From Wenjunlia tyrosinilytica (lineage in GTDB: Bacteria > Actinomycetota > Actinomycetes > Streptomycetales > Streptomycetaceae), in contig NZ_BMMS01000018.1 in NCBI RefSeq assembly GCF_014646055.1, positions 1 to 64,000 on the forward strand: a stretch of 64,000 nucleotides of DNA. The letters are read 5' to 3'. A program made the translations under genes and the position numbers. This document shows positions 1 to 64,000 of the stretch, one piece after another (the stretch's first letter is position 1; each line of letters opens with the position of its first letter). Under the pieces are notes generated by a model. It saw nothing but the letters and a program-made list of their open reading frames with translations. It made no database searches and was not told where the DNA came from.

Positions 1-2
1 AC

Positions 3-1445
3 AACATCGCGGCGGCCAAGGACCGGCCGCTGGTGATCGTGGTCAACGACAACGAGCGGTCCTACGCGCCCACCATCGGCGGGTTGGCCAACCACCTGGC
101 CACGTTGCGCACCACGGACGGGTATGAGCGGTTCCTCCAGCGCGGCAAGGAGATCCTCGAGCGCACCCCCGTCATCGGGCAGCCGCTGTACGAGACGCTG
201 CACGGCGCCAAGAAGGGGCTCAAGGACTTCATCGCCCCGCAGGGCATGTTCGAGGACCTGGGCCTCAAGTACGTCGGGCCCATCGACGGCCACGACATGG
301 AGGCGCTGGAGTCGGCGCTCCACCGGGCCAAGCGCTTCGGCGGCCCCGTCATCGTGCACTGCCTCACCGAGAAGGGCCGCGGCTACCGCCCCGCCGAGCA
401 GGACGAGGCCGACCGCTTCCACGGCATCGGGCCGATCCACCCCGACACCGGGCTGCCGGTGGCCGCCGCCGGAGCCGACTGGACGTCGGTGTTCGGCGAG
501 GAGATGGTGCGCATCGGCGCCGAGCGCAAGGACGTCGTCGCCATCACGGCCGCCATGCTCCAGCCGGTGGGGCTGGAGAAGTTCGCCAAGGCGTACCCGT
601 CGAGGGTGTACGACGTCGGGATCGCCGAGCAGCACGCCGCCGTCTCCGCCGCGGGCCTCGCCACCGGGGGGCTGCACCCCGTGGTCGCGGTCTACGCCAC
701 CTTCCTCAACCGCGCCTTCGACCAGGTCCTGATGGATGTCGCCCTGCACAAGTGCGGGGTGACCTTCGTCCTCGACCGGGCGGGAGTCACCGGCACCGAC
801 GGCGCCTCCCACAACGGCATGTGGGACATGTCGATCCTCCAGGTCGTCCCCGGGCTTCGGCTGGCCGCCCCCCGCGACGCCGACCAGCTGCGCCTCCAAC
901 TGCGCGAGGCCGTCGAGGTCGACGACGCGCCCACCGTCGTGCGCTACTCCAAGGGCGCCGTCGGCCCGGCCGTCGAGGCCGTGCGGCGGGTCGGGGGCAT
1001 GGACGTCCTGCGCGAGAGCGGGGCCGAGTGCCCCGACGTGCTGCTGGTGTCGGTGGGCGCCCTCGCCCCGATGTGCCTGGAGATCGCCGCCCTGCTGGAC
1101 GCGCAGGGGATCTCCACCACCGTCGTCGACCCCCGCTGGGTCAAGCCGGTCGACGAGGCGCTGCCCGCGCTCGCGGCCGACCACCGCGTGGTCGTCACCG
1201 TCGAGGACAACGGCCGTGTCGGCGGTGTCGGCTCCGCCGTGGCCCAGGCCCTGCGCGACGCCGGAGTGGACGTCCCGCTGCGCGACTTCGGCATCCCCCC
1301 GCGCTTCCTCGACCACGCCACGCGCAAGGAGGTCATGGCCGAGATCGGCCTGACCGCCCCCGACATCGCCCGCCAGGTCACCGGCCTGGTCGCCAAGCTC
1401 GACGGGCGCCTGGAGCAGGCCCACGCCGAGGTGGCCTCCGACTGA
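3..1445 (+). CDS. dxs: 1-deoxy-D-xylulose-5-phosphate synthase, 5' end outside window
   Basis: DXS condenses pyruvate and glyceraldehyde 3-phosphate with thiamine diphosphate, the first step of the MEP isoprenoid pathway in the cytosol. The frame is already open at base 3 ([10 protein letters not shown]...), so the first roughly 150-160 residues of the usual 620-650 lie before the window; 480 residues are visible. Seen motifs are the TPP-domain stretch [13 protein letters not shown], the VGPIDGHD turn, the transketolase pyrimidine-domain AEQHA with its catalytic Glu, [10 protein letters not shown], and the C-terminal [11 protein letters not shown]. It ends in TGA just before a strong hairpin, so it is probably the last gene of its transcript. 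No frameshift or missing motif is seen in the visible part. Confidence 0.97.
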
Positions 1446-1473
1446 CCCGGGAGAGGGTCTCCGCGAATCGACC

Positions 1474-1511
1474 GGGGCCGGGCGCCACTCTTTCGGGTGG
1501 CGCCCGGCCCC
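1474..1511 (+). terminator. Rho-independent-like terminator after dxs
   Basis: A perfect 15-bp inverted repeat (arms 1474-1488 and 1497-1511) with an 8-nt loop follows the dxs stop by 28 nt. There is only TTCT after the stem rather than a long T run, as is common in Streptomyces. Confidence 0.85.
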
Positions 1512-1620
1512 TTCTGCGCAGGTGTGAGCGCACGCCTACGGGTGAAACGCCACAACAGGTGCTGCCATGGACGCCACGGCCGGTGATCATGGCACCAGAA
1601 CAACCCGCGGAGGTGTACCG

Positions 1621-3171
1621 ATGGACGCCAGCCCACCCCCGAGCCCTCCCCCCGACGTCGCCTCGCGACGGGTGTCGGCCCTGCGCACCAAGACCGTCGA
1701 GCAGTCGATGCGGGACACCGAGGAGCCGCAGCACGCGCTCCGCAAGTCGCTGTCCGCCCTGGATCTGACGGTCTTCGGCGTCGGCGTCATCATCGGCACC
1801 GGCATCTTCGTCCTCACCGGCACGGTGGCCAAGAACAACGCGGGACCCGCCGTCGCCCTCGCCTTCGTCGCCTCCGGTGTGGTGTGCGGGCTGGCGGCGC
1901 TGTGCTATGCGGAGTTCGCCTCCACGGTGCCCGTCGCCGGGTCGGCGTACACCTTCGCGTACGCCTCCCTCGGAGAGCTGCCCGCCTGGATCATCGGCTG
2001 GGACCTCGTCCTGGAGCTGGCCCTCGGCTGCGCCGTCGTCGCCGTGGGCTGGTCCGGCTACATCCGCTCACTCATGGACAACATCGGCTGGCACATGCCC
2101 GACGGGCTGGCCGGCACCAGCGACGCCGAGGGCTTCGGCTTCGACCTGCTCGCCTTCCTGCTGGTGCTCCTGCTGACGACCGTGCTCGTGGTGGGGGTCA
2201 AGCTGTCGGCACGGATCACCGCGGTCGTCGTGGCGATCAAGGTGTGCGTGGTCCTGCTGGTCATCGTCGCCGGGCTGTTCTTCATCAACTCGGCCAACTA
2301 CTCGCCGTTCTTCCCCGAGGCCGTGCCCGCCTCCGGTGCCGAATCCGGCCTCAACGCGCCACTGATCCAGCTGATGTTCGGCTACGAGCCGACGACCTAC
2401 GGCGTCCAGGGCATCTTCACCGCCGCCTCCGTGGTGTTCTTCGCCTTCATCGGCTTCGACATCGTGGCGACCGCCGCCGAGGAGACCAGGCACCCCCAGC
2501 GGGATGTGCCCCGCGGCATCCTCGGATCACTCGCCATCTGCACGGTGCTCTACGTCGCCGTGTCGATCGTGGTCACCGGAATGCAGAAGTACACCAAGCT
2601 GTCCGTGGACGCCCCGCTCGCCGACGCCTTCAAGGCCACCGGCCACCCCTGGTTCGCCGGTGTGATCAGCTTCGGAGCCGCCGTCGGGCTGACCACGGTG
2701 TGCATGATCCTGCTGCTCGGCCAGAGCCGGGTGTTCTTCGCGATGAGCCGCGACGGCCTGCTGCCGAGGGCCTTCTCCCAGGTCCACCCCCGGCTGCGCA
2801 CCCCTTACCGTTCGACCGTCCTGCTCGGGGTGATCGTGGCGGTCATCGCGGGCTTCACCAGCATCTCCGAGCTGGCCGGGCTGGTGAACATCGGCACCCT
2901 CTTCGCCTTCATCGTCGTGGCGGTCGGCGTGATCATCCTGCGCAACACACGCCCCGACCTGCACCGCTCCTTCCGAACGCCCTGGGTGCCCTGGCTGCCG
3001 ATCGCGTCCGTGTGCGCCTCGCTGTGGCTGATGCTGAACCTCCCGGCCGAGACCTGGCTGCGGTTCGGGATCTGGATGGTCGCGGGTTTCGTCATCTACT
3101 TCGTCTACGGCCGCCGCCACAGCAGGCTCAGCACGCGGGCGCGGCCGCAACCGACGAGTCCCGGCCCTTGA
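1621..3171 (+). CDS. APC-superfamily cationic amino-acid-type permease
   Basis: A 516-residue integral membrane protein of the amino acid/polyamine/organocation (APC) superfamily, close to the cationic amino acid transporter (CAT/YhdG) branch. It probably imports an amino acid by proton symport; the substrate cannot be read from sequence. TM1 carries the family motif GVGVIIGTGIFVLTG, and about 12 hydrophobic segments follow, with FIGFDIVATAAEET in the mid region and a cytoplasmic Arg-rich C-terminus. The start at 1621 has GGAGG at 1609-1613; the in-frame ATG at 1567 has no such site. The preceding gene ends at a terminator, so this gene is probably transcribed alone. CAT members are usually 450-520 residues, so the length fits. 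Confidence 0.92.
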   Translation: MDASPPPSPPPDVASRRVSALRTKTVEQSMRDTEEPQHALRKSLSALDLTVFGVGVIIGTGIFVLTGTVAKNNAGPAVALAFVASGVVCGLAALCYAEFASTVPVAGSAYTFAYASLGELPAWIIGWDLVLELALGCAVVAVGWSGYIRSLMDNIGWHMPDGLAGTSDAEGFGFDLLAFLLVLLLTTVLVVGVKLSARITAVVVAIKVCVVLLVIVAGLFFINSANYSPFFPEAVPASGAESGLNAPLIQLMFGYEPTTYGVQGIFTAASVVFFAFIGFDIVATAAEETRHPQRDVPRGILGSLAICTVLYVAVSIVVTGMQKYTKLSVDAPLADAFKATGHPWFAGVISFGAAVGLTTVCMILLLGQSRVFFAMSRDGLLPRAFSQVHPRLRTPYRSTVLLGVIVAVIAGFTSISELAGLVNIGTLFAFIVVAVGVIILRNTRPDLHRSFRTPWVPWLPIASVCASLWLMLNLPAETWLRFGIWMVAGFVIYFVYGRRHSRLSTRARPQPTSPGP

Positions 3172-3195
3172 GCCGCCGGGAGACCGGAGGGCGGG

Positions 3196-3201
3196 TACTT
3201 T
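3196..3201 (+). promoter_or_regulatory. Leaderless -10 box (TACTTT) of the GT-C gene
   Basis: TACTTT lies seven bases before the GTG at 3209, the geometry of leaderless actinobacterial transcripts. No good -35 hexamer is present at normal spacing. Confidence 0.5.
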
Positions 3202-3208
3202 GGTCCGG

Positions 3209-4669
3209 GTGTCGAACGCTTCCCCTTCCGCCACGCCAGACACAGCCGCCACAGCGACGCGCTACTGGCTGAGGCTGCTGCCGCTGCTGGCGGCGGTGGC
3301 GCTCGCCACCCGGCTGCCTTCTTTCCTGCGGCCCATCTGGAATCCGGACGAGGGGTTCCTCGCCACCCAGGCCCGCATGCTGGCCAACGGCGGGGTCCTG
3401 TACGACACGGTCGTCGACCGCAAGCCGCCGCTCCTGCCGTGGGCCTACCAGGGGCTGTTCGCGCTCTTCGGTGACGGCTCGCTCCAGCCGGTGCGGGTGC
3501 TCGCAATCGCGGCCCACCTGCTGACCGCGCTGGCCGTGGTCGGCATCGCGCGGCGGCGCTGGGGGAACCGCGCGGGCGCCGGCGCCGGAGTGCTCTACCT
3601 GCTGGTCTCCGTCGGGCTCGCGCCGGAGGACGCCCAGGCCGCCTCCTTCGAGGTCTTCATGCTGCCGGGGACGGCGGGCGCGTTCTACTTCGCCGACCGC
3701 GGGCGCTGGGCCCTCGCCGGGACCTGCGCGGCCCTGGCCGCGCTGACCAAGCAGACCGGCGGCGCGGTGCTCCTGCCGGTGCTGTGGATGATGTGGCGCG
3801 ACCGCGACCGCTCCGACGACCCCGGACGCGGCGGAGCCCACGCCCTGCTCGGCTTCCTCGTCCCCATCGGGATGGCGGCGCTGATCACCGGACCGGGGCG
3901 CTTCCTGTTCTGGACCGTGACCGGCAGCGGCTCCTACGCCTCCTCCATGAGCGGCTCGTGGCCGACCGCGCTGGCCCGGGCCCTGGGGAACGCGGCCATA
4001 CTGTCCGCCGCCGCCGGCGCGCTGGTGGCCGCCATCGGCCACATACTGCTGCGCCGCCGAGCCGTGGCCGACGCCGACCTGTGGCTGTGGCTGGCCTCCA
4101 GCGCTGTCGCCGTCGTCGTGGGCTTCCACTTCTTCGGGCACTACTACCTCCAGCTCGTCCCCCCGCTGGTCCTCCTCGGTGTCGACGCCCTGCACCACCT
4201 CCCGCGCTGGCAGCGGCCCGCGCTGTTCCTCACGGCGGTCGTCGCGGGCGTGTTCGTCGTGTGGGGGCTGCTGCACCCCACCAAGGAGCTCGACCACGCC
4301 GAGGCCGTGGCTCAGGCGGTCGCCGAGCGCACCGACCGGCAGGACACCGTGCTGATCTGGGGGATGCACCCCGAGGACTACTGGCTCGCCGACCGGCAGC
4401 CCGCCAGCCGCTATCTGACCGCGGGGTTCCTGACGAATTTCAGCGGGGGCCGTGGACAGCACCAGGTCGGCAAGGCGCACGCCGTGCCGGGAGCCTGGGC
4501 CACGTTCGAGCAGGAGACCCGGGCCCGGCGGCCCGCCCTGGTCGTCGACGACTCCAGGGGCGCCCCGTACCGCCCGTCCGAGCTGCCCGCGCTGGAGCGC
4601 ATGCTGGACGACCACTACGAGCGGGTCGGCACGGTGGACGGCGCCGTGCTCTACGCCCGCAAGAGCTAG
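3209..4669 (+). CDS. GT-C fold (GT39/ArnT-like) polytopic glycosyltransferase
   Basis: About 486 residues with roughly 10-12 membrane segments. The first periplasmic loop has the acidic pair of GT-C enzymes (IWNPDEGFLATQARML), followed by VDRKPPLLPW, the usual context for polyprenyl-phosphate-sugar-dependent mannosyl- or arabinosyl-type transferases of the PMT_2/GT39 group. It likely moves a sugar from a lipid carrier to an extracytoplasmic acceptor, but donor and acceptor are unknown. The C-terminal soluble part (TVLIWGMHPEDYWLADRQPASRY) resembles other actinobacterial members. I prefer the GTG at 3209, set by a leaderless -10, over the TTG at 3200, which has GGAGGG at 3186-3191. It follows the permease by 37 nt on the same strand. 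Confidence 0.8.
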   Translation: MSNASPSATPDTAATATRYWLRLLPLLAAVALATRLPSFLRPIWNPDEGFLATQARMLANGGVLYDTVVDRKPPLLPWAYQGLFALFGDGSLQPVRVLAIAAHLLTALAVVGIARRRWGNRAGAGAGVLYLLVSVGLAPEDAQAASFEVFMLPGTAGAFYFADRGRWALAGTCAALAALTKQTGGAVLLPVLWMMWRDRDRSDDPGRGGAHALLGFLVPIGMAALITGPGRFLFWTVTGSGSYASSMSGSWPTALARALGNAAILSAAAGALVAAIGHILLRRRAVADADLWLWLASSAVAVVVGFHFFGHYYLQLVPPLVLLGVDALHHLPRWQRPALFLTAVVAGVFVVWGLLHPTKELDHAEAVAQAVAERTDRQDTVLIWGMHPEDYWLADRQPASRYLTAGFLTNFSGGRGQHQVGKAHAVPGAWATFEQETRARRPALVVDDSRGAPYRPSELPALERMLDDHYERVGTVDGAVLYARKS

Positions 4670-4719
4670 GAGGAGCCGGGCGGGAGCCGCCCGCGGCCGG
4701 CCCCGCCACACCGCTGTGA

Positions 4720-7077
<2,358 letters not shown>

Positions 7078-7124
7078 CGGGGTCCGCGGGTTGCCCCGAC
7101 CGCCGGTTCCACCGATTGAGGCAG

Positions 7125-7186
7125 AGGTCCCTCGGGCCGAATCCGACGCCCCGGCAGACGCCCGGGGCGAAGGGTCCGAGGGACCT
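7125..7186 (+). terminator. Nested double hairpin after idh
   Basis: An outer perfect 11-bp stem (7125-7135 with 7176-7186) encloses an inner GCCCCGG/CCGGGGC stem (7148-7154 with 7162-7168). It lies between the convergent idh and the minus-strand NYN gene and ends in TTCCC, so it may serve both strands. Confidence 0.7.
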
Positions 7187-7314
7187 TTCCCTGCCGGTCG
7201 GAGGCGGTTCCGGAATGGTCCGAGGCCGTCCCGGACCGACCCGAATCCGGTTCCGGGCCGGCTCCGGCCGGGTCCCGGGCCGACGGTCGCTCCCGGCTTC
7301 CGGGCCGCCGGCGT

Positions 7315-7719
7315 TCAGGGGCGGACCGCCTTGGGGCCGGCGACCTCGGCGCCGAGCTTCCTGACCCGCTCGCGCAGCTCGCGGTCGGCCGTGACGACGA
7401 GTACGGGCCGTTCGGGGGCCTCGGCCCTGGCCCGCGCCACCAGGTCCACGATCGTGTCGTCACCGCTGCCGGGCGCCGCGGTGACCGGCACGTCCTCCAC
7501 GGGCGGGACGGCGCGGGCCCTGCCCTCCACGACGAGCAGGACGTCCAGCGGCGGCCGCCGGACCCACTCCGGCACATCGGCCCGATCGGGCAGCCCCTCC
7601 CGGGCGATCGGGACCAGGGCGTCGCGGAGCCTCTCGTTCGCCGCGAGCCGGTCGCGCCACCAGCCGTCCGGCACCGAGCCGACGACATTCGCACCGTCCA
7701 CCACCACAAGAGGCCGCAT
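7315..7719 (-). CDS. NYN/PIN-like domain protein, putative RNase
   Basis: A 134-residue protein that begins [15 protein letters not shown], the typical opening of NYN/PIN-like nuclease domains with the metal-binding Asp8 and Asn11, and continues with [11 protein letters not shown] and [17 protein letters not shown], where the other acidic residues and the DR pair of the fold sit. Family members cut RNA using divalent metal; the substrate here is unknown. The ATG at 7719 has GGAGG just upstream, and longer in-frame extensions overlap the next gene's reading frame and are not used. Streptomyces annotations often call such proteins NTP-binding. It converges with idh. Confidence 0.75.
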
Positions 7720-7826
7720 GCCTCCAGCCTCGCGCAACGGCCGGTGCCCCGGCGAGCCGGACCGCCGACGGGGCTGCCGACGGGTGCCGTTGACGGGTGC
7801 TGTTGACGGGTGGCCCTGAGCGTGCG

Positions 7827-8795
7827 TCAGCGGCCGTTCCAGCCCCGTGCCGCCTCGTCCAGCGCGTCCACGACGGCCGAGCGCCCGGCCGCGTCGGTAC
7901 GCACCGTGTGGCTGTTCTCGACGTGCAGGAACGGAATGCCGTGAGCGGCGGCGTCGCGCCCCTGCACATTCGTCGTGCCCTCCAACTGCCCGCAGGAACG
8001 CACCCAGGTCCGGCACGTCCGCAGCCCGGCGTCGGAGATCAGCCTGGCCGCCCTGCGGATCTCGGGGCCCGGCTCCGTGACGCCCGGGGAGAGCACCACG
8101 TCGTTCCCCGGCGAGCTCTCGTTGGCGAACCCGTGCAACTGCACCCCCGGCAGCCCGCGGGCCGTCAGAGCGGCGCACACGGCGTTGAAGACCGACCGCG
8201 CCTGGTGCGCCATGTCCGCCTCCTTGCCCTGCCCGGCGAAGCGGTTGGCCCCGGCGAGCACCAGCACCGCGCCGGGCGTCTTCGCGAACAGCTCCGCGCC
8301 CATCAGCTCGCTGTTCATGTCCGCCCGGGGGTGCGGCACCTGGACGCTGAACCGCGCGGACCGCGAGAGGTCCACGTAGACCCGGCCCCAGCCGCGTCCG
8401 GTGTCCTCGCCCTCGCGCTCGGCTATCTCGGCGACCGCCCGCTCGGAGCCCTTGAGGCGCATGGTGCGGACGGTGTAGCCGACGTGCCCGAGCCGGGACC
8501 GCGCCGAGTCGATCCTGCCGTCGAGGACGTCCATGACGCCCGCGCGCACGGCCGCCCGCTCCTCCCGGCTCGGCGGCCGGTAGCCGCTCCGGAGGGGGAA
8601 CAGCGCCGTGTACGAGCCGACACGGTCGCCGAGTTCGACCGGCGAGGCGACGTCGGGAGGGCGGTCCTTCGGCTCCGGGCGGGACTTCGCGGTGAGCGTG
8701 ACCACGGTGGCGGCCACCAGCAACGAGGCGCACAGGGCCGAGACGAGGACGCGTCGGCGCCGCTGACGCGGCGCCGCGGGGGAAGGCGCGTACAT
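7827..8795 (-). CDS. Exported protein of unknown function, possible metal-dependent hydrolase
   Basis: A 322-residue protein with an Arg-rich N-terminus (PRQRRRR) followed by one hydrophobic segment (residues 16-35), so it is secreted or anchored outside the membrane. I do not recognise the family with certainty. The conserved-looking body has clustered possible metal ligands: H155 and D159 in VPHPRADMNSE, E163, H197 in ADMAHQ, H221 in LHGFANE, and H291/E293/H296 in HVENSHTVR, a layout that suggests a zinc hydrolase. Six Cys residues are present, some of which could pair outside the cell. The start at 8795 is set by TAAGCT eight bases upstream, a leaderless arrangement. It stands between NYN and fadB on the same strand, with a terminator before it. 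Confidence 0.7.
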   Translation of the reverse strand: MYAPSPAAPRQRRRRVLVSALCASLLVAATVVTLTAKSRPEPKDRPPDVASPVELGDRVGSYTALFPLRSGYRPPSREERAAVRAGVMDVLDGRIDSARSRLGHVGYTVRTMRLKGSERAVAEIAEREGEDTGRGWGRVYVDLSRSARFSVQVPHPRADMNSELMGAELFAKTPGAVLVLAGANRFAGQGKEADMAHQARSVFNAVCAALTARGLPGVQLHGFANESSPGNDVVLSPGVTEPGPEIRRAARLISDAGLRTCRTWVRSCGQLEGTTNVQGRDAAAHGIPFLHVENSHTVRTDAAGRSAVVDALDEAARGWNGR

Positions 8796-8803
8796 ATGGC
8801 CGT

Positions 8804-8809
8804 AGCTTA
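8804..8809 (-). promoter_or_regulatory. Leaderless -10 box (TAAGCT)
   Basis: TAAGCT ends eight bases before the ATG of the exported protein gene, and no ribosome binding site is present, so transcription likely starts at or next to the start codon. Confidence 0.5.
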
Positions 8810-8871
8810 AGCGCCCCGGTCCCGGCCGCTCGCACCGCATGGCTCCCGGCCCCGCGCCCGCAACGCCGAAA

Positions 8872-8899
8872 CGGCGGGCCCCGGGACAGGGGCCCGCCG
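8872..8899 (-). terminator. Terminator after fadB
   Basis: A perfect 11-bp inverted repeat (8872-8882 with 8889-8899, loop 6 nt) lies 31 nt downstream of the fadB stop on the minus strand. Confidence 0.8.
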
Positions 8900-8929
8900 G
8901 ATCAAGGGTTTCGGCGGCTCGCGCGAGGC

Positions 8930-11050
8930 TTACGCGGGCACGCTCGCCACGCCCGGGGCGAGGAACGGCTTGCCGTTGACCCGCTCCGAGACGCCCGCAC
9001 GGTCCAGGTACGGCGTGATGCCGCCCAGGTGGAACGGCCAGCCGGCGCCGGTGATCAGGCACAGGTCGATGTCCTGGGCCTCGGCGACGACACCCTCGTC
9101 CAGCATGAGCTGGACCTCCTGGGCGATGGCGTTCAGCGCCCGGTCGCGCACCTGCTCCTCGGTCAGGACGGTGTCGCCGACCTGGAACAGGGCCGCCACC
9201 TCCGGGTCGACCTCGGGCTTGCCGGAGTCGTAGGTGTAGATGGAGCGCTTGCCCGCCTCGACGATGCGGCCGAGGTTCTCCGACACGCGGAAGCGGTCGG
9301 GGAAGGCACGGTGGAGGGTGCCCGAGACATGGTGGGCGACGGCCGGGCCGACGAGCTCGAGCAGCACGATGGGCGACATCGGAAGGCCGAGCGGCGCCAC
9401 GGCGCGGTCGGCGACCTCCACCGGGGTGCCCTCGTCGATCGAGGCCATGACGTCGCCGAGGAAGCGGGTCAGGACGCGGTTGACGACGAACGCCGGGGCG
9501 TCCTTGACCAGCACTGCGGTCTTCTTCAATGTCCTGGCGACGGAGAACGACGTGGCCAGCGTGGCGTCGTCGGTCTTCTCGCCGCGGACGATCTCCAGCA
9601 GGGGAAGGACGGCGACCGGGTTGAAGAAGTGGAAGCCGACGACCCGCTCCGGGTGCTCCAGCTTCGAGGCCATCTCGGTGACCGACAGCGAGGAGGTGTT
9701 GGTCGCCAGGATGGTGTGCGGCTGGACGATCTGCTCCAGCTCGGCGAACACCTTCTGCTTGACGCCCATCTCCTCGAAGACCGCTTCGATGACGAAGTCG
9801 GCGTCGGCGAAGGCCACGGCCTTGTCCAGCGAACCGGACACCAGCCCCTTGAGGCGGTTGGCCTTGTCGTTGCTGACGCGGCCCTTGAGCAGCAGCTTGT
9901 CGATCTCGGCGTGGACGTAGCCCACGCCCTTGTCGACGCGCTCCTGGTCGATGTCGGTGAGGACCACCGGCACCTCGAGGCGGCGGGCGAACAGGAGTGC
10001 CAGCTGAGAGGCCATCAGGCCCGCGCCGACCACGCCGACCTTGGTGACCGGACGGGCGAGGTTCCTGTCCGGGGCACCGGCCGGGCGCTTGGCGCGCTTT
10101 TGGACCAGGTTGAACGAGTACAGCCCGGCCCGCAGCTCGCCGCCCATGATCAGGTCAGCGAGGGCGTTGTCCTCGGCGTCGAACGCGGCCTCGAGGTCGC
10201 CGTCCTTGACGGAGGCGATGATGTCCAGGGCCTTGTACGCGGCCGGGGCCGCGCCGTGGACCTTGGAGTCGGCGACCGTGCGGCCGCGCGCGACGGCGTT
10301 GTCCCACGCCTCGCCGCGGTCGATCTCGGGCCGCTCGACGGCGATCTCGCCCTTGAGGACGGCCGCGGTCCACACAAGGGACTGCTCGAGGAAGTCGGCC
10401 GCCTCGAAGATCGCGTCGGCGATACCGAGCTCGAAGACCTGGGCGCCCTTGAGCTGCTTGTTCTGGTTGAGCGAGTTCTCGATGATCACCGAGACCGCGC
10501 GGTCGGCGCCGATCAGGTTCGGCAGCAGCGCGCAGCCGCCCCAGCCGGGGACCAGGCCGAGGAAGACCTCGGGCAGGGAGAACGCCGGCAGGGCCGCCGA
10601 GACGGTGCGGTAGGTGCAGTGCAGGCCGATCTCGACCCCGCCGCCCATCGCCGCGCCGTTGTAGTAGGCGAAGGAGGGCACCGGCAGCGCGGCGAGGCGC
10701 TTGAACGCGTCGTGGCCGCCCTTGCCGATGGCCACCGCGTGGTCGCGCTCCTTGAGCGCCTCGACGCCCTTGAGGTCGGCGCCGACGGCGAAGATGAACG
10801 GCTTGCCGGTCACACCGACGGCGACGATCCCGCCCGCGGCGGCCTCGGCCTCGACCTGGTCGAGCGCCTTGCCGAGGTTGGACAGGCCCTGCGGGCCGAA
10901 GGTGGTCGGCTTGGTGTGGTCCAGGCCGTTGTCCAGGGTGATGAGCGCGAAGCGCCCGGCCCCGCCCGGGAGGTCGAGGTGGCGCACGTGAGCCTGCGTC
11001 ACGACCTCGTCCGGGAAGAGCTCCTGGGCGAGCTGCTGAAGGTCGGTCAC
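8930..11050 (-). CDS. fadB: Fatty-acid oxidation complex alpha subunit (enoyl-CoA hydratase / 3-hydroxyacyl-CoA dehydrogenase)
   Basis: A 706-residue bifunctional beta-oxidation enzyme. Residues about 1-210 form a crotonase domain (FIFAVGADLKGVE, NGAAMGGGVEIGLH, SLPEVFLGLVPGWGG); residues about 335-520 form the NAD-binding domain (VGVVGAGLMASQLA) with the GFHFFNPVAVLPLLEIV motif that carries the active-site His; the rest is the C-terminal dehydrogenase domain, ending in VNGKPFLAPG. It hydrates trans-2-enoyl-CoA and oxidises the 3-hydroxyacyl-CoA. The GTG at 11050 lies one base after the fadA stop, so the pair is translationally coupled. Domain order and length match the FadB/FadJ group. Confidence 0.96.
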   Translation of the reverse strand: MTDLQQLAQELFPDEVVTQAHVRHLDLPGGAGRFALITLDNGLDHTKPTTFGPQGLSNLGKALDQVEAEAAAGGIVAVGVTGKPFIFAVGADLKGVEALKERDHAVAIGKGGHDAFKRLAALPVPSFAYYNGAAMGGGVEIGLHCTYRTVSAALPAFSLPEVFLGLVPGWGGCALLPNLIGADRAVSVIIENSLNQNKQLKGAQVFELGIADAIFEAADFLEQSLVWTAAVLKGEIAVERPEIDRGEAWDNAVARGRTVADSKVHGAAPAAYKALDIIASVKDGDLEAAFDAEDNALADLIMGGELRAGLYSFNLVQKRAKRPAGAPDRNLARPVTKVGVVGAGLMASQLALLFARRLEVPVVLTDIDQERVDKGVGYVHAEIDKLLLKGRVSNDKANRLKGLVSGSLDKAVAFADADFVIEAVFEEMGVKQKVFAELEQIVQPHTILATNTSSLSVTEMASKLEHPERVVGFHFFNPVAVLPLLEIVRGEKTDDATLATSFSVARTLKKTAVLVKDAPAFVVNRVLTRFLGDVMASIDEGTPVEVADRAVAPLGLPMSPIVLLELVGPAVAHHVSGTLHRAFPDRFRVSENLGRIVEAGKRSIYTYDSGKPEVDPEVAALFQVGDTVLTEEQVRDRALNAIAQEVQLMLDEGVVAEAQDIDLCLITGAGWPFHLGGITPYLDRAGVSERVNGKPFLAPGVASVPA

Positions 11051-11051
11051 G

Positions 11052-12269
11052 TTACTTCTTCCCCTCGAAGTGCGGGTTCTCCCAGATCACGGTGCCACCC
11101 ATGCCCATGCCGACGCACATGGAGGTCAGGCCGTAGCGGACCTCGGGGTGCTCCTCGAACTGGCGGGACAGCTGGTTCATCAGCCGCACGCCGGAGGAGG
11201 CCAGCGGGTGGCCGAAGGCGATGGCGCCGCCCCAGGCGTTGACCCGCTCGTCGTCGTCGGCGAGGCCGTAGTGGTCCAGGAAGGACAGCACCTGGACGGC
11301 GAACGCCTCGTTGATCTCGAACAGGCCGATGTCGTCGATCGACAGACCCGCCTTGGCCAGGGCCTTCTCGGTCGCCGGGACCGGTCCGATGCCCATGACC
11401 TCGGGCTCGACGCCCGCGAAGGAGAAGGAGACCATGCGCATGCGCACCGGCAGGCCCAGGTCGCGGGCCACGTCCTCGGCCGCGAGCAGGGAGGCGCTGG
11501 CGCCGTCGTTGAGGCCCGCGGAGTTGCCCGCGGTGACGCGGCCGTGCGGGCGGAAGGGGGTCTTGAGGCCGGCCAGGCCCTCGAGCGTGGTGCCCGGGCG
11601 CATCGGCTCGTCGACGGTGGCCAGGCCCCAGCCGGTCTCGCCGCCCTCGGGGCTGGTGCGCCGCACCGCGACCGGTACCAGGTCCTGCTGGATCTTGCCG
11701 TTCGCGTACGCCTTGGCGGCGCGCTCCTGGCTGCGCACACCGAACGCGTCGGCGCGCTCCTTGGTCAGCTGCGGGAAGCGGTCGTGGACGTTCTCCGCGG
11801 TCATGCCCATGAACAGCGCGGACTGGTCGACCAGGCGCTCGGACAGGAAACGGGGGTTGGGGTCCACGCCCTCACCCATCGGGTGGCGGCCCATGTGCTC
11901 GACACCGCCCGCGACGACCACGTCGTACGCGCCGAAGGCGATACCGCCCGCGGTGGTGGTGACGGCGGTCATGGCACCGGCGCACATGCGGTCGATGGCG
12001 TAGCCGGGCACGGACTTGGGCAGGCCGGCCAGCAGGGCGGCCGAGCGGCCGATGGTCAGCCCCTGGTCGCCGATCTGCGTGGTGGCGGCCACGGCGACCT
12101 CGTCCACGCGCTCCGGCGGCAGGTCCGGGTTGCGCCGCAGCAGCTCCCGGATGCACTTGATCACCAGGTCGTCGGCACGGGTGTCGTGGTAGATGCCCTT
12201 CGGGCCCGCCTTGCCGAACGGGGTGCGGACGCCGTCGACGAAGACGACGTCCCTAGCGGTACGAGGCAC
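11052..12269 (-). CDS. fadA: Acetyl-CoA acyltransferase (thiolase)
   Basis: A 405-residue thiolase that cleaves 3-ketoacyl-CoA with CoA, the last step of each beta-oxidation turn, and partner of the following fadB. Seen are the nucleophile Cys in DRMCAGAMTAV, the NEAFAVQVL motif, the active-site His in GGAIAFGHPLASSG and the second Cys in TSMCVGMGMGG. The GTG at 12269 has GGAGGAGA close upstream; longer in-frame starts lack a site and are not used. It is the first gene of a two-gene operon with fadB. The 5' region of 247 nt holds the likely promoter but no clear box was found. Confidence 0.95.
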   Translation of the reverse strand: MPRTARDVVFVDGVRTPFGKAGPKGIYHDTRADDLVIKCIRELLRRNPDLPPERVDEVAVAATTQIGDQGLTIGRSAALLAGLPKSVPGYAIDRMCAGAMTAVTTTAGGIAFGAYDVVVAGGVEHMGRHPMGEGVDPNPRFLSERLVDQSALFMGMTAENVHDRFPQLTKERADAFGVRSQERAAKAYANGKIQQDLVPVAVRRTSPEGGETGWGLATVDEPMRPGTTLEGLAGLKTPFRPHGRVTAGNSAGLNDGASASLLAAEDVARDLGLPVRMRMVSFSFAGVEPEVMGIGPVPATEKALAKAGLSIDDIGLFEINEAFAVQVLSFLDHYGLADDDERVNAWGGAIAFGHPLASSGVRLMNQLSRQFEEHPEVRYGLTSMCVGMGMGGTVIWENPHFEGKK

Positions 12270-12364
12270 GTTGGCTCTCCTCCAGATGCGGGGGCACTGC
12301 TGCTGAACTGTTCGCTTCTCCGCTCGCGAGGCGCCGCCGGCGGTACCGGCCGATGCCGTCGGCG

Positions 12365-12397
12365 GGTCCCTCCCGCCCGACCTCGGGCGGAAGGACC
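12365..12397 (-). terminator. Hairpin between rnd and fadA
   Basis: GGTCC/GGACC outer arms and CCGCCC/GGGCGG inner arms form an interrupted hairpin about 120 nt past the rnd stop and 96 nt before the fadA start. It could end rnd transcripts. Confidence 0.4.
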
Positions 12398-12516
12398 TCG
12401 CACGCGTCGCTCCCGGCTGGGCGCGCCGCAACGATGGAGCGGCGGGCCCATACGGTCATGCTACTCACGGGTAACCACTGTGCCCAGCCCTGCCCCCCAA
12501 AGGGGCCAACGTCACA

Positions 12517-13770
12517 TCACGACGTGTCCGTGTCGGTCAGCGCGGCGAGGAGGACCGGGGCCACCAGCTCCATCTGCCAGGGCCGTGCGCCGTGCGCCGC
12601 CAGGGCCTCGCCGACCCGCTCCAGAGACAGCGTCCTCGGGGGCTCCCAGCACACCCGGCGGACCGTGTCGGGGGTGATCAGGTTCTCCTGGGGCAGGCGG
12701 AGCTCCTCCGCGAGCGAGGTCACCGCGACCCGTGCCGCGGACAGCCGCGCGGCGGCCACCGGGTCCTTGTCGGCCCAGGCGCGGGGCGGGGGAGGGCCGG
12801 TCATGGGGGCGGTCGGCTGCGGCAGCCGGTTCTCCGGCAGGGCCCTGGCCCTGTCGATGGCGGCCATCCACACGTCCAGCTGGCGGCGGCTGCCCCGGTT
12901 GCCGAACCCCGGGAGCGCGACCAGCGCGTGCGTAGTGGCGGGCGGGGCCAGGGCGGCGGCGACGATGGCCGCGTCGGTCAGCACCCGGCCCGGGGAGATG
13001 TCGCGCTCGCGGGCCACCTGGTCGCGGGCCGTCCACAGCTCGCGGACGACGGCGAGCTGGCGGCGCCTGCGTACCTTGTGCATCCCCGAGGTTCGGCGCC
13101 ATGGATCGACGCGGGGACCGGGCGGGGGAGCGGCGGCGATCGCGGAGAACTCCTGGAGGGCCCACTCCAGCTTCCCCTGCCGGTCCAGTTCCTCCTCCAG
13201 CGCGTCGCGCAGGTCGACCAGGAGCTCGACATCGAGGGCCGCGTAGCGCAGCCAGGGCTCGGGGAGCGGGCGGGTGGACCAGTCGACGGCCGAGTGGCCC
13301 TTCTCCAGGGAGTAGCCCAGGACGTTCTCGACCATGGCGCCCAGGCCCACGCGGGCGAACCCGGCCAACCGTCCGGCGAGTTCGGTGTCGAAGAGGCCGG
13401 CGGGACGCATGCCCAGCTCGCCCAGGCAGGGAAGGTCCTGGGTGGCCGCGTGCAGCACCCACTCGGCGTCGGCGAAGGCGGCCCCCAGGCCGGACAGGTC
13501 GGGGCAGGCGATCGGATCGACCAGCGCGGTCCCCGAACCGTCACGGCGCAGCTGGACCAGGTAGGCCCGCTGCCCGTAGCGGTAGCCGGAAGCGCGCTCG
13601 GCGTCGACAGCGACCGGACCGGTGCCCGCCGAGAAGGCGGCGATCACCTCGGCTAGGGCCTCCGGGCTGGCGACTACCGGCGGGATGCCCTCGCGCGGGT
13701 CCAGCAGAGGGACCGGCGCCGGGGTTTGTTCACTTGCGGTTTCAAGGGCGGCTTCTCGGGCGTCGGTCAC
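12517..13770 (-). CDS. rnd: Ribonuclease D (DEDD exonuclease plus HRDC)
   Basis: A 417-residue 3'-5' exoribonuclease that trims the 3' ends of tRNA and other stable RNA. The exonuclease domain shows all three motifs: VAVDAERASG (Exo I, Asp and Glu), WVLHAATQDLP (Exo II, Asp) and WLRYAALDVELLV (Exo III, Tyr and Asp). The HRDC helical domain follows at about residues 225-300, and a C-terminal extension ends in ALTDTDTS. The GTG at 13770 has no ribosome binding site but has TACCCT six bases upstream, so the mRNA is probably leaderless. The whiI terminator sits just before this promoter. Catalytic residues appear intact. Confidence 0.93.
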   Translation of the reverse strand: MTDAREAALETASEQTPAPVPLLDPREGIPPVVASPEALAEVIAAFSAGTGPVAVDAERASGYRYGQRAYLVQLRRDGSGTALVDPIACPDLSGLGAAFADAEWVLHAATQDLPCLGELGMRPAGLFDTELAGRLAGFARVGLGAMVENVLGYSLEKGHSAVDWSTRPLPEPWLRYAALDVELLVDLRDALEEELDRQGKLEWALQEFSAIAAAPPPGPRVDPWRRTSGMHKVRRRRQLAVVRELWTARDQVARERDISPGRVLTDAAIVAAALAPPATTHALVALPGFGNRGSRRQLDVWMAAIDRARALPENRLPQPTAPMTGPPPPRAWADKDPVAAARLSAARVAVTSLAEELRLPQENLITPDTVRRVCWEPPRTLSLERVGEALAAHGARPWQMELVAPVLLAALTDTDTS

Positions 13771-13776
13771 CTACCC

Positions 13777-13782
13777 AGGGTA
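13777..13782 (-). promoter_or_regulatory. Leaderless -10 box (TACCCT) of rnd
   Basis: TACCCT ends six bases before the rnd GTG, with no ribosome binding site. Confidence 0.5.
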
Positions 13783-13795
13783 GCTGTCCATACAA

Positions 13796-13831
13796 AACGC
13801 CCGTCGACGGAACGTTCCGCCGACGGGCGTT
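13796..13831 (-). terminator. Terminator after whiI
   Basis: AACGCCCGTCG / CGACGGGCGTT (13796-13806 with 13821-13831), an 11-bp perfect stem with a palindromic GGAACGTTCC inside, 19 nt after the whiI stop. Confidence 0.8.
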
Positions 13832-13850
13832 CGACAAGCGGGCCCGACGA

Positions 13851-14504
13851 TCAGTGAATGATCCCCGTACGCAGGGCGACGGCCACCATACCGGCGCGGT
13901 CGCCGGTGCCGAGCTTGCGGGCGATCCGGGCGAGGTGGCTCTTGACGGTCAGGGCGGACAGCCCCATCGACACGCCGATCGCCTTGTTCGACTGGCCCTC
14001 CGCGACGAGCCGGAGCACCTCGACCTCGCGTCCGGACAGTTCCCGGTAGCCGTTGGGTGTGGCACCCGGGGGACGGCGCAGGCGGGCGGCGCCCGCGCCG
14101 ATCGGGGCGGCACCCGGACGCGGCGGCAGGCCGACGCTCGTACGGGTGCCGGTGACGACGTAGCCCTTGACGCCTCCGGCGAGGGCGTTGCGCACCGCGC
14201 CGATGTCGTCGGCGGCGGAGAGCGCGAGGCCGTTCGGCCACCCCGCCGCCCGCGTCTCCGCGAGCAGGGTCAGGCCGGAGCCGTCGGGGAGGTGGACGTC
14301 GGCGACGCAGATGTCGCGAGGAGTACCGACCCGGGGGCGGGCCTCGGCGATGGACGAAGCTTCGATCACGTCGCGGACTCCGAGCGCCCACAGGTGTCGG
14401 GTGACGGTGCTGCGGACGCGGGGGTCGGCGACGACGACCATCGCGGTCGGCTTGTTGGGCCGATAGGCGACCAGGCTTGTTGGGTGTTCGAGAAGAACCG
14501 ACAC
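13851..14504 (-). CDS. whiI: WhiI-type atypical response regulator (NarL/LuxR class)
   Basis: A 217-residue protein with a receiver-like domain (residues 20-125) and a LuxR/NarL helix-turn-helix (about 150-212, YRELSGREVEVLRLVAEG and LSALTVKSHLARIARKLG). The receiver is degenerate: the usual acidic pair reads VVVADP with one Asp (D27), D69 is present at the phosphorylation position in VADVHLPDGSG, and the conserved Lys is replaced by Thr in GYVVTGT. This matches WhiI of Streptomyces coelicolor, an atypical regulator needed late in sporulation that pairs with BldM (known for that species, inferred here). DUF3000, hemE and rnd neighbours fit the same conserved region. The GTG at 14504 has AGGAGG four bases upstream. 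A candidate sigma-WhiG promoter lies upstream. Confidence 0.88.
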   Translation of the reverse strand: MSVLLEHPTSLVAYRPNKPTAMVVVADPRVRSTVTRHLWALGVRDVIEASSIAEARPRVGTPRDICVADVHLPDGSGLTLLAETRAAGWPNGLALSAADDIGAVRNALAGGVKGYVVTGTRTSVGLPPRPGAAPIGAGAARLRRPPGATPNGYRELSGREVEVLRLVAEGQSNKAIGVSMGLSALTVKSHLARIARKLGTGDRAGMVAVALRTGIIH

Positions 14505-15067
14505 CAGGCCTCCTGTGGGTGGCAGGACGGGTCCGACGTTGGGGAAGTCGGCGTGATCCGCGGTTTGAAAGGGTCACTGTGTGCTTCGGCACCATCCGTG
14601 CCCGTCTTTAGCGAAAGATCACGGTTTAGTTAGTAACAATTCGGGCAATGCGGGCTTCGTCCTGCTCGCGAAGAGCGCAAAAGTCGGCTCATCCGATCAG
14701 GATTGATGGGTAATCGGACAACAGTGGGCATCGGGGTGACGGAGTGTCACCGCTTGGGGTATCACTGCCCGGCTGCGAGTACCTTTCGAAGTCCCATTCG
14801 AAGTCCTCTTCGGGGCCCCTTCTCGGTTCCTTGGGGGTCCCTCTCGGCGTCACTTCGCGGTCCCTTTCACGGTCCCTCTCGAAGCGTCGGCAGCGGCCCT
14901 TCGCGGCCGTCCCTCCTCCGGACTCACCGACGGTTCGGGACCGGCCGCGACGTCCGTGCGGACGCCCGTGGGGGTGCCGCGACCGCGGAGGGCGATTCTG
15001 CCGCCGTGCCTCGCGGCGCCCCGTCAGCGCCTCCGCCGTACCTCGGCAGCGCCTCGTCCGTGCCTCG
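14505..15067. other. Non-coding 563-bp region between whiI and DUF3000
   Basis: It holds the whiI promoter region and an AT-richer patch (14606-14645). From about 14770 to 14900 there are loose copies of a GGTCCCTCTCG-like unit, and at 14995-15067 copies of a CCTCGGCAGCG-like unit. The frames that stay open here have no coding-type third-position bias and I see no gene. Confidence 0.6.
14583..14610 (-). promoter_or_regulatory. Candidate sigma-WhiG promoter of whiI
   Basis: On the minus strand TAAA (14607-14610) and GCCGAAGC (14583-14590) are separated by 16 nt, close to the sigma-WhiG consensus TAAA-N15/16-GCCGATAA. It would give a leader of about 70 nt before the whiI start. Confidence 0.55.
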
Positions 15068-15721
15068 TCAGTGCCGCTGCGGACTGCGGCGGCTCGGCAT
15101 CGGCACCACGCCGCCGCCTCCGGACCGCCCCGAGCCGGGGCCGCCGTCGTCGCCGTGGCCCGACGGAGGAAGACCGCCGGTGGTGCACAGCAGATCCGCC
15201 CACGCGGCCAGGTGCGCCGGAAGGTCCGGTCCCGCGCCCCGGTCCTCGGGCGTCCACGAGGCGCGGATCTCGACCGTGGTGGAGACGGGGCGCTCGCTCA
15301 GCCCGCCGAAGAAGTGGGAGGAACAGCGCGACACCGTCCCGCTCGGCTCGCCGAAGCGGGCGCCACGGCCCTCGAGCGCTCCGGTCAGCCAGGACCAGCC
15401 GACCTCCGCCAGCAGCGGGTCCTGGGCCATCTCCGGCTCCAGGTCCGCACGGGCCAGGGTCACCACACGGAAGTCGCCCTGCCACGCCTCGTGGCCGTCC
15501 GGATCGTGCAGGAGCACAAAGCGCCCGTCCGCCAGCTCCTCCCCCTCCACCGTCACCGAACCGGTGACCGCGTACGCGTACGGAGCCAGCCGCTGCGGCG
15601 CCCGGGTCGGGGTGAGCTCCACCTCCGGCCGTACGGCTGCCGCACGCAGCGCCTCCACCGCGCGCTGGAACTGGGGTGGGGTGCCGTCCCCGTCCGCGAG
15701 GTGCCCGCTGACCGCTGCCAT
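15068..15721 (-). CDS. DUF3000 family protein
   Basis: A 217-residue actinobacterial protein of the DUF3000 family, function unknown. It begins [21 protein letters not shown], includes [22 protein letters not shown] in the middle and a well-conserved [13 protein letters not shown] segment, and ends in a Gly- and Ser-rich low-complexity tail. No signal peptide or membrane segment is seen, so it is cytoplasmic. The ATG at 15721 is set by TAGTCT seven bases upstream and has no ribosome binding site. It is divergent from hemE across 126 bp, the usual Streptomyces arrangement next to whiI and hemE. Confidence 0.85.
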
Positions 15722-15728
15722 GCTGCGA

Positions 15729-15734
15729 AGACTA
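15729..15734 (-). promoter_or_regulatory. Leaderless -10 box (TAGTCT) of DUF3000
   Basis: TAGTCT ends seven bases before the ATG at 15721, within the divergent hemE/DUF3000 promoter region. Confidence 0.6.
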
Positions 15735-15847
15735 GGCCGCCCGAGCGTCCGAGGCGCGCAAGGGCGCCCGCGTGGGCGGGTCGCCCACACGGACGCGCGC
15801 CATTCGGGCGGGGCGGGCGGTCCGTCGCCGCGTGCGAAGATTCAGGC

Positions 15848-16903
15848 GTGAGTGCCAACGAACAGCAGACGAGCAGGACGCACGACTCCGCGTTCTTGAA
15901 GGCGTGCCGCCGCGAGCCGGTGCCGCACACGCCGGTGTGGTTCATGCGGCAGGCCGGCCGCTCCCTGCCGGAGTACCTCAAGGCGCGCGAGGGCACGGCC
16001 ATGCTCGAGTCCTGCATGCGGCCCGACCTGGTCACCGAGATCACCCTGCAGCCCGTGCGCAGGCACAAGGTGGACGCGGCGATCTACTTCAGCGACATCG
16101 TGGTGCCGCTCAAGGCCATCGGCGTCGACCTGGACATCAAGCCGGGGGTCGGCCCGGTCGTCGCCGACCCCATCCGCACCAGCGCCGACCTGGACCGGCT
16201 GCGCCCGCTGGACCCGGACGACGTGAAGTATGTGACCGAGGCCATCGGCATGCTCGTCCAGGAGCTCGGCTCCACCCCGCTGATCGGCTTCGCCGGCGCT
16301 CCGTTCACTCTGGCCAGCTATCTGGTCGAGGGCGGCCCCTCGCGCAGCCACGAGCGCACCAAGGCCCTCATGTACGGCGACCCGGAGCTGTGGGCGGACC
16401 TGCTCGACCGGCTCGCCGACATCACCTCGGCGTTCCTGAAGGTGCAGATCGCCGCCGGTGCCTCGGCCGTGCAGCTGTTCGACTCCTGGGTGGGCGCGCT
16501 CGCCCCGGACGACTACCGCCGCTACGTCATGCCCGCCAGCGCCAAGGTCTTCGAGGCCGTCGCCGGGCTCGGGGTGCCGCGCATCCACTTCGGCGTGGGC
16601 ACCGGCGAACTGCTTAACCTCATGGGTGAAGCGGGCGCCGACGTGGTCGGCGTCGACTGGAGGGTCCCCCTGGACGAGGCGGCCCGGCGGGTCGGCCCCG
16701 GCAAGGCGCTCCAGGGCAACCTCGACCCGGCCGTCCTGTTCGCCCCGCGCGAGGCGGTGGAGGCCAAGGCACGAGAGGTGCTGAAGGCCGCCCGCTCCGC
16801 CGAGGGCCATGTCTTCAACCTCGGCCACGGGGTGCTGCCCAGCACCGACCCCGACGCGCTCACCAGGCTCGTGGAGTTCGTGCACAGCGAGACGGGTGCC
16901 TGA
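15848..16903 (+). CDS. hemE: Uroporphyrinogen decarboxylase
   Basis: A 351-residue cytosolic enzyme that removes four carboxyl groups from uroporphyrinogen III to give coproporphyrinogen III. Seen are the N-terminal signature [15 protein letters not shown] with the substrate-binding Arg residues, [25 protein letters not shown], the active-site Tyr region and [11 protein letters not shown] near the end. The GTG at 15848 is preceded by GAAGAT six bases upstream, compatible with a leaderless start, and there is no clear ribosome binding site. It feeds cgoX and hemQ 2 kb downstream, which belong to the coproporphyrin-dependent haem route. It runs straight into a minisatellite after its stop. Confidence 0.96.
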
Positions 16904-16905
16904 GC

Positions 16906-17510
16906 CTCCGGACCCGAGGTCTGAGAGAACTGAGCCCCGAGGGTCGGGACCGGAGGTCTGAGTACTGGGGTCGGAGGGTTGGGACCGGGGGTCTGGGAAC
17001 TGCGGCCGGAGGCTCGGGATTCGAGGTCTGAGAACTGAGCCTCGGAGCCTGGGGCCTGGGAACTGCGGCCGGGGGTCGGGACCGGGGGTCTGGGAACTGC
17101 GGCCGGAGGCTCGGGATTCGAGGTCTGAGAACTGAGCCTCGGAGCCTGGGGTCTGGGAACTGCGGCCGGAGGCTCGGGATTCGAGGTCTGAGAACTGAGC
17201 CTCGGAGCCTGGGGTCTGGGAACTGCGGTCGGAGGGTCGGGACCGGGGGTCTGGGGGCTGAGGCCGGAGGGTCGGGACCGGGGGTCTGGGGGCTGAGGCC
17301 GGAGGGTCGGGACCGGGGGCCTGGGGGCTGAGGCCCGAGGGTCGGGACCGGAGGTCTGGGAACTGAGGCCCGAGGGTCGGGACCGGAGGTCTGGGAACTG
17401 AGGCCCGAGGGTCGGGACCGGAGGTCTGGGAACTGAGGCCCGAGGGTCGGGACCGGGGGTCTGGGAACTGAGGCCCGAGGGTCGGACCCGGGGTCTGAGA
17501 ACTGAGCCCT
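16906..17510. repeat. Minisatellite array of 35-bp and 63-bp units
   Basis: About 600 bp of tandem repeats between convergent hemE and the DUF4349 gene. The right part repeats a 35-bp unit around GGTCGGGACCGGAGGTCTGG; the left part repeats a 63-bp unit (starts at 17087, 17150 and 17213) that fuses two variants of the short unit. The 35-bp period is not a multiple of three and the minus strand has no stop in any frame, so the long open frames across it are not evidence of a gene. There are no unique spacers, so it is not a CRISPR array. Confidence 0.9.
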
Positions 17511-17552
17511 GGGGCCCGGGGCCTGGCACCCGGGACCTGGGGCACGGGATCG

Positions 17553-17573
17553 GAGCCCGGTGGCTCCGGGCTC
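17553..17573. terminator. Hairpin between convergent hemE and DUF4349 genes
   Basis: GAGCCCGG / CCGGGCTC (17553-17560 with 17566-17573), 5-nt loop, placed between the minisatellite and the DUF4349 stop. Confidence 0.5.
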
Positions 17574-17680
17574 GGGAGGCCGACGCTGCCAGGTCGGCCG
17601 GTGGCACATTCCGGCGCACCTCGGCGGGTGGCAGCGGTCCCGTCGCTGCCGCCCGCCGGTTGTGGGCGGGTCCGCTCGCC

Positions 17681-18808
17681 CTACTCGCGTGGGCTCCGCT
17701 GGGCGCCATCCTCCCCGTCCTGCGGCTGCTCGCCCGCGGGCGCGGGCGCCGCGGGGCCGGCCGGAGTCGCGGGGTGGGGCGGAGCTGCGGGGTGGGGAGG
17801 TGCCGAGGGGTGCGCCGGCGGCGCCGGGTAGAGCGTCGACATGATCGGGGAGGGCCCCGCCACGGCCGGACGAGGCTGAGCCGCGCGCCTCAGGTAGCGG
17901 CGTCCCACGTAGAACAGCAGCGCCCCCAGCGCCGCGAACGGCAGGACCGCCGAGAAGACCACCAGCAGGGCACGCAGGGTCACATAGAACGCGTGCCAGC
18001 CGTCGCCGAGCGCGCCCACGACCGCCTCCCCGACGCCGTCCCCGCCCTTGTCCTTCTTCTTGGCCGCGGCGGCCGGTTCCACGACGTTGAGCGTCACCGT
18101 CGCCATGGTCGTACGCGACGCGAGCGACTTCTGCTGCTGCTCCAGCGACTCCAGATCGGCCTGGCGGGTATTCAGCTCGCCCTCGAGCGTGACCACATCG
18201 TCGATCCTGTCCGCCCGGTCCATCAGCTTGCGGATCCGGTCGACACTCGCCTTCTGCGACGTGATCCGGCTGTCGACGTCCACGACCTGGTCGGTGACGT
18301 CCTTCGCGGAGACCTTCCGCTCCAGCAGCTTGTTGCCCTCGCCGCGTCCGAGGGCCGCGAGGTCCTCCAGCGTCTGCTGGTAGGCGTCCTGCGGGACCCG
18401 CAGGACCAGGGTGGAGTGCTCGAAACCGTCCTCGTCCCGCCCGGTGTCCTCACTCCCCACATAGCCGCCCGCCGCGGTGGCCAGCCGCTGCGCCTCCTCC
18501 ACCGCCCGGTCCACATGCCTGGTGCGGATGCGCAGGGACGCGGTGCGGATGACATGCGTCTGCGAGGGCTTGACCGCCTCCCGCCGCGACGCCGGGGGCT
18601 TGGGCGCCTGCCCCGGCTTCGCGTCCGAGTCGTAGGAGCCGCCGCGCTCGGCGCTGTCGGCGGCCCCCCGCTGAGCCTTGTTACCGCTGTCACCGCCCCT
18701 GCCCGAAGCCGAACATCCGGCCAGCAGGGCCACGGCGGCCAGCAGGAGTGCGAGCACGGCGGCGGAGAGGGAACGCCCGCGACCTGACATGGATCTTCGA
18801 ACGAGCAT
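17681..18808 (-). CDS. DUF4349 lipoprotein with coiled coil and C-terminal membrane anchor
   Basis: A 375-residue envelope protein. The N-terminus is a lipoprotein signal ending in LLAGC, the body (about residues 80-280) is DUF4349 (TASLRIRTRHVDRAVEEAQRLA, then SRITSQKASVDRIRKLMDRAD), rich in heptad-like helices, and a hydrophobic segment (about residues 290-325) precedes a Pro/Ala/His-rich tail. Function is unknown; the architecture suggests a protein tethered at both ends of the envelope. The ATG at 18808 has a GGGGGG run nine bases upstream; a longer in-frame start at 18850 lacks a site. It is divergent from cgoX across 178 bp. Confidence 0.87.
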   Translation of the reverse strand: MLVRRSMSGRGRSLSAAVLALLLAAVALLAGCSASGRGGDSGNKAQRGAADSAERGGSYDSDAKPGQAPKPPASRREAVKPSQTHVIRTASLRIRTRHVDRAVEEAQRLATAAGGYVGSEDTGRDEDGFEHSTLVLRVPQDAYQQTLEDLAALGRGEGNKLLERKVSAKDVTDQVVDVDSRITSQKASVDRIRKLMDRADRIDDVVTLEGELNTRQADLESLEQQQKSLASRTTMATVTLNVVEPAAAAKKKDKGGDGVGEAVVGALGDGWHAFYVTLRALLVVFSAVLPFAALGALLFYVGRRYLRRAAQPRPAVAGPSPIMSTLYPAPPAHPSAPPHPAAPPHPATPAGPAAPAPAGEQPQDGEDGAQRSPRE

Positions 18809-18986
18809 CGTGAAACCCCCCGGTTCGAGGTGGCCCTGACTGCGGGCCACCGTGAGTGTCGGCGGTTCGACGGGTGCCGAGGTACGACGGTTTCCGTTTC
18901 GGGGATCTCGAACGCGTCACGGTACGGACGCGGAACGGCCCACCCGCGCCCGCCCGCCCGCCTGAGCCGTCTGCGAGAGTGGGGGC

Positions 18987-20468
18987 ATGAACGCTTCGCC
19001 GCCGCAGCCCCGTTCCGTCCCGGACCCCAGGCACGTGGTCGTCGTCGGAGGAGGCATCTCCGGCCTCGCGGCGGCATGGTTCCTCCTGAGCGACGGCAGA
19101 GCGACGGACGGCGCGGGGACGCGGGTCACGGTGTTCGAGGCCTCGGACCGGCTCGGCGGCAAGCTGCACGCCGACGAGATCGCCGGGGTACCGGTCGACC
19201 TGGGCGCCGAGTCGATGCTGGCCCGCCGCCCCGAGGCGGTGGAGCTGGCCCGTGCCGTCGGCCTCGCCGAGGACCTGGAACCGCCTGCCACCGCCAGTGC
19301 CCGCCTGTGGACCCGTGGCGCCCTGCGGCCGATGCCCAGGGGCCATGTGATGGGGGTGCCCGGCGACCTCGCCCCGCTCGCCGCGGCAGGGGTGCTCTCC
19401 CCGCAGGGTCTGGCCCGTATCCCGCTGGACCATCTCCTGCCGCGCACCCCGGTGGCGGACGATGTGTCCGTCGGCGACTTCGTGGCCGCCCGGCTCGGCC
19501 GCGAGGTCGTGGACCGGCTCGTCGAGCCGCTGCTCGGCGGGGTCTACGCGGGCGACTCCTACCGCCTCTCGCTGAAGGCCGCGGTGCCGCAGCTGTTCGA
19601 CGCCGCCCGCCGGGACCGCTCCCTGATCGAGGGTGTCCGAAGGATCCAGCGCCGGGCGCCCCGTGAGCCGGGGCCGGTCTTCATGGGCATCCGCGGAGGC
19701 GTCGGCAGGCTCCCGCTCGCCGTCGCCGATGCCTGCCGTCAGGCCGGTGCCCGGCTGGAGACGGGCACCGCCGTGCGCGAGCTCAAACGGTCCGCGAGTG
19801 GATGGCGGCTCGTCGTCGAGGGCCCGGACGGGATGCGCGCGGTCGGCGCCGACGCGGTGGTCGTCTCCTCGCCCGCCCCCGTCGCCGCCGGACTGCTCCG
19901 TGCCGAGGCACCGCAGGCGGCAGCCGAGCTCTCGGCGGTCGAGTACGCGGGCATGGCCCTGGTCACCATGGCGTTCCGCCGCCGTGACGTGGCGGGGCTG
20001 CCCGACAGCAGCGGCTTCCTCGTCCCGCCGGTGGACGGGCACACGATCAAGGCGTCCACGTTCTCCTCCCGCAAGTGGGGCTGGATCGACGCCGCCGACC
20101 AGGACACCTTCGTCCTGCGCACCTCCATCGGCCGCTACGGCGAGGAGGCGGACCTCGCCTGGGACGACACCGACCTGGTGCGGCTCTCGCGCGAGGACCT
20201 GAACGCGGCGGCAGGGCTCACCGCCGCCCCCGTCGCGGCCCGGGTCACCCGGTGGGGCAATGGGCTGCCGCAGTACCCCGTCGGCCATCTTGACCGGGTG
20301 GCTCGGATCAGGACCGACGTGGGCAAACTCCCGGGTCTGGCCGTGTGCGGGGCGGTGTACGACGGCGTGGGCATCCCGGCGTGCGTGGCCGGCGCGCGCC
20401 GGGCCGTGGACCGGCTGCTGGAAGAGGGGACCCCTGGTCCGGGCCGCACCGGGGCCGGGGGAGAATGA
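18987..20468 (+). CDS. cgoX: Coproporphyrinogen III oxidase (HemY type, coproporphyrin-forming)
   Basis: A 493-residue FAD enzyme of the HemY/HemG2 group. In Gram-positive bacteria this family oxidises coproporphyrinogen III to coproporphyrin III (CgoX) rather than acting mainly as protoporphyrinogen oxidase. The dinucleotide motif [15 protein letters not shown] starts at about residue 15; [11 protein letters not shown] follows, and the C-terminal [23 protein letters not shown]-like region ([17 protein letters not shown]) closes the FAD site. The ATG at 18987 has GGGGGC directly before it and GAGAGT six bases upstream. hemQ starts 4 nt after its stop, so the two form an operon. Confidence 0.94.
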
Positions 20469-20472
20469 GCAC

Positions 20473-21216
20473 ATGACCGAGAGCACTGCCGCCGCTGCCG
20501 CGGAAGACGCCCAGGACGCCCCGGACGCCCCGAAGAAGAAGGCCCGCGATCTGAACCAGGTCATCCGGTACACCATGTGGTCGGTGTTCCGGCTGCGGGA
20601 CGTGCTGCCGGAGGACCGCGTGGGATACGCCTCCGAGGTGGAGGAGCTGTTCGAGCAGCTCGCCGCCAAGGACGTCACCGTGCGCGGCACCTACGACGTC
20701 TCCGGGCTGCGCGCGGACGCCGACGTCATGATCTGGTGGCACGCGGAGACCGCGGACGCCCTCCAGGACGCCTACAACCGCTTCCGCCGCACTCGGCTGG
20801 GCCGCGCCCTCGACCCGGTGTGGTCGAACATGGCGCTGCACCGCCCGGCCGAGTTCAACAAGAGCCACATCCCGGCGTTCCTCGCCGACGAGACGCCCCG
20901 CGAGTGGGTCAGCGTCTACCCGTTCGTGCGCTCCTACGAGTGGTACCTGCTGCCCGACGAGGACCGGCGGCGCATGCTCGCCGACCACGGGAGGATGGCG
21001 CGGGGCTACCCGGACGTGCGGGCCAACACGGTGGCGTCGTTCTCCCTCGGCGACTACGAGTGGATGCTGGCCTTCGAGGCCGACGAACTGCACCGCATCG
21101 TCGACCTCATGCGCCACCTGCGCGGGTCCGAGGCGCGGCGGCACGTCCGCGAGGAGGTGCCGTTCTACACCGGGCGGCGCAAGGCCGTCGCCGATCTGGT
21201 GGCCGGGCTGGCCTGA
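20473..21216 (+). CDS. hemQ: Coproheme decarboxylase (HemQ/ChdC, chlorite-dismutase fold)
   Basis: A 247-residue protein of the chlorite-dismutase superfamily that converts coproheme to haem b with peroxide, the last step of the coproporphyrin route. Seen are [11 protein letters not shown], the [13 protein letters not shown] segment with the catalytic-type Tyr of actinobacterial HemQ, the MLADHG His, and [15 protein letters not shown]. The N-terminus (about 25 residues) is Ala/Asp-rich and probably disordered. The ATG at 20473 lies 4 nt after cgoX, with GGGGGAGA upstream, so translation is coupled. With hemE it shows that this organism makes haem by the coproporphyrin and not the protoporphyrin branch. 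Confidence 0.94.
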
Positions 21217-21234
21217 CGATCCAACGCCGAAACG

Positions 21235-21269
21235 GCGGTGGGCACCCGGTCCTGCCGGATGCCCACCGC
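21235..21269. terminator. Bidirectional terminator between hemQ and the hydrolase gene
   Basis: A 15-bp stem with one mismatch (21235-21249 with 21255-21269, loop TCCTG), between converging genes. Confidence 0.85.
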
Positions 21270-21309
21270 TGTCTTCGCGGCCCGCTCGCCGTCCGCGGTG
21301 GGCCGGCCG

Positions 21310-23217
21310 CTACCGCCCGGTGCCGGAAGCGAGGGGGACGCCGTGCGAGGGGCAGCCCTCCGAGGCCGGACCGGCGTCGCCGTGCAGCAGGTAGTCGACC
21401 ACCCGGTGGTTGACGCAGGGGTTGGGCAGATCGGTGACGCCGTGCGAACCGGAGTCCCGCTCCGTCACCAGCACCGAACCGGACAGCCTGCGCCGCAGTT
21501 CCACCGCGCCCGCGTACGGCGTGGCCGCGTCGCGTTCGGCCGCCACGATCATCACCGGCGCCAGACGTCCCCGTGTCCCGGCGCCGACATCCACCGGCCG
21601 CCCCTTGGGGCCCTTCCAGAACGCGCACGGCAGATTCATCCAGGTGTTGTCCCACGTCTCGAACGGGGCCCGACGGGCGACCCTGGTGCTGTCGCGGTCC
21701 CAGACCTTCCAGTCGCGGGGCCACGGAGCGTCGGCGCACTGGATCGCCGTGTAGACGGCAGAGCCGTTCTCGTCGTCGGCTGCCTGCGCGGGGTCCTTGG
21801 CGGCGAGAGCGACCAACCGCTCGGGGTTGCCGCGCACGTACTGGGAGAGGGCCGAGGCGCTGTCCGCCCAGACCATGTCGTAGTAGCCGGTGAGCAGGTA
21901 GGCGGCCTGAAGTTCGCCCGCGCCGACCTTCCCGCCCGCCGGGCGCGCGATGAGCTCCTTGCGGACCTTGTCGTAGGAGCGCTGGACCGCGGCGGCGGTG
22001 CGGCCGAGGTGGTAGACGGAGTCATGCCGGGCCACCCAGGTGCGGAAGTCGCGCCAGCGGGTCTCGAAGGCGACGTTCTGGTCCATGTTGTTGCGGTACC
22101 AGATGTGGTCCGGCGCCGGATTGACGGCGCTGTCCAGCACCATCCGGCGGACGTCGCCCGGGAAGAAGGTGGCGTAGACCCCGCCGATGTAGGTGCCGTA
22201 GGAGGCGCCCAGGAAGTTCAGCCGGTCGTCGTGGAGCGCCGCCTTGAGGACATGGAGGTCACGGGCGACATTGGCCGTCGTCATATGGGGCAGCAGCTTC
22301 GCCGAGCGGCGCCGGCAGCCTTCGGCGTACGCCTTGGCCTTGGCGACGCGGCGGCTCTTGTCCGCCGCCGACGTCGGATCCGGGTCGGGGGAGGGGCCCT
22401 TGGCAAGCGTCTTCGGGTCCTCGCAGGAGACGCGTGTGGACTGGCCGACGCCCCGAGGGTCGAAGCCCACGAAGTCGTACGCCTTCGCCACCCGCGTCCA
22501 GTTGGGGCTCTTGCGGGTGAGGGCGAGCGGGAAGGACAGGCCGGAGCCTCCGGGGCCGCCGGGGTTGTACAGCAGTGAGCCCTGGCGCTGCTCGCGTGTG
22601 CCCGTCGCCTTGGCCCGGCTGACCATCAGGCTGATCCGCGCGCCATGCGGCCGGGAGTAGTCCAGTGGCACCTCGACCCGTCCGCACCTGATCGGGGCGG
22701 GCAGGCGGGCGGCCTTGGGACATGCGGAGAAATGGACCCCGGCCGCGTAGGCCTCGCCAGCGGCCGTCTCGGCTCCCGCCTCCCGCACCTCACCGCTTAG
22801 CGGCAGCGCTCCGACTCCTGGCAGGCCCCCGCCTCCTCGAAGTGCGGCCTCTCGCTGAAGCCCACCGTCGTGCAGAAGGCCGCCGCCTCCTTGAAGGGCC
22901 GGGTCCTGGCGCAGGGCACCGTCCTGGAGAAGGCCGTCCAGCATCGGGCCGCCGCCCCGGAGAAGGCGGTCCTGAAGCACACCGCCGCCCCGGAGGCCGT
23001 CGTCCCAGCCGGCACCGGTGACCTGCCCCGACCCGACGTGCCCCGACCCGACGTGCCCCGAGGTGCCCTCTCCGGAGGCGCCTTGTCCGGAGCCGGCCTG
23101 TCCGGAGCCGCCCTGTCCCGACTCGTCCCGCACCGGATGCGGACGGTCGGCGGCCGCATCCGCCGGGGCCACCGCGAGCACTGCCGCCACGATGGCCGCG
23201 CTCATGCCGAAGCGCAT
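21310..23217 (-). CDS. Secreted alpha/beta hydrolase (tripeptidyl-aminopeptidase-like) with abnormal N-terminal insert
   Basis: The catalytic part (about residues 150-635) belongs to the secreted alpha/beta hydrolase family of Streptomyces tripeptidyl aminopeptidases: LLYNPGGPGGSG (oxyanion region), GFDPRGVGQST, LNFLGASYGTYIGG with the nucleophile Ser, MVLDSAVNP, an acid in APVMIVAAERDAATPY and the His in DSGSHGVTD. A signal peptide begins at MRFGMSAAIVAAVLAVAPADA. Between signal and enzyme lie about 120 Gly-rich residues, of which residues roughly 70-140 show poor codon bias in this frame, while another minus-strand frame (ending at 22797) has near-perfect GC third positions and a Cys-rich product. 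Two compensating indels, or an overlapping small ORF, would explain this. The start at 23217 follows GAGAG; it is not certain. Confidence 0.8.
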   Translation of the reverse strand: MRFGMSAAIVAAVLAVAPADAAADRPHPVRDESGQGGSGQAGSGQGASGEGTSGHVGSGHVGSGQVTGAGWDDGLRGGGVLQDRLLRGGGPMLDGLLQDGALRQDPALQGGGGLLHDGGLQREAALRGGGGLPGVGALPLSGEVREAGAETAAGEAYAAGVHFSACPKAARLPAPIRCGRVEVPLDYSRPHGARISLMVSRAKATGTREQRQGSLLYNPGGPGGSGLSFPLALTRKSPNWTRVAKAYDFVGFDPRGVGQSTRVSCEDPKTLAKGPSPDPDPTSAADKSRRVAKAKAYAEGCRRRSAKLLPHMTTANVARDLHVLKAALHDDRLNFLGASYGTYIGGVYATFFPGDVRRMVLDSAVNPAPDHIWYRNNMDQNVAFETRWRDFRTWVARHDSVYHLGRTAAAVQRSYDKVRKELIARPAGGKVGAGELQAAYLLTGYYDMVWADSASALSQYVRGNPERLVALAAKDPAQAADDENGSAVYTAIQCADAPWPRDWKVWDRDSTRVARRAPFETWDNTWMNLPCAFWKGPKGRPVDVGAGTRGRLAPVMIVAAERDAATPYAGAVELRRRLSGSVLVTERDSGSHGVTDLPNPCVNHRVVDYLLHGDAGPASEGCPSHGVPLASGTGR

Positions 23218-23411
23218 CACTGCTCTCAAGGAAGTTCCCCTCTCCAGGGCCGCCCCGGGCCTGCGCGGCACCGGATCATGACAGCGATCCTTCGGAAGGT
23301 CTTTCCTTATGTAAAGCACCGTTTGTCCGGTGTCGGGATCAAGTCGCCGCCATTCAGGGGGAGTTGGGCCCAGGATGGTCATCCGATCGGATGCGCCCTT
23401 TCCGTGGGCGT

Positions 23412-24203
23412 TCACCCGTTGGAGGCGACTCGCCTCCCACCGCGCAAGGCGGTGCGCAGGAGCGGATCGGGCACCGCGGCGGGACCGCACACGGCGACCG
23501 CGGCCAGCACCTCACCATCGGCCGACTCCTCACCGCCCGTGCCCCGATCGGGTATTCGGAATCTCCGCAGGTAGTCCTGGCCGGCGGGCGAGGCCCACCG
23601 GGTGCAGGGGCCGATCTCGACATGGGCGATGGCAAGGCTCCCCAGGGTGATCAGCAGGGGCAGTGCGAACCAGCCGACCAGCGACCCGTCCGCACCCCGT
23701 GGATGCAGGACCGCGCCCATCACGAACGTGACGACGATCACGACCGAGGCCGCCCGCACCACGCGCACGGAGGAGTCAACGGCCAGGCGGGCGGCGGCCG
23801 GTACGGCGAGGCCGGCCTCGGTGAGCCGGTCGGCGAGCGAGCGCACGGCCTCGCCCTCGACGAAGGCGGCGCGCACGGCCGACACCGGTGACTGTCCCCC
23901 GGCCCCCACCGCCGATATCAGCGACCGCTCGATCTCGTCGCGCCCGTGCGGATCCACAACGGTGGCGTATCCGGTGTGCGCCAGCAGGATCCGCTGGTCA
24001 CACGAGAGCCGGACCAGGGCGAGGTCGGTGACCCGCCGGGGACCACCGAAGAGGTAGGCCGCTTCGTACAGGCCCGGCGCTCCCCGCCGCTCCTCCCGCT
24101 CGGCGGGCTCCCGCGTCCGCGCGGCGGTGATCGCCGCACGGCACAGCCGCCCGCACGAGCCGATGGCCGCGATCCAGGCGACCAGGAGGAACAGGACCCA
24201 CAT
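23412..24203 (-). CDS. TIGR04222-type membrane protein without Cys-rich tail
   Basis: A 263-residue protein with the same plan as the gene before it: an N-terminal membrane segment (WVLFLLVAWIAAIGS), a soluble part with AAYLFGGPRRVTDLALVRL, where its relative has AAFLTGGPRRVAETVLAGM, and two adjacent hydrophobic segments (SVVIVVTFVMGAVL and LVGWFALPLLITLGSLAIA). It ends in GGRRVASNG, without a Gly-Ser-Cys tail. Function is unknown. It is the last gene of the MNIO operon, 94 nt after the preceding gene. The ATG at 24203 has no strong ribosome binding site. Confidence 0.75.
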   Translation of the reverse strand: MWVLFLLVAWIAAIGSCGRLCRAAITAARTREPAEREERRGAPGLYEAAYLFGGPRRVTDLALVRLSCDQRILLAHTGYATVVDPHGRDEIERSLISAVGAGGQSPVSAVRAAFVEGEAVRSLADRLTEAGLAVPAAARLAVDSSVRVVRAASVVIVVTFVMGAVLHPRGADGSLVGWFALPLLITLGSLAIAHVEIGPCTRWASPAGQDYLRRFRIPDRGTGGEESADGEVLAAVAVCGPAAVPDPLLRTALRGGRRVASNG

Positions 24204-24297
24204 GGGCCCGTTCTACCTGACGCCACCGACAATTCGCTCACCATTTCGATCGCGATTCGGTCCCAGCTCGCTGTCCGCTCCGGGCCGGCATCCGAGC

Positions 24298-24440
24298 TCA
24301 GCCGCCGCAGCTGGACCCGCCCCCGGAGCTGGACCCGCCCCCGCAGCTGGACCCGCCCCCGCAGCTCGACCCACCGCCGCAGCTGGACCCGCCCCCGCAC
24401 GACGAACCACCCCCGCAGCTCGACCCGCCGCCCCCGCCCC
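24298..24440 (-). repeat. 18-bp tandem repeat coding for a GGGSSC tail
   Basis: Copies of an 18-bp unit encode GGGSSC; one copy encodes GGGSSS. The repeats occupy the 3' end of the TIGR04222 gene and keep its frame. Confidence 0.9.
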
Positions 24441-25326
24441 CGCACGACGAACCACCGCAGCCGGAGGCGCCACCGCCGTCCGACGCACCGCACCACGAGG
24501 CGGTGCCGCAGGAGGTCCCGCCCGACGACACGACGGTATGGGCCGAGGCCATCGAGGGGCGCCACGCCATCAGATCGCGCAGAACCGGGTCCCACAGTGC
24601 CGCGGTGCCGACGATCGCCACCGTGCTCAGCATCGCCACATCCGTGGTGGCCGCTCCGGGGACCGTCCAGGGGTTCGCCCGGACCAACTCGTCCCGTTGC
24701 TGTCTGCCCCGGCGGGTCAACCGCCCCGGACGCGGCCCGAAGACCGTGATGACGACCAGGCTCCCCACGAAGAACGGCAGCAGCCATACGATCGGCGGCG
24801 GCCCCGAGGGGAAGCGATCGCTCTGGCCCACCCAGACGATCGTGGCGGCGACCAGGGCCCCGAACGACAGCACCAGGGCGACGACCACCCGGTTCCTGGC
24901 CCGGCGCCACCTGGTGTGGATCGCCGGCGCCAGCAGGAGACCGTTCGCCGCCAGCCCGTCGCCGACCTGCTGGATCGCGGGGTGGCGCATCATCTCCAGG
25001 CGCAGCGGGGCCAGTTCACGCTGCCTGGCCGGGCCGCAGGAGTCGATCAGCGCGGTCTCCAGGGGCCGCCGAGGGTGCGGATCGGTCACGGTGACGAGCC
25101 CGCTGCTGGAGACCACCACCCTGCCGTCGTAGTGCATTCCGGCGAGCACGGTCTCGGCCACGCGCCGCGGCCCTCCGGTCAGGAAGGCGGCGTCGAGCAC
25201 CGACACCGGGTGCGGGACACGCGGGGCACGGTCCTCCAGCGACCGGGCCCTGCTCCAGGCCACGACGAGGTTCGCCCACGAGGCGAGCGTGAGCAGGCAG
25301 GCGATGAGGACGAGAACGGTCGACAT
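24298..25326 (-). CDS. TIGR04222-type membrane protein with C-terminal Gly-Ser-Cys repeat tail; candidate MNIO substrate
   Basis: A 342-residue protein. Residues 1-25 form a membrane segment, 40-150 a soluble domain with AAFLTGGPRRVAETVLAGM, then two membrane segments (VVVALVLSFGALVAATIVWV, VWLLPFFVGSLVVITVFG), and a second soluble part ending at about 265. The last roughly 77 residues are Gly, Ser and Cys with ten Cys, six of them in regular GGGSSC repeats and one repeat with Ser in place of Cys. TIGR04222 proteins are known to end in such low-complexity tails. With a DUF692 enzyme two genes upstream, the tail is a plausible substrate for Cys modification (inference). The ATG at 25326 lies 9 nt after the preceding stop with GGGGGCC as ribosome binding site. 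Confidence 0.85.
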   Translation of the reverse strand: MSTVLVLIACLLTLASWANLVVAWSRARSLEDRAPRVPHPVSVLDAAFLTGGPRRVAETVLAGMHYDGRVVVSSSGLVTVTDPHPRRPLETALIDSCGPARQRELAPLRLEMMRHPAIQQVGDGLAANGLLLAPAIHTRWRRARNRVVVALVLSFGALVAATIVWVGQSDRFPSGPPPIVWLLPFFVGSLVVITVFGPRPGRLTRRGRQQRDELVRANPWTVPGAATTDVAMLSTVAIVGTAALWDPVLRDLMAWRPSMASAHTVVSSGGTSCGTASWCGASDGGGASGCGGSSCGGGGGGSSCGGGSSCGGGSSCGGGSSCGGGSSCGGGSSSGGGSSCGG

Positions 25327-25335
25327 GGCGGCCCC

Positions 25336-25872
25336 CTAGCCCAGCACCGAGGCACGGGCCCTGGCGGCGGCGGCCAGTCGGCGCAGCCGTCCCCGCGGAC
25401 GCGGGGCGGGACCGGTGCGCTCGCGCACCCACGCGGTCAGCTCACACCGCTGTTGCCGGGTCAGATCACCCGCGGGGTCCCCGCTCGACTCCGCGGCGCG
25501 CAGCCGTGCCCGCGCGAACGAGAGGGCGTCCCGCCGCGCCCCACCGGCCGACGGATTGACCTGGGCGTAGCGGATGAACGAGGGCCGGAAGCCGTCGCCG
25601 AGGATCCGGGGCAGCTCGGGGGCGACCTTGGCGGTCACCGATGCCCGTTTGTCGGCGAGCGCCCGGGTCTGGAGCCGTACTCGCGCGGGGTCGAAGCCCT
25701 GGGGCACCGGAGTACCCGCGACGAGTGCCGACAGCAGGGCCGCCTGCGCCAGCGCGAGCCGCTGCCTGGCCGCGTCGGTCCCGGAGGCGGCGGCGCTGGA
25801 GTGGGCCGAGCCGGCGGCGGGTGCCGTGTTGGCGGTGGGAGCACCGGCCGGGGCGGATGCGGAAACGTTCAT
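25336..25872 (-). CDS. Small protein of the MNIO operon, possible DUF2063/BufC-like partner
   Basis: A 178-residue protein with an Ala/Ser-rich first 35 residues and then a helical part: [38 protein letters not shown], and [21 protein letters not shown]. The pattern of a leading amphipathic helix, an xPxGxxxxR-x-Q/Y turn, and LPRILGDGF resembles the DUF2063 (HvfC/BufC) proteins that bind the precursor for DUF692 enzymes, but the identity is weak and must be tested by profile search. The ATG at 25872 lies 13 nt after the DUF692 stop, with GGGGGA overlapping that stop. No signal peptide or membrane segment is visible. Confidence 0.65.
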
Positions 25873-25885
25873 GGCGGCATTCCCC

Positions 25886-26722
25886 CTACGCTGCCTGAGG
25901 TGTGCGCGTGAGCACGCGGCGGATGGTGTCCAGCTCGGCGGCAAGCTCCGCCGGGGGCGGGAAGTTGTCGTCCCGCTCCAGCAGCACCCCGGGCGGGACG
26001 GCTTTCGAGCACAGCTGCCCGAGGACGTCGAGGACCGGCTCGGTGACCGGATGGGCGTGGGTGTCGTGCCAGACGCCGTCGCGCATCACTCCGCCCGCCA
26101 CATGGACATAGGCGATGGCTTCCACCGGAAGGGCGTCGAGGGCGGCGGCCGGGTCCTCGCCGCGGTTGACGTGGTTGGTGTGCAGGTTGGCCACGTCGAT
26201 CAGCAGGCGCACCCCCGTGCGCTCGACGAGCTCCGCGAGGAACTCGCCCTCGCTGTACTCGTTGTCGGGCCACGAGACGAGTGCCGCGATGTTCTCCAGC
26301 GCGAGCGGCACCGGAAGGCAGTCCTGGGCGATACGGATGTTCTCCGCCAGCACTTCCAGGCTGTCGCGGGTGCGCGGAACGGGCAGGAGGTGGCCCGCCT
26401 CCAGCAGCGGCGAGCCCGTCATCTCCCCGCCCGCCCGGACGAACGCGATGTGCTCGGTGACCAGCGGCGCCCCCAGCGCCTCGACCCGCTCCGCCAGCGC
26501 GGCCAGCCGCTGGGGGGCGGGACGCTCGGCGCCGCCGATGCCTAGGGAGACCCCGTGCGGAACGACGGTGACCCCGCGGTCGAGAAGCCGGCGCAGCGAG
26601 TCCGGGATGTGGCCGGGGCAGATGTTCTCCGCGACGACCTCGACCCAGTCGATGCCCGGCAGCCGGTCGAGCGCCGTGTCGATCTCGGACCGCCAGCCGA
26701 TCCCCATGCCCAGGTGTTCCAT
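25886..26722 (-). CDS. DUF692 / MNIO enzyme (multinuclear non-heme iron oxidative enzyme)
   Basis: A 278-residue TIM-barrel protein of the DUF692 family, now called MNIO, which includes MbnB (methanobactin), TglH, ChrH and BufB; these modify Cys residues of ribosomal peptides with two or three irons. The metal and active-site positions are all present: H56 ([11 protein letters not shown]), E90/H91 (TEHIAF), E143 (ALENIAAL), D176 and N179 ([10 protein letters not shown]), H207 (YVHVAGG), D220 and H222 (WHDTHAHP), and E249 ([10 protein letters not shown]). Length is typical. It heads a four-gene operon with small gaps. The ATG at 26722 has GGAGGGGG upstream. The reaction here is unknown. Confidence 0.93.
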
Positions 26723-26730
26723 CGTTTCCC

Positions 26731-26803
26731 CCTCCGACGCTGTCTCCCAAGCCGCTGTCTTCTACGCCGCTGTCTCCTCCGACGCTGTCCCCTCCGACGC
26801 GCT
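26731..26803. repeat. 15-bp tandem repeats upstream of the MNIO gene
   Basis: About four degenerate copies of a unit like CCGCTGTCTCCTCCG lie between the DUF692 start and the PTH2 gene, just before the ribosome binding site of DUF692. Confidence 0.75.
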
Positions 26804-26855
26804 GTGCGGGGTTGATGGCCCCGGCGGGGGACGGCGAACCCTGGGCAGGCGTGGT

Positions 26856-27569
26856 TCAGAGCATGATTTGAGGTTGCCCGCGCAGCGCGGGCAGGTCGGC
26901 GACCACGGTGCAGGAGCCGGGCGCGATCTCCGTGAACCCGGCGTCACGTACGACCGGCAGACCGCTGTCGGTGAGCCGCCCCCAGCGCTCCGCGGCAGCG
27001 GTACGCACCGCGAGCCGGAAGCCGTCGCCTTCCCACGCGTGGCGCTCGGCGGGGGACAGCCGCCACCACGCGAGCTGGGCGGCATGCCCGACCTGGGCCA
27101 TGGCCTTGCCCGCGCTCATCTCCAGCTCCGGGTTGAGCCACAGGACGGGCCCGCCGGTGTGCGGGGGCGCGACGGGCTCGGGGTCGGCGAGGTCGGTGCC
27201 GGAGACCTGGAGGCGGGCCAGGTCGCGCGGCCAGTCGTCGACGGGAACGGGCGGGAAGACCCGGACCCGGGCCCGCTCACCGTGGACGGTGATCCCGGCA
27301 AGCGCCTCGGCCCGCCGCCACTCCGCGCCGCGCGCCCGGCGCACCACCTTCCTTATCCGGCCGTCGGTCCATGAGCGCAGCGCCTTCGCCCACTCCCCGT
27401 CGCCCTCGACCCGGGGATCGGCGAGGAAGGTGAGCACAGCACGTGCCGAGGTCTCCAAGGCATCGGTCCTGGCCGGGGGTTCGGCCTTCTCGATGTTCAC
27501 GACGAGCGGCAGGACGAACTGGGGCGCCGCGTCGCGCTCGGCAGCGGCGGGATCAACGGGGCTGGTCAC
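26856..27569 (-). CDS. PTH2-like (peptidyl-tRNA hydrolase type II) protein with N-terminal extension
   Basis: A 237-residue protein. The C-terminal half (about residues 140-237) is PTH2-like: NPELEMSAGKAMAQVGHAAQLAW is the family's core helix with conserved Lys, Gln and His, followed by FRLAVRTAAAERW and SCTVVADLP. PTH2 enzymes release peptides from peptidyl-tRNA in archaea and eukaryotes; bacterial members have unknown roles. The N-terminal 140 residues (WTDGRIRKVVRRARGAEW) are an extra domain not found in stand-alone PTH2. The GTG at 27569 is set by CATGCT six bases upstream. It lies upstream of the MNIO operon on the same strand, 133 nt apart. Confidence 0.8.
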   Translation of the reverse strand: MTSPVDPAAAERDAAPQFVLPLVVNIEKAEPPARTDALETSARAVLTFLADPRVEGDGEWAKALRSWTDGRIRKVVRRARGAEWRRAEALAGITVHGERARVRVFPPVPVDDWPRDLARLQVSGTDLADPEPVAPPHTGGPVLWLNPELEMSAGKAMAQVGHAAQLAWWRLSPAERHAWEGDGFRLAVRTAAAERWGRLTDSGLPVVRDAGFTEIAPGSCTVVADLPALRGQPQIML

Positions 27570-27677
27570 GGCTCCAGCATGCCAGCCCCGTCACGGCGCC
27601 CGCCCGTCCGGTGCGGGACCACCGCGTCCACCCGTCATGCCGCCCCCATTTCTTGAGTGCGCCCCGATGCCGCACCA

Positions 27678-27780
27678 CCCGCGAGTCCGGGCCGTCCACG
27701 ATGCCGCCTCCCCTGCGAGGCTGCTTTTTGCCTGCGAGGGCGCTTCGCCCGCGAGTCCGGGCCACCCGCGAGTCCGGGCC
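27678..27780. repeat. Repeated CCCGCGAGTCCGGGCC unit
   Basis: Three exact copies of a 16-base unit start at 27678, 27748 and 27765 in the 269-bp gap between the PTH2 gene and the small ORF. The last two are 17 bp apart. Confidence 0.7.
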
Positions 27781-27838
27781 GTCCGCGAGGCGGCCCTCCA
27801 TGCGGCCGCGCCGCACACCGGGCAGCAACGTCGCGAGG

Positions 27839-28057
27839 TCAGGCCGCCGCCTGCCGGGAGACGGCCGCCGCGAGCGCCGCCGGCAGATCGATGGCGCCGG
27901 GCCCCACGTCCCGGCCGCTGTGGTCCACCGCCACCACCCAGGGGCCCGCGGCCCCCGTGGCCGAGCTGTCGGCCCAGGCCATGGTGGGGCCGTGACCCAG
28001 CACCAGGGCCGCAAGAGCGCTGCGGGCACGGTTGACACGGACCGTGATCTTCGCCAT
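27839..28057 (-). CDS. Small conserved-type hypothetical protein (72 aa)
   Basis: A 72-residue protein (MAKITVRVNRARSALAALV... ending SRQAAA) with near-complete GC third positions and GGAGGAT five bases before the ATG, so it is very likely translated. It has no signal peptide, membrane segment or known motif; a central region PWVVAVDHSGRDVGPGAID may form a beta-hairpin. I do not recognise the family. Its 3' side carries the repeat block 27678-27780. Confidence 0.7.
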   Translation of the reverse strand: MAKITVRVNRARSALAALVLGHGPTMAWADSSATGAAGPWVVAVDHSGRDVGPGAIDLPAALAAAVSRQAAA

Positions 28058-28518
28058 GGGATCCTCCGAATCGGGTGCTCCGTTTCCGACTCTGACCCCA
28101 CGACTCGAGTCCGGCCTGAGTGGCCTCTCCGGCGCGTCTCAGGCGCCTTGTCCGCTCACCCGACCGGGCCGTCGGGGAACACATCCGCGACGTAGGCGTC
28201 CAGGTCGCCGGTGTCCGGTGCCGGCATGTGACGCACCCCGGCTGCCCGCTCGTGCCAGCGGCGAAAGCTCCCGCACGCAGCCTATGCAGGGGTGCTTCGA
28301 CTTGCGAAGTGCGGGGGGCCTTACCGCTGGTGGAAGCCGTGCGGCACCGCAGGCGGCGGTGCCCGACGCCCTCGTCGGTTCTTGCGGCCAGCAGCTTCTT
28401 ACGGCTTCTTGCCGCCTCTTACGGCCTCTTACGACCAGCGGCTTCTTGCGGCCTACGACCATCCGCTTCTTCGACCATCCGCTTCCTCCGGCCGTCCGCG
28501 ATCCCCCGGGGAGGCCGC
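28058..28518. other. Non-coding 461-bp gap with degenerate repeats
   Basis: From about 28386 to 28495 it holds degenerate repeats of CTCTTACGGC and of CGACCATCCGCTTCTT. The open frames here lack coding bias and a ribosome binding site, and I see no gene. Confidence 0.6.
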
Positions 28519-29007
28519 TCAGCTCTCCAGGGCCCAGCCGACGGCCTCCTCCGGCGAGGAGGCCTGCCGGGGCCCCGGCAGCTCGGTGCCCCCGGCGTCG
28601 AGCACCCGCCAGCCGCCGAGGCCGATGACGGGCGTGGAGCCCGACCGTACGGCCATGGCGACCTCCGACAGCGTGCCCCAGGAGCCGCCCACGGCGATCA
28701 CCGCGTCCGCCGAGGCGACCAGGACGTGGTTGCGGGCCTGGCCCATGCCCGTGACGATCGCCGCGGACAGCTCACGGTTGGCGCCGGTCCGGTCGGCGCC
28801 GGACAGCACGCCGATCACCAGCCCGCCCGCCCGTGCGGCCCCCTCGGCGGCGGCCTCCATGACACCGCCGTAGCCACCGCACAGCACAACCGCCCCGGCC
28901 GCCGCCAGCAGCTCTCCCACGGAGCGAGCCGCGGCCGCCTCCTCGGGCGTGCACACGCTGGGGCCGCACACGGCCACCTGCCGTACCTGACCGGATCCTC
29001 CGGACAC
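28519..29007 (-). CDS. LOG-family/TIGR00725-type nucleotide-binding protein
   Basis: About 162 residues with the TIGR00725 features: VAVCGPSVCTPEEAAAA, GELLAAAGAVVLCGGYGGVMEAAAEGA (the GGYGGVM phosphate-binding loop), VIGVLSG and AVIAVGGSWGTLSEVA (the GGxGTxxE motif). The fold is that of lysine-decarboxylase-like LOG proteins, some of which are cytokinin ribosyl hydrolases; members of the TIGR00725 branch have no known activity. The start is uncertain: GTG at 29007 fits position and family length, while GGAGGA lies just inside it. It is 16 nt after msrB, likely the same transcript. Confidence 0.78.
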   Translation of the reverse strand: MSGGSGQVRQVAVCGPSVCTPEEAAAARSVGELLAAAGAVVLCGGYGGVMEAAAEGAARAGGLVIGVLSGADRTGANRELSAAIVTGMGQARNHVLVASADAVIAVGGSWGTLSEVAMAVRSGSTPVIGLGGWRVLDAGGTELPGPRQASSPEEAVGWALES

Positions 29008-29023
29008 GACCGCGGCCCGGCGC

Positions 29024-29428
29024 CTACGCGTCCGGGGCCAGGCGCAGCGAGATCGAGTTGATGCAGTAGCGCTGGTCCGTCGGGGTCGGGTAGCCCTCGC
29101 CCTCGAAGACATGGCCCAGATGTGAGCCGCAGGTGGAGCACCGGACCTCGACGCGGACCATGCCGTGGGAGCGGTCCTCGATCAGCTCGACGGCCTTGGA
29201 GTCCGCCGGGTCGTAGAACGACGGCCAGCCGCAGTGGCTCTCGAACTTCGTGTCGGAGCGGAACAGTTCCGCCCCGCACGCCCGGCAGGAGTACACGCCG
29301 GTGGTCTTCGTGTCGGTGTACTCACCGGTGAACGCCTGCTCGGTGCCCGCCTCGCGCAGCACCCGGAACTCGGATGGAGTCAGCTGCTCGCGCCACTCGT
29401 CCTCGGACTTCTCGACTTCGTAGGCCAT
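29024..29428 (-). CDS. msrB: Peptide-methionine (R)-S-oxide reductase
   Basis: A 134-residue enzyme that reduces methionine-R-sulfoxide in proteins after oxidative damage, with thioredoxin as donor. It has the two zinc CxxC pairs (SCRACG and CSTCG), the substrate loop HCGWPSFY, and the catalytic Cys in RYCINSISL. The ATG at 29428 has no ribosome binding site but TAGGCT six bases upstream, and the TAG of that box is the stop codon of murC. The mRNA is thus probably leaderless and independent of murC, while the LOG gene follows 16 nt later. Confidence 0.96.
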   Translation of the reverse strand: MAYEVEKSEDEWREQLTPSEFRVLREAGTEQAFTGEYTDTKTTGVYSCRACGAELFRSDTKFESHCGWPSFYDPADSKAVELIEDRSHGMVRVEVRCSTCGSHLGHVFEGEGYPTPTDQRYCINSISLRLAPDA

Positions 29429-29434
29429 GTCTGA

Positions 29435-29440
29435 AGCCTA
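29435..29440 (-). promoter_or_regulatory. Leaderless -10 box of msrB embedded in the murC stop
   Basis: TAGGCT (29435-29440 on the minus strand) ends six bases before the msrB ATG; its first three bases are the murC stop codon TAG. Confidence 0.6.
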
Positions 29441-30832
29441 CGACTCGAGCCTCGCGAGGATCTCGGGGCCGAGGAAGGTCACATCGCCCGCGCCCATCGT
29501 CAGGACGAGGTCGCCGGGGCGGGCCAGCCCGGCCACGACGCCGGGGACGGCGGTCATCGAGTGCTCGGCACGCACCTCGGCGCCGAGCGCGGCGGCCGCG
29601 CGGACCACGATGTCGCTGGTCACGCCCGGCACCGGGTCCTCACGCGCCGGGTAGATGTCCATCACGACCGCGGAGTCGGCGAGCGCCAGGGCCTCGCCCA
29701 TCTCCTTGCCGAGCTGCTGGGTGCGGCTGAACAGGTGGGGCTGGAAGACCACCAGGACCCGGCCCCCGCCCGCGTTGCCGCGGATCGCCTCGAGGTCGGC
29801 GGCGATCTCGGTGGGGTGGTGGGCGTAGGAGTCGATGACCTGCACGCCGCGGGCGGTGCCCTTGACCTGAAGGCGCCGGCGTACGCCGGTGTACTGGGCC
29901 AGGGCGGGGCCGAGGTCGGCCGCGGGAACGCCCAGCGCGGCGCCCGCGGCGAGGGCGGCCACCGCGTTGTGCGCGTAGTGGCGGCCGGGGACGGACACCT
30001 TGAACGGCAGTTCGCCTCCGCCGAAGGATTCCGGCAGCGCCACCGTGACCTCGCTCGCCAGGCCCTTCGGCTCGAACTTCAGCACCCGCACATCGGCGTC
30101 GTCCGCCTCGCCGACCCGGATGATCCGCAGGTCCTGGCGGGTGATCCGGGAGGCCAGCTCCCGGGCGCCCGGGTTGTCGGCGGAGACGACCAGGGCGCCA
30201 CCGGGGGTGATCCGGTCGACGAAGGTCACGAAGGACTCGTAGACCTCTTCGAGCGAGGCGTAGTTGGCGTGGTGGTCCAGCTCCACATTGAGGACGATCG
30301 CCACCTCGGGCGCGTACTTGTGGAAGCTGCGGTCGCTCTCGTCGGCCTCGGCGACGAAGATGTCGCCGGTGCCGTGGTGGGCGTTGGAGCCGGGCTCGTT
30401 GAGATCGCCGCCGATGGCGAACGACGGGTCGAGGCCCAGGCTGGACAGGCTCACCGCGAGCATGCTGGTCGTGGTGGTCTTGCCGTGCGTGCCCGCGACG
30501 GCGATGGCGCGGCGCCCCTCCATCAGGGCGGCGAGGGCGTCGGCGCGGTGGACGATCGGAATCCCGCGCTCGGTGGCGGCGGCGATCTCCGGGTTGTCGG
30601 TGCGAATGGCGCTGGAGACCACCACACAGCTCGCGTCCTCGGCCAGATGCTCGGCCGCGTGGCCGATGTGCACCTCGGCGCCGAGCTGCTTGAGTGCCAG
30701 GACCGTCGCGGACTCCTTGGCGTCGCTGCCCGCGACGTGGGCCCCGCGCATCGCGAGGATCTTCGCCAGGCCCGACATTCCCGCACCGCCGATGCCGACG
30801 AAGTGCGGGCGGTCCATGGAGGCCGGTGCCAT
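29438..30832 (-). CDS. murC: UDP-N-acetylmuramate--L-alanine ligase
   Basis: A 464-residue Mur ligase that adds L-alanine to UDP-MurNAc with ATP, the first amino acid of the peptidoglycan stem. Seen are HFVGIGGAGMSGLAKIL at the N-terminus, the ATP P-loop AVAGTHGKTTTTSML, FVAEADESDRSF, NVELDHHANY, and DSYAHHPTEI. The ATG at 30832 has GGGGAG eight bases upstream; longer in-frame starts are rejected. It is far from a dcw cluster, as in other Streptomyces. It stops inside the msrB promoter. Confidence 0.96.
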   Translation of the reverse strand: MAPASMDRPHFVGIGGAGMSGLAKILAMRGAHVAGSDAKESATVLALKQLGAEVHIGHAAEHLAEDASCVVVSSAIRTDNPEIAAATERGIPIVHRADALAALMEGRRAIAVAGTHGKTTTTSMLAVSLSSLGLDPSFAIGGDLNEPGSNAHHGTGDIFVAEADESDRSFHKYAPEVAIVLNVELDHHANYASLEEVYESFVTFVDRITPGGALVVSADNPGARELASRITRQDLRIIRVGEADDADVRVLKFEPKGLASEVTVALPESFGGGELPFKVSVPGRHYAHNAVAALAAGAALGVPAADLGPALAQYTGVRRRLQVKGTARGVQVIDSYAHHPTEIAADLEAIRGNAGGGRVLVVFQPHLFSRTQQLGKEMGEALALADSAVVMDIYPAREDPVPGVTSDIVVRAAAALGAEVRAEHSMTAVPGVVAGLARPGDLVLTMGAGDVTFLGPEILARLES

Positions 30833-30935
30833 CTGCGTTACTCCCCGAGGTGCGGTGCGGTTCTGCGGGTGGCACCCGGGTGCCCGGCGTCCGGGCGCCG
30901 CGGGTGCGGTGTGCCTAGATTCTGCACCACTGAGT

Positions 30936-30982
30936 GGGTGCGCCGCGGCGGCGGCCGCGGCGACCGGCCCCGCGGCGCACCC
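30936..30982 (-). terminator. Terminator after the small Rossmann-type protein gene
   Basis: A 13-bp perfect stem (30936-30948 with 30970-30982) lies 11 nt past the stop of the 155-residue gene and before murC. Confidence 0.7.
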
Positions 30983-30993
30983 CGCCCCGGACG

Positions 30994-31461
30994 TCACTCG
31001 GTGTGAGCGAAGAGTTTGAGGACGGGGACGCCCACTTTGTGCCTCGCCCGCGATGCCCAGTCACGGTGGAAGAACTCCTCCACCAGGTGCGGCGCCGTCA
31101 TCACCACCACCTCGTCGGCCTTGGCCTCGTCGACGATGGAGCGCAGCATGTCGAGGGGGTTCTCCTCCACCACCTGGCCGACGGCCTCGGAACCGGCGTC
31201 GCGCAGCGCCCGCAGGCTGTGCTCCAGGGCCAGGGCCGCCACGGGTGCGGCCTTCTCGCCCTCCGGCTCCTCGCGTTCGCGGGCGGCCTGGTCGAGCTGG
31301 CCGAGGGCGACATCGTCCAAGGCACGCAGCAGCCTGTCCTGGTCGCCGCGCGGCTGCATGAGCACGATGAAGGAGACCTGCTCGTCGTCGTGGAGCGTGG
31401 TCAGCAGCTCCACATCGGCGGGGACGAGCGGCTTCTCGATCATCAACACGGTCGTGAACAC
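30994..31461 (-). CDS. Actinobacterial UspA-like small protein (often mislabelled indole-3-glycerol phosphate synthase)
   Basis: A 155-residue cytoplasmic protein. It has beta-alpha-beta-like elements (FTTVLMIEKPLVPADVELL, SFIVLMQPRG, DEVVVMTAPHLVEEFFHRD) and ends in ARHKVGVPVLKLFAHTE, a pattern like the universal stress/Rossmann fold. Streptomyces orthologues are often called indole-3-glycerol phosphate synthase, but the TIM-barrel motifs of TrpC are absent and the length is too short. Function is unknown. The GTG at 31461 has GAAGGA six bases upstream. Confidence 0.72.
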   Translation of the reverse strand: MFTTVLMIEKPLVPADVELLTTLHDDEQVSFIVLMQPRGDQDRLLRALDDVALGQLDQAAREREEPEGEKAAPVAALALEHSLRALRDAGSEAVGQVVEENPLDMLRSIVDEAKADEVVVMTAPHLVEEFFHRDWASRARHKVGVPVLKLFAHTE

Positions 31462-31596
31462 GGGACGTCCTTCTCTCTCACGGGCCCCACAAGCCCCTTC
31501 AGAACCATCCTGCCTCGGTCCGGCACGCGGCACGCGCCGATGCGCCACCCCACGGGGGTGTACGGGAGAGGTGTTCCAGGGAACGGGGGCAAGAGC

Positions 31597-32382
31597 TCAT
31601 GGTCGGTTGTCGCGGGTGTACCGGGTGAACAGGAATCCGTCCTCCTCCAGGACGGACGACAGGGTGAGGCGCTGGGGGTTCTCGAGGCGCGGCCCGTCCA
31701 TGATCCTTGCCGCGTCCCCGGCGGTGACCAGCGGTGCCAGGGTCAGGCACAGCTCGTCGAGGGCCCCGGCGAGGCAGAGACCGGCCAGCAGACGAGGGCC
31801 GCCCTCGGTGAGCAGCCGGAGATGGCCCCGCTCGGCGAGGGCCGCCACCGCCCGGGCGGGCTCCACACCCCGGCCCTCGCCCGCCACCACGACGTCGGCC
31901 ACGGCACGGGCGGCCCTCATCCGGTCCTCCGGGGCGTGCGCGCCGGTGAGCACGATGGTCGGCACGAGTGGGTCGGTGAACAGGGGCGCCGAGAAGTCCA
32001 GGTCCAGGCCGGCGGTGACGACGGCGATGGCCGGGGCCGGGGGCTGGCCGAGGGCGGCCCGCCGCTCGGCGAACACCTCACGGGCCCGGGCCGGGCGGTA
32101 GCCCTCCTGGCGTACCGTTTCAGCGCCTACGACGACGGCGTCCGCAAGCCCGCGCAGGACACCGAAGACCCGCATGTCGGCGGGGCTGGACAGGGCCTGG
32201 GACCGCCCTTCGTGGTGGGCGGCTCCGTCGAGGCTGGAGACCATGTTCGCCCGCAGCCAGGGATGGCCCTCCCGGACGGCGCCGGGGTACTCGTACTCAT
32301 CGGCGAGGGCGTCGACGGAGTCGAGCTCCGGTGCGGGGTCCGGCTTGCCGGGGGTGGCGGAGACGGTGAACAGACGGCGCAT
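31597..32382 (-). CDS. RibD C-terminal-type pyrimidine reductase family protein
   Basis: A 261-residue protein with the bacterial RibD C-terminal/dihydrofolate-reductase-like fold: WLRANMVSSLDGAA at the start of the domain, FGVLRGLADAVVVGAETVRQEGY, and LLTEGGPRLLAGL, the usual NADPH and substrate contacts. Members reduce the ribosyl side chain of pyrimidines in riboflavin synthesis, but this stand-alone form is not linked to rib genes here. The ATG at 32382 has AACACT seven bases upstream and no ribosome binding site. It is divergent from zapE across 37 bp. Confidence 0.85.
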   Translation of the reverse strand: MRRLFTVSATPGKPDPAPELDSVDALADEYEYPGAVREGHPWLRANMVSSLDGAAHHEGRSQALSSPADMRVFGVLRGLADAVVVGAETVRQEGYRPARAREVFAERRAALGQPPAPAIAVVTAGLDLDFSAPLFTDPLVPTIVLTGAHAPEDRMRAARAVADVVVAGEGRGVEPARAVAALAERGHLRLLTEGGPRLLAGLCLAGALDELCLTLAPLVTAGDAARIMDGPRLENPQRLTLSSVLEEDGFLFTRYTRDNRP

Positions 32383-32405
32383 GTCGGGCAGTGTTGCACG
32401 CCCCG

Positions 32406-32411
32406 TAGAGT
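32406..32411 (+). promoter_or_regulatory. Leaderless -10 box (TAGAGT) of zapE
   Basis: TAGAGT ends eight bases before the zapE GTG, in a 37-bp divergent gap shared with the reductase gene on the other strand. Confidence 0.45.
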
Positions 32412-32419
32412 GAGGGGTT

Positions 32420-33598
32420 GTGTCCCCAGCAGCACGTCCTTCCAAACCAGGTCACTGCGGCGAGTCGCGCCCCGATCAGGGCCCCCACCAGGCCGGGACC
32501 CTACCGCCGTCGCCGTCCCAGGCCCTGTCCCCGGCCCCGTCCCCAGCCGCGGACGGGCGAGCGCCCGTGACCCTGTGCGAGCGCCACCCCGTCGTGCCCG
32601 CCGACCGACTGGTCGCCGAGATGGTGCCGCCGCCGCGCTTCGACGGTGTGCGGTTCGCCACCTACATTCCCGACTCCGGCCGACCCAGTCAGGCGGAGGC
32701 CGTGGGGGTGCTGGAGGGATTCGCGGCCGGTTTGGCGGGGGCGACGGCGAGCGGTCAGGGGAGCAGACGCTGGTTCCGCCGGGCCCCGGCGGCCCCGGCC
32801 GGCCCCAAGGGTGTCTACCTCGACGGTGGGTACGGCGTGGGGAAGACCCATTTGCTGGCGTCGCTGTGGCATGCCGCTCCCGGGCCGAAGGCCTTCGGGA
32901 CGTTTGTGGAGCTGACGAACCTGGTCGGTGCGCTCGGCTTCCAGCAGGCGGTGGAGGCGCTGTCCGGGCACGTCCTGGTGTGCATCGACGAGTTCGAGCT
33001 GGACGATCCGGGAGACACGGTGTTGGTCTCGACGCTGCTCGGGCGTCTGGCCGACGCGGGGGTGAGGCTGGCGGCGACGTCGAACACGCTGCCGGGGAAG
33101 CTGGGGGAGGGGCGCTTCGCGTCGGCGGACTTCATGCGGGAGATCCAGGGGTTGTCGGCACACTTCCGGAGCCTGCGGATCGACGGTGAGGACTACCGGC
33201 ACCGGGGGCTGCCGGACGCGCCGGCGCCGTACACCGACGAGGAAGTGACCGAGGCCGCGGGGCGGGCGGTGGGGGCGTCGCTGGACGACTTCGGGGATTT
33301 GCTGAGTCACTTGGCGAAGGTGCACCCGAGCCGGTACGGGGCGATGTGCGACGGGGTGGACGCGGTGTTCTTGCGCGCGGTGCATCCGGTGCCGGACCAG
33401 AACACGGCCTTGCGGTTGGTGGTGCTGGCGGACCGGTTGTACGACCGAGAGGTGCCGGTGGTGGCGTCGGGGACGCCGTTCGACCGGATCTTCAGCGACG
33501 AAATGCTGAGGGGCGGATACCGCAAGAAGTATTTGCGAGCGGTCTCGCGGTTGGTGGCGCTGGCCAGAGACAGCGAGACCCTGGTCACGCGGGACTGA
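32420..33598 (+). CDS. zapE: ZapE/AFG1-type ATPase
   Basis: A 392-residue AAA-type ATPase. Walker A is YLDGGYGVGKTHLLASL and Walker B is VLVCIDEFELDDPGD, with RLAATSNTLPGKL (sensor-1 Asn), all typical of the ZapE/AFG1 family, which in Proteobacteria acts at the Z ring. The N-terminal 45 residues are Pro-rich and probably disordered; a start at GTG 32567 is possible. The GTG at 32420 is supported by TAGAGT upstream. The role in Streptomyces division is not established. Confidence 0.9.
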   Translation: MSPAARPSKPGHCGESRPDQGPHQAGTLPPSPSQALSPAPSPAADGRAPVTLCERHPVVPADRLVAEMVPPPRFDGVRFATYIPDSGRPSQAEAVGVLEGFAAGLAGATASGQGSRRWFRRAPAAPAGPKGVYLDGGYGVGKTHLLASLWHAAPGPKAFGTFVELTNLVGALGFQQAVEALSGHVLVCIDEFELDDPGDTVLVSTLLGRLADAGVRLAATSNTLPGKLGEGRFASADFMREIQGLSAHFRSLRIDGEDYRHRGLPDAPAPYTDEEVTEAAGRAVGASLDDFGDLLSHLAKVHPSRYGAMCDGVDAVFLRAVHPVPDQNTALRLVVLADRLYDREVPVVASGTPFDRIFSDEMLRGGYRKKYLRAVSRLVALARDSETLVTRD

Positions 33599-33657
33599 CG
33601 GTCGTTGGTGGCGGGCGTGGTGTTTGCCGAAGCCGTCGTCAGCGAGAGAACGACATC

Positions 33658-33890
33658 GTGGCGCGGGCGGCCCTGCGGCCCGACTGCGGCAAGGCCCACG
33701 GGGACGCGCTCGGACGGTGCGGCACCGGGGCCGCGCCGTGGTGCGTCGTCCCCGCCGACGACAAGTGACACCGGAACGGGCTCGTCGGCGAGCTGCTCCT
33801 CGAACACCTCCGGGAGATCGAGCCGGTCCATCCGCCGGCCGACCTCGATGTGGAGGAGTACCGCACGATGCCGCTGGAGACCTGGTCCGA
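33658..33890 (+). pseudogene. Remnant of a ppk2-type polyphosphate kinase (C-terminus only)
   Basis: Translation in one frame gives DALGRCGTGAAPWCVVPADDK, then a TGA (33766-33768), then HRNGLVGELLLEHL and PPADLDVEEY. This is the C-terminus of PPK2, where the intact family reads APWYVVPADRKWYRNW, so the TGA replaces the Trp codon of WYRNW. Only about 75 residues of the roughly 270-300 are left, with no start and no N-terminal kinase part upstream, where zapE ends. I read it as a decayed gene fragment. Confidence 0.75.
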
Positions 33891-33924
33891 CGTCAGTTCG
33901 CATGAACCGGCGCTCCGGCCGCGC

Positions 33925-35643
33925 TCAGGGCAGGAGCCTGTCCAGGAACGCGTTGGAGAAGACCCGCCCGGGGTCGTACCTGTTGAGGATGGACCTCGCC
34001 GTCTCCCACCCCTCGAACGACGCCGGGATCGAGTCGGTCAGCGCACCCCGGTCCGTCCATGCCCCGCTGTCGGTGTACGCCCAGCCCTTGGACCACTCCG
34101 GGCGCACAGCGGCGTACGAGCCGGTGTAGTTCGACAGGATCCACTGCTCCAGTTCGCGGAAGAATCCCGCCGCCCCCGGCGTGCCGGGATACGTGGCGAA
34201 GTCCAGCCACACCACCGTGTCCCACTCCGGATGTCCGGCGTCGGCGCGGGCGGGGGAGAGGAGCGCCGCGGTGGTACCCCGGTCAACCCCCGTCACTCGC
34301 AGCTCGATCGGTCCATTGACCGGGAACGACCCCCGGGCCTGGTAGGCGCCCAGCTGCGACCGGTAGCGCCCCACGAACTCGTACACCACGCGCTGCACCT
34401 GAGCCCGTGAAGTGAGCACCGCCCAGCCCGCCTCCACGATCCTCAGCGTGGAGGTCTCCACGTACAGCAGCGGGTTCTTCGACCAGCCCCACACATCCCA
34501 GGTCCCGGTGGTGATCAGCCCCGACCCCACGATCGCCATGGCCAGCTTGGTGAATTCCGGGGTGCACCCGGTGTCGCCCGAGACGATCCTCCCCAGGAAC
34601 CCCGACATCTCCTCCGTGACCCGGTTGGCGAAGGTGTACGGGTACGGCGAGTCGATCTGCTTGGACAGGAGCGGGCGGTTCGGCGCCACGCTCCACACCT
34701 TCAGCCAGGGCACATCGGTGAACGGGAACCAGATCGCCTCCACCCGTCCCGTGCGCGCCACGTACGAGGCGAGGGTCCGGCCCCCGCTGCCCGGGGAGGC
34801 GAAGACGGTGCCCACCGGCACGTCGAACCAGTTCTGGCAGCGCAGACGGGTGTTGGCCGCCGCCCTCAGTGTCACCTCGACGACGAATGCCCGGCCGAGG
34901 TGGACGAGGAAGGCGCCGATGTCCGGGTCGGACCGGTCGAACGTCCTGAGCGTGTACGTCCCCCGCTCCGCGTCCCACACCACGGCTGTCAGCGAGGTGA
35001 CCAGGTCGCTGAGCGTGCCGAAGCCCGAGCCCGCGGGCGGGTTCTCTCCGGGGGCCGGTACCCCCGTGCCGTGGCCGCCGATGGCCAGCGCTCCGCCGAT
35101 CGTCAGCTGCCCCGGTGCGGTGGTGGCGGCGAGCCCGTAGCCCGCTTGTTCCAGGCGGGTGAGCACAGCCTCCAGGGTCGCCCCCGCCTGCGCCGTGACG
35201 GTGGGCGGTGCGCCCGGGCGGACCGTGATCGCGGTGAGGTCGGCCGTGGTGTCCACGAGCACCGTTCCGGCCGGATCCGTGCCCGCCGGGAGCACCAGCG
35301 GCGACCAGTTGTGGCCCTTGCCGCGGGCGCGAACACGGTACTGGTTGGCGTGTGCCCAGTCGGCGACGGCGACCACGTCGTCCGGGGTTCTGGGCACGGC
35401 CGTCCAGACATTCTCGACGATGATCTCCAACGACCAGTTCCGGAAGGCCTGTTGGACCAGCGGGACGCCGGGCGGGAAACTGGGCGGCGGTGCGAGTGTG
35501 GAGGCGGCGCTGCCTGCCGGAACGCGGTGGGCCGGTGTCCAGGTGGCGGCCGCGGCGGCGGTGGCGGCCGCGGTGAGAAGGGTGCGGCGGGAGATGCGGG
35601 AGAGGTTCACACGCGGTCGTCCCGGACCGCTGTCGGTGGGCAT
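33925..35643 (-). CDS. Secreted FAD-dependent oxidase, type II cholesterol-oxidase-like
   Basis: A 572-residue enzyme of the vanillyl-alcohol-oxidase/PCMH flavoprotein group. It has a Tat signal (SRISRRTLLTAAATAA), the FAD domain (RVRARGKGHNWSPLVLP, where H111 is in the place of the covalently flavinylated His of type II cholesterol oxidase from Brevibacterium, and LTIGGALAIGGHGTGVP), and a C-terminal substrate-binding part. The substrate is likely a sterol or another bulky alcohol. The ATG at 35643 has GGAAGGA upstream. It is divergent from the Asp23 gene across 263 bp, in which 35740-35790 is AT-rich. Confidence 0.87.
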   Translation of the reverse strand: MPTDSGPGRPRVNLSRISRRTLLTAAATAAAAATWTPAHRVPAGSAASTLAPPPSFPPGVPLVQQAFRNWSLEIIVENVWTAVPRTPDDVVAVADWAHANQYRVRARGKGHNWSPLVLPAGTDPAGTVLVDTTADLTAITVRPGAPPTVTAQAGATLEAVLTRLEQAGYGLAATTAPGQLTIGGALAIGGHGTGVPAPGENPPAGSGFGTLSDLVTSLTAVVWDAERGTYTLRTFDRSDPDIGAFLVHLGRAFVVEVTLRAAANTRLRCQNWFDVPVGTVFASPGSGGRTLASYVARTGRVEAIWFPFTDVPWLKVWSVAPNRPLLSKQIDSPYPYTFANRVTEEMSGFLGRIVSGDTGCTPEFTKLAMAIVGSGLITTGTWDVWGWSKNPLLYVETSTLRIVEAGWAVLTSRAQVQRVVYEFVGRYRSQLGAYQARGSFPVNGPIELRVTGVDRGTTAALLSPARADAGHPEWDTVVWLDFATYPGTPGAAGFFRELEQWILSNYTGSYAAVRPEWSKGWAYTDSGAWTDRGALTDSIPASFEGWETARSILNRYDPGRVFSNAFLDRLLP

Positions 35644-35906
35644 GGTGGACGTCCTTCCGGCGCGCGGCGCGCCGTCCCGTTGCGTCGCACGCGGCTCGAA
35701 GGGGAGTGGATTTCAGGCCGGTTCGGCGGCAGAGTAATCTGACGATCTATCAGTTACAATGCGAAATGACGGACGATGTGCTATGGGAAGCGGCACTTGA
35801 GAACTCCCCGAGAAAATTCAGGAATCCGCGTGACGACCACGTGCCTCGTGTGTCCACAGTGGTGTCAGGGCCTCACGGCCATGGACGATCGAGGAGGAAG
35901 CACCTC

Positions 35907-36443
35907 ATGACCACCAACACGGGCCAGTCGGCCGCCGCTTCGGCGACCGGAGGGGGCCAAGGCGTGGCGGCCGTCCCGGCACAGGCGGCGGGCTCGAAGG
36001 AGCCGGTGGAGCTCGGCGGCACCGCGATCGAGGTGCGCGGATCCGGGCCGCTCGCGGCGCCGGCGGAGCGCGGCAGGACCTCCATCGCGGACGGCGTGGT
36101 GGAGAAGATCGCGGGTATGGCGGCCCGCGAAGTGCCCGGCGTCCACGCGCTCGGCGGAGGTCTCGCCCGCACCCTCGGCGCCGTGCGCGACCGCGTTCCC
36201 GGCGGCCGCACCAATGTCGCCCGCGGGGTGAAGGTCGAGGTCGGTCAGCGGCAGACCGCCATCGACATCGACCTCGTGGTGGAGTACGGAGTGCCCATCA
36301 CCGAGGTCGCCTCCGACGTGCGGGAGAACGTCATCGCGGCGGTCGAGCGGATGACCGGCCTGGAGGTCGTGGAGGTCAATGTCTCCGTGATCGACGTCCA
36401 CCTCCCGGACGAGGACGAGGACCCCGACACCCGCGTGCAGTAG
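35907..36443 (+). CDS. Asp23/Gls24 family envelope stress protein
   Basis: A 178-residue protein with an Ala/Gly-rich first 40 residues, then the Asp23 domain (about 65-170): RTSIADGVVEKIAGMAAREVPGV, VARGVKVEVGQRQTAIDIDLVVEYG, and VASDVRENVIAAVERMTGLEVVEVNV. Asp23 proteins coat the inner face of the membrane in Staphylococcus and respond to alkaline or envelope stress; the actinobacterial role is unknown. The ATG at 35907 has GAGGAGGAAG upstream. It is followed by repeat-rich non-coding DNA and converges with treZ. Confidence 0.9.
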   Translation: MTTNTGQSAAASATGGGQGVAAVPAQAAGSKEPVELGGTAIEVRGSGPLAAPAERGRTSIADGVVEKIAGMAAREVPGVHALGGGLARTLGAVRDRVPGGRTNVARGVKVEVGQRQTAIDIDLVVEYGVPITEVASDVRENVIAAVERMTGLEVVEVNVSVIDVHLPDEDEDPDTRVQ

Positions 36444-36464
36444 GCGAGCGGCTCCCGCGGGCGG

Positions 36465-36650
36465 CGTCAGCCGGGTCCGCTCAGCCCGCTCAGGCCCCAG
36501 CCCGCTCAAGCCCTCAGCCCGCTCAGCCGGGTGCGGCCGAGCTCCCGCCGGCCGGTCCCGCCGACCGGTCCTGTCCAGCCGTCCGCGGCAGCCGTCCTGC
36601 GCAGCCGTCCTGCGCAGCCGGTCCCTGTTCAGTCGATCCCTGTTCAGTCG
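36465..36650. repeat. Short tandem repeats between Asp23 gene and treZ
   Basis: Loose CAGCCCGCTCA copies, then GCAGCCGTCCTGC twice in tandem (13 bp), then GATCCCTGTTCAGTC-like units (15 bp) up to the treZ stop. They fill the gap between the convergent genes. Confidence 0.7.
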
Positions 36651-38419
36651 GTCCTGATGACCGCCAGCGTCTCGCCCGGCAGCTCCAGGTCCGCCGACGC
36701 CCCGAGTCCGAGGGGGCCGGAGGCGGCCAGGAGCTGCGCGGCGATGCCCGACAGCGGCACCGAGCGGGGCTGGTTGGTCAGGTTCGCGGCCACCCGCAGG
36801 CTCCCCCGGCGCATCACCAGCCAGCGGCCGAGTTCGTCGAAGTCCACCCGGACGGCCGACAGGTCGGGGTCGGTCAGCTCCGGCTCCGTCCGCCGTAGCG
36901 CGAGGAGTTCGCGGTACCAGTCGAGGAGCCCGGAGTGCGGGGCGCGCTCCGGCTCGGACCAGTCCAGGCAGGACCGCTCCCACGTCGCCCGGTCCTGCGG
37001 GTCCGGCACCTCCTCCTCGCTCCAGCCGTGCGCGGCGAACTCCCGCCGCCTGCCCCGGCTGACCGCCTGTGCCAGCTCCGGATCGGTGTGGTCGGTGAAG
37101 AACTGCCACGGCGTGCCCGCGCCCCACTCCTCGCCCATGAAGAGCATCGGGGTGAACGGGGAGGTGAGGACCAGTCCCGCGGCCACGGCGAGGAGGCCGG
37201 GGGACAGGCAGGCCGGCAGCCGGTCGCCCACCGCCCGGTTGCCCACCTGGTCATGGGTCTGCGCGTAGCCGAGGAAGCGGTCGGCGCTCGCGCGCAGCGG
37301 GTCGACCGGCCGGCCGTGGTGCCTGCCGCGGAACGACGACCAGGTGCCGTCGTGCAGCCACACCCGGGTCAGCGTCTTGGCCAGTGCGGCCAGCGGAGCC
37401 TCGGCGAAGTCGGCGTAGTAGCCCTGCCGTTCACCGGTCAGCGCCGTGTGCAGGGCGTGGTGGAAGTCGTCGCTCCACTGCGCGTGCAGCCCGAGGCCGC
37501 CCGCCTCGCGCGAGGCGGTGGTCCGAGGATCGTTGAGGTCGGACTCGGCGATCAGCGTCAGCGGGCGGCCCAGCGCGGCGGACAGGGCGTCCACCCGGGT
37601 GGACAGCTCCTCCAGGAAGTGCAGGGCACGGGTGTCGGCGAGGGCGTGCACCGCGTCGAGGCGCAGCCCGTCGAGGTGGTAGTCGCGCAGCCAGGCCAGG
37701 GCGCTGCCCAGCAGGTAGTCGCGCACCTCGTCGGAGCCGGGCGCGTCGAGGTTGACGGCCGAGCCCCAGGGCGTGTGGTGGGTGTCGGTGAAGTACGGGC
37801 CGAAGGCGGGCAGATAGTTGCCCGACGGCCCGAGGTGGTTGTGCACCACGTCCAGCAGGACCGCCAGCCCGCGGCCGTGGGCCGCGTCCACGAAGCGCTT
37901 GAGGCCGTCGGGCCCGCCGTACGGCTCGTGCACCGCCCACAGCGACACCCCCTCGTACCCCCAGCCATGGGTGCCGGGGAACGGGCAGACGGGCATCAGC
38001 TCGACATGGGTGACCCCGAGGCGCACCAGGTGGTCCAGCCGCTCGGCCGCCGCGTCGAACGTGCCCTCCTTGGTGAAGGTGCCCACATGCAGCTCGTAGA
38101 CCACCCCGCCGGGCAGCGCCCGCCCCGGCCAGCCGTCGTCCGTCCACGCGAAGCGGCCGTGGTCGACGACCTGGCTCGCCCCGTGCGGACCGTGCGGCTG
38201 GCGGCGCGAGCGCGGGTCGGGGAGCAGGCCGCCGCCGTCGAGGCGGAAGCCGTACTCAGTCCCGTCCCCGGCCTCGGCCCTGGTGTGCCACCAGCCGGGG
38301 CGGCCGGCGTCCTCGCGCATCGGATACCGCCTGTCCGCCGCCTCCAGCGCCACCCGGCGGGCGTGGGGCGCCCACACGTCGAAGGCCAGGGACGAGGTTT
38401 CCGGCGGGGTTTCCGGCAC
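36644..38419 (-). CDS. treZ: Malto-oligosyltrehalose trehalohydrolase
   Basis: A 591-residue GH13 enzyme that cuts trehalose from the maltooligosyltrehalose made by TreY. The catalytic residues are visible: nucleophile Asp in LRLDAVHALAD, acid/base Glu in TLIAESDLNDPR, and the third acid in YAQTHDQVGN. An N-terminal beta domain (LAFDVWAPHARRVALEA) precedes the barrel. The GTG at 38419 has GAGGGAG nine bases upstream. It is separated from treX-treY by a lipoprotein gene and a LAL regulator, so transcription may differ. Repeats overlap its 3' end. Confidence 0.95.
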   Translation of the reverse strand: MPETPPETSSLAFDVWAPHARRVALEAADRRYPMREDAGRPGWWHTRAEAGDGTEYGFRLDGGGLLPDPRSRRQPHGPHGASQVVDHGRFAWTDDGWPGRALPGGVVYELHVGTFTKEGTFDAAAERLDHLVRLGVTHVELMPVCPFPGTHGWGYEGVSLWAVHEPYGGPDGLKRFVDAAHGRGLAVLLDVVHNHLGPSGNYLPAFGPYFTDTHHTPWGSAVNLDAPGSDEVRDYLLGSALAWLRDYHLDGLRLDAVHALADTRALHFLEELSTRVDALSAALGRPLTLIAESDLNDPRTTASREAGGLGLHAQWSDDFHHALHTALTGERQGYYADFAEAPLAALAKTLTRVWLHDGTWSSFRGRHHGRPVDPLRASADRFLGYAQTHDQVGNRAVGDRLPACLSPGLLAVAAGLVLTSPFTPMLFMGEEWGAGTPWQFFTDHTDPELAQAVSRGRRREFAAHGWSEEEVPDPQDRATWERSCLDWSEPERAPHSGLLDWYRELLALRRTEPELTDPDLSAVRVDFDELGRWLVMRRGSLRVAANLTNQPRSVPLSGIAAQLLAASGPLGLGASADLELPGETLAVIRTD

Positions 38420-38586
38420 GGTCGGCTGCTCCCTCGGTGCGGCGGCTCGTGGGCGTTGTCACACTCGCGACCAGTATGGCGGCGGGAGTGGATTTCGACA
38501 TGACCACGACGGCGCGCCGACCTGTGCCGGCGTGGGCGCCGGTCCGTGCCGGCGGGGGCGCCGGCCCGTGCCCCACGGGGCTGCTG

Positions 38587-39288
38587 TCAGTACGCCAGCG
38601 CGTCCGCCGCCGATGCGAAGAAGACGGTCACCTGCGGGTCGTTGATCGTCGTCTGCCCGGCGAGCTTCGCGGTGACCGCCTTGTCACCCGCCGACAGGGC
38701 GATGTTGATGCCGGTGACGGACTGTCCGCCCGAGCTGTCCGCCCGGGAGAGCCGCACTCCCGCGTAGGCGCTCTTTCCCGTTTCGAGGGCGGTCTCCGAG
38801 CTCGTGCCCGGGCCCATCGGCTGCGCCTGGCCGTCAATGGCACCGAACGTGACCACGGGCGCCTTGAGCGGGACACGGCAGGCAGTGCCGCTGGTGTTCG
38901 TGGCGGTGATGAGCGCGTGGTTGATCGGCCTGGAGACCTGCGTCACCTTGAAGGCCAGCTGGCTCGTCCTGCATGGGTGGACGTCGCCCTCAGTCTGCCC
39001 GCCGCTCGAACCGCCCGACTTGGAGCCGCCGGAGGAACCGCTGCTCGAGGCGGGCTCGGCTCCCCCCGTGGATCCACCGGACGAGCTTCCCGCCGAGGAC
39101 GTGTCCCCGGACGACGAACCCCCGGAAGCGGACTCCTTGGCCTTCGGCGCGGCGGACGACGACGCCTTGTCCGACGGCTTGGGTGCGGCCGAGTCGGAGC
39201 TGTCGGAGCCGCACGCGGTGAGCGCGAGCGCGCTCAGGGAGAGCGCGGCCAGCGCGGTCGCGGTGCGGCGGACAGTGGTGGTGTTCAT
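38587..39288 (-). CDS. DUF4232 lipoprotein
   Basis: A 233-residue secreted lipoprotein: signal with LALTAC lipobox, then about 75 residues of Ser/Gly/Ala-rich linker (SSGGSTGGAEPASSSGSS), then a DUF4232 domain (CRTSQLAFKVTQ, TSGTACRVPLKAPVVTF, AYAGVRLSRA) with two Cys that probably pair. Function is unknown; DUF4232 proteins are common surface proteins in Streptomyces. The ATG at 39288 has GGGGGGATC upstream. It is divergent from the LAL regulator across 303 bp. Confidence 0.85.
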   Translation of the reverse strand: MNTTTVRRTATALAALSLSALALTACGSDSSDSAAPKPSDKASSSAAPKAKESASGGSSSGDTSSAGSSSGGSTGGAEPASSSGSSGGSKSGGSSGGQTEGDVHPCRTSQLAFKVTQVSRPINHALITATNTSGTACRVPLKAPVVTFGAIDGQAQPMGPGTSSETALETGKSAYAGVRLSRADSSGGQSVTGINIALSAGDKAVTAKLAGQTTINDPQVTVFFASAADALAY

Positions 39289-39591
39289 GGAACTGATCCC
39301 CCCAGGGATGTGCACCGGTCGGTGCGGTCTTCGAGCGGCCCGGCCGAGGAGTTCCCAAGGGCCGGGGTTGTGCCACCACCATGTCGCGTCCATGGTCTCG
39401 TGGACCATCGTGGTCCGCCACGAGATCCATGAGTGGAACTGTTACGAGAACCGTGCAACGTGCTGCGAGCATCTTTGGGGGCGGAGCCGGAACCGCGTGA
39501 CGCGGCATCCGGGTCGGGTCCGTGCCGGACGGACCCGCCTCGACCGGCCCATTTCGACCAGCCGACGCATATCGATCAGGGAGAAGAGCGG
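39289..39591. other. 303-bp divergent promoter region
   Basis: It must hold the promoters of the DUF4232 lipoprotein and the LAL regulator. An interrupted inverted repeat (39391-39431) is the only clear feature; no clear -35/-10 pair was found. Confidence 0.5.
39391..39431. promoter_or_regulatory. Long interrupted inverted repeat, candidate operator
   Basis: CATGGTCTCGTGG (39391-39403) faces CCACGAGATCCATG (39418-39431) with one bulged base, and GGACCA/TGGTCC (39402-39407, 39411-39416) pair inside. It lies centrally in the divergent region. Confidence 0.45.
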
Positions 39592-42333
39592 ATGATTCGG
39601 ACCGGTGTGCCACTGCGCGGCCGTGAGCGGGCGCTCCGGAACGCCCGGGAGCTGATCGCGCGGGCCCTGGCGGGCAGGGGAGGCGCTCTCCTGGTCCGCG
39701 GGGCGACCGGCTCGGGGCGCAGCGCCGTGCTGCGGGCGGTGGCCGGGCCCGCGGCCGACGAGGGGATGCGGGTCCTGCGGGCCCGCTGCGCGGCCGAGGA
39801 GTCCGGGACCCCGTACGCCGTGGTTCGCCAACTGCTCGAAGGCGCTGACGCCTGTGCTCCGGTCGGCGACGCTCCCTCGCCCAACGCCTGGCAGGCGGTG
39901 CGTGACCTCGCCGAGGACGGCCCGCTCCTGCTCGCGGTGGACGATGTGCATCTGGCCGACCCGGCGTCACGGGACTGGCTGGCCCACCTGGCCCGCCGGC
40001 TGGACCGGCTGCCGGTGCTGGTGGCGCTGACCGAACGGCGCCAGTTCGACATCGAGGGCGCAAGGGTGCCCAGCGCCGTGCACCGGCTCGCGCGGGACGT
40101 CGTCGCCACCGAGTCGCTGGAGCCGCTGTCCCCCGAAGCGGTGGCCGCGCTGGTGCGGGACCGGCTCGGCGACAAGGTCCCCGACCCGGCGGCCTCGGGC
40201 TGGGCGGCGGCCGGATGCGGCAATCCGCTGCTCCTGCACGCCCTTGTCGACGATCTGGAGGAGCTCGCCCGCGACGGACTGGGGGCGGGCCGTTCGCTGT
40301 CCGGACTGCTGCACCCCGGCAATTTCACCGAGGCCGTGTGGTGGTGGCTCGGGTCCGCGGGCGAGGCCACCGCCGACATCGCGCGGACCGTGGCCGAACT
40401 CGACGGAGGGGGAGCGACACCCGAACTCCTCGCGGAACTGGCGCGGGCGGACACCTCCAGAGTCACCGGCTGGCTTTCCGCCATGCGCCACCAGGGGTTC
40501 CTGTCGGGCGGCGGCGCGCCGGACGCGCCGCCGCGCTTCGCCCATCCCCTGCTGCGGGACGCCGTGCTCGCCGGGTGGCCGCAGCGCCGCCGATCGGCGG
40601 CCCGCCTGCGCGCGGCCGAGATCCTCTACCGCGGCGGTGCCCCGGTGGACCAGGTCGCCGAGCATCTGCTCAAGTCCGCCCCCGTCGGCGCCGAGTGGGC
40701 GGTGGACGCGCTGGTGGAGGGCGCCGCGCGCGCCTCCCGGGCGCAGCGGCCGGCCGAGGCCACCGCGCTGCTGCGGCGGGCGCTCGCCGAACCCCTCACC
40801 GCGCCCCGGCTGGCCGATGTGCTCACCTCGCTCGGCTGCCTCGAGGTACGCACCGACCGCGCGGCCGCCGTACGGCACCTGGCCGAGGCACTGCGGCTCC
40901 AGACCTCTCCCCACGGGCGGCTGCGGGTGGCCAATGCCCTGGGCACGGCGCTGGCCGCACACGGCGAGGTCCCGGCCGCGCTGGAGGTGCTGCGCCAACT
41001 CGCCGAGGGCTTCGGCGAACGTGACGACCTGGCCGACCTCGTCCACTCGGTCCAGGCGGCCACGGCGTTCATCGCCAGCCACGAGGCCGATGGCTGGCGC
41101 AATATGCTGCCGCAGGTCCAGCAGCGGGTCCGGCGCTCCCCCGAGTGCACCGACCCCATGGCGCACTCCCTGCTCACCGAGCACGAGGCCACGGCCGGGC
41201 TCATCGGCGCGCCGGAGGCCATGCGCCGGGTCCGCTCCATCCTCGCCGCCCCGACCGACCCCGGGCTCCAGCCCTATCTGCTGGCCTCGCTCGCCACCCT
41301 GGCGCAGTGGTCGGACGAGCTCGACCTCGCGGACGAGCTGGTGGACCGGGGCCTCGCCCTGCACCGCGACCACCCGCTGCACCCGGCGCAGCAGTGCCTG
41401 CACAGTGTCCGGGCCGAGGCCGCCGTCATGCGCGGCCGGTACGAGCAGGTGGTGGAGTCGGCCACGGGACCGGGCGCCGAGGGCGAGAATGTCCATGTGC
41501 GGGCGCAGGGCGTGCTCGCCCTGATCGAGCTGGACCGGCTGCCGCAGGCCCGGCGCCTGGCCGAGTGCGTGGAAGGGCTCGGTGCCCGTGAGTCCTGGGA
41601 GTGGATCGAGTTCCGCTACGCCCAGGGCATGCTCCACTGGGCGGAGGACGACCCGGCGGGGGCGCTGCGGCATCTGAGCGCGTGCGGCGAGCTCCAGCAG
41701 GCCCGGCGGATGCTCACTCCGGCGGTGACGCCGTGGCGCTCCACGTCCGTCGCCTGCCTGCTGCGGCTCGGCCGGACGGCGGAGGCGCTGCCGCTGGCGG
41801 AGGAGGAACTGCGGCTGGCGAGGGTGTGGGGCACGCCGCGTGTCGTGGGGCGCGCTCTGCGGGCGTTGGGCGCGGCCAGAGGCGGGCAGCGCGGGCTGGC
41901 CCTGTTCGAGGAGGCCGTGGCGGAGCACCGCCGGCATCCCCTGGCGCCCGACCTGGCGGCCGCCCTGCTCGAGCTCGGCACCGCCCTGACGGACGTGGGC
42001 CAGTCCAACCGCGCCCGTGAAGTCCTGCGTGAGGCCGGGGCACTGGCGGAGCGGCTGAACGCGCCGAGGCTGCGCCGCCTGACCGCCGAGGCCCTGCGCT
42101 CGGGCGGCGCCCGGTCCCTGCGCCCGCGTCATACGGGCGTGGCGGCGCTGACGGCGAGCGAACGCCATGTCGCCTCCCTGGCGGCGGCAGGCCGCACCAA
42201 CGCCGAAATCTCCGCCTCCCTCCATCTGGCCCGCCGCACGGTGGAAACCCACCTGACCAGCGTCTACCGCAAACTGGGCATCCGCGGCCGCCCCCAGCTC
42301 CCGGGCGCCTTGGCCACCCAGGAGGCGCCTTGA
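39592..42333 (+). CDS. LuxR-family LAL-type transcriptional regulator
   Basis: A 913-residue regulator with an N-terminal AAA/NTPase domain, a long helical TPR-like middle, and a C-terminal LuxR helix-turn-helix (LTASERHVASLAAAGRTNAEI, LARRTVETHLTSVYRKLG). The P-loop reads GATGSGRS, with Arg43 in place of the usual Lys; Walker B is LLLAVDDVHLAD. LAL regulators are large ATP-binding activators of secondary metabolism or sugar genes, but the target is not visible here; trehalose genes and a lipoprotein gene are neighbours. The ATG at 39592 has AGGGAG upstream. It converges with treY. Confidence 0.9.
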   Translation: MIRTGVPLRGRERALRNARELIARALAGRGGALLVRGATGSGRSAVLRAVAGPAADEGMRVLRARCAAEESGTPYAVVRQLLEGADACAPVGDAPSPNAWQAVRDLAEDGPLLLAVDDVHLADPASRDWLAHLARRLDRLPVLVALTERRQFDIEGARVPSAVHRLARDVVATESLEPLSPEAVAALVRDRLGDKVPDPAASGWAAAGCGNPLLLHALVDDLEELARDGLGAGRSLSGLLHPGNFTEAVWWWLGSAGEATADIARTVAELDGGGATPELLAELARADTSRVTGWLSAMRHQGFLSGGGAPDAPPRFAHPLLRDAVLAGWPQRRRSAARLRAAEILYRGGAPVDQVAEHLLKSAPVGAEWAVDALVEGAARASRAQRPAEATALLRRALAEPLTAPRLADVLTSLGCLEVRTDRAAAVRHLAEALRLQTSPHGRLRVANALGTALAAHGEVPAALEVLRQLAEGFGERDDLADLVHSVQAATAFIASHEADGWRNMLPQVQQRVRRSPECTDPMAHSLLTEHEATAGLIGAPEAMRRVRSILAAPTDPGLQPYLLASLATLAQWSDELDLADELVDRGLALHRDHPLHPAQQCLHSVRAEAAVMRGRYEQVVESATGPGAEGENVHVRAQGVLALIELDRLPQARRLAECVEGLGARESWEWIEFRYAQGMLHWAEDDPAGALRHLSACGELQQARRMLTPAVTPWRSTSVACLLRLGRTAEALPLAEEELRLARVWGTPRVVGRALRALGAARGGQRGLALFEEAVAEHRRHPLAPDLAAALLELGTALTDVGQSNRAREVLREAGALAERLNAPRLRRLTAEALRSGGARSLRPRHTGVAALTASERHVASLAAAGRTNAEISASLHLARRTVETHLTSVYRKLGIRGRPQLPGALATQEAP

Positions 42334-42350
42334 CGACCCCGGGGTCGGCG

Positions 42351-42413
42351 AAGGAGCGGCCGCCCGGCACTGGCCCTGCCCAGCGGCGTCCCGCGCCCGG
42401 CCCGCCGCTCCTT
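42351..42413. terminator. Bidirectional stem-loop between the LAL gene and treY
   Basis: AAGGAGCGGC (42351-42360) pairs with GCCGCTCCTT (42404-42413), a perfect 10-bp stem with a structured 43-nt loop. The right arm overlaps the treY stop. Confidence 0.6.
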
Positions 42414-44895
42414 ACCCTTCCCGCCTCACCAGCAGGGCCACGGGGAGGTCCGTCAGAAGGGTGGCCAGTGGCACCGGGGCGTTGAAGGACCGGCCCGTCA
42501 GCTCGTCGGTCCATACGCCGCCCGGCAGGGGGAGTTCCGTGGTGCCCCAGCCGCCGCCGGCTGCCAACGCGCGGGACAGGCGGGTGGCCACCGTTGTCAC
42601 CCGGTCGGCTCGGATGAAGGAGAACGCGTGGTCGGCCGCCGCGCCGTGGGCGTGCAGCGGGGTGTAGCCGGCCGCGTCCCCGAACCACTCCGGGTGGGAG
42701 CGGCGCAGGCGGAGGGCCTTGGCCGTCAACCACAGTTTGTCGTCCCGCAGGTCCCGGCCCGGTTCGCCGTCGTCGAGGCGCGCCAGCCGGGCCGCCAGGT
42801 CCGCGAACGGGACCGGCCGCCGGTTGTCCGGGTCCACCAGCGTGTGCCGCAGCGACTCCGTGCCCTGGTACACGTCCGGCGCACCCGGCATCGTCAGGTG
42901 GACCAGTGCCGCGCCCAGTACATTCGCCCGCTCCGAGGGGCCGTGCTCCTTCAGCAGGTCCGCGGCCGGGTGGGACTGCCCCTGCGCCGCGGCGGCGGCG
43001 AACTCCAGCACCGCGCTCTCGTAGTCCGCGTCCGGGCTGGTCCAGCTGGTCCGCGTCCCCGCCTCGCGCAGCGACTTGCGGACCGCCTCCACCACCCGTG
43101 CGGGACATGCCCCCACATCGTCCGGATCGGCCCCCGCACCTACCAGCGTCTGCCACACGAGGTACTGGGCGTGCCGGTCCGGCACACCTGCCCGCAGGTG
43201 CGCGTACGCGCCGTCGGCGTCCGCCAGCCACTGCCGCCACTCCTGCGGCGCCTCGGACAGCACGGCGATCCGGGCCCTGACGTCGGCGCTGCGCTTGGTG
43301 TCGTGCGTGGACAGCACCGTGCCCGTGGCGGGCCAGTCGCGCTGCAGACGCGCGCAGAAGGCATGGAACTCGTCCGGTTCGGTCCCCCGCCCATCGGGCT
43401 CGCCGCCCACCTCGTTGAGCGACAGCAGCGGGAACCACCGGTAGAACGCGGTGTCCTCCACGGCCTTCGCCCGCACGGCCGTCGAGACCTGTGCGAACCG
43501 CGCGACGAAGTCGTCCTTGTCCGGCGAGCGCCCGAGCGCCCCGAGCGCCAGGTCCCGCACCACCTGCACCGCCGCGGCCTCCTCGGGCACCCGGAAGGCC
43601 CGCGCGGCGACCTCGGCGGCCCGCTCCAGCAGCTCCACCGCCTCGGCCGGCGCCCGCTCGCCGGGGACGACGTACGGGCGGTAGACCGGGAAGGCGAGCA
43701 GCAGTTCCTCGACGGCCGTGCGCAGCGAGCGTGCGCTGTGGTCGCTCAGGGCGCTCTCGCGGGCGCATATCCGCGACGCGAGAACGCTCAGGCGTTCGAC
43801 CTCGGCGGCCAGCTCCTCCCTGACGACGTCACGCGCGGCGGTCCTCGCGGTCTCCTCCCAGCCCTCGGCGCGGCCGGTGTCGGGCGCCGTGTAGTCGTCA
43901 TGGACCCGGCGCAGCTCCCGGGCTCCCTCGGGGCAGACGAACAGCCCGTCCACGCGGCCCAGCGCGTCGTATCCCGTCGTTCCGGCGCACGGCCAGTCCC
44001 CGGGAAGCCGCTCCTCGCCGGTGAGCACCTTCTCCACCACCGTCCACCGCCCGCCCGTGGCCTCGGCCAGCCGGCGCAGATAGCCGCGGGGGTCTGCCAG
44101 CCCGTCCGGGTGGTCGATCCGCAGCCCGTCGACGACCCCCTCGTCCATCAGGCGCAGCAGGACCTCGTGGGTGGCCGCGAAGACCTCCGGCTCCTCGGCC
44201 CGCAGCCCGATGAGGTCGCTGATGGTGAAGAAGCGCCGGTAGTTGAGCTCGGTGGCGCCCAGCCGCCACCAGGCGAGCCGGTACCACTGGTTCCTCAGCA
44301 GCTCCTCCAGTGGCAGCTCCTCGGTTCCCTCCCGCACCGGGAAGGTGTGGCCGTGGTAGCGAAGGATCGTTTCACCGTCGAGTTCGTCGCGAGTGAGATT
44401 CTCCAGCTCGTCCCCGAGACGGCCGCCCAGCACCGGCAGCAGGATCCGCCCGTGCCGCCCGTCACCCGGATGCGCCCGCCAGTCGATGTCGAACCACCTC
44501 GCGAAGGGGGAGTGCGGCCCCTCCCGCAGCACCGACCACAGCTGCCGGTTCAGATGCTCGGGGACGGGCACGGCCATATGGTTCGGGACGGCGTCCACCA
44601 CCAGCCCGAGCCCGAGCTCCCGCGCCTTGCGGGCCAGTGAGCGCAACCCCTCCTCACCGCCCAGGTCCTCGCTGACCCGGCTGTGGTCCACGACGTCGTA
44701 GCCGTGCGTGGAGCCCGGCGCCGCCTGGAGGACCGGGGACAGGTGGAGGTGGGAGACGCCGAGCGAGGCCGCGTACGGCACCACGGACTGTGCGGCCGCG
44801 AAGGGGAACGCCGCCTGCATCTGGAGGCGGTAGGTGGCCGTCGGCGTCGTCCGCGCGCAGGACGGGGCAGTCGTCATGGAATGACTTCTACCCAC
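42412..44895 (-). CDS. treY: Malto-oligosyltrehalose synthase
   Basis: An 827-residue GH13 enzyme that turns the reducing end of maltodextrin into an alpha-1,1-linked trehalosyl unit, for TreZ to cleave. It starts with TATYRLQMQAAFPFAAAQ, contains VVDAVPNHMAVP, the catalytic Asp in GLRIDHPDGLADP, the Glu in VVEKVLTGEERLP, and LSTHDTKRSADVRAR. The GTG at 44895 has GGGAGG seven bases upstream and is better than the ATG at 44877. It begins 15 nt after treX/glgX, so the two form an operon. Confidence 0.95.
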   Translation of the reverse strand: MGRSHSMTTAPSCARTTPTATYRLQMQAAFPFAAAQSVVPYAASLGVSHLHLSPVLQAAPGSTHGYDVVDHSRVSEDLGGEEGLRSLARKARELGLGLVVDAVPNHMAVPVPEHLNRQLWSVLREGPHSPFARWFDIDWRAHPGDGRHGRILLPVLGGRLGDELENLTRDELDGETILRYHGHTFPVREGTEELPLEELLRNQWYRLAWWRLGATELNYRRFFTISDLIGLRAEEPEVFAATHEVLLRLMDEGVVDGLRIDHPDGLADPRGYLRRLAEATGGRWTVVEKVLTGEERLPGDWPCAGTTGYDALGRVDGLFVCPEGARELRRVHDDYTAPDTGRAEGWEETARTAARDVVREELAAEVERLSVLASRICARESALSDHSARSLRTAVEELLLAFPVYRPYVVPGERAPAEAVELLERAAEVAARAFRVPEEAAAVQVVRDLALGALGRSPDKDDFVARFAQVSTAVRAKAVEDTAFYRWFPLLSLNEVGGEPDGRGTEPDEFHAFCARLQRDWPATGTVLSTHDTKRSADVRARIAVLSEAPQEWRQWLADADGAYAHLRAGVPDRHAQYLVWQTLVGAGADPDDVGACPARVVEAVRKSLREAGTRTSWTSPDADYESAVLEFAAAAAQGQSHPAADLLKEHGPSERANVLGAALVHLTMPGAPDVYQGTESLRHTLVDPDNRRPVPFADLAARLARLDDGEPGRDLRDDKLWLTAKALRLRRSHPEWFGDAAGYTPLHAHGAAADHAFSFIRADRVTTVATRLSRALAAGGGWGTTELPLPGGVWTDELTGRSFNAPVPLATLLTDLPVALLVRREG

Positions 44896-44910
44896 AGGCC
44901 CTGCCTCCCA

Positions 44911-47037
<2,127 letters not shown>

Positions 47038-47295
47038 GTCGGTGGCCCACCTCTTCCAACGTCGGTGCCGCGCACGTCCCGGTGGTCCGGGGCCGTCGGG
47101 CCCTGAGCTGCACTGCGCCGACGGCTGCCGACGCACACGCGAATCCTTGCCCACGAAAGGCCGGGCCGAACGAGTTTCCCAAGATCTTCCCCAGGATGGG
47201 CAGCGCAACGCCCTGGAGAGGCAACCCGATCGTGGGGACCGGCGTCATTCAGCACGGGACGGGGGAAACACAACCGAACAGCGCAAAGGGGAGAA

Positions 47296-48183
47296 ATGAA
47301 CAACGAGGGGGAGGCAATCCCTCCCGAGCGGGGCACCGGGGTGGGGCCTCGCGAGGGTGATCAGGACACGGGCCGTCCGGCTCGCCGCGCCATCACCGCC
47401 ACACGTGTCCTGTGGGGTTCCGCGACAGCGCTGGCGTGCACCGCCGCGATGATCGCGGTCACGGTCCCCCTTCAGGCCATGGGGGACGACGGGAACGCGT
47501 CGCCGTCCCCGAGCGGTTCCTCCGCCACCGCCGGGCAGGGCGCGCCCGGTTCCGCCGCGGCGGGCCGCTCCGCCCCCGGCGTGGTCGAGGACGCCGGACC
47601 GGTGGGAGAAAGGGGCAGCGGCCGGGACCCGCTCACCCCCGACGAGGTCCAGCGGGCCAGAAAGCTCGCCGTGGACGCCTCGTTCCGCGCCAGGAGCCGC
47701 GATGTGCACGGCGGACCGGGCCCGGAGTACCTGCGCACCGAGTTCGCCGACACCCCCGGTGCCCGCACCGCGGACGTGTACTTCTTCAACTACGAGGACC
47801 GCACGGTCGTCAAGCGGACCGTCGACCTCGACGCCGGCAAGGTCACCGCGTCCAGCGCGGCCTCCGGGATCCAGCCGCCGCCCTCCCGGGAGGAGACCGA
47901 CGAGGCGGTGAAGCTGCTCCTCGCCGACGGCGACGCCAAGCGGCTCAAGGCCAACTACCGCGACGCCACCGGCAAGCCGCTCACCCGGCCGGCGCAGCTC
48001 AACTCGCGCGGCCTGGCCTACGGAGGCAGCGGTGGCGAGCTCACCGGCGCCTCACCCCTGGGCAAGTGCGCCAAGGACCGCTGCCTGTCGCTGTTCACCC
48101 GAGTGTCCGGCGGCGGGCCGTGGATCGACGTCACCGACCTCGTGATCGACCTGACCGACCGGACCGTCACCCGGATCCCGTAG
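47296..48183 (+). CDS. Membrane-anchored exported protein paired with the CAO-like protein
   Basis: A 295-residue protein: about 35 hydrophilic residues, one membrane segment (VLWGSATALACTAAMIAVTV), a Ser/Gly/Ala-rich linker, then a folded extracellular part (LTPDEVQRARKLAVDASF, TADVYFFNYEDRTVVKRTVDL, ASPLGKCAKDRCLSLFTR with a Cys pair, WIDVTDLVIDLTDRTV). I do not recognise the family with certainty; Streptomyces often lists it as a Tat-signal protein. It precedes the copper-amine-oxidase-like gene by 12 nt, so they act together. The ATG at 47296 has AAAGGGGAG close by. Confidence 0.78.
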   Translation: MNNEGEAIPPERGTGVGPREGDQDTGRPARRAITATRVLWGSATALACTAAMIAVTVPLQAMGDDGNASPSPSGSSATAGQGAPGSAAAGRSAPGVVEDAGPVGERGSGRDPLTPDEVQRARKLAVDASFRARSRDVHGGPGPEYLRTEFADTPGARTADVYFFNYEDRTVVKRTVDLDAGKVTASSAASGIQPPPSREETDEAVKLLLADGDAKRLKANYRDATGKPLTRPAQLNSRGLAYGGSGGELTGASPLGKCAKDRCLSLFTRVSGGGPWIDVTDLVIDLTDRTVTRIP

Positions 48184-48195
48184 GAGACCCCAGAC

Positions 48196-49521
48196 ATGCG
48201 CACAACGAAACTGCGGTCCGCCCTGGGCGGAACCGCGGCCCTCCTGCTCGCCTCCGTCACCCTCGGCGGGTCCGGGTCGGGAACGGCCCAGGCCGCCCCC
48301 GGCACCTCCCCGAAGGCCGCCCCGAACGCCTCGGCGGCCAAGTGCAGCGGCCGCTCCCTGATCGAGCACAAGCTCGCGGGCGGCACCACCTGGCGGATGT
48401 GCTGGCGCGTGGACCCCCTGGCGGGCCTGGTGCTGGAGGACGTCTCCTACCAGCCCAAGCGCGAGAAGAAGCCCATCACGGTGCTCGGCTCGGCGGCGCT
48501 CGCCCAGGTCAACGTGCCCTACGACTCCGGCAAGGCGGAGTACAACGACATCACGATGTTCGGCTTCGGCCGGGAGGGCATCCTGATGAAGCTCGACCCG
48601 GCCGAGTGCCCGGGCGGCACCATCCGGAAGGCCTTCATCGGCAACAAGGCGCACGCCCAGAACGCCCTGTGCGTCAACACCCAGGCCCGCGGCACCGCCT
48701 ACCGGTCCCAGGACTACGCCAAGCAGGACGGCAGCCCGGGCAAGCTCTTCCAGGCCCAGGGACAGGATCTCGTCCTGTTCAGCGTGAGCCAGGTGGGCTG
48801 GTACGAGTACATCAACCAGTGGATCTTCTCCGACGACGGCACCATCACCGCCCGCGTCGGCGCCACCGGCGACCTCTCGCCCGGCGACTACAGCAAGTCC
48901 TCCGACGGCTGGCCCATCGGCAAGGGCAGGAGCGACTACGCCACCAGTCACTACCACAGCGTCTTCTGGCGGCTGAACTTCGACCTGGACGGCTCCCCCA
49001 AGGCCAAGGTCGAGCAGTACGAGACGAAGTACACCGGCAAGAAGGGCGATGCGTCGGCCATCCTCAGCACCTCCATGTCGGAGCTGAAGAAGGAGACCGC
49101 CGCCAATTCCAGCCTGCGGCGCTGGTGGCGAGTGGTCAGCACCGCGGGCAGGAACAGCGACGGGCACCCGCGCTCGTGGGAGCTGGTCCAGAACCACAGC
49201 GACAAGTACGACGCCCACACCTTCACCAAGAACGACGTGTACTTCACGCAGTACAAGGCGTGCGAGAAGAACGCCAACGACAACCAGGACCCGGCCTGCA
49301 AGAAGGCCAGGTCCGTCGACAAGTACGTCAACGGGGAGGCGCTGACCAACCCCACGATGTGGGTGAACGTCGGCTTCCACCACATCCCCAGGGACGAGGA
49401 CCAGAGCCCGATGCCCGTGCACTGGCAGGGCTTCCAGCTCGTTCCCCGTGACGTGACGGCGATGAGCCCGCTCACCCCGGACGAGCGGCTCGGGAACAAC
49501 GGCCACCCGCACGAGGGGTGA
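48196..49521 (+). CDS. Secreted copper-amine-oxidase-like protein with altered active site
   Basis: A 441-residue exported protein (Ala-rich signal, cleavage near residue 34) that is only the C-terminal catalytic domain of copper amine oxidases, which are usually 630-700 residues. Cu ligands are present as H252-Y-H254 and at H395/H396 in GFHHIPRDED. The residue before the TPQ-type Tyr is Trp in GWYEY (201-205) where active enzymes have Asn-Tyr-Asp/Glu; the catalytic-base Asp region FDxGEYG reads FGFGREG (122-128). The two changes suggest a copper-binding protein without normal amine oxidase activity (inference). It follows its partner gene by 12 nt and ends before a strong terminator. Confidence 0.82.
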   Translation: MRTTKLRSALGGTAALLLASVTLGGSGSGTAQAAPGTSPKAAPNASAAKCSGRSLIEHKLAGGTTWRMCWRVDPLAGLVLEDVSYQPKREKKPITVLGSAALAQVNVPYDSGKAEYNDITMFGFGREGILMKLDPAECPGGTIRKAFIGNKAHAQNALCVNTQARGTAYRSQDYAKQDGSPGKLFQAQGQDLVLFSVSQVGWYEYINQWIFSDDGTITARVGATGDLSPGDYSKSSDGWPIGKGRSDYATSHYHSVFWRLNFDLDGSPKAKVEQYETKYTGKKGDASAILSTSMSELKKETAANSSLRRWWRVVSTAGRNSDGHPRSWELVQNHSDKYDAHTFTKNDVYFTQYKACEKNANDNQDPACKKARSVDKYVNGEALTNPTMWVNVGFHHIPRDEDQSPMPVHWQGFQLVPRDVTAMSPLTPDERLGNNGHPHEG

Positions 49522-49568
49522 CATCCGCCCGCGGACGGCACTGACCCGCCGTTTCCCGCACCTGAGCA

Positions 49569-49602
49569 CCCCGGGTCCCGCCCCCCTGCTCGGGACCCGG
49601 GG
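49569..49602 (+). terminator. Terminator after the CAO-like gene
   Basis: CCCCGGGTCCCG / CGGGACCCGGGG (49569-49580 with 49591-49602), a perfect 12-bp stem, 47 nt after the stop. Confidence 0.85.
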
Positions 49603-49684
49603 CTGTCCTCCCCGCCATCGCCCCCGGAGGGACGGACTCCACCGCCCCGGCCGCACGGCCCACCGCCGCGGCCGGATCGACCCC

Positions 49685-49711
49685 GCCGCCCCGCGAGTAC
49701 CGCGGGGCGGC
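49685..49711. other. Strong hairpin in the 5' region of the SAV2148-type gene
   Basis: GCCGCCCCGCG / CGCGGGGCGGC, 11 bp with loop AGTAC, about 65 bp before the putative promoter. A role as second terminator is possible. Confidence 0.4.
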
Positions 49712-49775
49712 GCGGCAGTTGACCGCCTGCCGGACAACACCACCCATCGGGCTGCGCCGCCCCCCGCGAGGGCAG

Positions 49776-49781
49776 TAGTCT
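49776..49781 (+). promoter_or_regulatory. -10 box (TAGTCT) of the SAV2148-type gene
   Basis: TAGTCT at 49776-49781 would start transcription about 60 nt before the GTG at 49847. No -35 at normal spacing is clear. Confidence 0.4.
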
Positions 49782-49846
49782 TGATCGCTGCCGGACGGCA
49801 GACGGTCGCGAGGCCTTCACGGGAAGGCCGTGGGAAGGCGGTGCCG

Positions 49847-51088
49847 GTGGTGACGTCGGGACTGGTCCTGCCCTCCTCGGACGGCGGCGGCCAGGGGAAT
49901 CAGGGTCATGGCGAGGGAGCAACCAGCACTGTGTCCGCCCCCCGCCCTGCCGAGATAGGCGCCGAACTGGACTGGGCAGCACGGGACTGGGCCGAGGTCA
50001 GGCTTCGCGCCCGGCGTGCCGGCCGTGCCTATGTCTGGCTCAATCTCGTCGAACAGCGCCTCCGCGCCGTCGTCGCCGCCGTGCTGCGGCCCGTCTACGA
50101 ACCCGTCCACGGCGAGGAGTGGGTGGTCGCCGCCGCCGGTCCCGCCGGGCACGAATGGGTCCAACGGGCCGCCGCCGTCAGGGAGGTCAGCCGCCGCAAG
50201 GGCTATCTGCTCGACCCCGCCGACGACGACCTGCTGATCTTCCTGACCCTGCCTCAGCTGCGAGAGCTCGTCGTCCAGCACTGGCCGTGCTTCGACCCCT
50301 TCCTCGCCGACCGGCGCGAACTCGAACTCGCCCTGGACGAACTGGAGGTGGCCCGGCATGTCGTCTCCCGCAACCGGTCCCTGTCCGAAACCGTCCTCGC
50401 CCAGGCCGAGCGGGCCGCTCAGCGGCTGCTCGACCTGCTGGAGGCGGGCACGCGCGGCGGCACCGCCTACGCCCGGCTGCCCGTCGACGTCGTGGAGGAA
50501 CTGGTCGGCGACCGCTACGCCGATGTGGTCGGTGTGCACCCGGACCGGGTGCGGCTGCAGAGCCAGGTGGCGCTGGAGGACCTGTTCGGCTCCGCCCACC
50601 GCCTCGACGCGATAGGGATCGGTCTCAACCTGCTGGTCCAGAACTACTCCGGCCGACGGCTGGTGCGACTGGCCGAGTCCGGATGCCGGGTGCGGCTGCT
50701 GTTCCTCAATCCGGCCAGCAGCGCCGTGCGCCGCCGCGAGCGTGAACTCGGCCTCGGCCGGGGCGAGCTGAGCCGGTCGGTGGAGATGAACATCATGCAC
50801 ATGCGGCGGGTCCGCTCCCGCCTGCGTGACACCGGGAGCTTCGAGATCCGGGTCTTCGACGAGACCCCGAGGTTCACCGCCTACCTCGTCGACGGCGACA
50901 GCGCCGAAGGCATCGCCGTTGTCCAGTCCTACCTGCGCAAGTCGCGGGGCATGGAGTCCCCGGTCCTGGTCCTGCGCAGCGGGGGGCGCGACCTGGTCCA
51001 CGGGGAGGCGGGCGGGGAGCACGGGCTGTTCGAGATCTACCGCGAGGAGTTCGAAGGGGTGTGGACCGACTCCCGGCCGGTGTCCTGA
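49847..51088 (+). CDS. SAV2148-family HEPN-domain protein
   Basis: About 413 residues, matching the Streptomyces SAV2148 family with a HEPN-like helical part. Residues about 40-210 are helix-rich (WAEVRLRARRAGRAYVWLNLV, VSRRKGYLLDPADDDLLIFL, LAQAERAAQRLLDLLEAG), and the C-terminal half (LFGSAHRLDAIGIGLNLLVQN, RLLFLNPASSAVRRRERE, GIAVVQSYLRKSRGMESPVLVL) looks like a PLD- or Rossmann-like domain. HEPN proteins are often RNases, but the RX4-6H motif is not evident, so no activity is claimed. GTG at 49847 has GGGAAGG eight bases upstream. Confidence 0.72.
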   Translation: MVTSGLVLPSSDGGGQGNQGHGEGATSTVSAPRPAEIGAELDWAARDWAEVRLRARRAGRAYVWLNLVEQRLRAVVAAVLRPVYEPVHGEEWVVAAAGPAGHEWVQRAAAVREVSRRKGYLLDPADDDLLIFLTLPQLRELVVQHWPCFDPFLADRRELELALDELEVARHVVSRNRSLSETVLAQAERAAQRLLDLLEAGTRGGTAYARLPVDVVEELVGDRYADVVGVHPDRVRLQSQVALEDLFGSAHRLDAIGIGLNLLVQNYSGRRLVRLAESGCRVRLLFLNPASSAVRRRERELGLGRGELSRSVEMNIMHMRRVRSRLRDTGSFEIRVFDETPRFTAYLVDGDSAEGIAVVQSYLRKSRGMESPVLVLRSGGRDLVHGEAGGEHGLFEIYREEFEGVWTDSRPVS

Positions 51089-51100
51089 ATTGATCCCCCT

Positions 51101-51129
51101 TTGATCCGGTTCGCTCTGTTCCGTAATGT
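51101..51129 (+). promoter_or_regulatory. Sigma-70-type promoter of the exonuclease gene
   Basis: TTGATC (51101-51106), 17-nt spacer, TAATGT (51124-51129), a good match for the vegetative (HrdB) consensus about 80 nt before the exonuclease ATG. Confidence 0.65.
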
Positions 51130-51210
51130 TCTGACCACCTGTCAGGAGTGTCGGTGCCGCACGCGATGATGGGGTGAACAACGGGGGCGGCAAGGGGAAG
51201 GACGCACGAC

Positions 51211-51936
51211 ATGGCTTGGCATCAGGGGCTCCTCATCGGGTTCGACCTGGAGACCACTGGGACGGACCCCCAGGGGTCGAGGATCGTCACCGCCGCACTG
51301 ACCGAAGCCGTGCACGGTGAGCTGGTCGGCTCCCGCCACTGGCTGGTCGATCCGGGTGTGCCCATTCCCGAGGAGACCTCCGCCATCCATGGGATCACGA
51401 CCGAGCAGGCCGCCGCCGAGGGCCGCCCGGCGCCCGAGGCCGTGGAGGAGATCGCCGCGGGGCTGGTCGAGCACTGGTCCCGGGGGACGCCGGTCGTCGC
51501 CTTCAACGCGGCCTTCGATCTGAGCCTGCTCTCGGCGGAGCTGCGCAGATACGGCCTTCCTTCACTCGCCGAGCGGCTCGGCGCCGAGGTCGGCCCGGTC
51601 GTCGACCCGCTGACCGTGGACCGCGGGGTGGACCGCTACCGCAAGGGCAAGCGCACGCTGGAGGCCGCCTGCGAGGTCTACGACGTGGTGCTCGAGGGCG
51701 CCCACGAGGCGGCGGCGGACGCCCTGGCGGCCGTCCGGGTCGCCGTGCGCATAGCGGAGCGGCATCCCGAGGTGGCCGCGCAGGAGTCCTGGGATCTGCA
51801 CCGTACGCAGGTCAGCTGGTACGCGGACTGGGCGGCGGGCTTCCAGGACTGGCTGCGCAGGGGGCGCGACCCGCAGGCCGTGGTCGACGGCCGCTGGCCG
51901 CTGCGCGAGCCGGACTCGGTGCCGGGCCTGGCCTGA
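51211..51936 (+). CDS. DnaQ-like 3'-5' exonuclease
   Basis: A 241-residue DEDDh exonuclease like the DnaQ/PolC epsilon group: Exo I GFDLETTGTDP (Asp12, Glu14), Exo II FNAAFDLSLL and Exo III HEAAADALAA (His and Asp). No polymerase domain is attached, so it is a stand-alone nuclease or repair protein. The ATG at 51211 is preceded by AAGGGGAAGGA. It has its own promoter and stands alone; the phosphotransferase gene converges on it. Confidence 0.88.
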   Translation: MAWHQGLLIGFDLETTGTDPQGSRIVTAALTEAVHGELVGSRHWLVDPGVPIPEETSAIHGITTEQAAAEGRPAPEAVEEIAAGLVEHWSRGTPVVAFNAAFDLSLLSAELRRYGLPSLAERLGAEVGPVVDPLTVDRGVDRYRKGKRTLEAACEVYDVVLEGAHEAAADALAAVRVAVRIAERHPEVAAQESWDLHRTQVSWYADWAAGFQDWLRRGRDPQAVVDGRWPLREPDSVPGLA

Positions 51937-51984
51937 GGACCGGTCAGGCGGTGACGGGGCACCGGGTCTCGCGGGACACGCCAT

Positions 51985-52035
51985 TGCACCGTCACGCCGT
52001 AAGGCCGTTACGCCGTCACACATTTACGCCGTCAC
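51985..52035. repeat. Short GTCACGCCGTAA-like repeats
   Basis: Several imperfect copies of an (A/C)CGCCGT-containing unit between the convergent exonuclease and phosphotransferase genes. Confidence 0.55.
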
Positions 52036-52040
52036 ACGGG

Positions 52041-52913
52041 TCAGAAGGAGTGCCAGCGCACCGCCGGGTCGCCCTCGCGCAGCGAGGCGACCCTGCGGCG
52101 GAACTCCGCGAGCGCGGCCGGGTTGCCCGGGATCTGCTGGGCCACCCACGCGGCGCTTGCCGTCTCCCGGGCGCCGCGCAGCACCAGGCAGCCGTCCCAC
52201 TCCGTCACGTCCCAGCCGTAGCCGGAGGTGAACGAGCGGTACTGCGAGTCGGGCATCCCATAGCGGTCCCTGGTCAGGGCCATCACCACGAGGTCGTGCT
52301 CGCGCAGGTCCGTGGAGAACGTCTCCAGGTCCATCAGCACGGGACCGTCCGGCCCCACCAGCACATTGCGCGGGAGCGCGTCCCCATGGATGGGCCCCGG
52401 GTCCAGTACGGGCTTGACCTCGCGGCCGGCGAGGGCGTACTCGTCACGGCGGGCCCGCAGAAACGCCATGTCCGCCGGGTCCACATGCCCCTGCGCCAGG
52501 CCGAGCCAGCGCTCCACCCCGCCGAGCAGATCCCGCTCGGGCAGCGGGAACGGCGGCTCCGGCAGCGCGTGCACCAGCCGTAGGAGCTGGGCGAGATCGG
52601 CGGGCCGGGTCTGTCGAACGGGAGCGGGCAGCGGCTCCCACAGCGTCATCGGGCTGCCTTCCACCAGCAGGGGTTCGGCCCGCGCCGCCCGCACCGCGGG
52701 CACACCCTGTTCGGCCAGCCACCGGGCGACCCGCATCTCGTGGCGGGCCCGCTCCAGCAACTCGACGGTACGGCCGACCTTGGCCACGGGACCCTCGGCG
52801 AGGGCGAACACGGCGTTCTCGCCCAGGGCGAGCAGCCGCGCCCGGGGTCCGTCGAACCCAGCGGCAGAGAGCAGCCGCCGGGCACTGTCCTGCGACAACG
52901 GGATGGCCTCCAT
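52041..52913 (-). CDS. APH/ChoK-type phosphotransferase
   Basis: A 290-residue kinase-fold protein of the aminoglycoside phosphotransferase/choline kinase superfamily, with the catalytic loop IHGDALPRNVL and the metal-binding LMDLETF; the N-lobe shows FALAEGPVAKVGRTVELLERARHEM. The substrate is unknown; such genes in Streptomyces are often not resistance genes. The ATG at 52913 is set by TACTGT six bases upstream and has no ribosome binding site. It converges with the exonuclease gene. Confidence 0.85.
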   Translation of the reverse strand: MEAIPLSQDSARRLLSAAGFDGPRARLLALGENAVFALAEGPVAKVGRTVELLERARHEMRVARWLAEQGVPAVRAARAEPLLVEGSPMTLWEPLPAPVRQTRPADLAQLLRLVHALPEPPFPLPERDLLGGVERWLGLAQGHVDPADMAFLRARRDEYALAGREVKPVLDPGPIHGDALPRNVLVGPDGPVLMDLETFSTDLREHDLVVMALTRDRYGMPDSQYRSFTSGYGWDVTEWDGCLVLRGARETASAAWVAQQIPGNPAALAEFRRRVASLREGDPAVRWHSF

Positions 52914-52919
52914 GCCCGC

Positions 52920-52925
52920 ACAGTA
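52920..52925 (-). promoter_or_regulatory. Leaderless -10 box (TACTGT) of the phosphotransferase gene
   Basis: TACTGT ends six bases before the ATG at 52913. Confidence 0.55.
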
Positions 52926-52996
52926 GCCCCCCGCCCCGGGGGCACGTCATCGGCGCGACGGCAGGGCCCCGAGTCGTTGACGCCCCTGGACGCCGC

Positions 52997-55900
52997 TCAG
53001 GTGGCCACGCGGGGGTCGGCGCCCCTGGTGGCCGCCGCGAGGGCGGCGCGCGCCTGGTCGCGCAGGCGGGTGGCGCCGAGCCTGGTCAGGACCGCGTCGC
53101 TCGTGGCGAGCAGGGGCAGTGCCTCGTCGCGGCGGTCCAGCGCCAGCAGGCTGGTGGCCTCCGTGAGCGCGGCCAGGTGCTCACCGCGCCCGTCGGAGAG
53201 GTCGCCGAAACGCTGCCGGGCGTCCCTCGCCAGGACGACCGCCTCCTCGTGCCGGTCCTCCGCGGCTGCCATCCGTCCGGACAGCGCCGTCAACCAGGCG
53301 GCGCCGTAGGGGTCCTTGGTACGGCTGACGATGGCCAGCGCCCGCCCGGCGGCTTCCCGGGCGCGCGGCAGGTCGCCGTGGTCCATCGCCGCGCGCGCCA
53401 TCCGCCCCAGGATGTTGCCCATGTCGCCCTCGGCGCCGATCCGAGCGGTGATCGCCACCGCCTGCTCGAACAGGTCGATGGACTCCTGGTATCTGTCCAG
53501 GTGCTCCATCACCGCGCCCAGCTCGCGCAGCGCCCCCGCCTGGAGCTTCATGTCGCCGTCGTTCCTGGCCAGGTCCAGGGCCCGCCGAGCGAAGGCCAGG
53601 GCCTCGTGCGGGGCATCCTGCTCCATCAGGCAGGAGGCGAGCGCGTCGAGCGCGTGGACCAGCCGCGCCCGTATGCCCAGCCGGTCGAACGCCGTGACGC
53701 ACTCGCGCAGGCCGGCGGCGGCGTCCGCGACATGGCCGCGGGCGATCAGCTGGCCGCACCGCCGCTCCTCCGCGTTCCAGGCCACGCGGTCGTCCCCGGC
53801 CTCCCGTGCGGCATCGCGCACCCTCACCCACAGCTGCTCGACCCTGCGCCGCCCGATGTAGACGTCCAGAATCATGAAGGCCCGGTGCGCGAGCGCCGCC
53901 GCGTCCGCGTAGTGCCCCTTGCGGGTCGCCCACTCCACGGCGTCGACGATCACGGCGCGCTCCGCGAGCAGCCAGGCCAGCGGGTCGGCCGTGAGCCGGG
54001 CCGCCTCGGACGCGGGCAGCGCCGTCGGCGCCTCGTGCGGCTCGGGCGGCAGACCATCGGCCGGGCGGGGCAGGCGCGCCCAGCAGGAGTCGGTCAGGGA
54101 GACCAGTGTCGACAGCAGCCGCTGGAGGGCGTCGGAGGTCTCCTGGTCGGGGGTGAGCACCGTCAACTCCCGTGCGTACACGGCCAGCAGGTCGTGCAGC
54201 CGGTAGCGGGGCTCCCCGCAGTCGTCCACGCCGGTCGGGATGAGCAGCCCCGCCTCCAGCAGCTCCTCGACCAGTTCCTCGCCGTCCGTGCCGTCGGTGA
54301 GCACCCCCAGGGTCCAGGCCGCCACGTCGTGCGCCCCGATCAGGCCGAGGCGGCGGAACGCGGTGCGGGCCCGGGCGCCGAGCGCGGTGTAGCTCAGCTC
54401 CAGACTGGCGCGCACGGCCAGGTCCCCGAAGGCCAGCTCGTCCAGGCGCCGTTGCTCGTCGTGCAGGCGTCCGGCGAACCGGGTCAGGGTCCAGTTGGGC
54501 CGCGCCGCCAGCCGGGCTCCGGTGATCCGCAGCGCCAGTGGCAGCCCGCCGAGGGTGCGGGTCAGCTCCTCGGTGGCCGCGGGCTCCTCCGCGACCCGTT
54601 CGGCGCCGACGAGGCGCTCCAGCAGCCGGGCCGACTCGTCCGGGGTGAACGGTGCCAGCGGCAGGGCCTTCACCCCGTCCAGCGTGCCAAGGCGCCTGCG
54701 ACTGGTGACCAGGACGGCGCTGCCCGGCCGCCCGGGCAGCAGGGGGCGCACCTGCGCGGTGTCGGCGGCGTCGTCGAGCAGCACCAGGACCCGGCGGTCG
54801 GCCAGGCGCGCCCGCAGGGCCGAGGCGCGCTGCTGGAGGCCGTCCGGTATCGCGCCCGCCTCCACTCCGGCGGCCAGAAGGAGGTCGGCGAGCACATCGG
54901 CGGGGTCCCTGGGGTTGCCCTGGGCACCGTCCAGGGGGGCGTACCACTGGCCGTCCGGGAACCGTTCGCGCAGCCGGTGCGCCAGGCGCACCGCCAGCGC
55001 GGTCTTGCCGACCCCGGGCGGGCCGGAGATCACCAGGATGTCCGGGACACCCGCCCGCGATCCCCGCTCGAGCAGATCCTCGGCCACCTCGCGGTCGGAC
55101 TCGCGGCCGACGAAGTCGGCGAGATCGGGCGGCAGTTGGCACTGCACGGTCCACAGCGCGGGCTCGGCACGCCCCTGCTCGCGGCCGTCCTCTGGGCCCT
55201 GCTGCCCTCGCGCGTGAGCCTCCCCGCGCCCGCCGGTCCGCGGCCGCCCGGAAACGGGACCGGGGGAGGTGCCGGAGATGTCTCCGGTCAGCAGGTCCCG
55301 GTGGAGCCGCTGGAGTTCGGCGCCCGGGTCCAGGCCGAGTTCGTCGGACAGGACCGCCTTGACCTTCCGGTAGGCGTCCAGCGCCTCGGCCTGGCGTCCC
55401 GCCCGGTACAGCGCCAGCATCAACTGGCCCCAGAAGCGCTCCCGCAGCGGGTACTCCGCGGTCAGCGCCGTCAGCTCGGGCAGGACATCGGCGTGGCGGC
55501 CGAGCCGCAGATCGAGGTCGATGCGCCGCTCCCAGGCCCGCAGGCGGTGCTCCAGCAGCCGGGGCACCTCCTCGCGGTGCAGCGTCTCACCGGGGACGTC
55601 CGCCAGCGCGCTGCCCCGCCACAACTCCAGGGCCTGGCGCAGGCTCTCGGCCTCGGCGGCGGGGTCCCCGCTGTGCTCACGGGCCCGCTCCAGCAGTTCC
55701 TGAAAGCGGGCGGTGTCCAGGGTCCTGGGGGTGGCGTCGACGAGATATCCGTTGCTCGTCGTGCGCAGCAGTTCCGCTGCCTCGCCCAGCGCCCGGCGCA
55801 GCCGCAGCACATAGGTGTGCAGGGTCACCCTGGCCTGGGCGGGAGGAGTCTCGCCCCACAGGGAGTCGATCAGTTCGTCGACGCTGACGGACTGTCCGGG

Positions 55901-56017
55901 GCGCAGCAGCAGGGCGGCCAGCAGGGCACGCAGCTTCCCGGCGCGCAGAGGGGCGCTCTCGCCGTTGACAAGGATCTCCAAAGGCCCCAGGAGTCGAAAC
56001 TCAACGACCGCGCCCAC
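52997..56017 (-). CDS. AfsR/SARP-type regulator (BTAD, NB-ARC, TPR), 1006 aa
   Basis: A large SARP of the AfsR group. Residues 1-95 are an OmpR-type winged helix (FRLLGPLEILVNGESAPLRAGK, SVSVDELIDSLWGE), 100-245 the BTAD (DTARFQELLERAREHSGDP, ALYRAGRQAEALDAYRKVK), about 300-560 the NB-ARC with ISGPPGVGKTALAVRLAHR and RRVLVLLDDAADTAQV, and from 690 TPR-like helices. Such proteins activate antibiotic genes or respond to phosphorylation; the target is not visible in the window. GTG at 56017 lies a few bases after GGTGGA, a short spacing, so a downstream start is possible. Confidence 0.9.
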   Translation of the reverse strand: MGAVVEFRLLGPLEILVNGESAPLRAGKLRALLAALLLRPGQSVSVDELIDSLWGETPPAQARVTLHTYVLRLRRALGEAAELLRTTSNGYLVDATPRTLDTARFQELLERAREHSGDPAAEAESLRQALELWRGSALADVPGETLHREEVPRLLEHRLRAWERRIDLDLRLGRHADVLPELTALTAEYPLRERFWGQLMLALYRAGRQAEALDAYRKVKAVLSDELGLDPGAELQRLHRDLLTGDISGTSPGPVSGRPRTGGRGEAHARGQQGPEDGREQGRAEPALWTVQCQLPPDLADFVGRESDREVAEDLLERGSRAGVPDILVISGPPGVGKTALAVRLAHRLRERFPDGQWYAPLDGAQGNPRDPADVLADLLLAAGVEAGAIPDGLQQRASALRARLADRRVLVLLDDAADTAQVRPLLPGRPGSAVLVTSRRRLGTLDGVKALPLAPFTPDESARLLERLVGAERVAEEPAATEELTRTLGGLPLALRITGARLAARPNWTLTRFAGRLHDEQRRLDELAFGDLAVRASLELSYTALGARARTAFRRLGLIGAHDVAAWTLGVLTDGTDGEELVEELLEAGLLIPTGVDDCGEPRYRLHDLLAVYARELTVLTPDQETSDALQRLLSTLVSLTDSCWARLPRPADGLPPEPHEAPTALPASEAARLTADPLAWLLAERAVIVDAVEWATRKGHYADAAALAHRAFMILDVYIGRRRVEQLWVRVRDAAREAGDDRVAWNAEERRCGQLIARGHVADAAAGLRECVTAFDRLGIRARLVHALDALASCLMEQDAPHEALAFARRALDLARNDGDMKLQAGALRELGAVMEHLDRYQESIDLFEQAVAITARIGAEGDMGNILGRMARAAMDHGDLPRAREAAGRALAIVSRTKDPYGAAWLTALSGRMAAAEDRHEEAVVLARDARQRFGDLSDGRGEHLAALTEATSLLALDRRDEALPLLATSDAVLTRLGATRLRDQARAALAAATRGADPRVAT

Positions 56018-56135
56018 GAGTCCACCTGTTCTGTTCTGTCCCCCCGAGTCCCCACCCGGCGTCCAGTCTATGGGGGCGTGGCGCTCTCGCGTCAGCGTCC
56101 CGTCAGCGGGCCGCCAGCCGGTGGGGGAACACTGA

Positions 56136-56178
56136 GCGCCCCGTGCCGGCCCAACGGGGGTGGGCCGGCACGGGGCGC
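56136..56178 (-). terminator. Strong terminator after the trypsin gene
   Basis: An 18-bp perfect stem (56136-56153 with 56161-56178) with a 7-nt loop, 118 nt downstream of the trypsin stop and 119 nt before the AfsR-like start. Confidence 0.85.
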
Positions 56179-56295
56179 GGCTGTGCCTGCGGTGGGGACC
56201 GGCGGGGAACTCGTGAGGTGCCCCCCGCCGCCTTCGGTCACCGTTCTGCGGTCACCTGTGGTGCGGTCACCCGTGGTGCGGTCACCTTGGTGCCG

Positions 56296-57514
<1,219 letters not shown>

Positions 57515-59776
57515 TCAGACCAGGTCCGGCTGGCGGGCGGGAACCGGCTGCTCCACCGGGGCCGGGCGCGCCGGGGGAGGCGGGAAGTGGGCGGGCTCGG
57601 ACAGGTCGGGCAGCCATTCCAGCCACTTCGGCAGGTACCAGTTGCGCTCCCCGAGCAGGGCCATGACCGCCGGGAGGAGCACCGCGCGGATGAGCGTGGC
57701 GTCGATCAGGACGGCCACCGCGAGGCCGACGCCGAGCTGCTTCATGGTCTGCATCGACAGCGTTCCGAAGACCGCGAACACGGCGACCATGATCACCGCC
57801 GCGCTGGTGACGACACCCGCGGTGCTGGTGATGCCCCGGAAGATGGCCGCGCGGGTCGCCAGCCCCTGCTCATGGGCCTCCTTGATCCGCGAGAGCACGA
57901 AGACGTGGTAGTCCATGCTCAGGCCGAACAGGATCACGAACAGGAACAGCGGCAGCCACGACTGCACCGCGCCCACGCCCTCCGCGCCGACCAGCGAGGC
58001 GCCCCAGCCGTGCTGGAAGACCATGGTCAGCACACCGTAGGCGGCGCCGACCGACAGCAGGTTGAGCACGATCGTCGTGGCGGCGATGGTGAGCGAGCGG
58101 AACGACAGCAGCATCAGGATCGCCGCCAGGGCCAGCACGAACCCGAACACCGGCACCACACCGTCGCCGAGCTGCTTGCTGAAGTCCACCGAGGCGGCCG
58201 TCGAGCCCGCGATCGCCGTGGTGGCGCCGTCCACATGGCCGAGGGTGGCCGGAACGACGTCGTGGCGCAGGGTCCCCAGCGCCTTCTCGCTGGCGCTGTC
58301 ATTGCCGTCGCCCGCCAGCGGAACGTCGATCACCGCGACATTCGAGGACTTGTGCAGGGTGACCGTGACCGGGCCCTCGCTGGCTCCGGAGGAGACCGCC
58401 TGCCTCTTGAACGCGGCTATCGCGCCGCTCACGGGGCCGGAGGTGATGCCGTCCGCCTTGACCACGACCTGGGCGGGCTCGGAGCCGCCGGGGAACGCCT
58501 CGTTGATGTGGTTGGACGCCTGGACGACCGCAACGCTGTCGTCGGCCTCCTGCTGCAACGTCAGATGCGCGGTGTTGAGGCCGATCACCGGCACCGCGAG
58601 CAGGACCAGCGCCCCTCCGGCGACCGCCGCCGACATCCCGGGACGCCCGAGCACACGGGTCAGGACCGCCCGCCAGAAGCGGCTGCCGTCGCTGTTCTTC
58701 TTCATTCGGTGCAGGAACGGCACCCGGCCCTTCTCCACCCGGTCCCCCAGCATCGACAGCAGGGCGGGCAGGACGGTCAGCGAGCCCACGACCGCGGTGA
58801 GCACCACCAGGATCGTGGCCACGCCCATCGCCTTGAAGGTGCCTATGCCGGTGAAGAACATCCCCGCCATCGCGGCCATCACCGTGAGCCCCGACACCAG
58901 CACGGCACGGCCCGAGGTGGCCGCGGCGATCCGCAGCGCGGTCTGGGCGTCGTGCCCGGCCTCCCGCTCCTCGCGCTCCCGGCGCAGATAGAACAGGCAG
59001 TAGTCCACACCCACGGCGAGGCCCACGAGCAGCATGACCGAACTGGCGTCGTCACTGGTGTGGATGGAGTGGCTGGCCACCGCGACCAGGCCGGAGGCCC
59101 CGATGAACGCGGTCAGCGCCAGGGCCACGGGAAGGAGCGCGGCCACGAGCGCGCCGAAGGCTATGAGCAGGATGCCCAGCGCCAGCGGCACCGCCGTCCA
59201 CTCGGCCTTCCGGAAGTCGCCGTCGACGATGTCGCTGAAGTATTTGTCAGCGCTCGCCCCGCCGAACTCCTCGATACGCAGCGCCTTGTGCTCGCTCTGG
59301 ACCCTGGCCACCGCGTCGAGGACCGGCTGCACATGTGCGGACGCGTCGTCCGCGGGCCCCCGCATGTCGAACTGCACCAGCGCCGAGCGCTTGTCCTTCG
59401 ACACCGTGCCCGACTGATAGGGGCTGCTGACGTGCTCGACCTTGCCCGTCCGGTTCACGGCCGCGACGATGTCGTCCACCGCGGCACGGAAGGCCGGGTC
59501 CCCGGCGGAGACCGAGCCGTCCCTGGCCTGCACGAGGACCATCTCATTGGCCGGATCCTCGATACCCGCCTCGTCGAGGATCTTGACGGCGCGGCCGAAC
59601 TCGCCCGGCACCTCCTCGGCTTCGGTCAGGTTGGTCCGGCCGGCCATGCCGCCGATCACGGTGGCCAGCGCCACCAGCAACAGCCAGCCGAAGACGGCTG
59701 TCTTCCTGTGCCGGGCGCTCCAGCCCCCGATGGCGGCGGCCAGGCCCTGCTTGGCGCCGCCGTGCTTGTGCGACAC
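57515..59776 (-). CDS. MMPL-family (RND) transporter
   Basis: A 753-residue membrane protein of the MMPL family with two halves of six segments each. The family motifs are LAVGVDYCLFYL in the first half and LFGLSMDYHVFVLSRIKEAHE in the second, plus FTGIGTFKAMGVATI. Each half has a periplasmic domain of about 150-180 residues. MMPL proteins export lipids, siderophores or drugs with the proton gradient; the substrate is unknown. The GTG at 59776 has GGGGGAGGA four bases upstream. The C-terminal tail is Pro-rich. It stands alone. Confidence 0.9.
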   Translation of the reverse strand: MSHKHGGAKQGLAAAIGGWSARHRKTAVFGWLLLVALATVIGGMAGRTNLTEAEEVPGEFGRAVKILDEAGIEDPANEMVLVQARDGSVSAGDPAFRAAVDDIVAAVNRTGKVEHVSSPYQSGTVSKDKRSALVQFDMRGPADDASAHVQPVLDAVARVQSEHKALRIEEFGGASADKYFSDIVDGDFRKAEWTAVPLALGILLIAFGALVAALLPVALALTAFIGASGLVAVASHSIHTSDDASSVMLLVGLAVGVDYCLFYLRREREEREAGHDAQTALRIAAATSGRAVLVSGLTVMAAMAGMFFTGIGTFKAMGVATILVVLTAVVGSLTVLPALLSMLGDRVEKGRVPFLHRMKKNSDGSRFWRAVLTRVLGRPGMSAAVAGGALVLLAVPVIGLNTAHLTLQQEADDSVAVVQASNHINEAFPGGSEPAQVVVKADGITSGPVSGAIAAFKRQAVSSGASEGPVTVTLHKSSNVAVIDVPLAGDGNDSASEKALGTLRHDVVPATLGHVDGATTAIAGSTAASVDFSKQLGDGVVPVFGFVLALAAILMLLSFRSLTIAATTIVLNLLSVGAAYGVLTMVFQHGWGASLVGAEGVGAVQSWLPLFLFVILFGLSMDYHVFVLSRIKEAHEQGLATRAAIFRGITSTAGVVTSAAVIMVAVFAVFGTLSMQTMKQLGVGLAVAVLIDATLIRAVLLPAVMALLGERNWYLPKWLEWLPDLSEPAHFPPPPARPAPVEQPVPARQPDLV

Positions 59777-60175
59777 GGTGTCCTCCCCCTCGGTGAACGG
59801 GTCCGTCGATGCTCCGAATGCGATGCGGTCGACGCTACGGGCGGCCGGTTCGAGGGCCCATCCGGCGCACAGGTGATTACGGGCGGGGGTGCTCCTCCGC
59901 GGGGGGTGGGGCATTCCCTACCTGTCCAAGGTCGATGCCCCTTACACGGAGGCGGCCGAAGCATCCGGCCGAAGCCGTCGGGAAAGCCGCCGGGAAAGCC
60001 GCAGGCCGAAGCCGCCGGGAAAGCCGTCGGCCGAAGCCGCCGGGGAAGGCGCCGAGGGGCAGACGAGGGGGCCACCCGGGGAAGGCGCCGAGGAGGCCAC
60101 CGGCCGAAGCCGCCGAGGGGGAGCCGCCGTTGGGAGCCGCCGGGGGAGGTGCTGCGTGGACGGCGGGTCGGCCGG
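59777..60175. repeat. 399-bp non-coding region with GCCGCCGGGAAAGCCG-type repeats
   Basis: From about 59955 to 60165 the sequence is built of imperfect 12-15 bp copies of CCGAAGCCGCCGGGAAAG and GGGGAAGGCGCCGAGG. No gene is seen; the open frames there are the product of low complexity. It separates the MMPL gene from the chelatase gene, both on the minus strand. Confidence 0.75.
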
Positions 60176-60922
60176 TCAGGCCGACAGGGCCGCGGGCTGC
60201 GCCACGCGGGCCTCGTCGAAGCGCGCCAGCAGCAGCCGTGCCACCTCGGGAGCGTCACCGAGGACGTCCGCCACGGTGTCGGCGCCGGCCGCGCGGGCAC
60301 CGCGCACGATCCGGTCCGGCAGAAAGCCCGGAGCCAGCACGTACGGCGCGACGGCGATGTGCTCCACGCCGTCGCGGCGCAACCGCTCCACCGCTTCTTC
60401 CGTACGCGGACCTCTGGCGGAGGCGAACGCGGGGACCACGGCGCACCAACCGGTACGCCGCCACTCCCGCGCGACTTCTGCGATCACCGCGACCGCCTCC
60501 GGGTCCGAGGAGCCCGCCGAGGCCAGGACGACCCCGGTCGAGCGTTCGCCGGGCCACACCCCGGCCTCCCGCAGCCGCCGGTCGAGGGCGTCCTGCAACA
60601 GGGGAGAGGGGCCGAGGACCCAGGCCCTGGTGATGTCGAGCCCCGGGTTGCGGGCCGAGGCGAGGTCCAGCACCTGCGGGATGTCGGCCTTGGCGTGGAA
60701 GGCCCGCGTCAGCAGCAGCGGCAGCGCGACCACTTCCCGCCGCCCCTGCGCCGCCAGCCGGTCGAGCACCTGCCCGACGCCGGGCCCGCAGTGGTCCAGG
60801 AATCCGGTCTCCACACGCAGCCCCGGCCGCAGCCGCCGGACCCTCGCGGTCAGGGACCGGACGGTCTCGGCATGCCGCGGGTCGCGGCTGCCGTGGGCGA
60901 TGATGACCAGGACGGGGTTCAT
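60176..60922 (-). CDS. Sirohydrochlorin chelatase (CbiX/SirB)
   Basis: A 248-residue class II chelatase that inserts Fe2+ (or Co2+) into sirohydrochlorin. The metal-binding His is in IIAHGSRDPRH (H10), and a second in LTRAFHAKADIP. In this place next to sulfur transport genes it most likely makes siroheme for sulfite reductase (inference). The two halves are similar, as in two-domain CbiX proteins. The ATG at 60922 follows the permease by 23 nt, in the same operon. A weak AGGT site is upstream. Confidence 0.9.
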   Translation of the reverse strand: MNPVLVIIAHGSRDPRHAETVRSLTARVRRLRPGLRVETGFLDHCGPGVGQVLDRLAAQGRREVVALPLLLTRAFHAKADIPQVLDLASARNPGLDITRAWVLGPSPLLQDALDRRLREAGVWPGERSTGVVLASAGSSDPEAVAVIAEVAREWRRTGWCAVVPAFASARGPRTEEAVERLRRDGVEHIAVAPYVLAPGFLPDRIVRGARAAGADTVADVLGDAPEVARLLLARFDEARVAQPAALSA

Positions 60923-60945
60923 GGGAGACCTAACGGACCGACGAC

Positions 60946-62007
60946 CTACAGAGAGCGGGCGATCAGGCCGCGGCTGCGCAGCACCCGCCGCTCGATCGGG
61001 GAGAAGACGAGCAGTTCGATGCCGATGCCGACGACCAGGATGAGCAGGATCGCGGCGAGCACACCGGGCATGTCGGAGTTGCCGCGGGCGTTCTCCAACT
61101 GCTGGCCGAGGCCCACACCGAGGTCGGGGGAGTGCGTGATCAGCTCCGCCGCCATCAGCGAGCGCCAGGAGAAGGCCCAGCCCTGCTTGAGCCCCGCGAG
61201 ATACCCCGGCAGCGCGGCGGGCAGCAGCACATGCCGGATCCCGCTGAGCCCGGCGGCACCCAGGGTGCGCCCGGCCCGCAGGAACAGCGGGGGCACCTGG
61301 TCGACGCCGGACACCAGGCCGTTGGCGATGGAGGGGACGGCGCCAAGGAGCACCACCGCGTAGATCGTGGAGTCGTTCAGCCCGAACCAGATGATCGCCG
61401 CGGGCACCCAGGCGACCGACGGCAGGGACTGGAGTCCCGACAGGATCGGGCCGATGGCGGCACGCACGAACGGCACCCGGGCGACGAGCAGCCCCAGCGG
61501 GGTGCCGATGGCGAGTGAGGCGAGGAAGCCGAGGGCGCCGCGGCTCAGGCTCTGCCAGACCACGCCCAGGAGCGTGCCCTTGTGCCACTGGTCGCTCAGT
61601 GAGTGCCAGACGTCCAGCGGGCTGGGCAGCATGTAGTCGGGCTTGACGTCCGCGGCGGCGAGGATCTGCCACACACCGAGGACGAGCACGACGGCCACGA
61701 CCGGCGGCAGGACCTTGTGCAGCAGGATCGTGCCGAGCGGCACCCGGGACTGTGCCTGCGTCTCCAGGGCGTCCAGACCGGCCTCGAGGCCACCGAGGTC
61801 GTCCCCGACAGGACGGTCGCCCGCACTCCCGTGTGTGGCCTGCGTGTCCTCGAGCCCGGCGTCCGCGACTGCGCTGCCCTCGAGCCCGGCGTCCTTGAAC
61901 CCGGCGTCCTTGAACCCGGCGTCCTCGAGTCCAGCGGCCCCGGTCTTCTCGGCGTCCTGGCCATCGGTGGTGACGCCCGCGGACCGCCCGGTGTCAGTGC
62001 TGGCCAT
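60946..62007 (-). CDS. ABC transporter permease, sulfonate/nitrate/taurine type, with repeat-bearing N-terminus
   Basis: A 353-residue BPD-type permease with about six membrane segments, close to SsuC/TauC: PLGLLVARVPFVRAAIGPIL, LQSLPSVAWVPAAIIWFGL, and the ATPase-contact loop AELITHSPDLGVGLGQQLE. The N-terminal 90 residues before the first membrane segment are extra, and include five-residue repeats (AGFKD, AGLED), rarely found in the family. It starts inside the ATPase gene (14-nt overlap) and is followed by the chelatase. Confidence 0.9.
   Translation of the reverse strand: MASTDTGRSAGVTTDGQDAEKTGAAGLEDAGFKDAGFKDAGLEGSAVADAGLEDTQATHGSAGDRPVGDDLGGLEAGLDALETQAQSRVPLGTILLHKVLPPVVAVVLVLGVWQILAAADVKPDYMLPSPLDVWHSLSDQWHKGTLLGVVWQSLSRGALGFLASLAIGTPLGLLVARVPFVRAAIGPILSGLQSLPSVAWVPAAIIWFGLNDSTIYAVVLLGAVPSIANGLVSGVDQVPPLFLRAGRTLGAAGLSGIRHVLLPAALPGYLAGLKQGWAFSWRSLMAAELITHSPDLGVGLGQQLENARGNSDMPGVLAAILLILVVGIGIELLVFSPIERRVLRSRGLIARSL
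61846..61935 (-). repeat. 15-bp in-frame repeats in the permease gene
   Basis: Copies of GTCCTTGAACCCGGC and GTCCTCGAGCCCGGC (15 bp, + strand) code for AGFKD/AGLED pentapeptides; exact neighbours lie at 61891-61905 and 61906-61920. Confidence 0.85.
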
Positions 62008-62794
62008 GTCGACGGATCTCCCCCCGCAGTTGTTCGGTGATCTCGATGGACAGATCGGCGACCGCGGCGTCCTCGATGCGGCGCGGCTGGGGGATGTCGA
62101 CCCGCCACTCGCGGGCGATGCGCCCTGGCCGCGAGGACAGCAGCACGACCCGCTGGGCCAGCCGGACCGCCTCGCGGACGTTGTGGGTGACGAACAGGAT
62201 GGACACGCCGGTCTCGGACCAGATCCGCGTCAGCTCGTCGTGCAGGACATCGCGGGTGATCGCGTCCAGGGCCGCGAAGGGCTCGTCCATCAGCAGGACC
62301 GGGGTCGCCTGGGAGAGCGCGCGGGCCAGCGCCACCCGTTGGCGCATCCCGCCGGACAGCTCGTGGACCCGCTTTCCGTAGGCGCCCCGCAGCCGCACGA
62401 TCTCCAGGAGCCGCTCGGCCTCGCCGCGCCGCTCGGAGCGCGGGACCCCGCGAAGCCGCAGGGCGAGTTCGATGTTCTTGCCCGCGGTCAGCCACGGGAA
62501 CAGCGCGTGCTCCTGGAACATGAGCGCGGGACGGCCGCCGGGCACCTCGATGCTGCCGGCCGACGGCCTGTCGAGGTCGGCGACGAGATTGAGCAGGGTG
62601 GACTTGCCGCATCCCGAGGCACCGAGGAGGCAGACGAACTCACCGGGCGCCACGTCCAGACTGATGTCGTCGAGCACCGTCTGCGCAGCGCCGGGACGAC
62701 CGAACGACTTCGACACGTGGTTCAGACGGACGGCGGGTGAAGCGGAGTCCACGAAGTCTGCGCCGGACTCGGCCTTGACGAGGGTGGTTGCCAT
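61994..62794 (-). CDS. ABC transporter ATPase, sulfonate/nitrate/taurine type
   Basis: A 266-residue ATPase of the SsuB/TauB group with Walker A LLGASGCGKSTLL, Q-loop MFQEHALFPW, signature ELSGGMRQRVALARAL, Walker B VLLMDEPFAALD and H-loop VTHNVREA. The ATG at 62794 has AAGGAGG nine bases upstream; the GTG at 62803 is too close to it. It overlaps the permease start by 14 nt, so translation is coupled. Confidence 0.94.
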   Translation of the reverse strand: MATTLVKAESGADFVDSASPAVRLNHVSKSFGRPGAAQTVLDDISLDVAPGEFVCLLGASGCGKSTLLNLVADLDRPSAGSIEVPGGRPALMFQEHALFPWLTAGKNIELALRLRGVPRSERRGEAERLLEIVRLRGAYGKRVHELSGGMRQRVALARALSQATPVLLMDEPFAALDAITRDVLHDELTRIWSETGVSILFVTHNVREAVRLAQRVVLLSSRPGRIAREWRVDIPQPRRIEDAAVADLSIEITEQLRGEIRRHGQH

Positions 62795-62819
62795 CGAGGT
62801 CACCTCCTTGGGTCGGGGG

Positions 62820-62856
62820 CCGGTCCGCCCCGCCGCACGGGGGCGGGGCGGACCGG
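62820..62856 (-). terminator. Intra-operon hairpin after the substrate-binding protein gene
   Basis: A 15-bp perfect stem (62820-62834 with 62842-62856, loop 7 nt) lies 19 nt past the SBP stop and 25 nt before the ATPase start. It may be a partial terminator or an mRNA 3' protector. Confidence 0.75.
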
Positions 62857-62875
62857 TGTGTCCGCTTGACGTGCG

Positions 62876-64000
62876 TTACTTGGCGCCGAGTCCCGCGTCG
62901 GCGACCTCCGGCTGTCCCTCGGCCTTGAGCACCTTGTTCAGGAGCGTCAGGTCGTAGATCCCCTTGAGGTCGACCTTGTCGAGCAGGCCCGCCTTGATGC
63001 CGTGGTCGGCCTCCTGCTGGAGGGTGGAGGCCAGCGGGTCATTGGTGATCTGCACGTTCTTGAAGGCGGGGTCGAGCACCTCGTCGGGCAGGGCCTTGCC
63101 GGAGAGCGTCTCCAGAGCGGAGTTGATGTCCTTCTTGGCCTTGTCGGGGTTGGCGGTGATCCAGGCGTTGGTCTTCACCGAGCCGCGCAGCACGGCCTCG
63201 ACCACGTCCGGGTGCTCCTTGAGGAACTTCTGGGAGACGATCACGTTCGTGATGACGAACTTGCCGTCCTTCCACAGCGTCTTCTCGTCCAGGGCGACCT
63301 TGCCGCCTGCCGCGACCAGCTTGGAGGCGGTGGGCTCGGGCACCCAGGCGCCGTCGAGGTCACCGCGCTGGAAGGAGGTGGGGATCTCCTTGTTGTCCTG
63401 GCGGATGACCTTCACGTCGCCCTTGCCCGTCTGGGCGTCGACCTTCAGGCCCTTCTCCGCCAGGTAGTTCAGCAGCGCCACGTCCTGCGTATTGCCGAGC
63501 TGGGGAGTGGCTATCCGCTTGCCCTTGAGGTCGTCCAGGCCCTTGATCTTCTTGGGGTTGACGACGAGCGAGACACCGCCGGAGGCCGAGCCGGAGATGA
63601 TCTTCAGGCTCTGGCCCTTGGACTTCACATAGCCGTTGATCGACGGGGAGGGGCCGATCCAGCCGATGTCGATCGCACCCGCGTTGAGGGCCTCGATCTC
63701 CGCCGGGCCGGCGTTGAACACCTGGGTCTTGACCGAGGTTCCGCCGAGCTCCTTGGCGAACAGGCCTTCCTGGAGGCCCACGATGGGAGTGGCGTGAGTG
63801 GTGTTGCCGAAGTAGCCGATCTTCACCTCGGAGGCGGACAGCTTCTTCTTGTTCGCGTTGGCCGCGGGAGCGGCCTTCTTGGAGTCGTCCTTCTTCTCCG
63901 AGCCGTAGCCGCAGGCGCCGAGAACGCCGATCACGGGGATGAGCGCGGCCACGGCGATCAGACGCCGGGAGGAGCGGATGGTTCTGGAGGGCGTGGACTG
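62876..64000 (-). CDS. ABC substrate-binding lipoprotein, sulfonate type, 5' end outside window
   Basis: The frame is open from base 64000, with at least 374 residues; the visible N-terminus STPSRTIRSSRRLIAVAALIP leads to a lipobox LGAC followed by GYGSEKKDD. The mature part is like SsuA/TauA: VKIGYFGNTTHATPIVG, NAGAIDIGWIGPSPSI, LKGKRIATPQLGNTQDVAL, and LDGAWVPEPTASKLV. It should capture an aliphatic sulfonate or related anion for the ABC transporter. GTG at 63952 is not the start because the signal peptide begins further up. The following hairpin suggests it is made in excess over the membrane parts. Confidence 0.9.
   Translation of the reverse strand, partial: QSTPSRTIRSSRRLIAVAALIPVIGVLGACGYGSEKKDDSKKAAPAANANKKKLSASEVKIGYFGNTTHATPIVGLQEGLFAKELGGTSVKTQVFNAGPAEIEALNAGAIDIGWIGPSPSINGYVKSKGQSLKIISGSASGGVSLVVNPKKIKGLDDLKGKRIATPQLGNTQDVALLNYLAEKGLKVDAQTGKGDVKVIRQDNKEIPTSFQRGDLDGAWVPEPTASKLVAAGGKVALDEKTLWKDGKFVITNVIVSQKFLKEHPDVVEAVLRGSVKTNAWITANPDKAKKDINSALETLSGKALPDEVLDPAFKNVQITNDPLASTLQQEADHGIKAGLLDKVDLKGIYDLTLLNKVLKAEGQPEVADAGLGAK

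Follow-up and report, generated by a model that had tools for sequence, protein, structure and literature searches.

The oxidation of Cys residues by an MNIO enzyme working with a partner protein is established chemistry for MbnBC, TglHI and the bufferins. In the 3-thiaglutamate pathway, the Cys on which TglH acts is one that has been added to a scaffold peptide (PMC10880893). Closer to the locus described here are the clusters surveyed by Antoine et al (2025; PMC12452194), in which TIGR04222 proteins make up 40% of the Cys proteins that have no signal and whose genes precede an MNIO gene. TIGR04222 proteins with C-terminal Ser/Gly/Cys tails were reported there, subsets of which are probably MNIO substrates, together with DUF2063-like "PME-type 2" partners, encoded by at least 10% of the TIGR04222 clusters and marked by a DUF2063-like fold that Pfam does not match to DUF2063, and a PTH2-MNIO-TIGR04222 gene order listed as "adjamnio-II" (PMC12452194).

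We analyzed a 64,000-nt stretch of the Wenjunlia tyrosinilytica genome (contig NZ_BMMS01000018.1, positions 1 to 64,000; hereafter the window), in which an MNIO gene lies two genes upstream of a Cys-tailed TIGR04222 gene on a common strand. The first-pass annotation had presented this system as undescribed; Antoine et al (2025; PMC12452194) had in fact already proposed it as a candidate, from sequence alone. The system has been known as such since 2025, and what is added here concerns the frequency of the partner, the statistics relating tail and MNIO, the membrane topology and the loci that have no tail.

The locus compared with described MNIO systems

The features of the locus are the following:

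25886..26722, minus strand: MNIO (PF05114) enzyme, 278 aa (Pfam E = 1e-78, 264.7 bits against a gathering score of 25)
25336..25872, minus strand: likely DUF2063-like partner, 178 aa, predicted all-helical (homology to MNIO-adjoining domains)
24298..25326, minus strand: Cys-tailed TIGR04222 membrane protein, 342 aa (NCBIfam E = 1.6e-35)
24301..24531, minus strand: C-terminal Cys/Gly/Ser tail of that protein, 77 residues with ten Cys, proposed substrate (direct reading)
23412..24203, minus strand: tail-less TIGR04222 paralogue, 263 aa, neighbor (NCBIfam E = 3e-37)
26856..27569, minus strand: PTH2-like protein upstream of the MNIO, neighbor only (Pfam PTH2 E = 2e-9)

The four ORFs from the MNIO to the tail-less paralogue run head to tail with gaps of 13, 9 and 94 nt; the operon first annotated here was thus recovered in its ORFs, order and gaps, and an exact count returned the ten Cys given for the last 77 residues of the tailed protein. 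Both TIGR04222 proteins score well above the NCBIfam cutoff of 43 (122.8 and 128.5 bits), and a search of the whole 8.49-Mb genome found no second MNIO and no further TIGR04222 match.

With the clusters of Antoine et al, the locus shares the TIGR04222 family, the Cys/Gly/Ser tail, the MNIO, a likely DUF2063-like partner and the PTH2-MNIO-TIGR04222 order. One difference lies in the partner, which is near-universal and often fused in our set, at a frequency far above the published 10%, whereas many of the published clusters apparently have none. With the bufferins (BufA/BufB/BufC), which are copper chelators, the locus has in common BufB as its nearest NCBIfam model, a likely DUF2063-like partner and a Cys-rich substrate candidate. 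Unlike them, it has no DUF2282/Buf2 precursor with a Sec signal (none of the bufferin precursor models matched a gene of the operon), and the candidate substrate is a membrane protein with three predicted transmembrane (TM) helices. TglHI offers an alignable MNIO sequence with the same iron ligands and a partner, which in that system is required, but its scaffold-peptide machinery was not recognized among the genes examined here. The likeness to methanobactin MbnBC consists in MNIO plus partner, with Cys modification and copper known from the family, but no MbnA-like peptide was seen.

An MNIO with a predicted intact active site

Nine putative iron ligands were assigned in the window MNIO (H56, H91, E143, D176, N179, H207, D220, H222 and E249) by mapping from the TglH ligands listed in PMC10880893, the two N-terminal His being placed by conservation and by an alignment with 3bww. 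Across 147 relatives, those from tail-less loci included, each of the nine positions is conserved at 98% or more, and this conservation predicts that the active site is intact, in agreement with the initial reading of the gene. The top NCBIfam model for this enzyme is BufB, with 181 bits and hence under its cutoff of 310; the match to the MbnB model is weak (E = 1.7e-8, 34 bits against a cutoff of 325). The closest named relatives of the window MNIO are from Streptomyces.

The partner accompanies nearly all MNIOs and is often fused to them

Using our own profile HMMs, run over 200 related loci and the window region, we found a partner homologue within 1.5 kb of 149 of the 150 MNIOs, the sole exception (L033) being located at a contig end. 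In 94 of the 150, MNIO and partner form one polypeptide, with the partner as its C-terminal part; such fusions are found in 67 of the 80 named Streptomyces loci, in 19 loci from other Streptomycetaceae and in 8 outside the family, and the fused and separate states interchange at least 10 times on the MNIO tree. At the level of sequence, the association of the partner with the MNIO is well supported.

The kinship of the partner with DUF2063/BufC, suggested in the first-pass annotation, is visible by Pfam in some of its relatives, as weak DUF2063 matches, but not in the window copy. The 178-aa window protein matched no Pfam or NCBIfam model. Within the partner family, DUF2063 is the commonest Pfam match, found in 13 of 60 members and weakly (best E = 4.5e-5), and in just 1 of 34 members of a more diverse partner set; a DUF2063 survey of the phylum gave 1 of 149 genomes above the cut-off. 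Homology of the window partner to DUF2063 is likely. Its AlphaFold model (pLDDT 83.9) is all-helical, with six helices, and in a Foldseek search of the PDB with this model, chains of MbnABC and TglHI were among the highest-ranking hits, at E > 1 and hence no more than suggestive. The partner profile had no match among PDB sequences.

The core cassette and its neighbors

Outside Streptomycetaceae, the usual gene order is TIGR04222-MNIO-partner, and the flanks of six loci sampled there consist of unrelated housekeeping genes (PEPCK, undecaprenyl synthase, PFK, SelR, UDG and others). A PTH2 gene is present in Streptomycetaceae loci and absent from all loci fetched from other families. In Streptomycetaceae that have no MNIO (L162, L175, L193 and L197), PTH2 and a tail-less TIGR04222 gene lie on the same strand within ~2 kb of each other, and the interval contains neither an MNIO nor a partner nor a tailed gene. 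Because this pair is present in MNIO-less genomes, we delimit the cassette as MNIO, partner and tailed protein, and consider PTH2 and the tail-less paralogue as neighbors. The paralogue, initially counted as a member of the system, is probably not part of the core: its occurrence near PTH2 without an MNIO led us to rule it out as a core member, so that the expected co-occurrence of four genes in related genomes holds for three of them only.

These neighbors could nevertheless provide the substrate, which would then be the tail-less TIGR04222 protein, with its CxxLC in TM1, or, in Streptomyces, a DUF4142-like protein (named from its look), whose gene stands before or after the MNIO in many Streptomyces loci. 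Both genes are found at many tail-less MNIO loci, and certain MNIOs modify residues other than Cys (Antoine et al, 2025; PMC12452194). We nonetheless regard this reading as very unlikely, since the CxxLC-bearing paralogue occurs without an MNIO too, and the DUF4142-like protein contains 0–1 Cys and is encoded neither in the window region nor at the loci of other families. As a simple replacement for the tail, the DUF4142-like protein was ruled out, some loci carrying it in addition to a tail.

The Cys tail and its association with MNIO

All Cys codons of the window tail are TGC; the Gly and Ser codons are mixed, and the tail is therefore no plain DNA microsatellite. We collected 109 homologous Cys tails, with a median of 7 Cys (range 2–12), a commonest spacing of 6 and Cys in SCG, GCG or SCS contexts; a WC motif is additionally present in 58 of the 78 Streptomycetaceae tails. 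Between close pairs, aligned positions are kept for 94% of Cys, 89% of Ser and 87% of Gly, a contrast (94% versus 89%) that is modest evidence because Gly/Ser-rich tails lend themselves to more than one alignment. In the AlphaFold model of the Cys-tailed protein (pLDDT 77.3), the tail is disordered, and a Foldseek search of the PDB with the TIGR04222 model matched nothing meaningful. As a side observation, the TIGR04222 family model weakly matches frames of roughly 600–700 aa elsewhere, and two faint DUF2207_C matches were obtained; these similarities hint at a kinship with DUF2207.

The association between tail and MNIO was measured on an anchor-free set of 143 TIGR04222 proteins, whose loci were fetched by TIGR04222 alone (four MNIO-only loci fetched alongside contain no TIGR04222 and stand outside the counts). 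A protein counted as tailed when it had two or more [GSA]C[GSA] motifs, a definition picked after a looser one, and the presence of MNIO in each genome was taken from genome-wide match lists. MNIO genomes harbor 74 of the 76 Cys-tailed proteins versus 42 of the 67 untailed ones (Fisher 5e-8, kinship ignored), and an MNIO lies within 3 kb of 64 of the 76 versus 28 of the 67 (1e-7, kinship ignored). The bias is present both within Streptomycetaceae (41/41 tailed versus 33/41 untailed in MNIO genomes; 0.005, kinship ignored) and in the other families (33/35 versus 9/26; 6e-7, kinship ignored). It is weaker with the looser definition, based on Cys count and Gly/Ser content (72/79 versus 44/64, Fisher 0.001). 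Note that, of the two tailed exceptions, one (L120) carries part of an MNIO where its contig ends, and that the tails of the MNIO-less relatives L126–L129 and L138 contain zero Cys, being mostly Gly/Asp.

In a phylogenetic independent-pairs test, informative pairs were too scarce to give any power, a point in favor of the genes being chance neighbors with no functional link. That explanation is scarcely credible, as the collection of 109 Cys-tailed relatives argues against a chance arrangement, the three-gene unit is found in several actinobacterial families with differing gene order and flanks, and the fusion of enzyme and partner is repeated. Overall, these comparisons indicate that MNIO, partner and Cys-tailed TIGR04222 protein form a real, conserved unit, within which the tail, as proposed from the outset, is the best substrate candidate.

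MNIO loci without a tail

At 54 of the 150 MNIO loci, some of which are short contigs, no Cys-tailed protein is encoded locally although the MNIO is intact, and no other credible Cys/Gly/Ser-rich ORF was found near the MNIO at any of these 54. Considering only the 141 scorable loci, the tail is missing in 46. On the MNIO tree, tail presence and absence interchange 9 times, and at least 5 of these changes fall on branches with good support. Nearly all deep branches are tailed, and 33 tail-less loci are gathered in a single Streptomyces clade. This pattern fits repeated loss of the tail, a direction inferred on an unrooted tree. Some loci (L166, L196 and L201–L203) retain MNIO, partner and only the tail-less paralogue, and others (L140–L142) have kept MNIO and partner but lack TIGR04222 altogether. 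Since tail-less loci keep both MNIO and partner, the tail cannot serve the whole family as its sole substrate, and other MNIO substrates must exist in places.

The persistence of an MNIO with intact ligands at such loci, even in the absence of TIGR04222 (L140, L141), would also be expected if the tail were left unmodified, as a simple thiol-rich arm for metal or redox functions, with the MNIO acting on a protein encoded elsewhere. This we find unlikely, given that just 2 of the 76 tails belong to an MNIO-less genome and that the tails of MNIO-less relatives are devoid of Cys. Rather, the sequence data suggest that the cassette probably alters the Cys tail chemically.

Predicted membrane topology of the Cys-tailed protein

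In the Cys-tailed TIGR04222 protein, TM helices are predicted at about aa 2–24, 146–168 and 178–196. The profiles of 207 proteins display the same layout, with TM1 at the extreme N-terminus, followed by a soluble domain, TM2 and TM3 joined by a short loop, a second soluble part and the tail; AlphaFold also gives three TM-length helices, a later hydrophobic stretch forming an 11-residue helix only. The orientation was called on the basis of the positive-inside rule. Over the 207 proteins, the three predicted inner flanks (those following TM1 and TM3 and the one preceding TM2) together carry a mean net charge of +6.2, versus −0.5 for the TM2–TM3 loop, and the K+R fraction is higher in these flanks than in the loop in 201 of the proteins. 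This charge pattern is common to tailed and untailed proteins, inside and outside Streptomycetaceae. Combined with three TM helices, it predicts that the N-terminus is outside and that the soluble domain and the tail are cytosolic; the tail thus probably faces the cytosol.

This is the side opposite to the periplasmic location predicted by Antoine et al (PMC12452194), and it also speaks against the cell-surface location suggested in the first annotation. In the view of these authors, the MNIO modifies the tail before translocation, leading to a surface or periplasmic metal chelator of the bufferin kind, which is based on their topology prediction and on the analogy with exported bufferins (PMC12452194). 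We consider it rather unlikely: besides the positive-inside bias, the three TM helices following an uncharged, very short N-terminus would leave the tail inside, and the core unit shows neither a cleavable signal nor a gene for tail release.

Proposed mechanism and significance

We somewhat favor a mechanism in which MNIO and partner modify the Cys of the tail in place, at the inner face of the membrane. MNIO and DUF2063-like partner, in many cases fused into one polypeptide, would function as a single enzyme and would oxidatively modify Cys in SCG/GCG contexts on the disordered, cytosolic tail of the adjoining TIGR04222 protein; as the tail would be cytosolic, it could be modified by a soluble enzyme on the spot, and export would not be needed. 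To judge from bufferins and methanobactin, the probable product would be a series of heterocycles formed from the Cys (thiooxazole or oxazolone-thioamide-like), and the modified, membrane-anchored arm may bind a soft metal such as copper. A more detailed version can be put forward tentatively, in which the enzyme docks at the inner membrane face and modifies many Cys, giving a ribosomally made, metallophore-like arm that would stay anchored permanently, being neither exported nor cleaved off; the outcome would be a modified protein, with no RiPP being released.

The cassette is common in Streptomyces and also occurs in several other actinobacterial families. Thanks to its near-universal and often fused partner, a single-polypeptide enzyme is at hand for biochemical work, and the prediction of a cytosolic tail makes the published idea a yes/no experimental question, while the tail-less loci, about a third of the total, raise the question of why the MNIO persists there. 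If the tail is indeed modified in place, MNIO chemistry would no longer be confined to small exported peptides but would include integral membrane proteins.

Organization and neighbourhood of the MNIO cassette

In Streptomyces (comparison loci L004-L083), the MNIO and partner domains usually form one fused protein (for example L016:5980-7293), and we found no description of such a fusion in the searched text of Antoine et al (2025; PMC12452194). One diverse partner homologue, a member of alignment A3, gives a PqqD match (E = 1.4e-4), which suggests an RRE-type peptide-binding part in this protein. Many Streptomyces loci, tail-less ones among them, carry 5' or 3' of the MNIO gene a gene for a DUF4142-like protein that is membrane-anchored and has 0-1 Cys (L034:7665-8453; L147:3445-4263).

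Near the window cassette lie:
20467-21195, hemQ
21310-23229, TAP-like alpha/beta hydrolase
23412-24203, minus strand, tail-less TIGR04222 paralogue with CxxLC
29024-29428, ORF resembling msrB, as judged by eye

A SelR/msrB gene is also located immediately upstream of the cassette in locus L099, and its presence there and, as the by-eye ORF, in the window possibly reflects an old neighbourhood. The CxxLC motif, in the first predicted TM helix, is frequent in tail-less TIGR04222 paralogues of Streptomycetaceae (also L006, L045 and L175) and is found in MNIO-less genomes too.

Variation in the TIGR04222 tails

At L108:5986-10653, a single MNIO-partner pair is flanked by three Cys-tailed TIGR04222 genes. 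Tails with exceptionally high Cys density (GCGDCDGCGGCGCGCD) are observed in L164 and L165 (genus g241), with MNIO absent nearby and present elsewhere in both genomes. In the MNIO-less genomes of L126-L129 and L138, the TIGR04222 tails are devoid of Cys and chiefly Gly/Asp-rich, and constitute a natural control.
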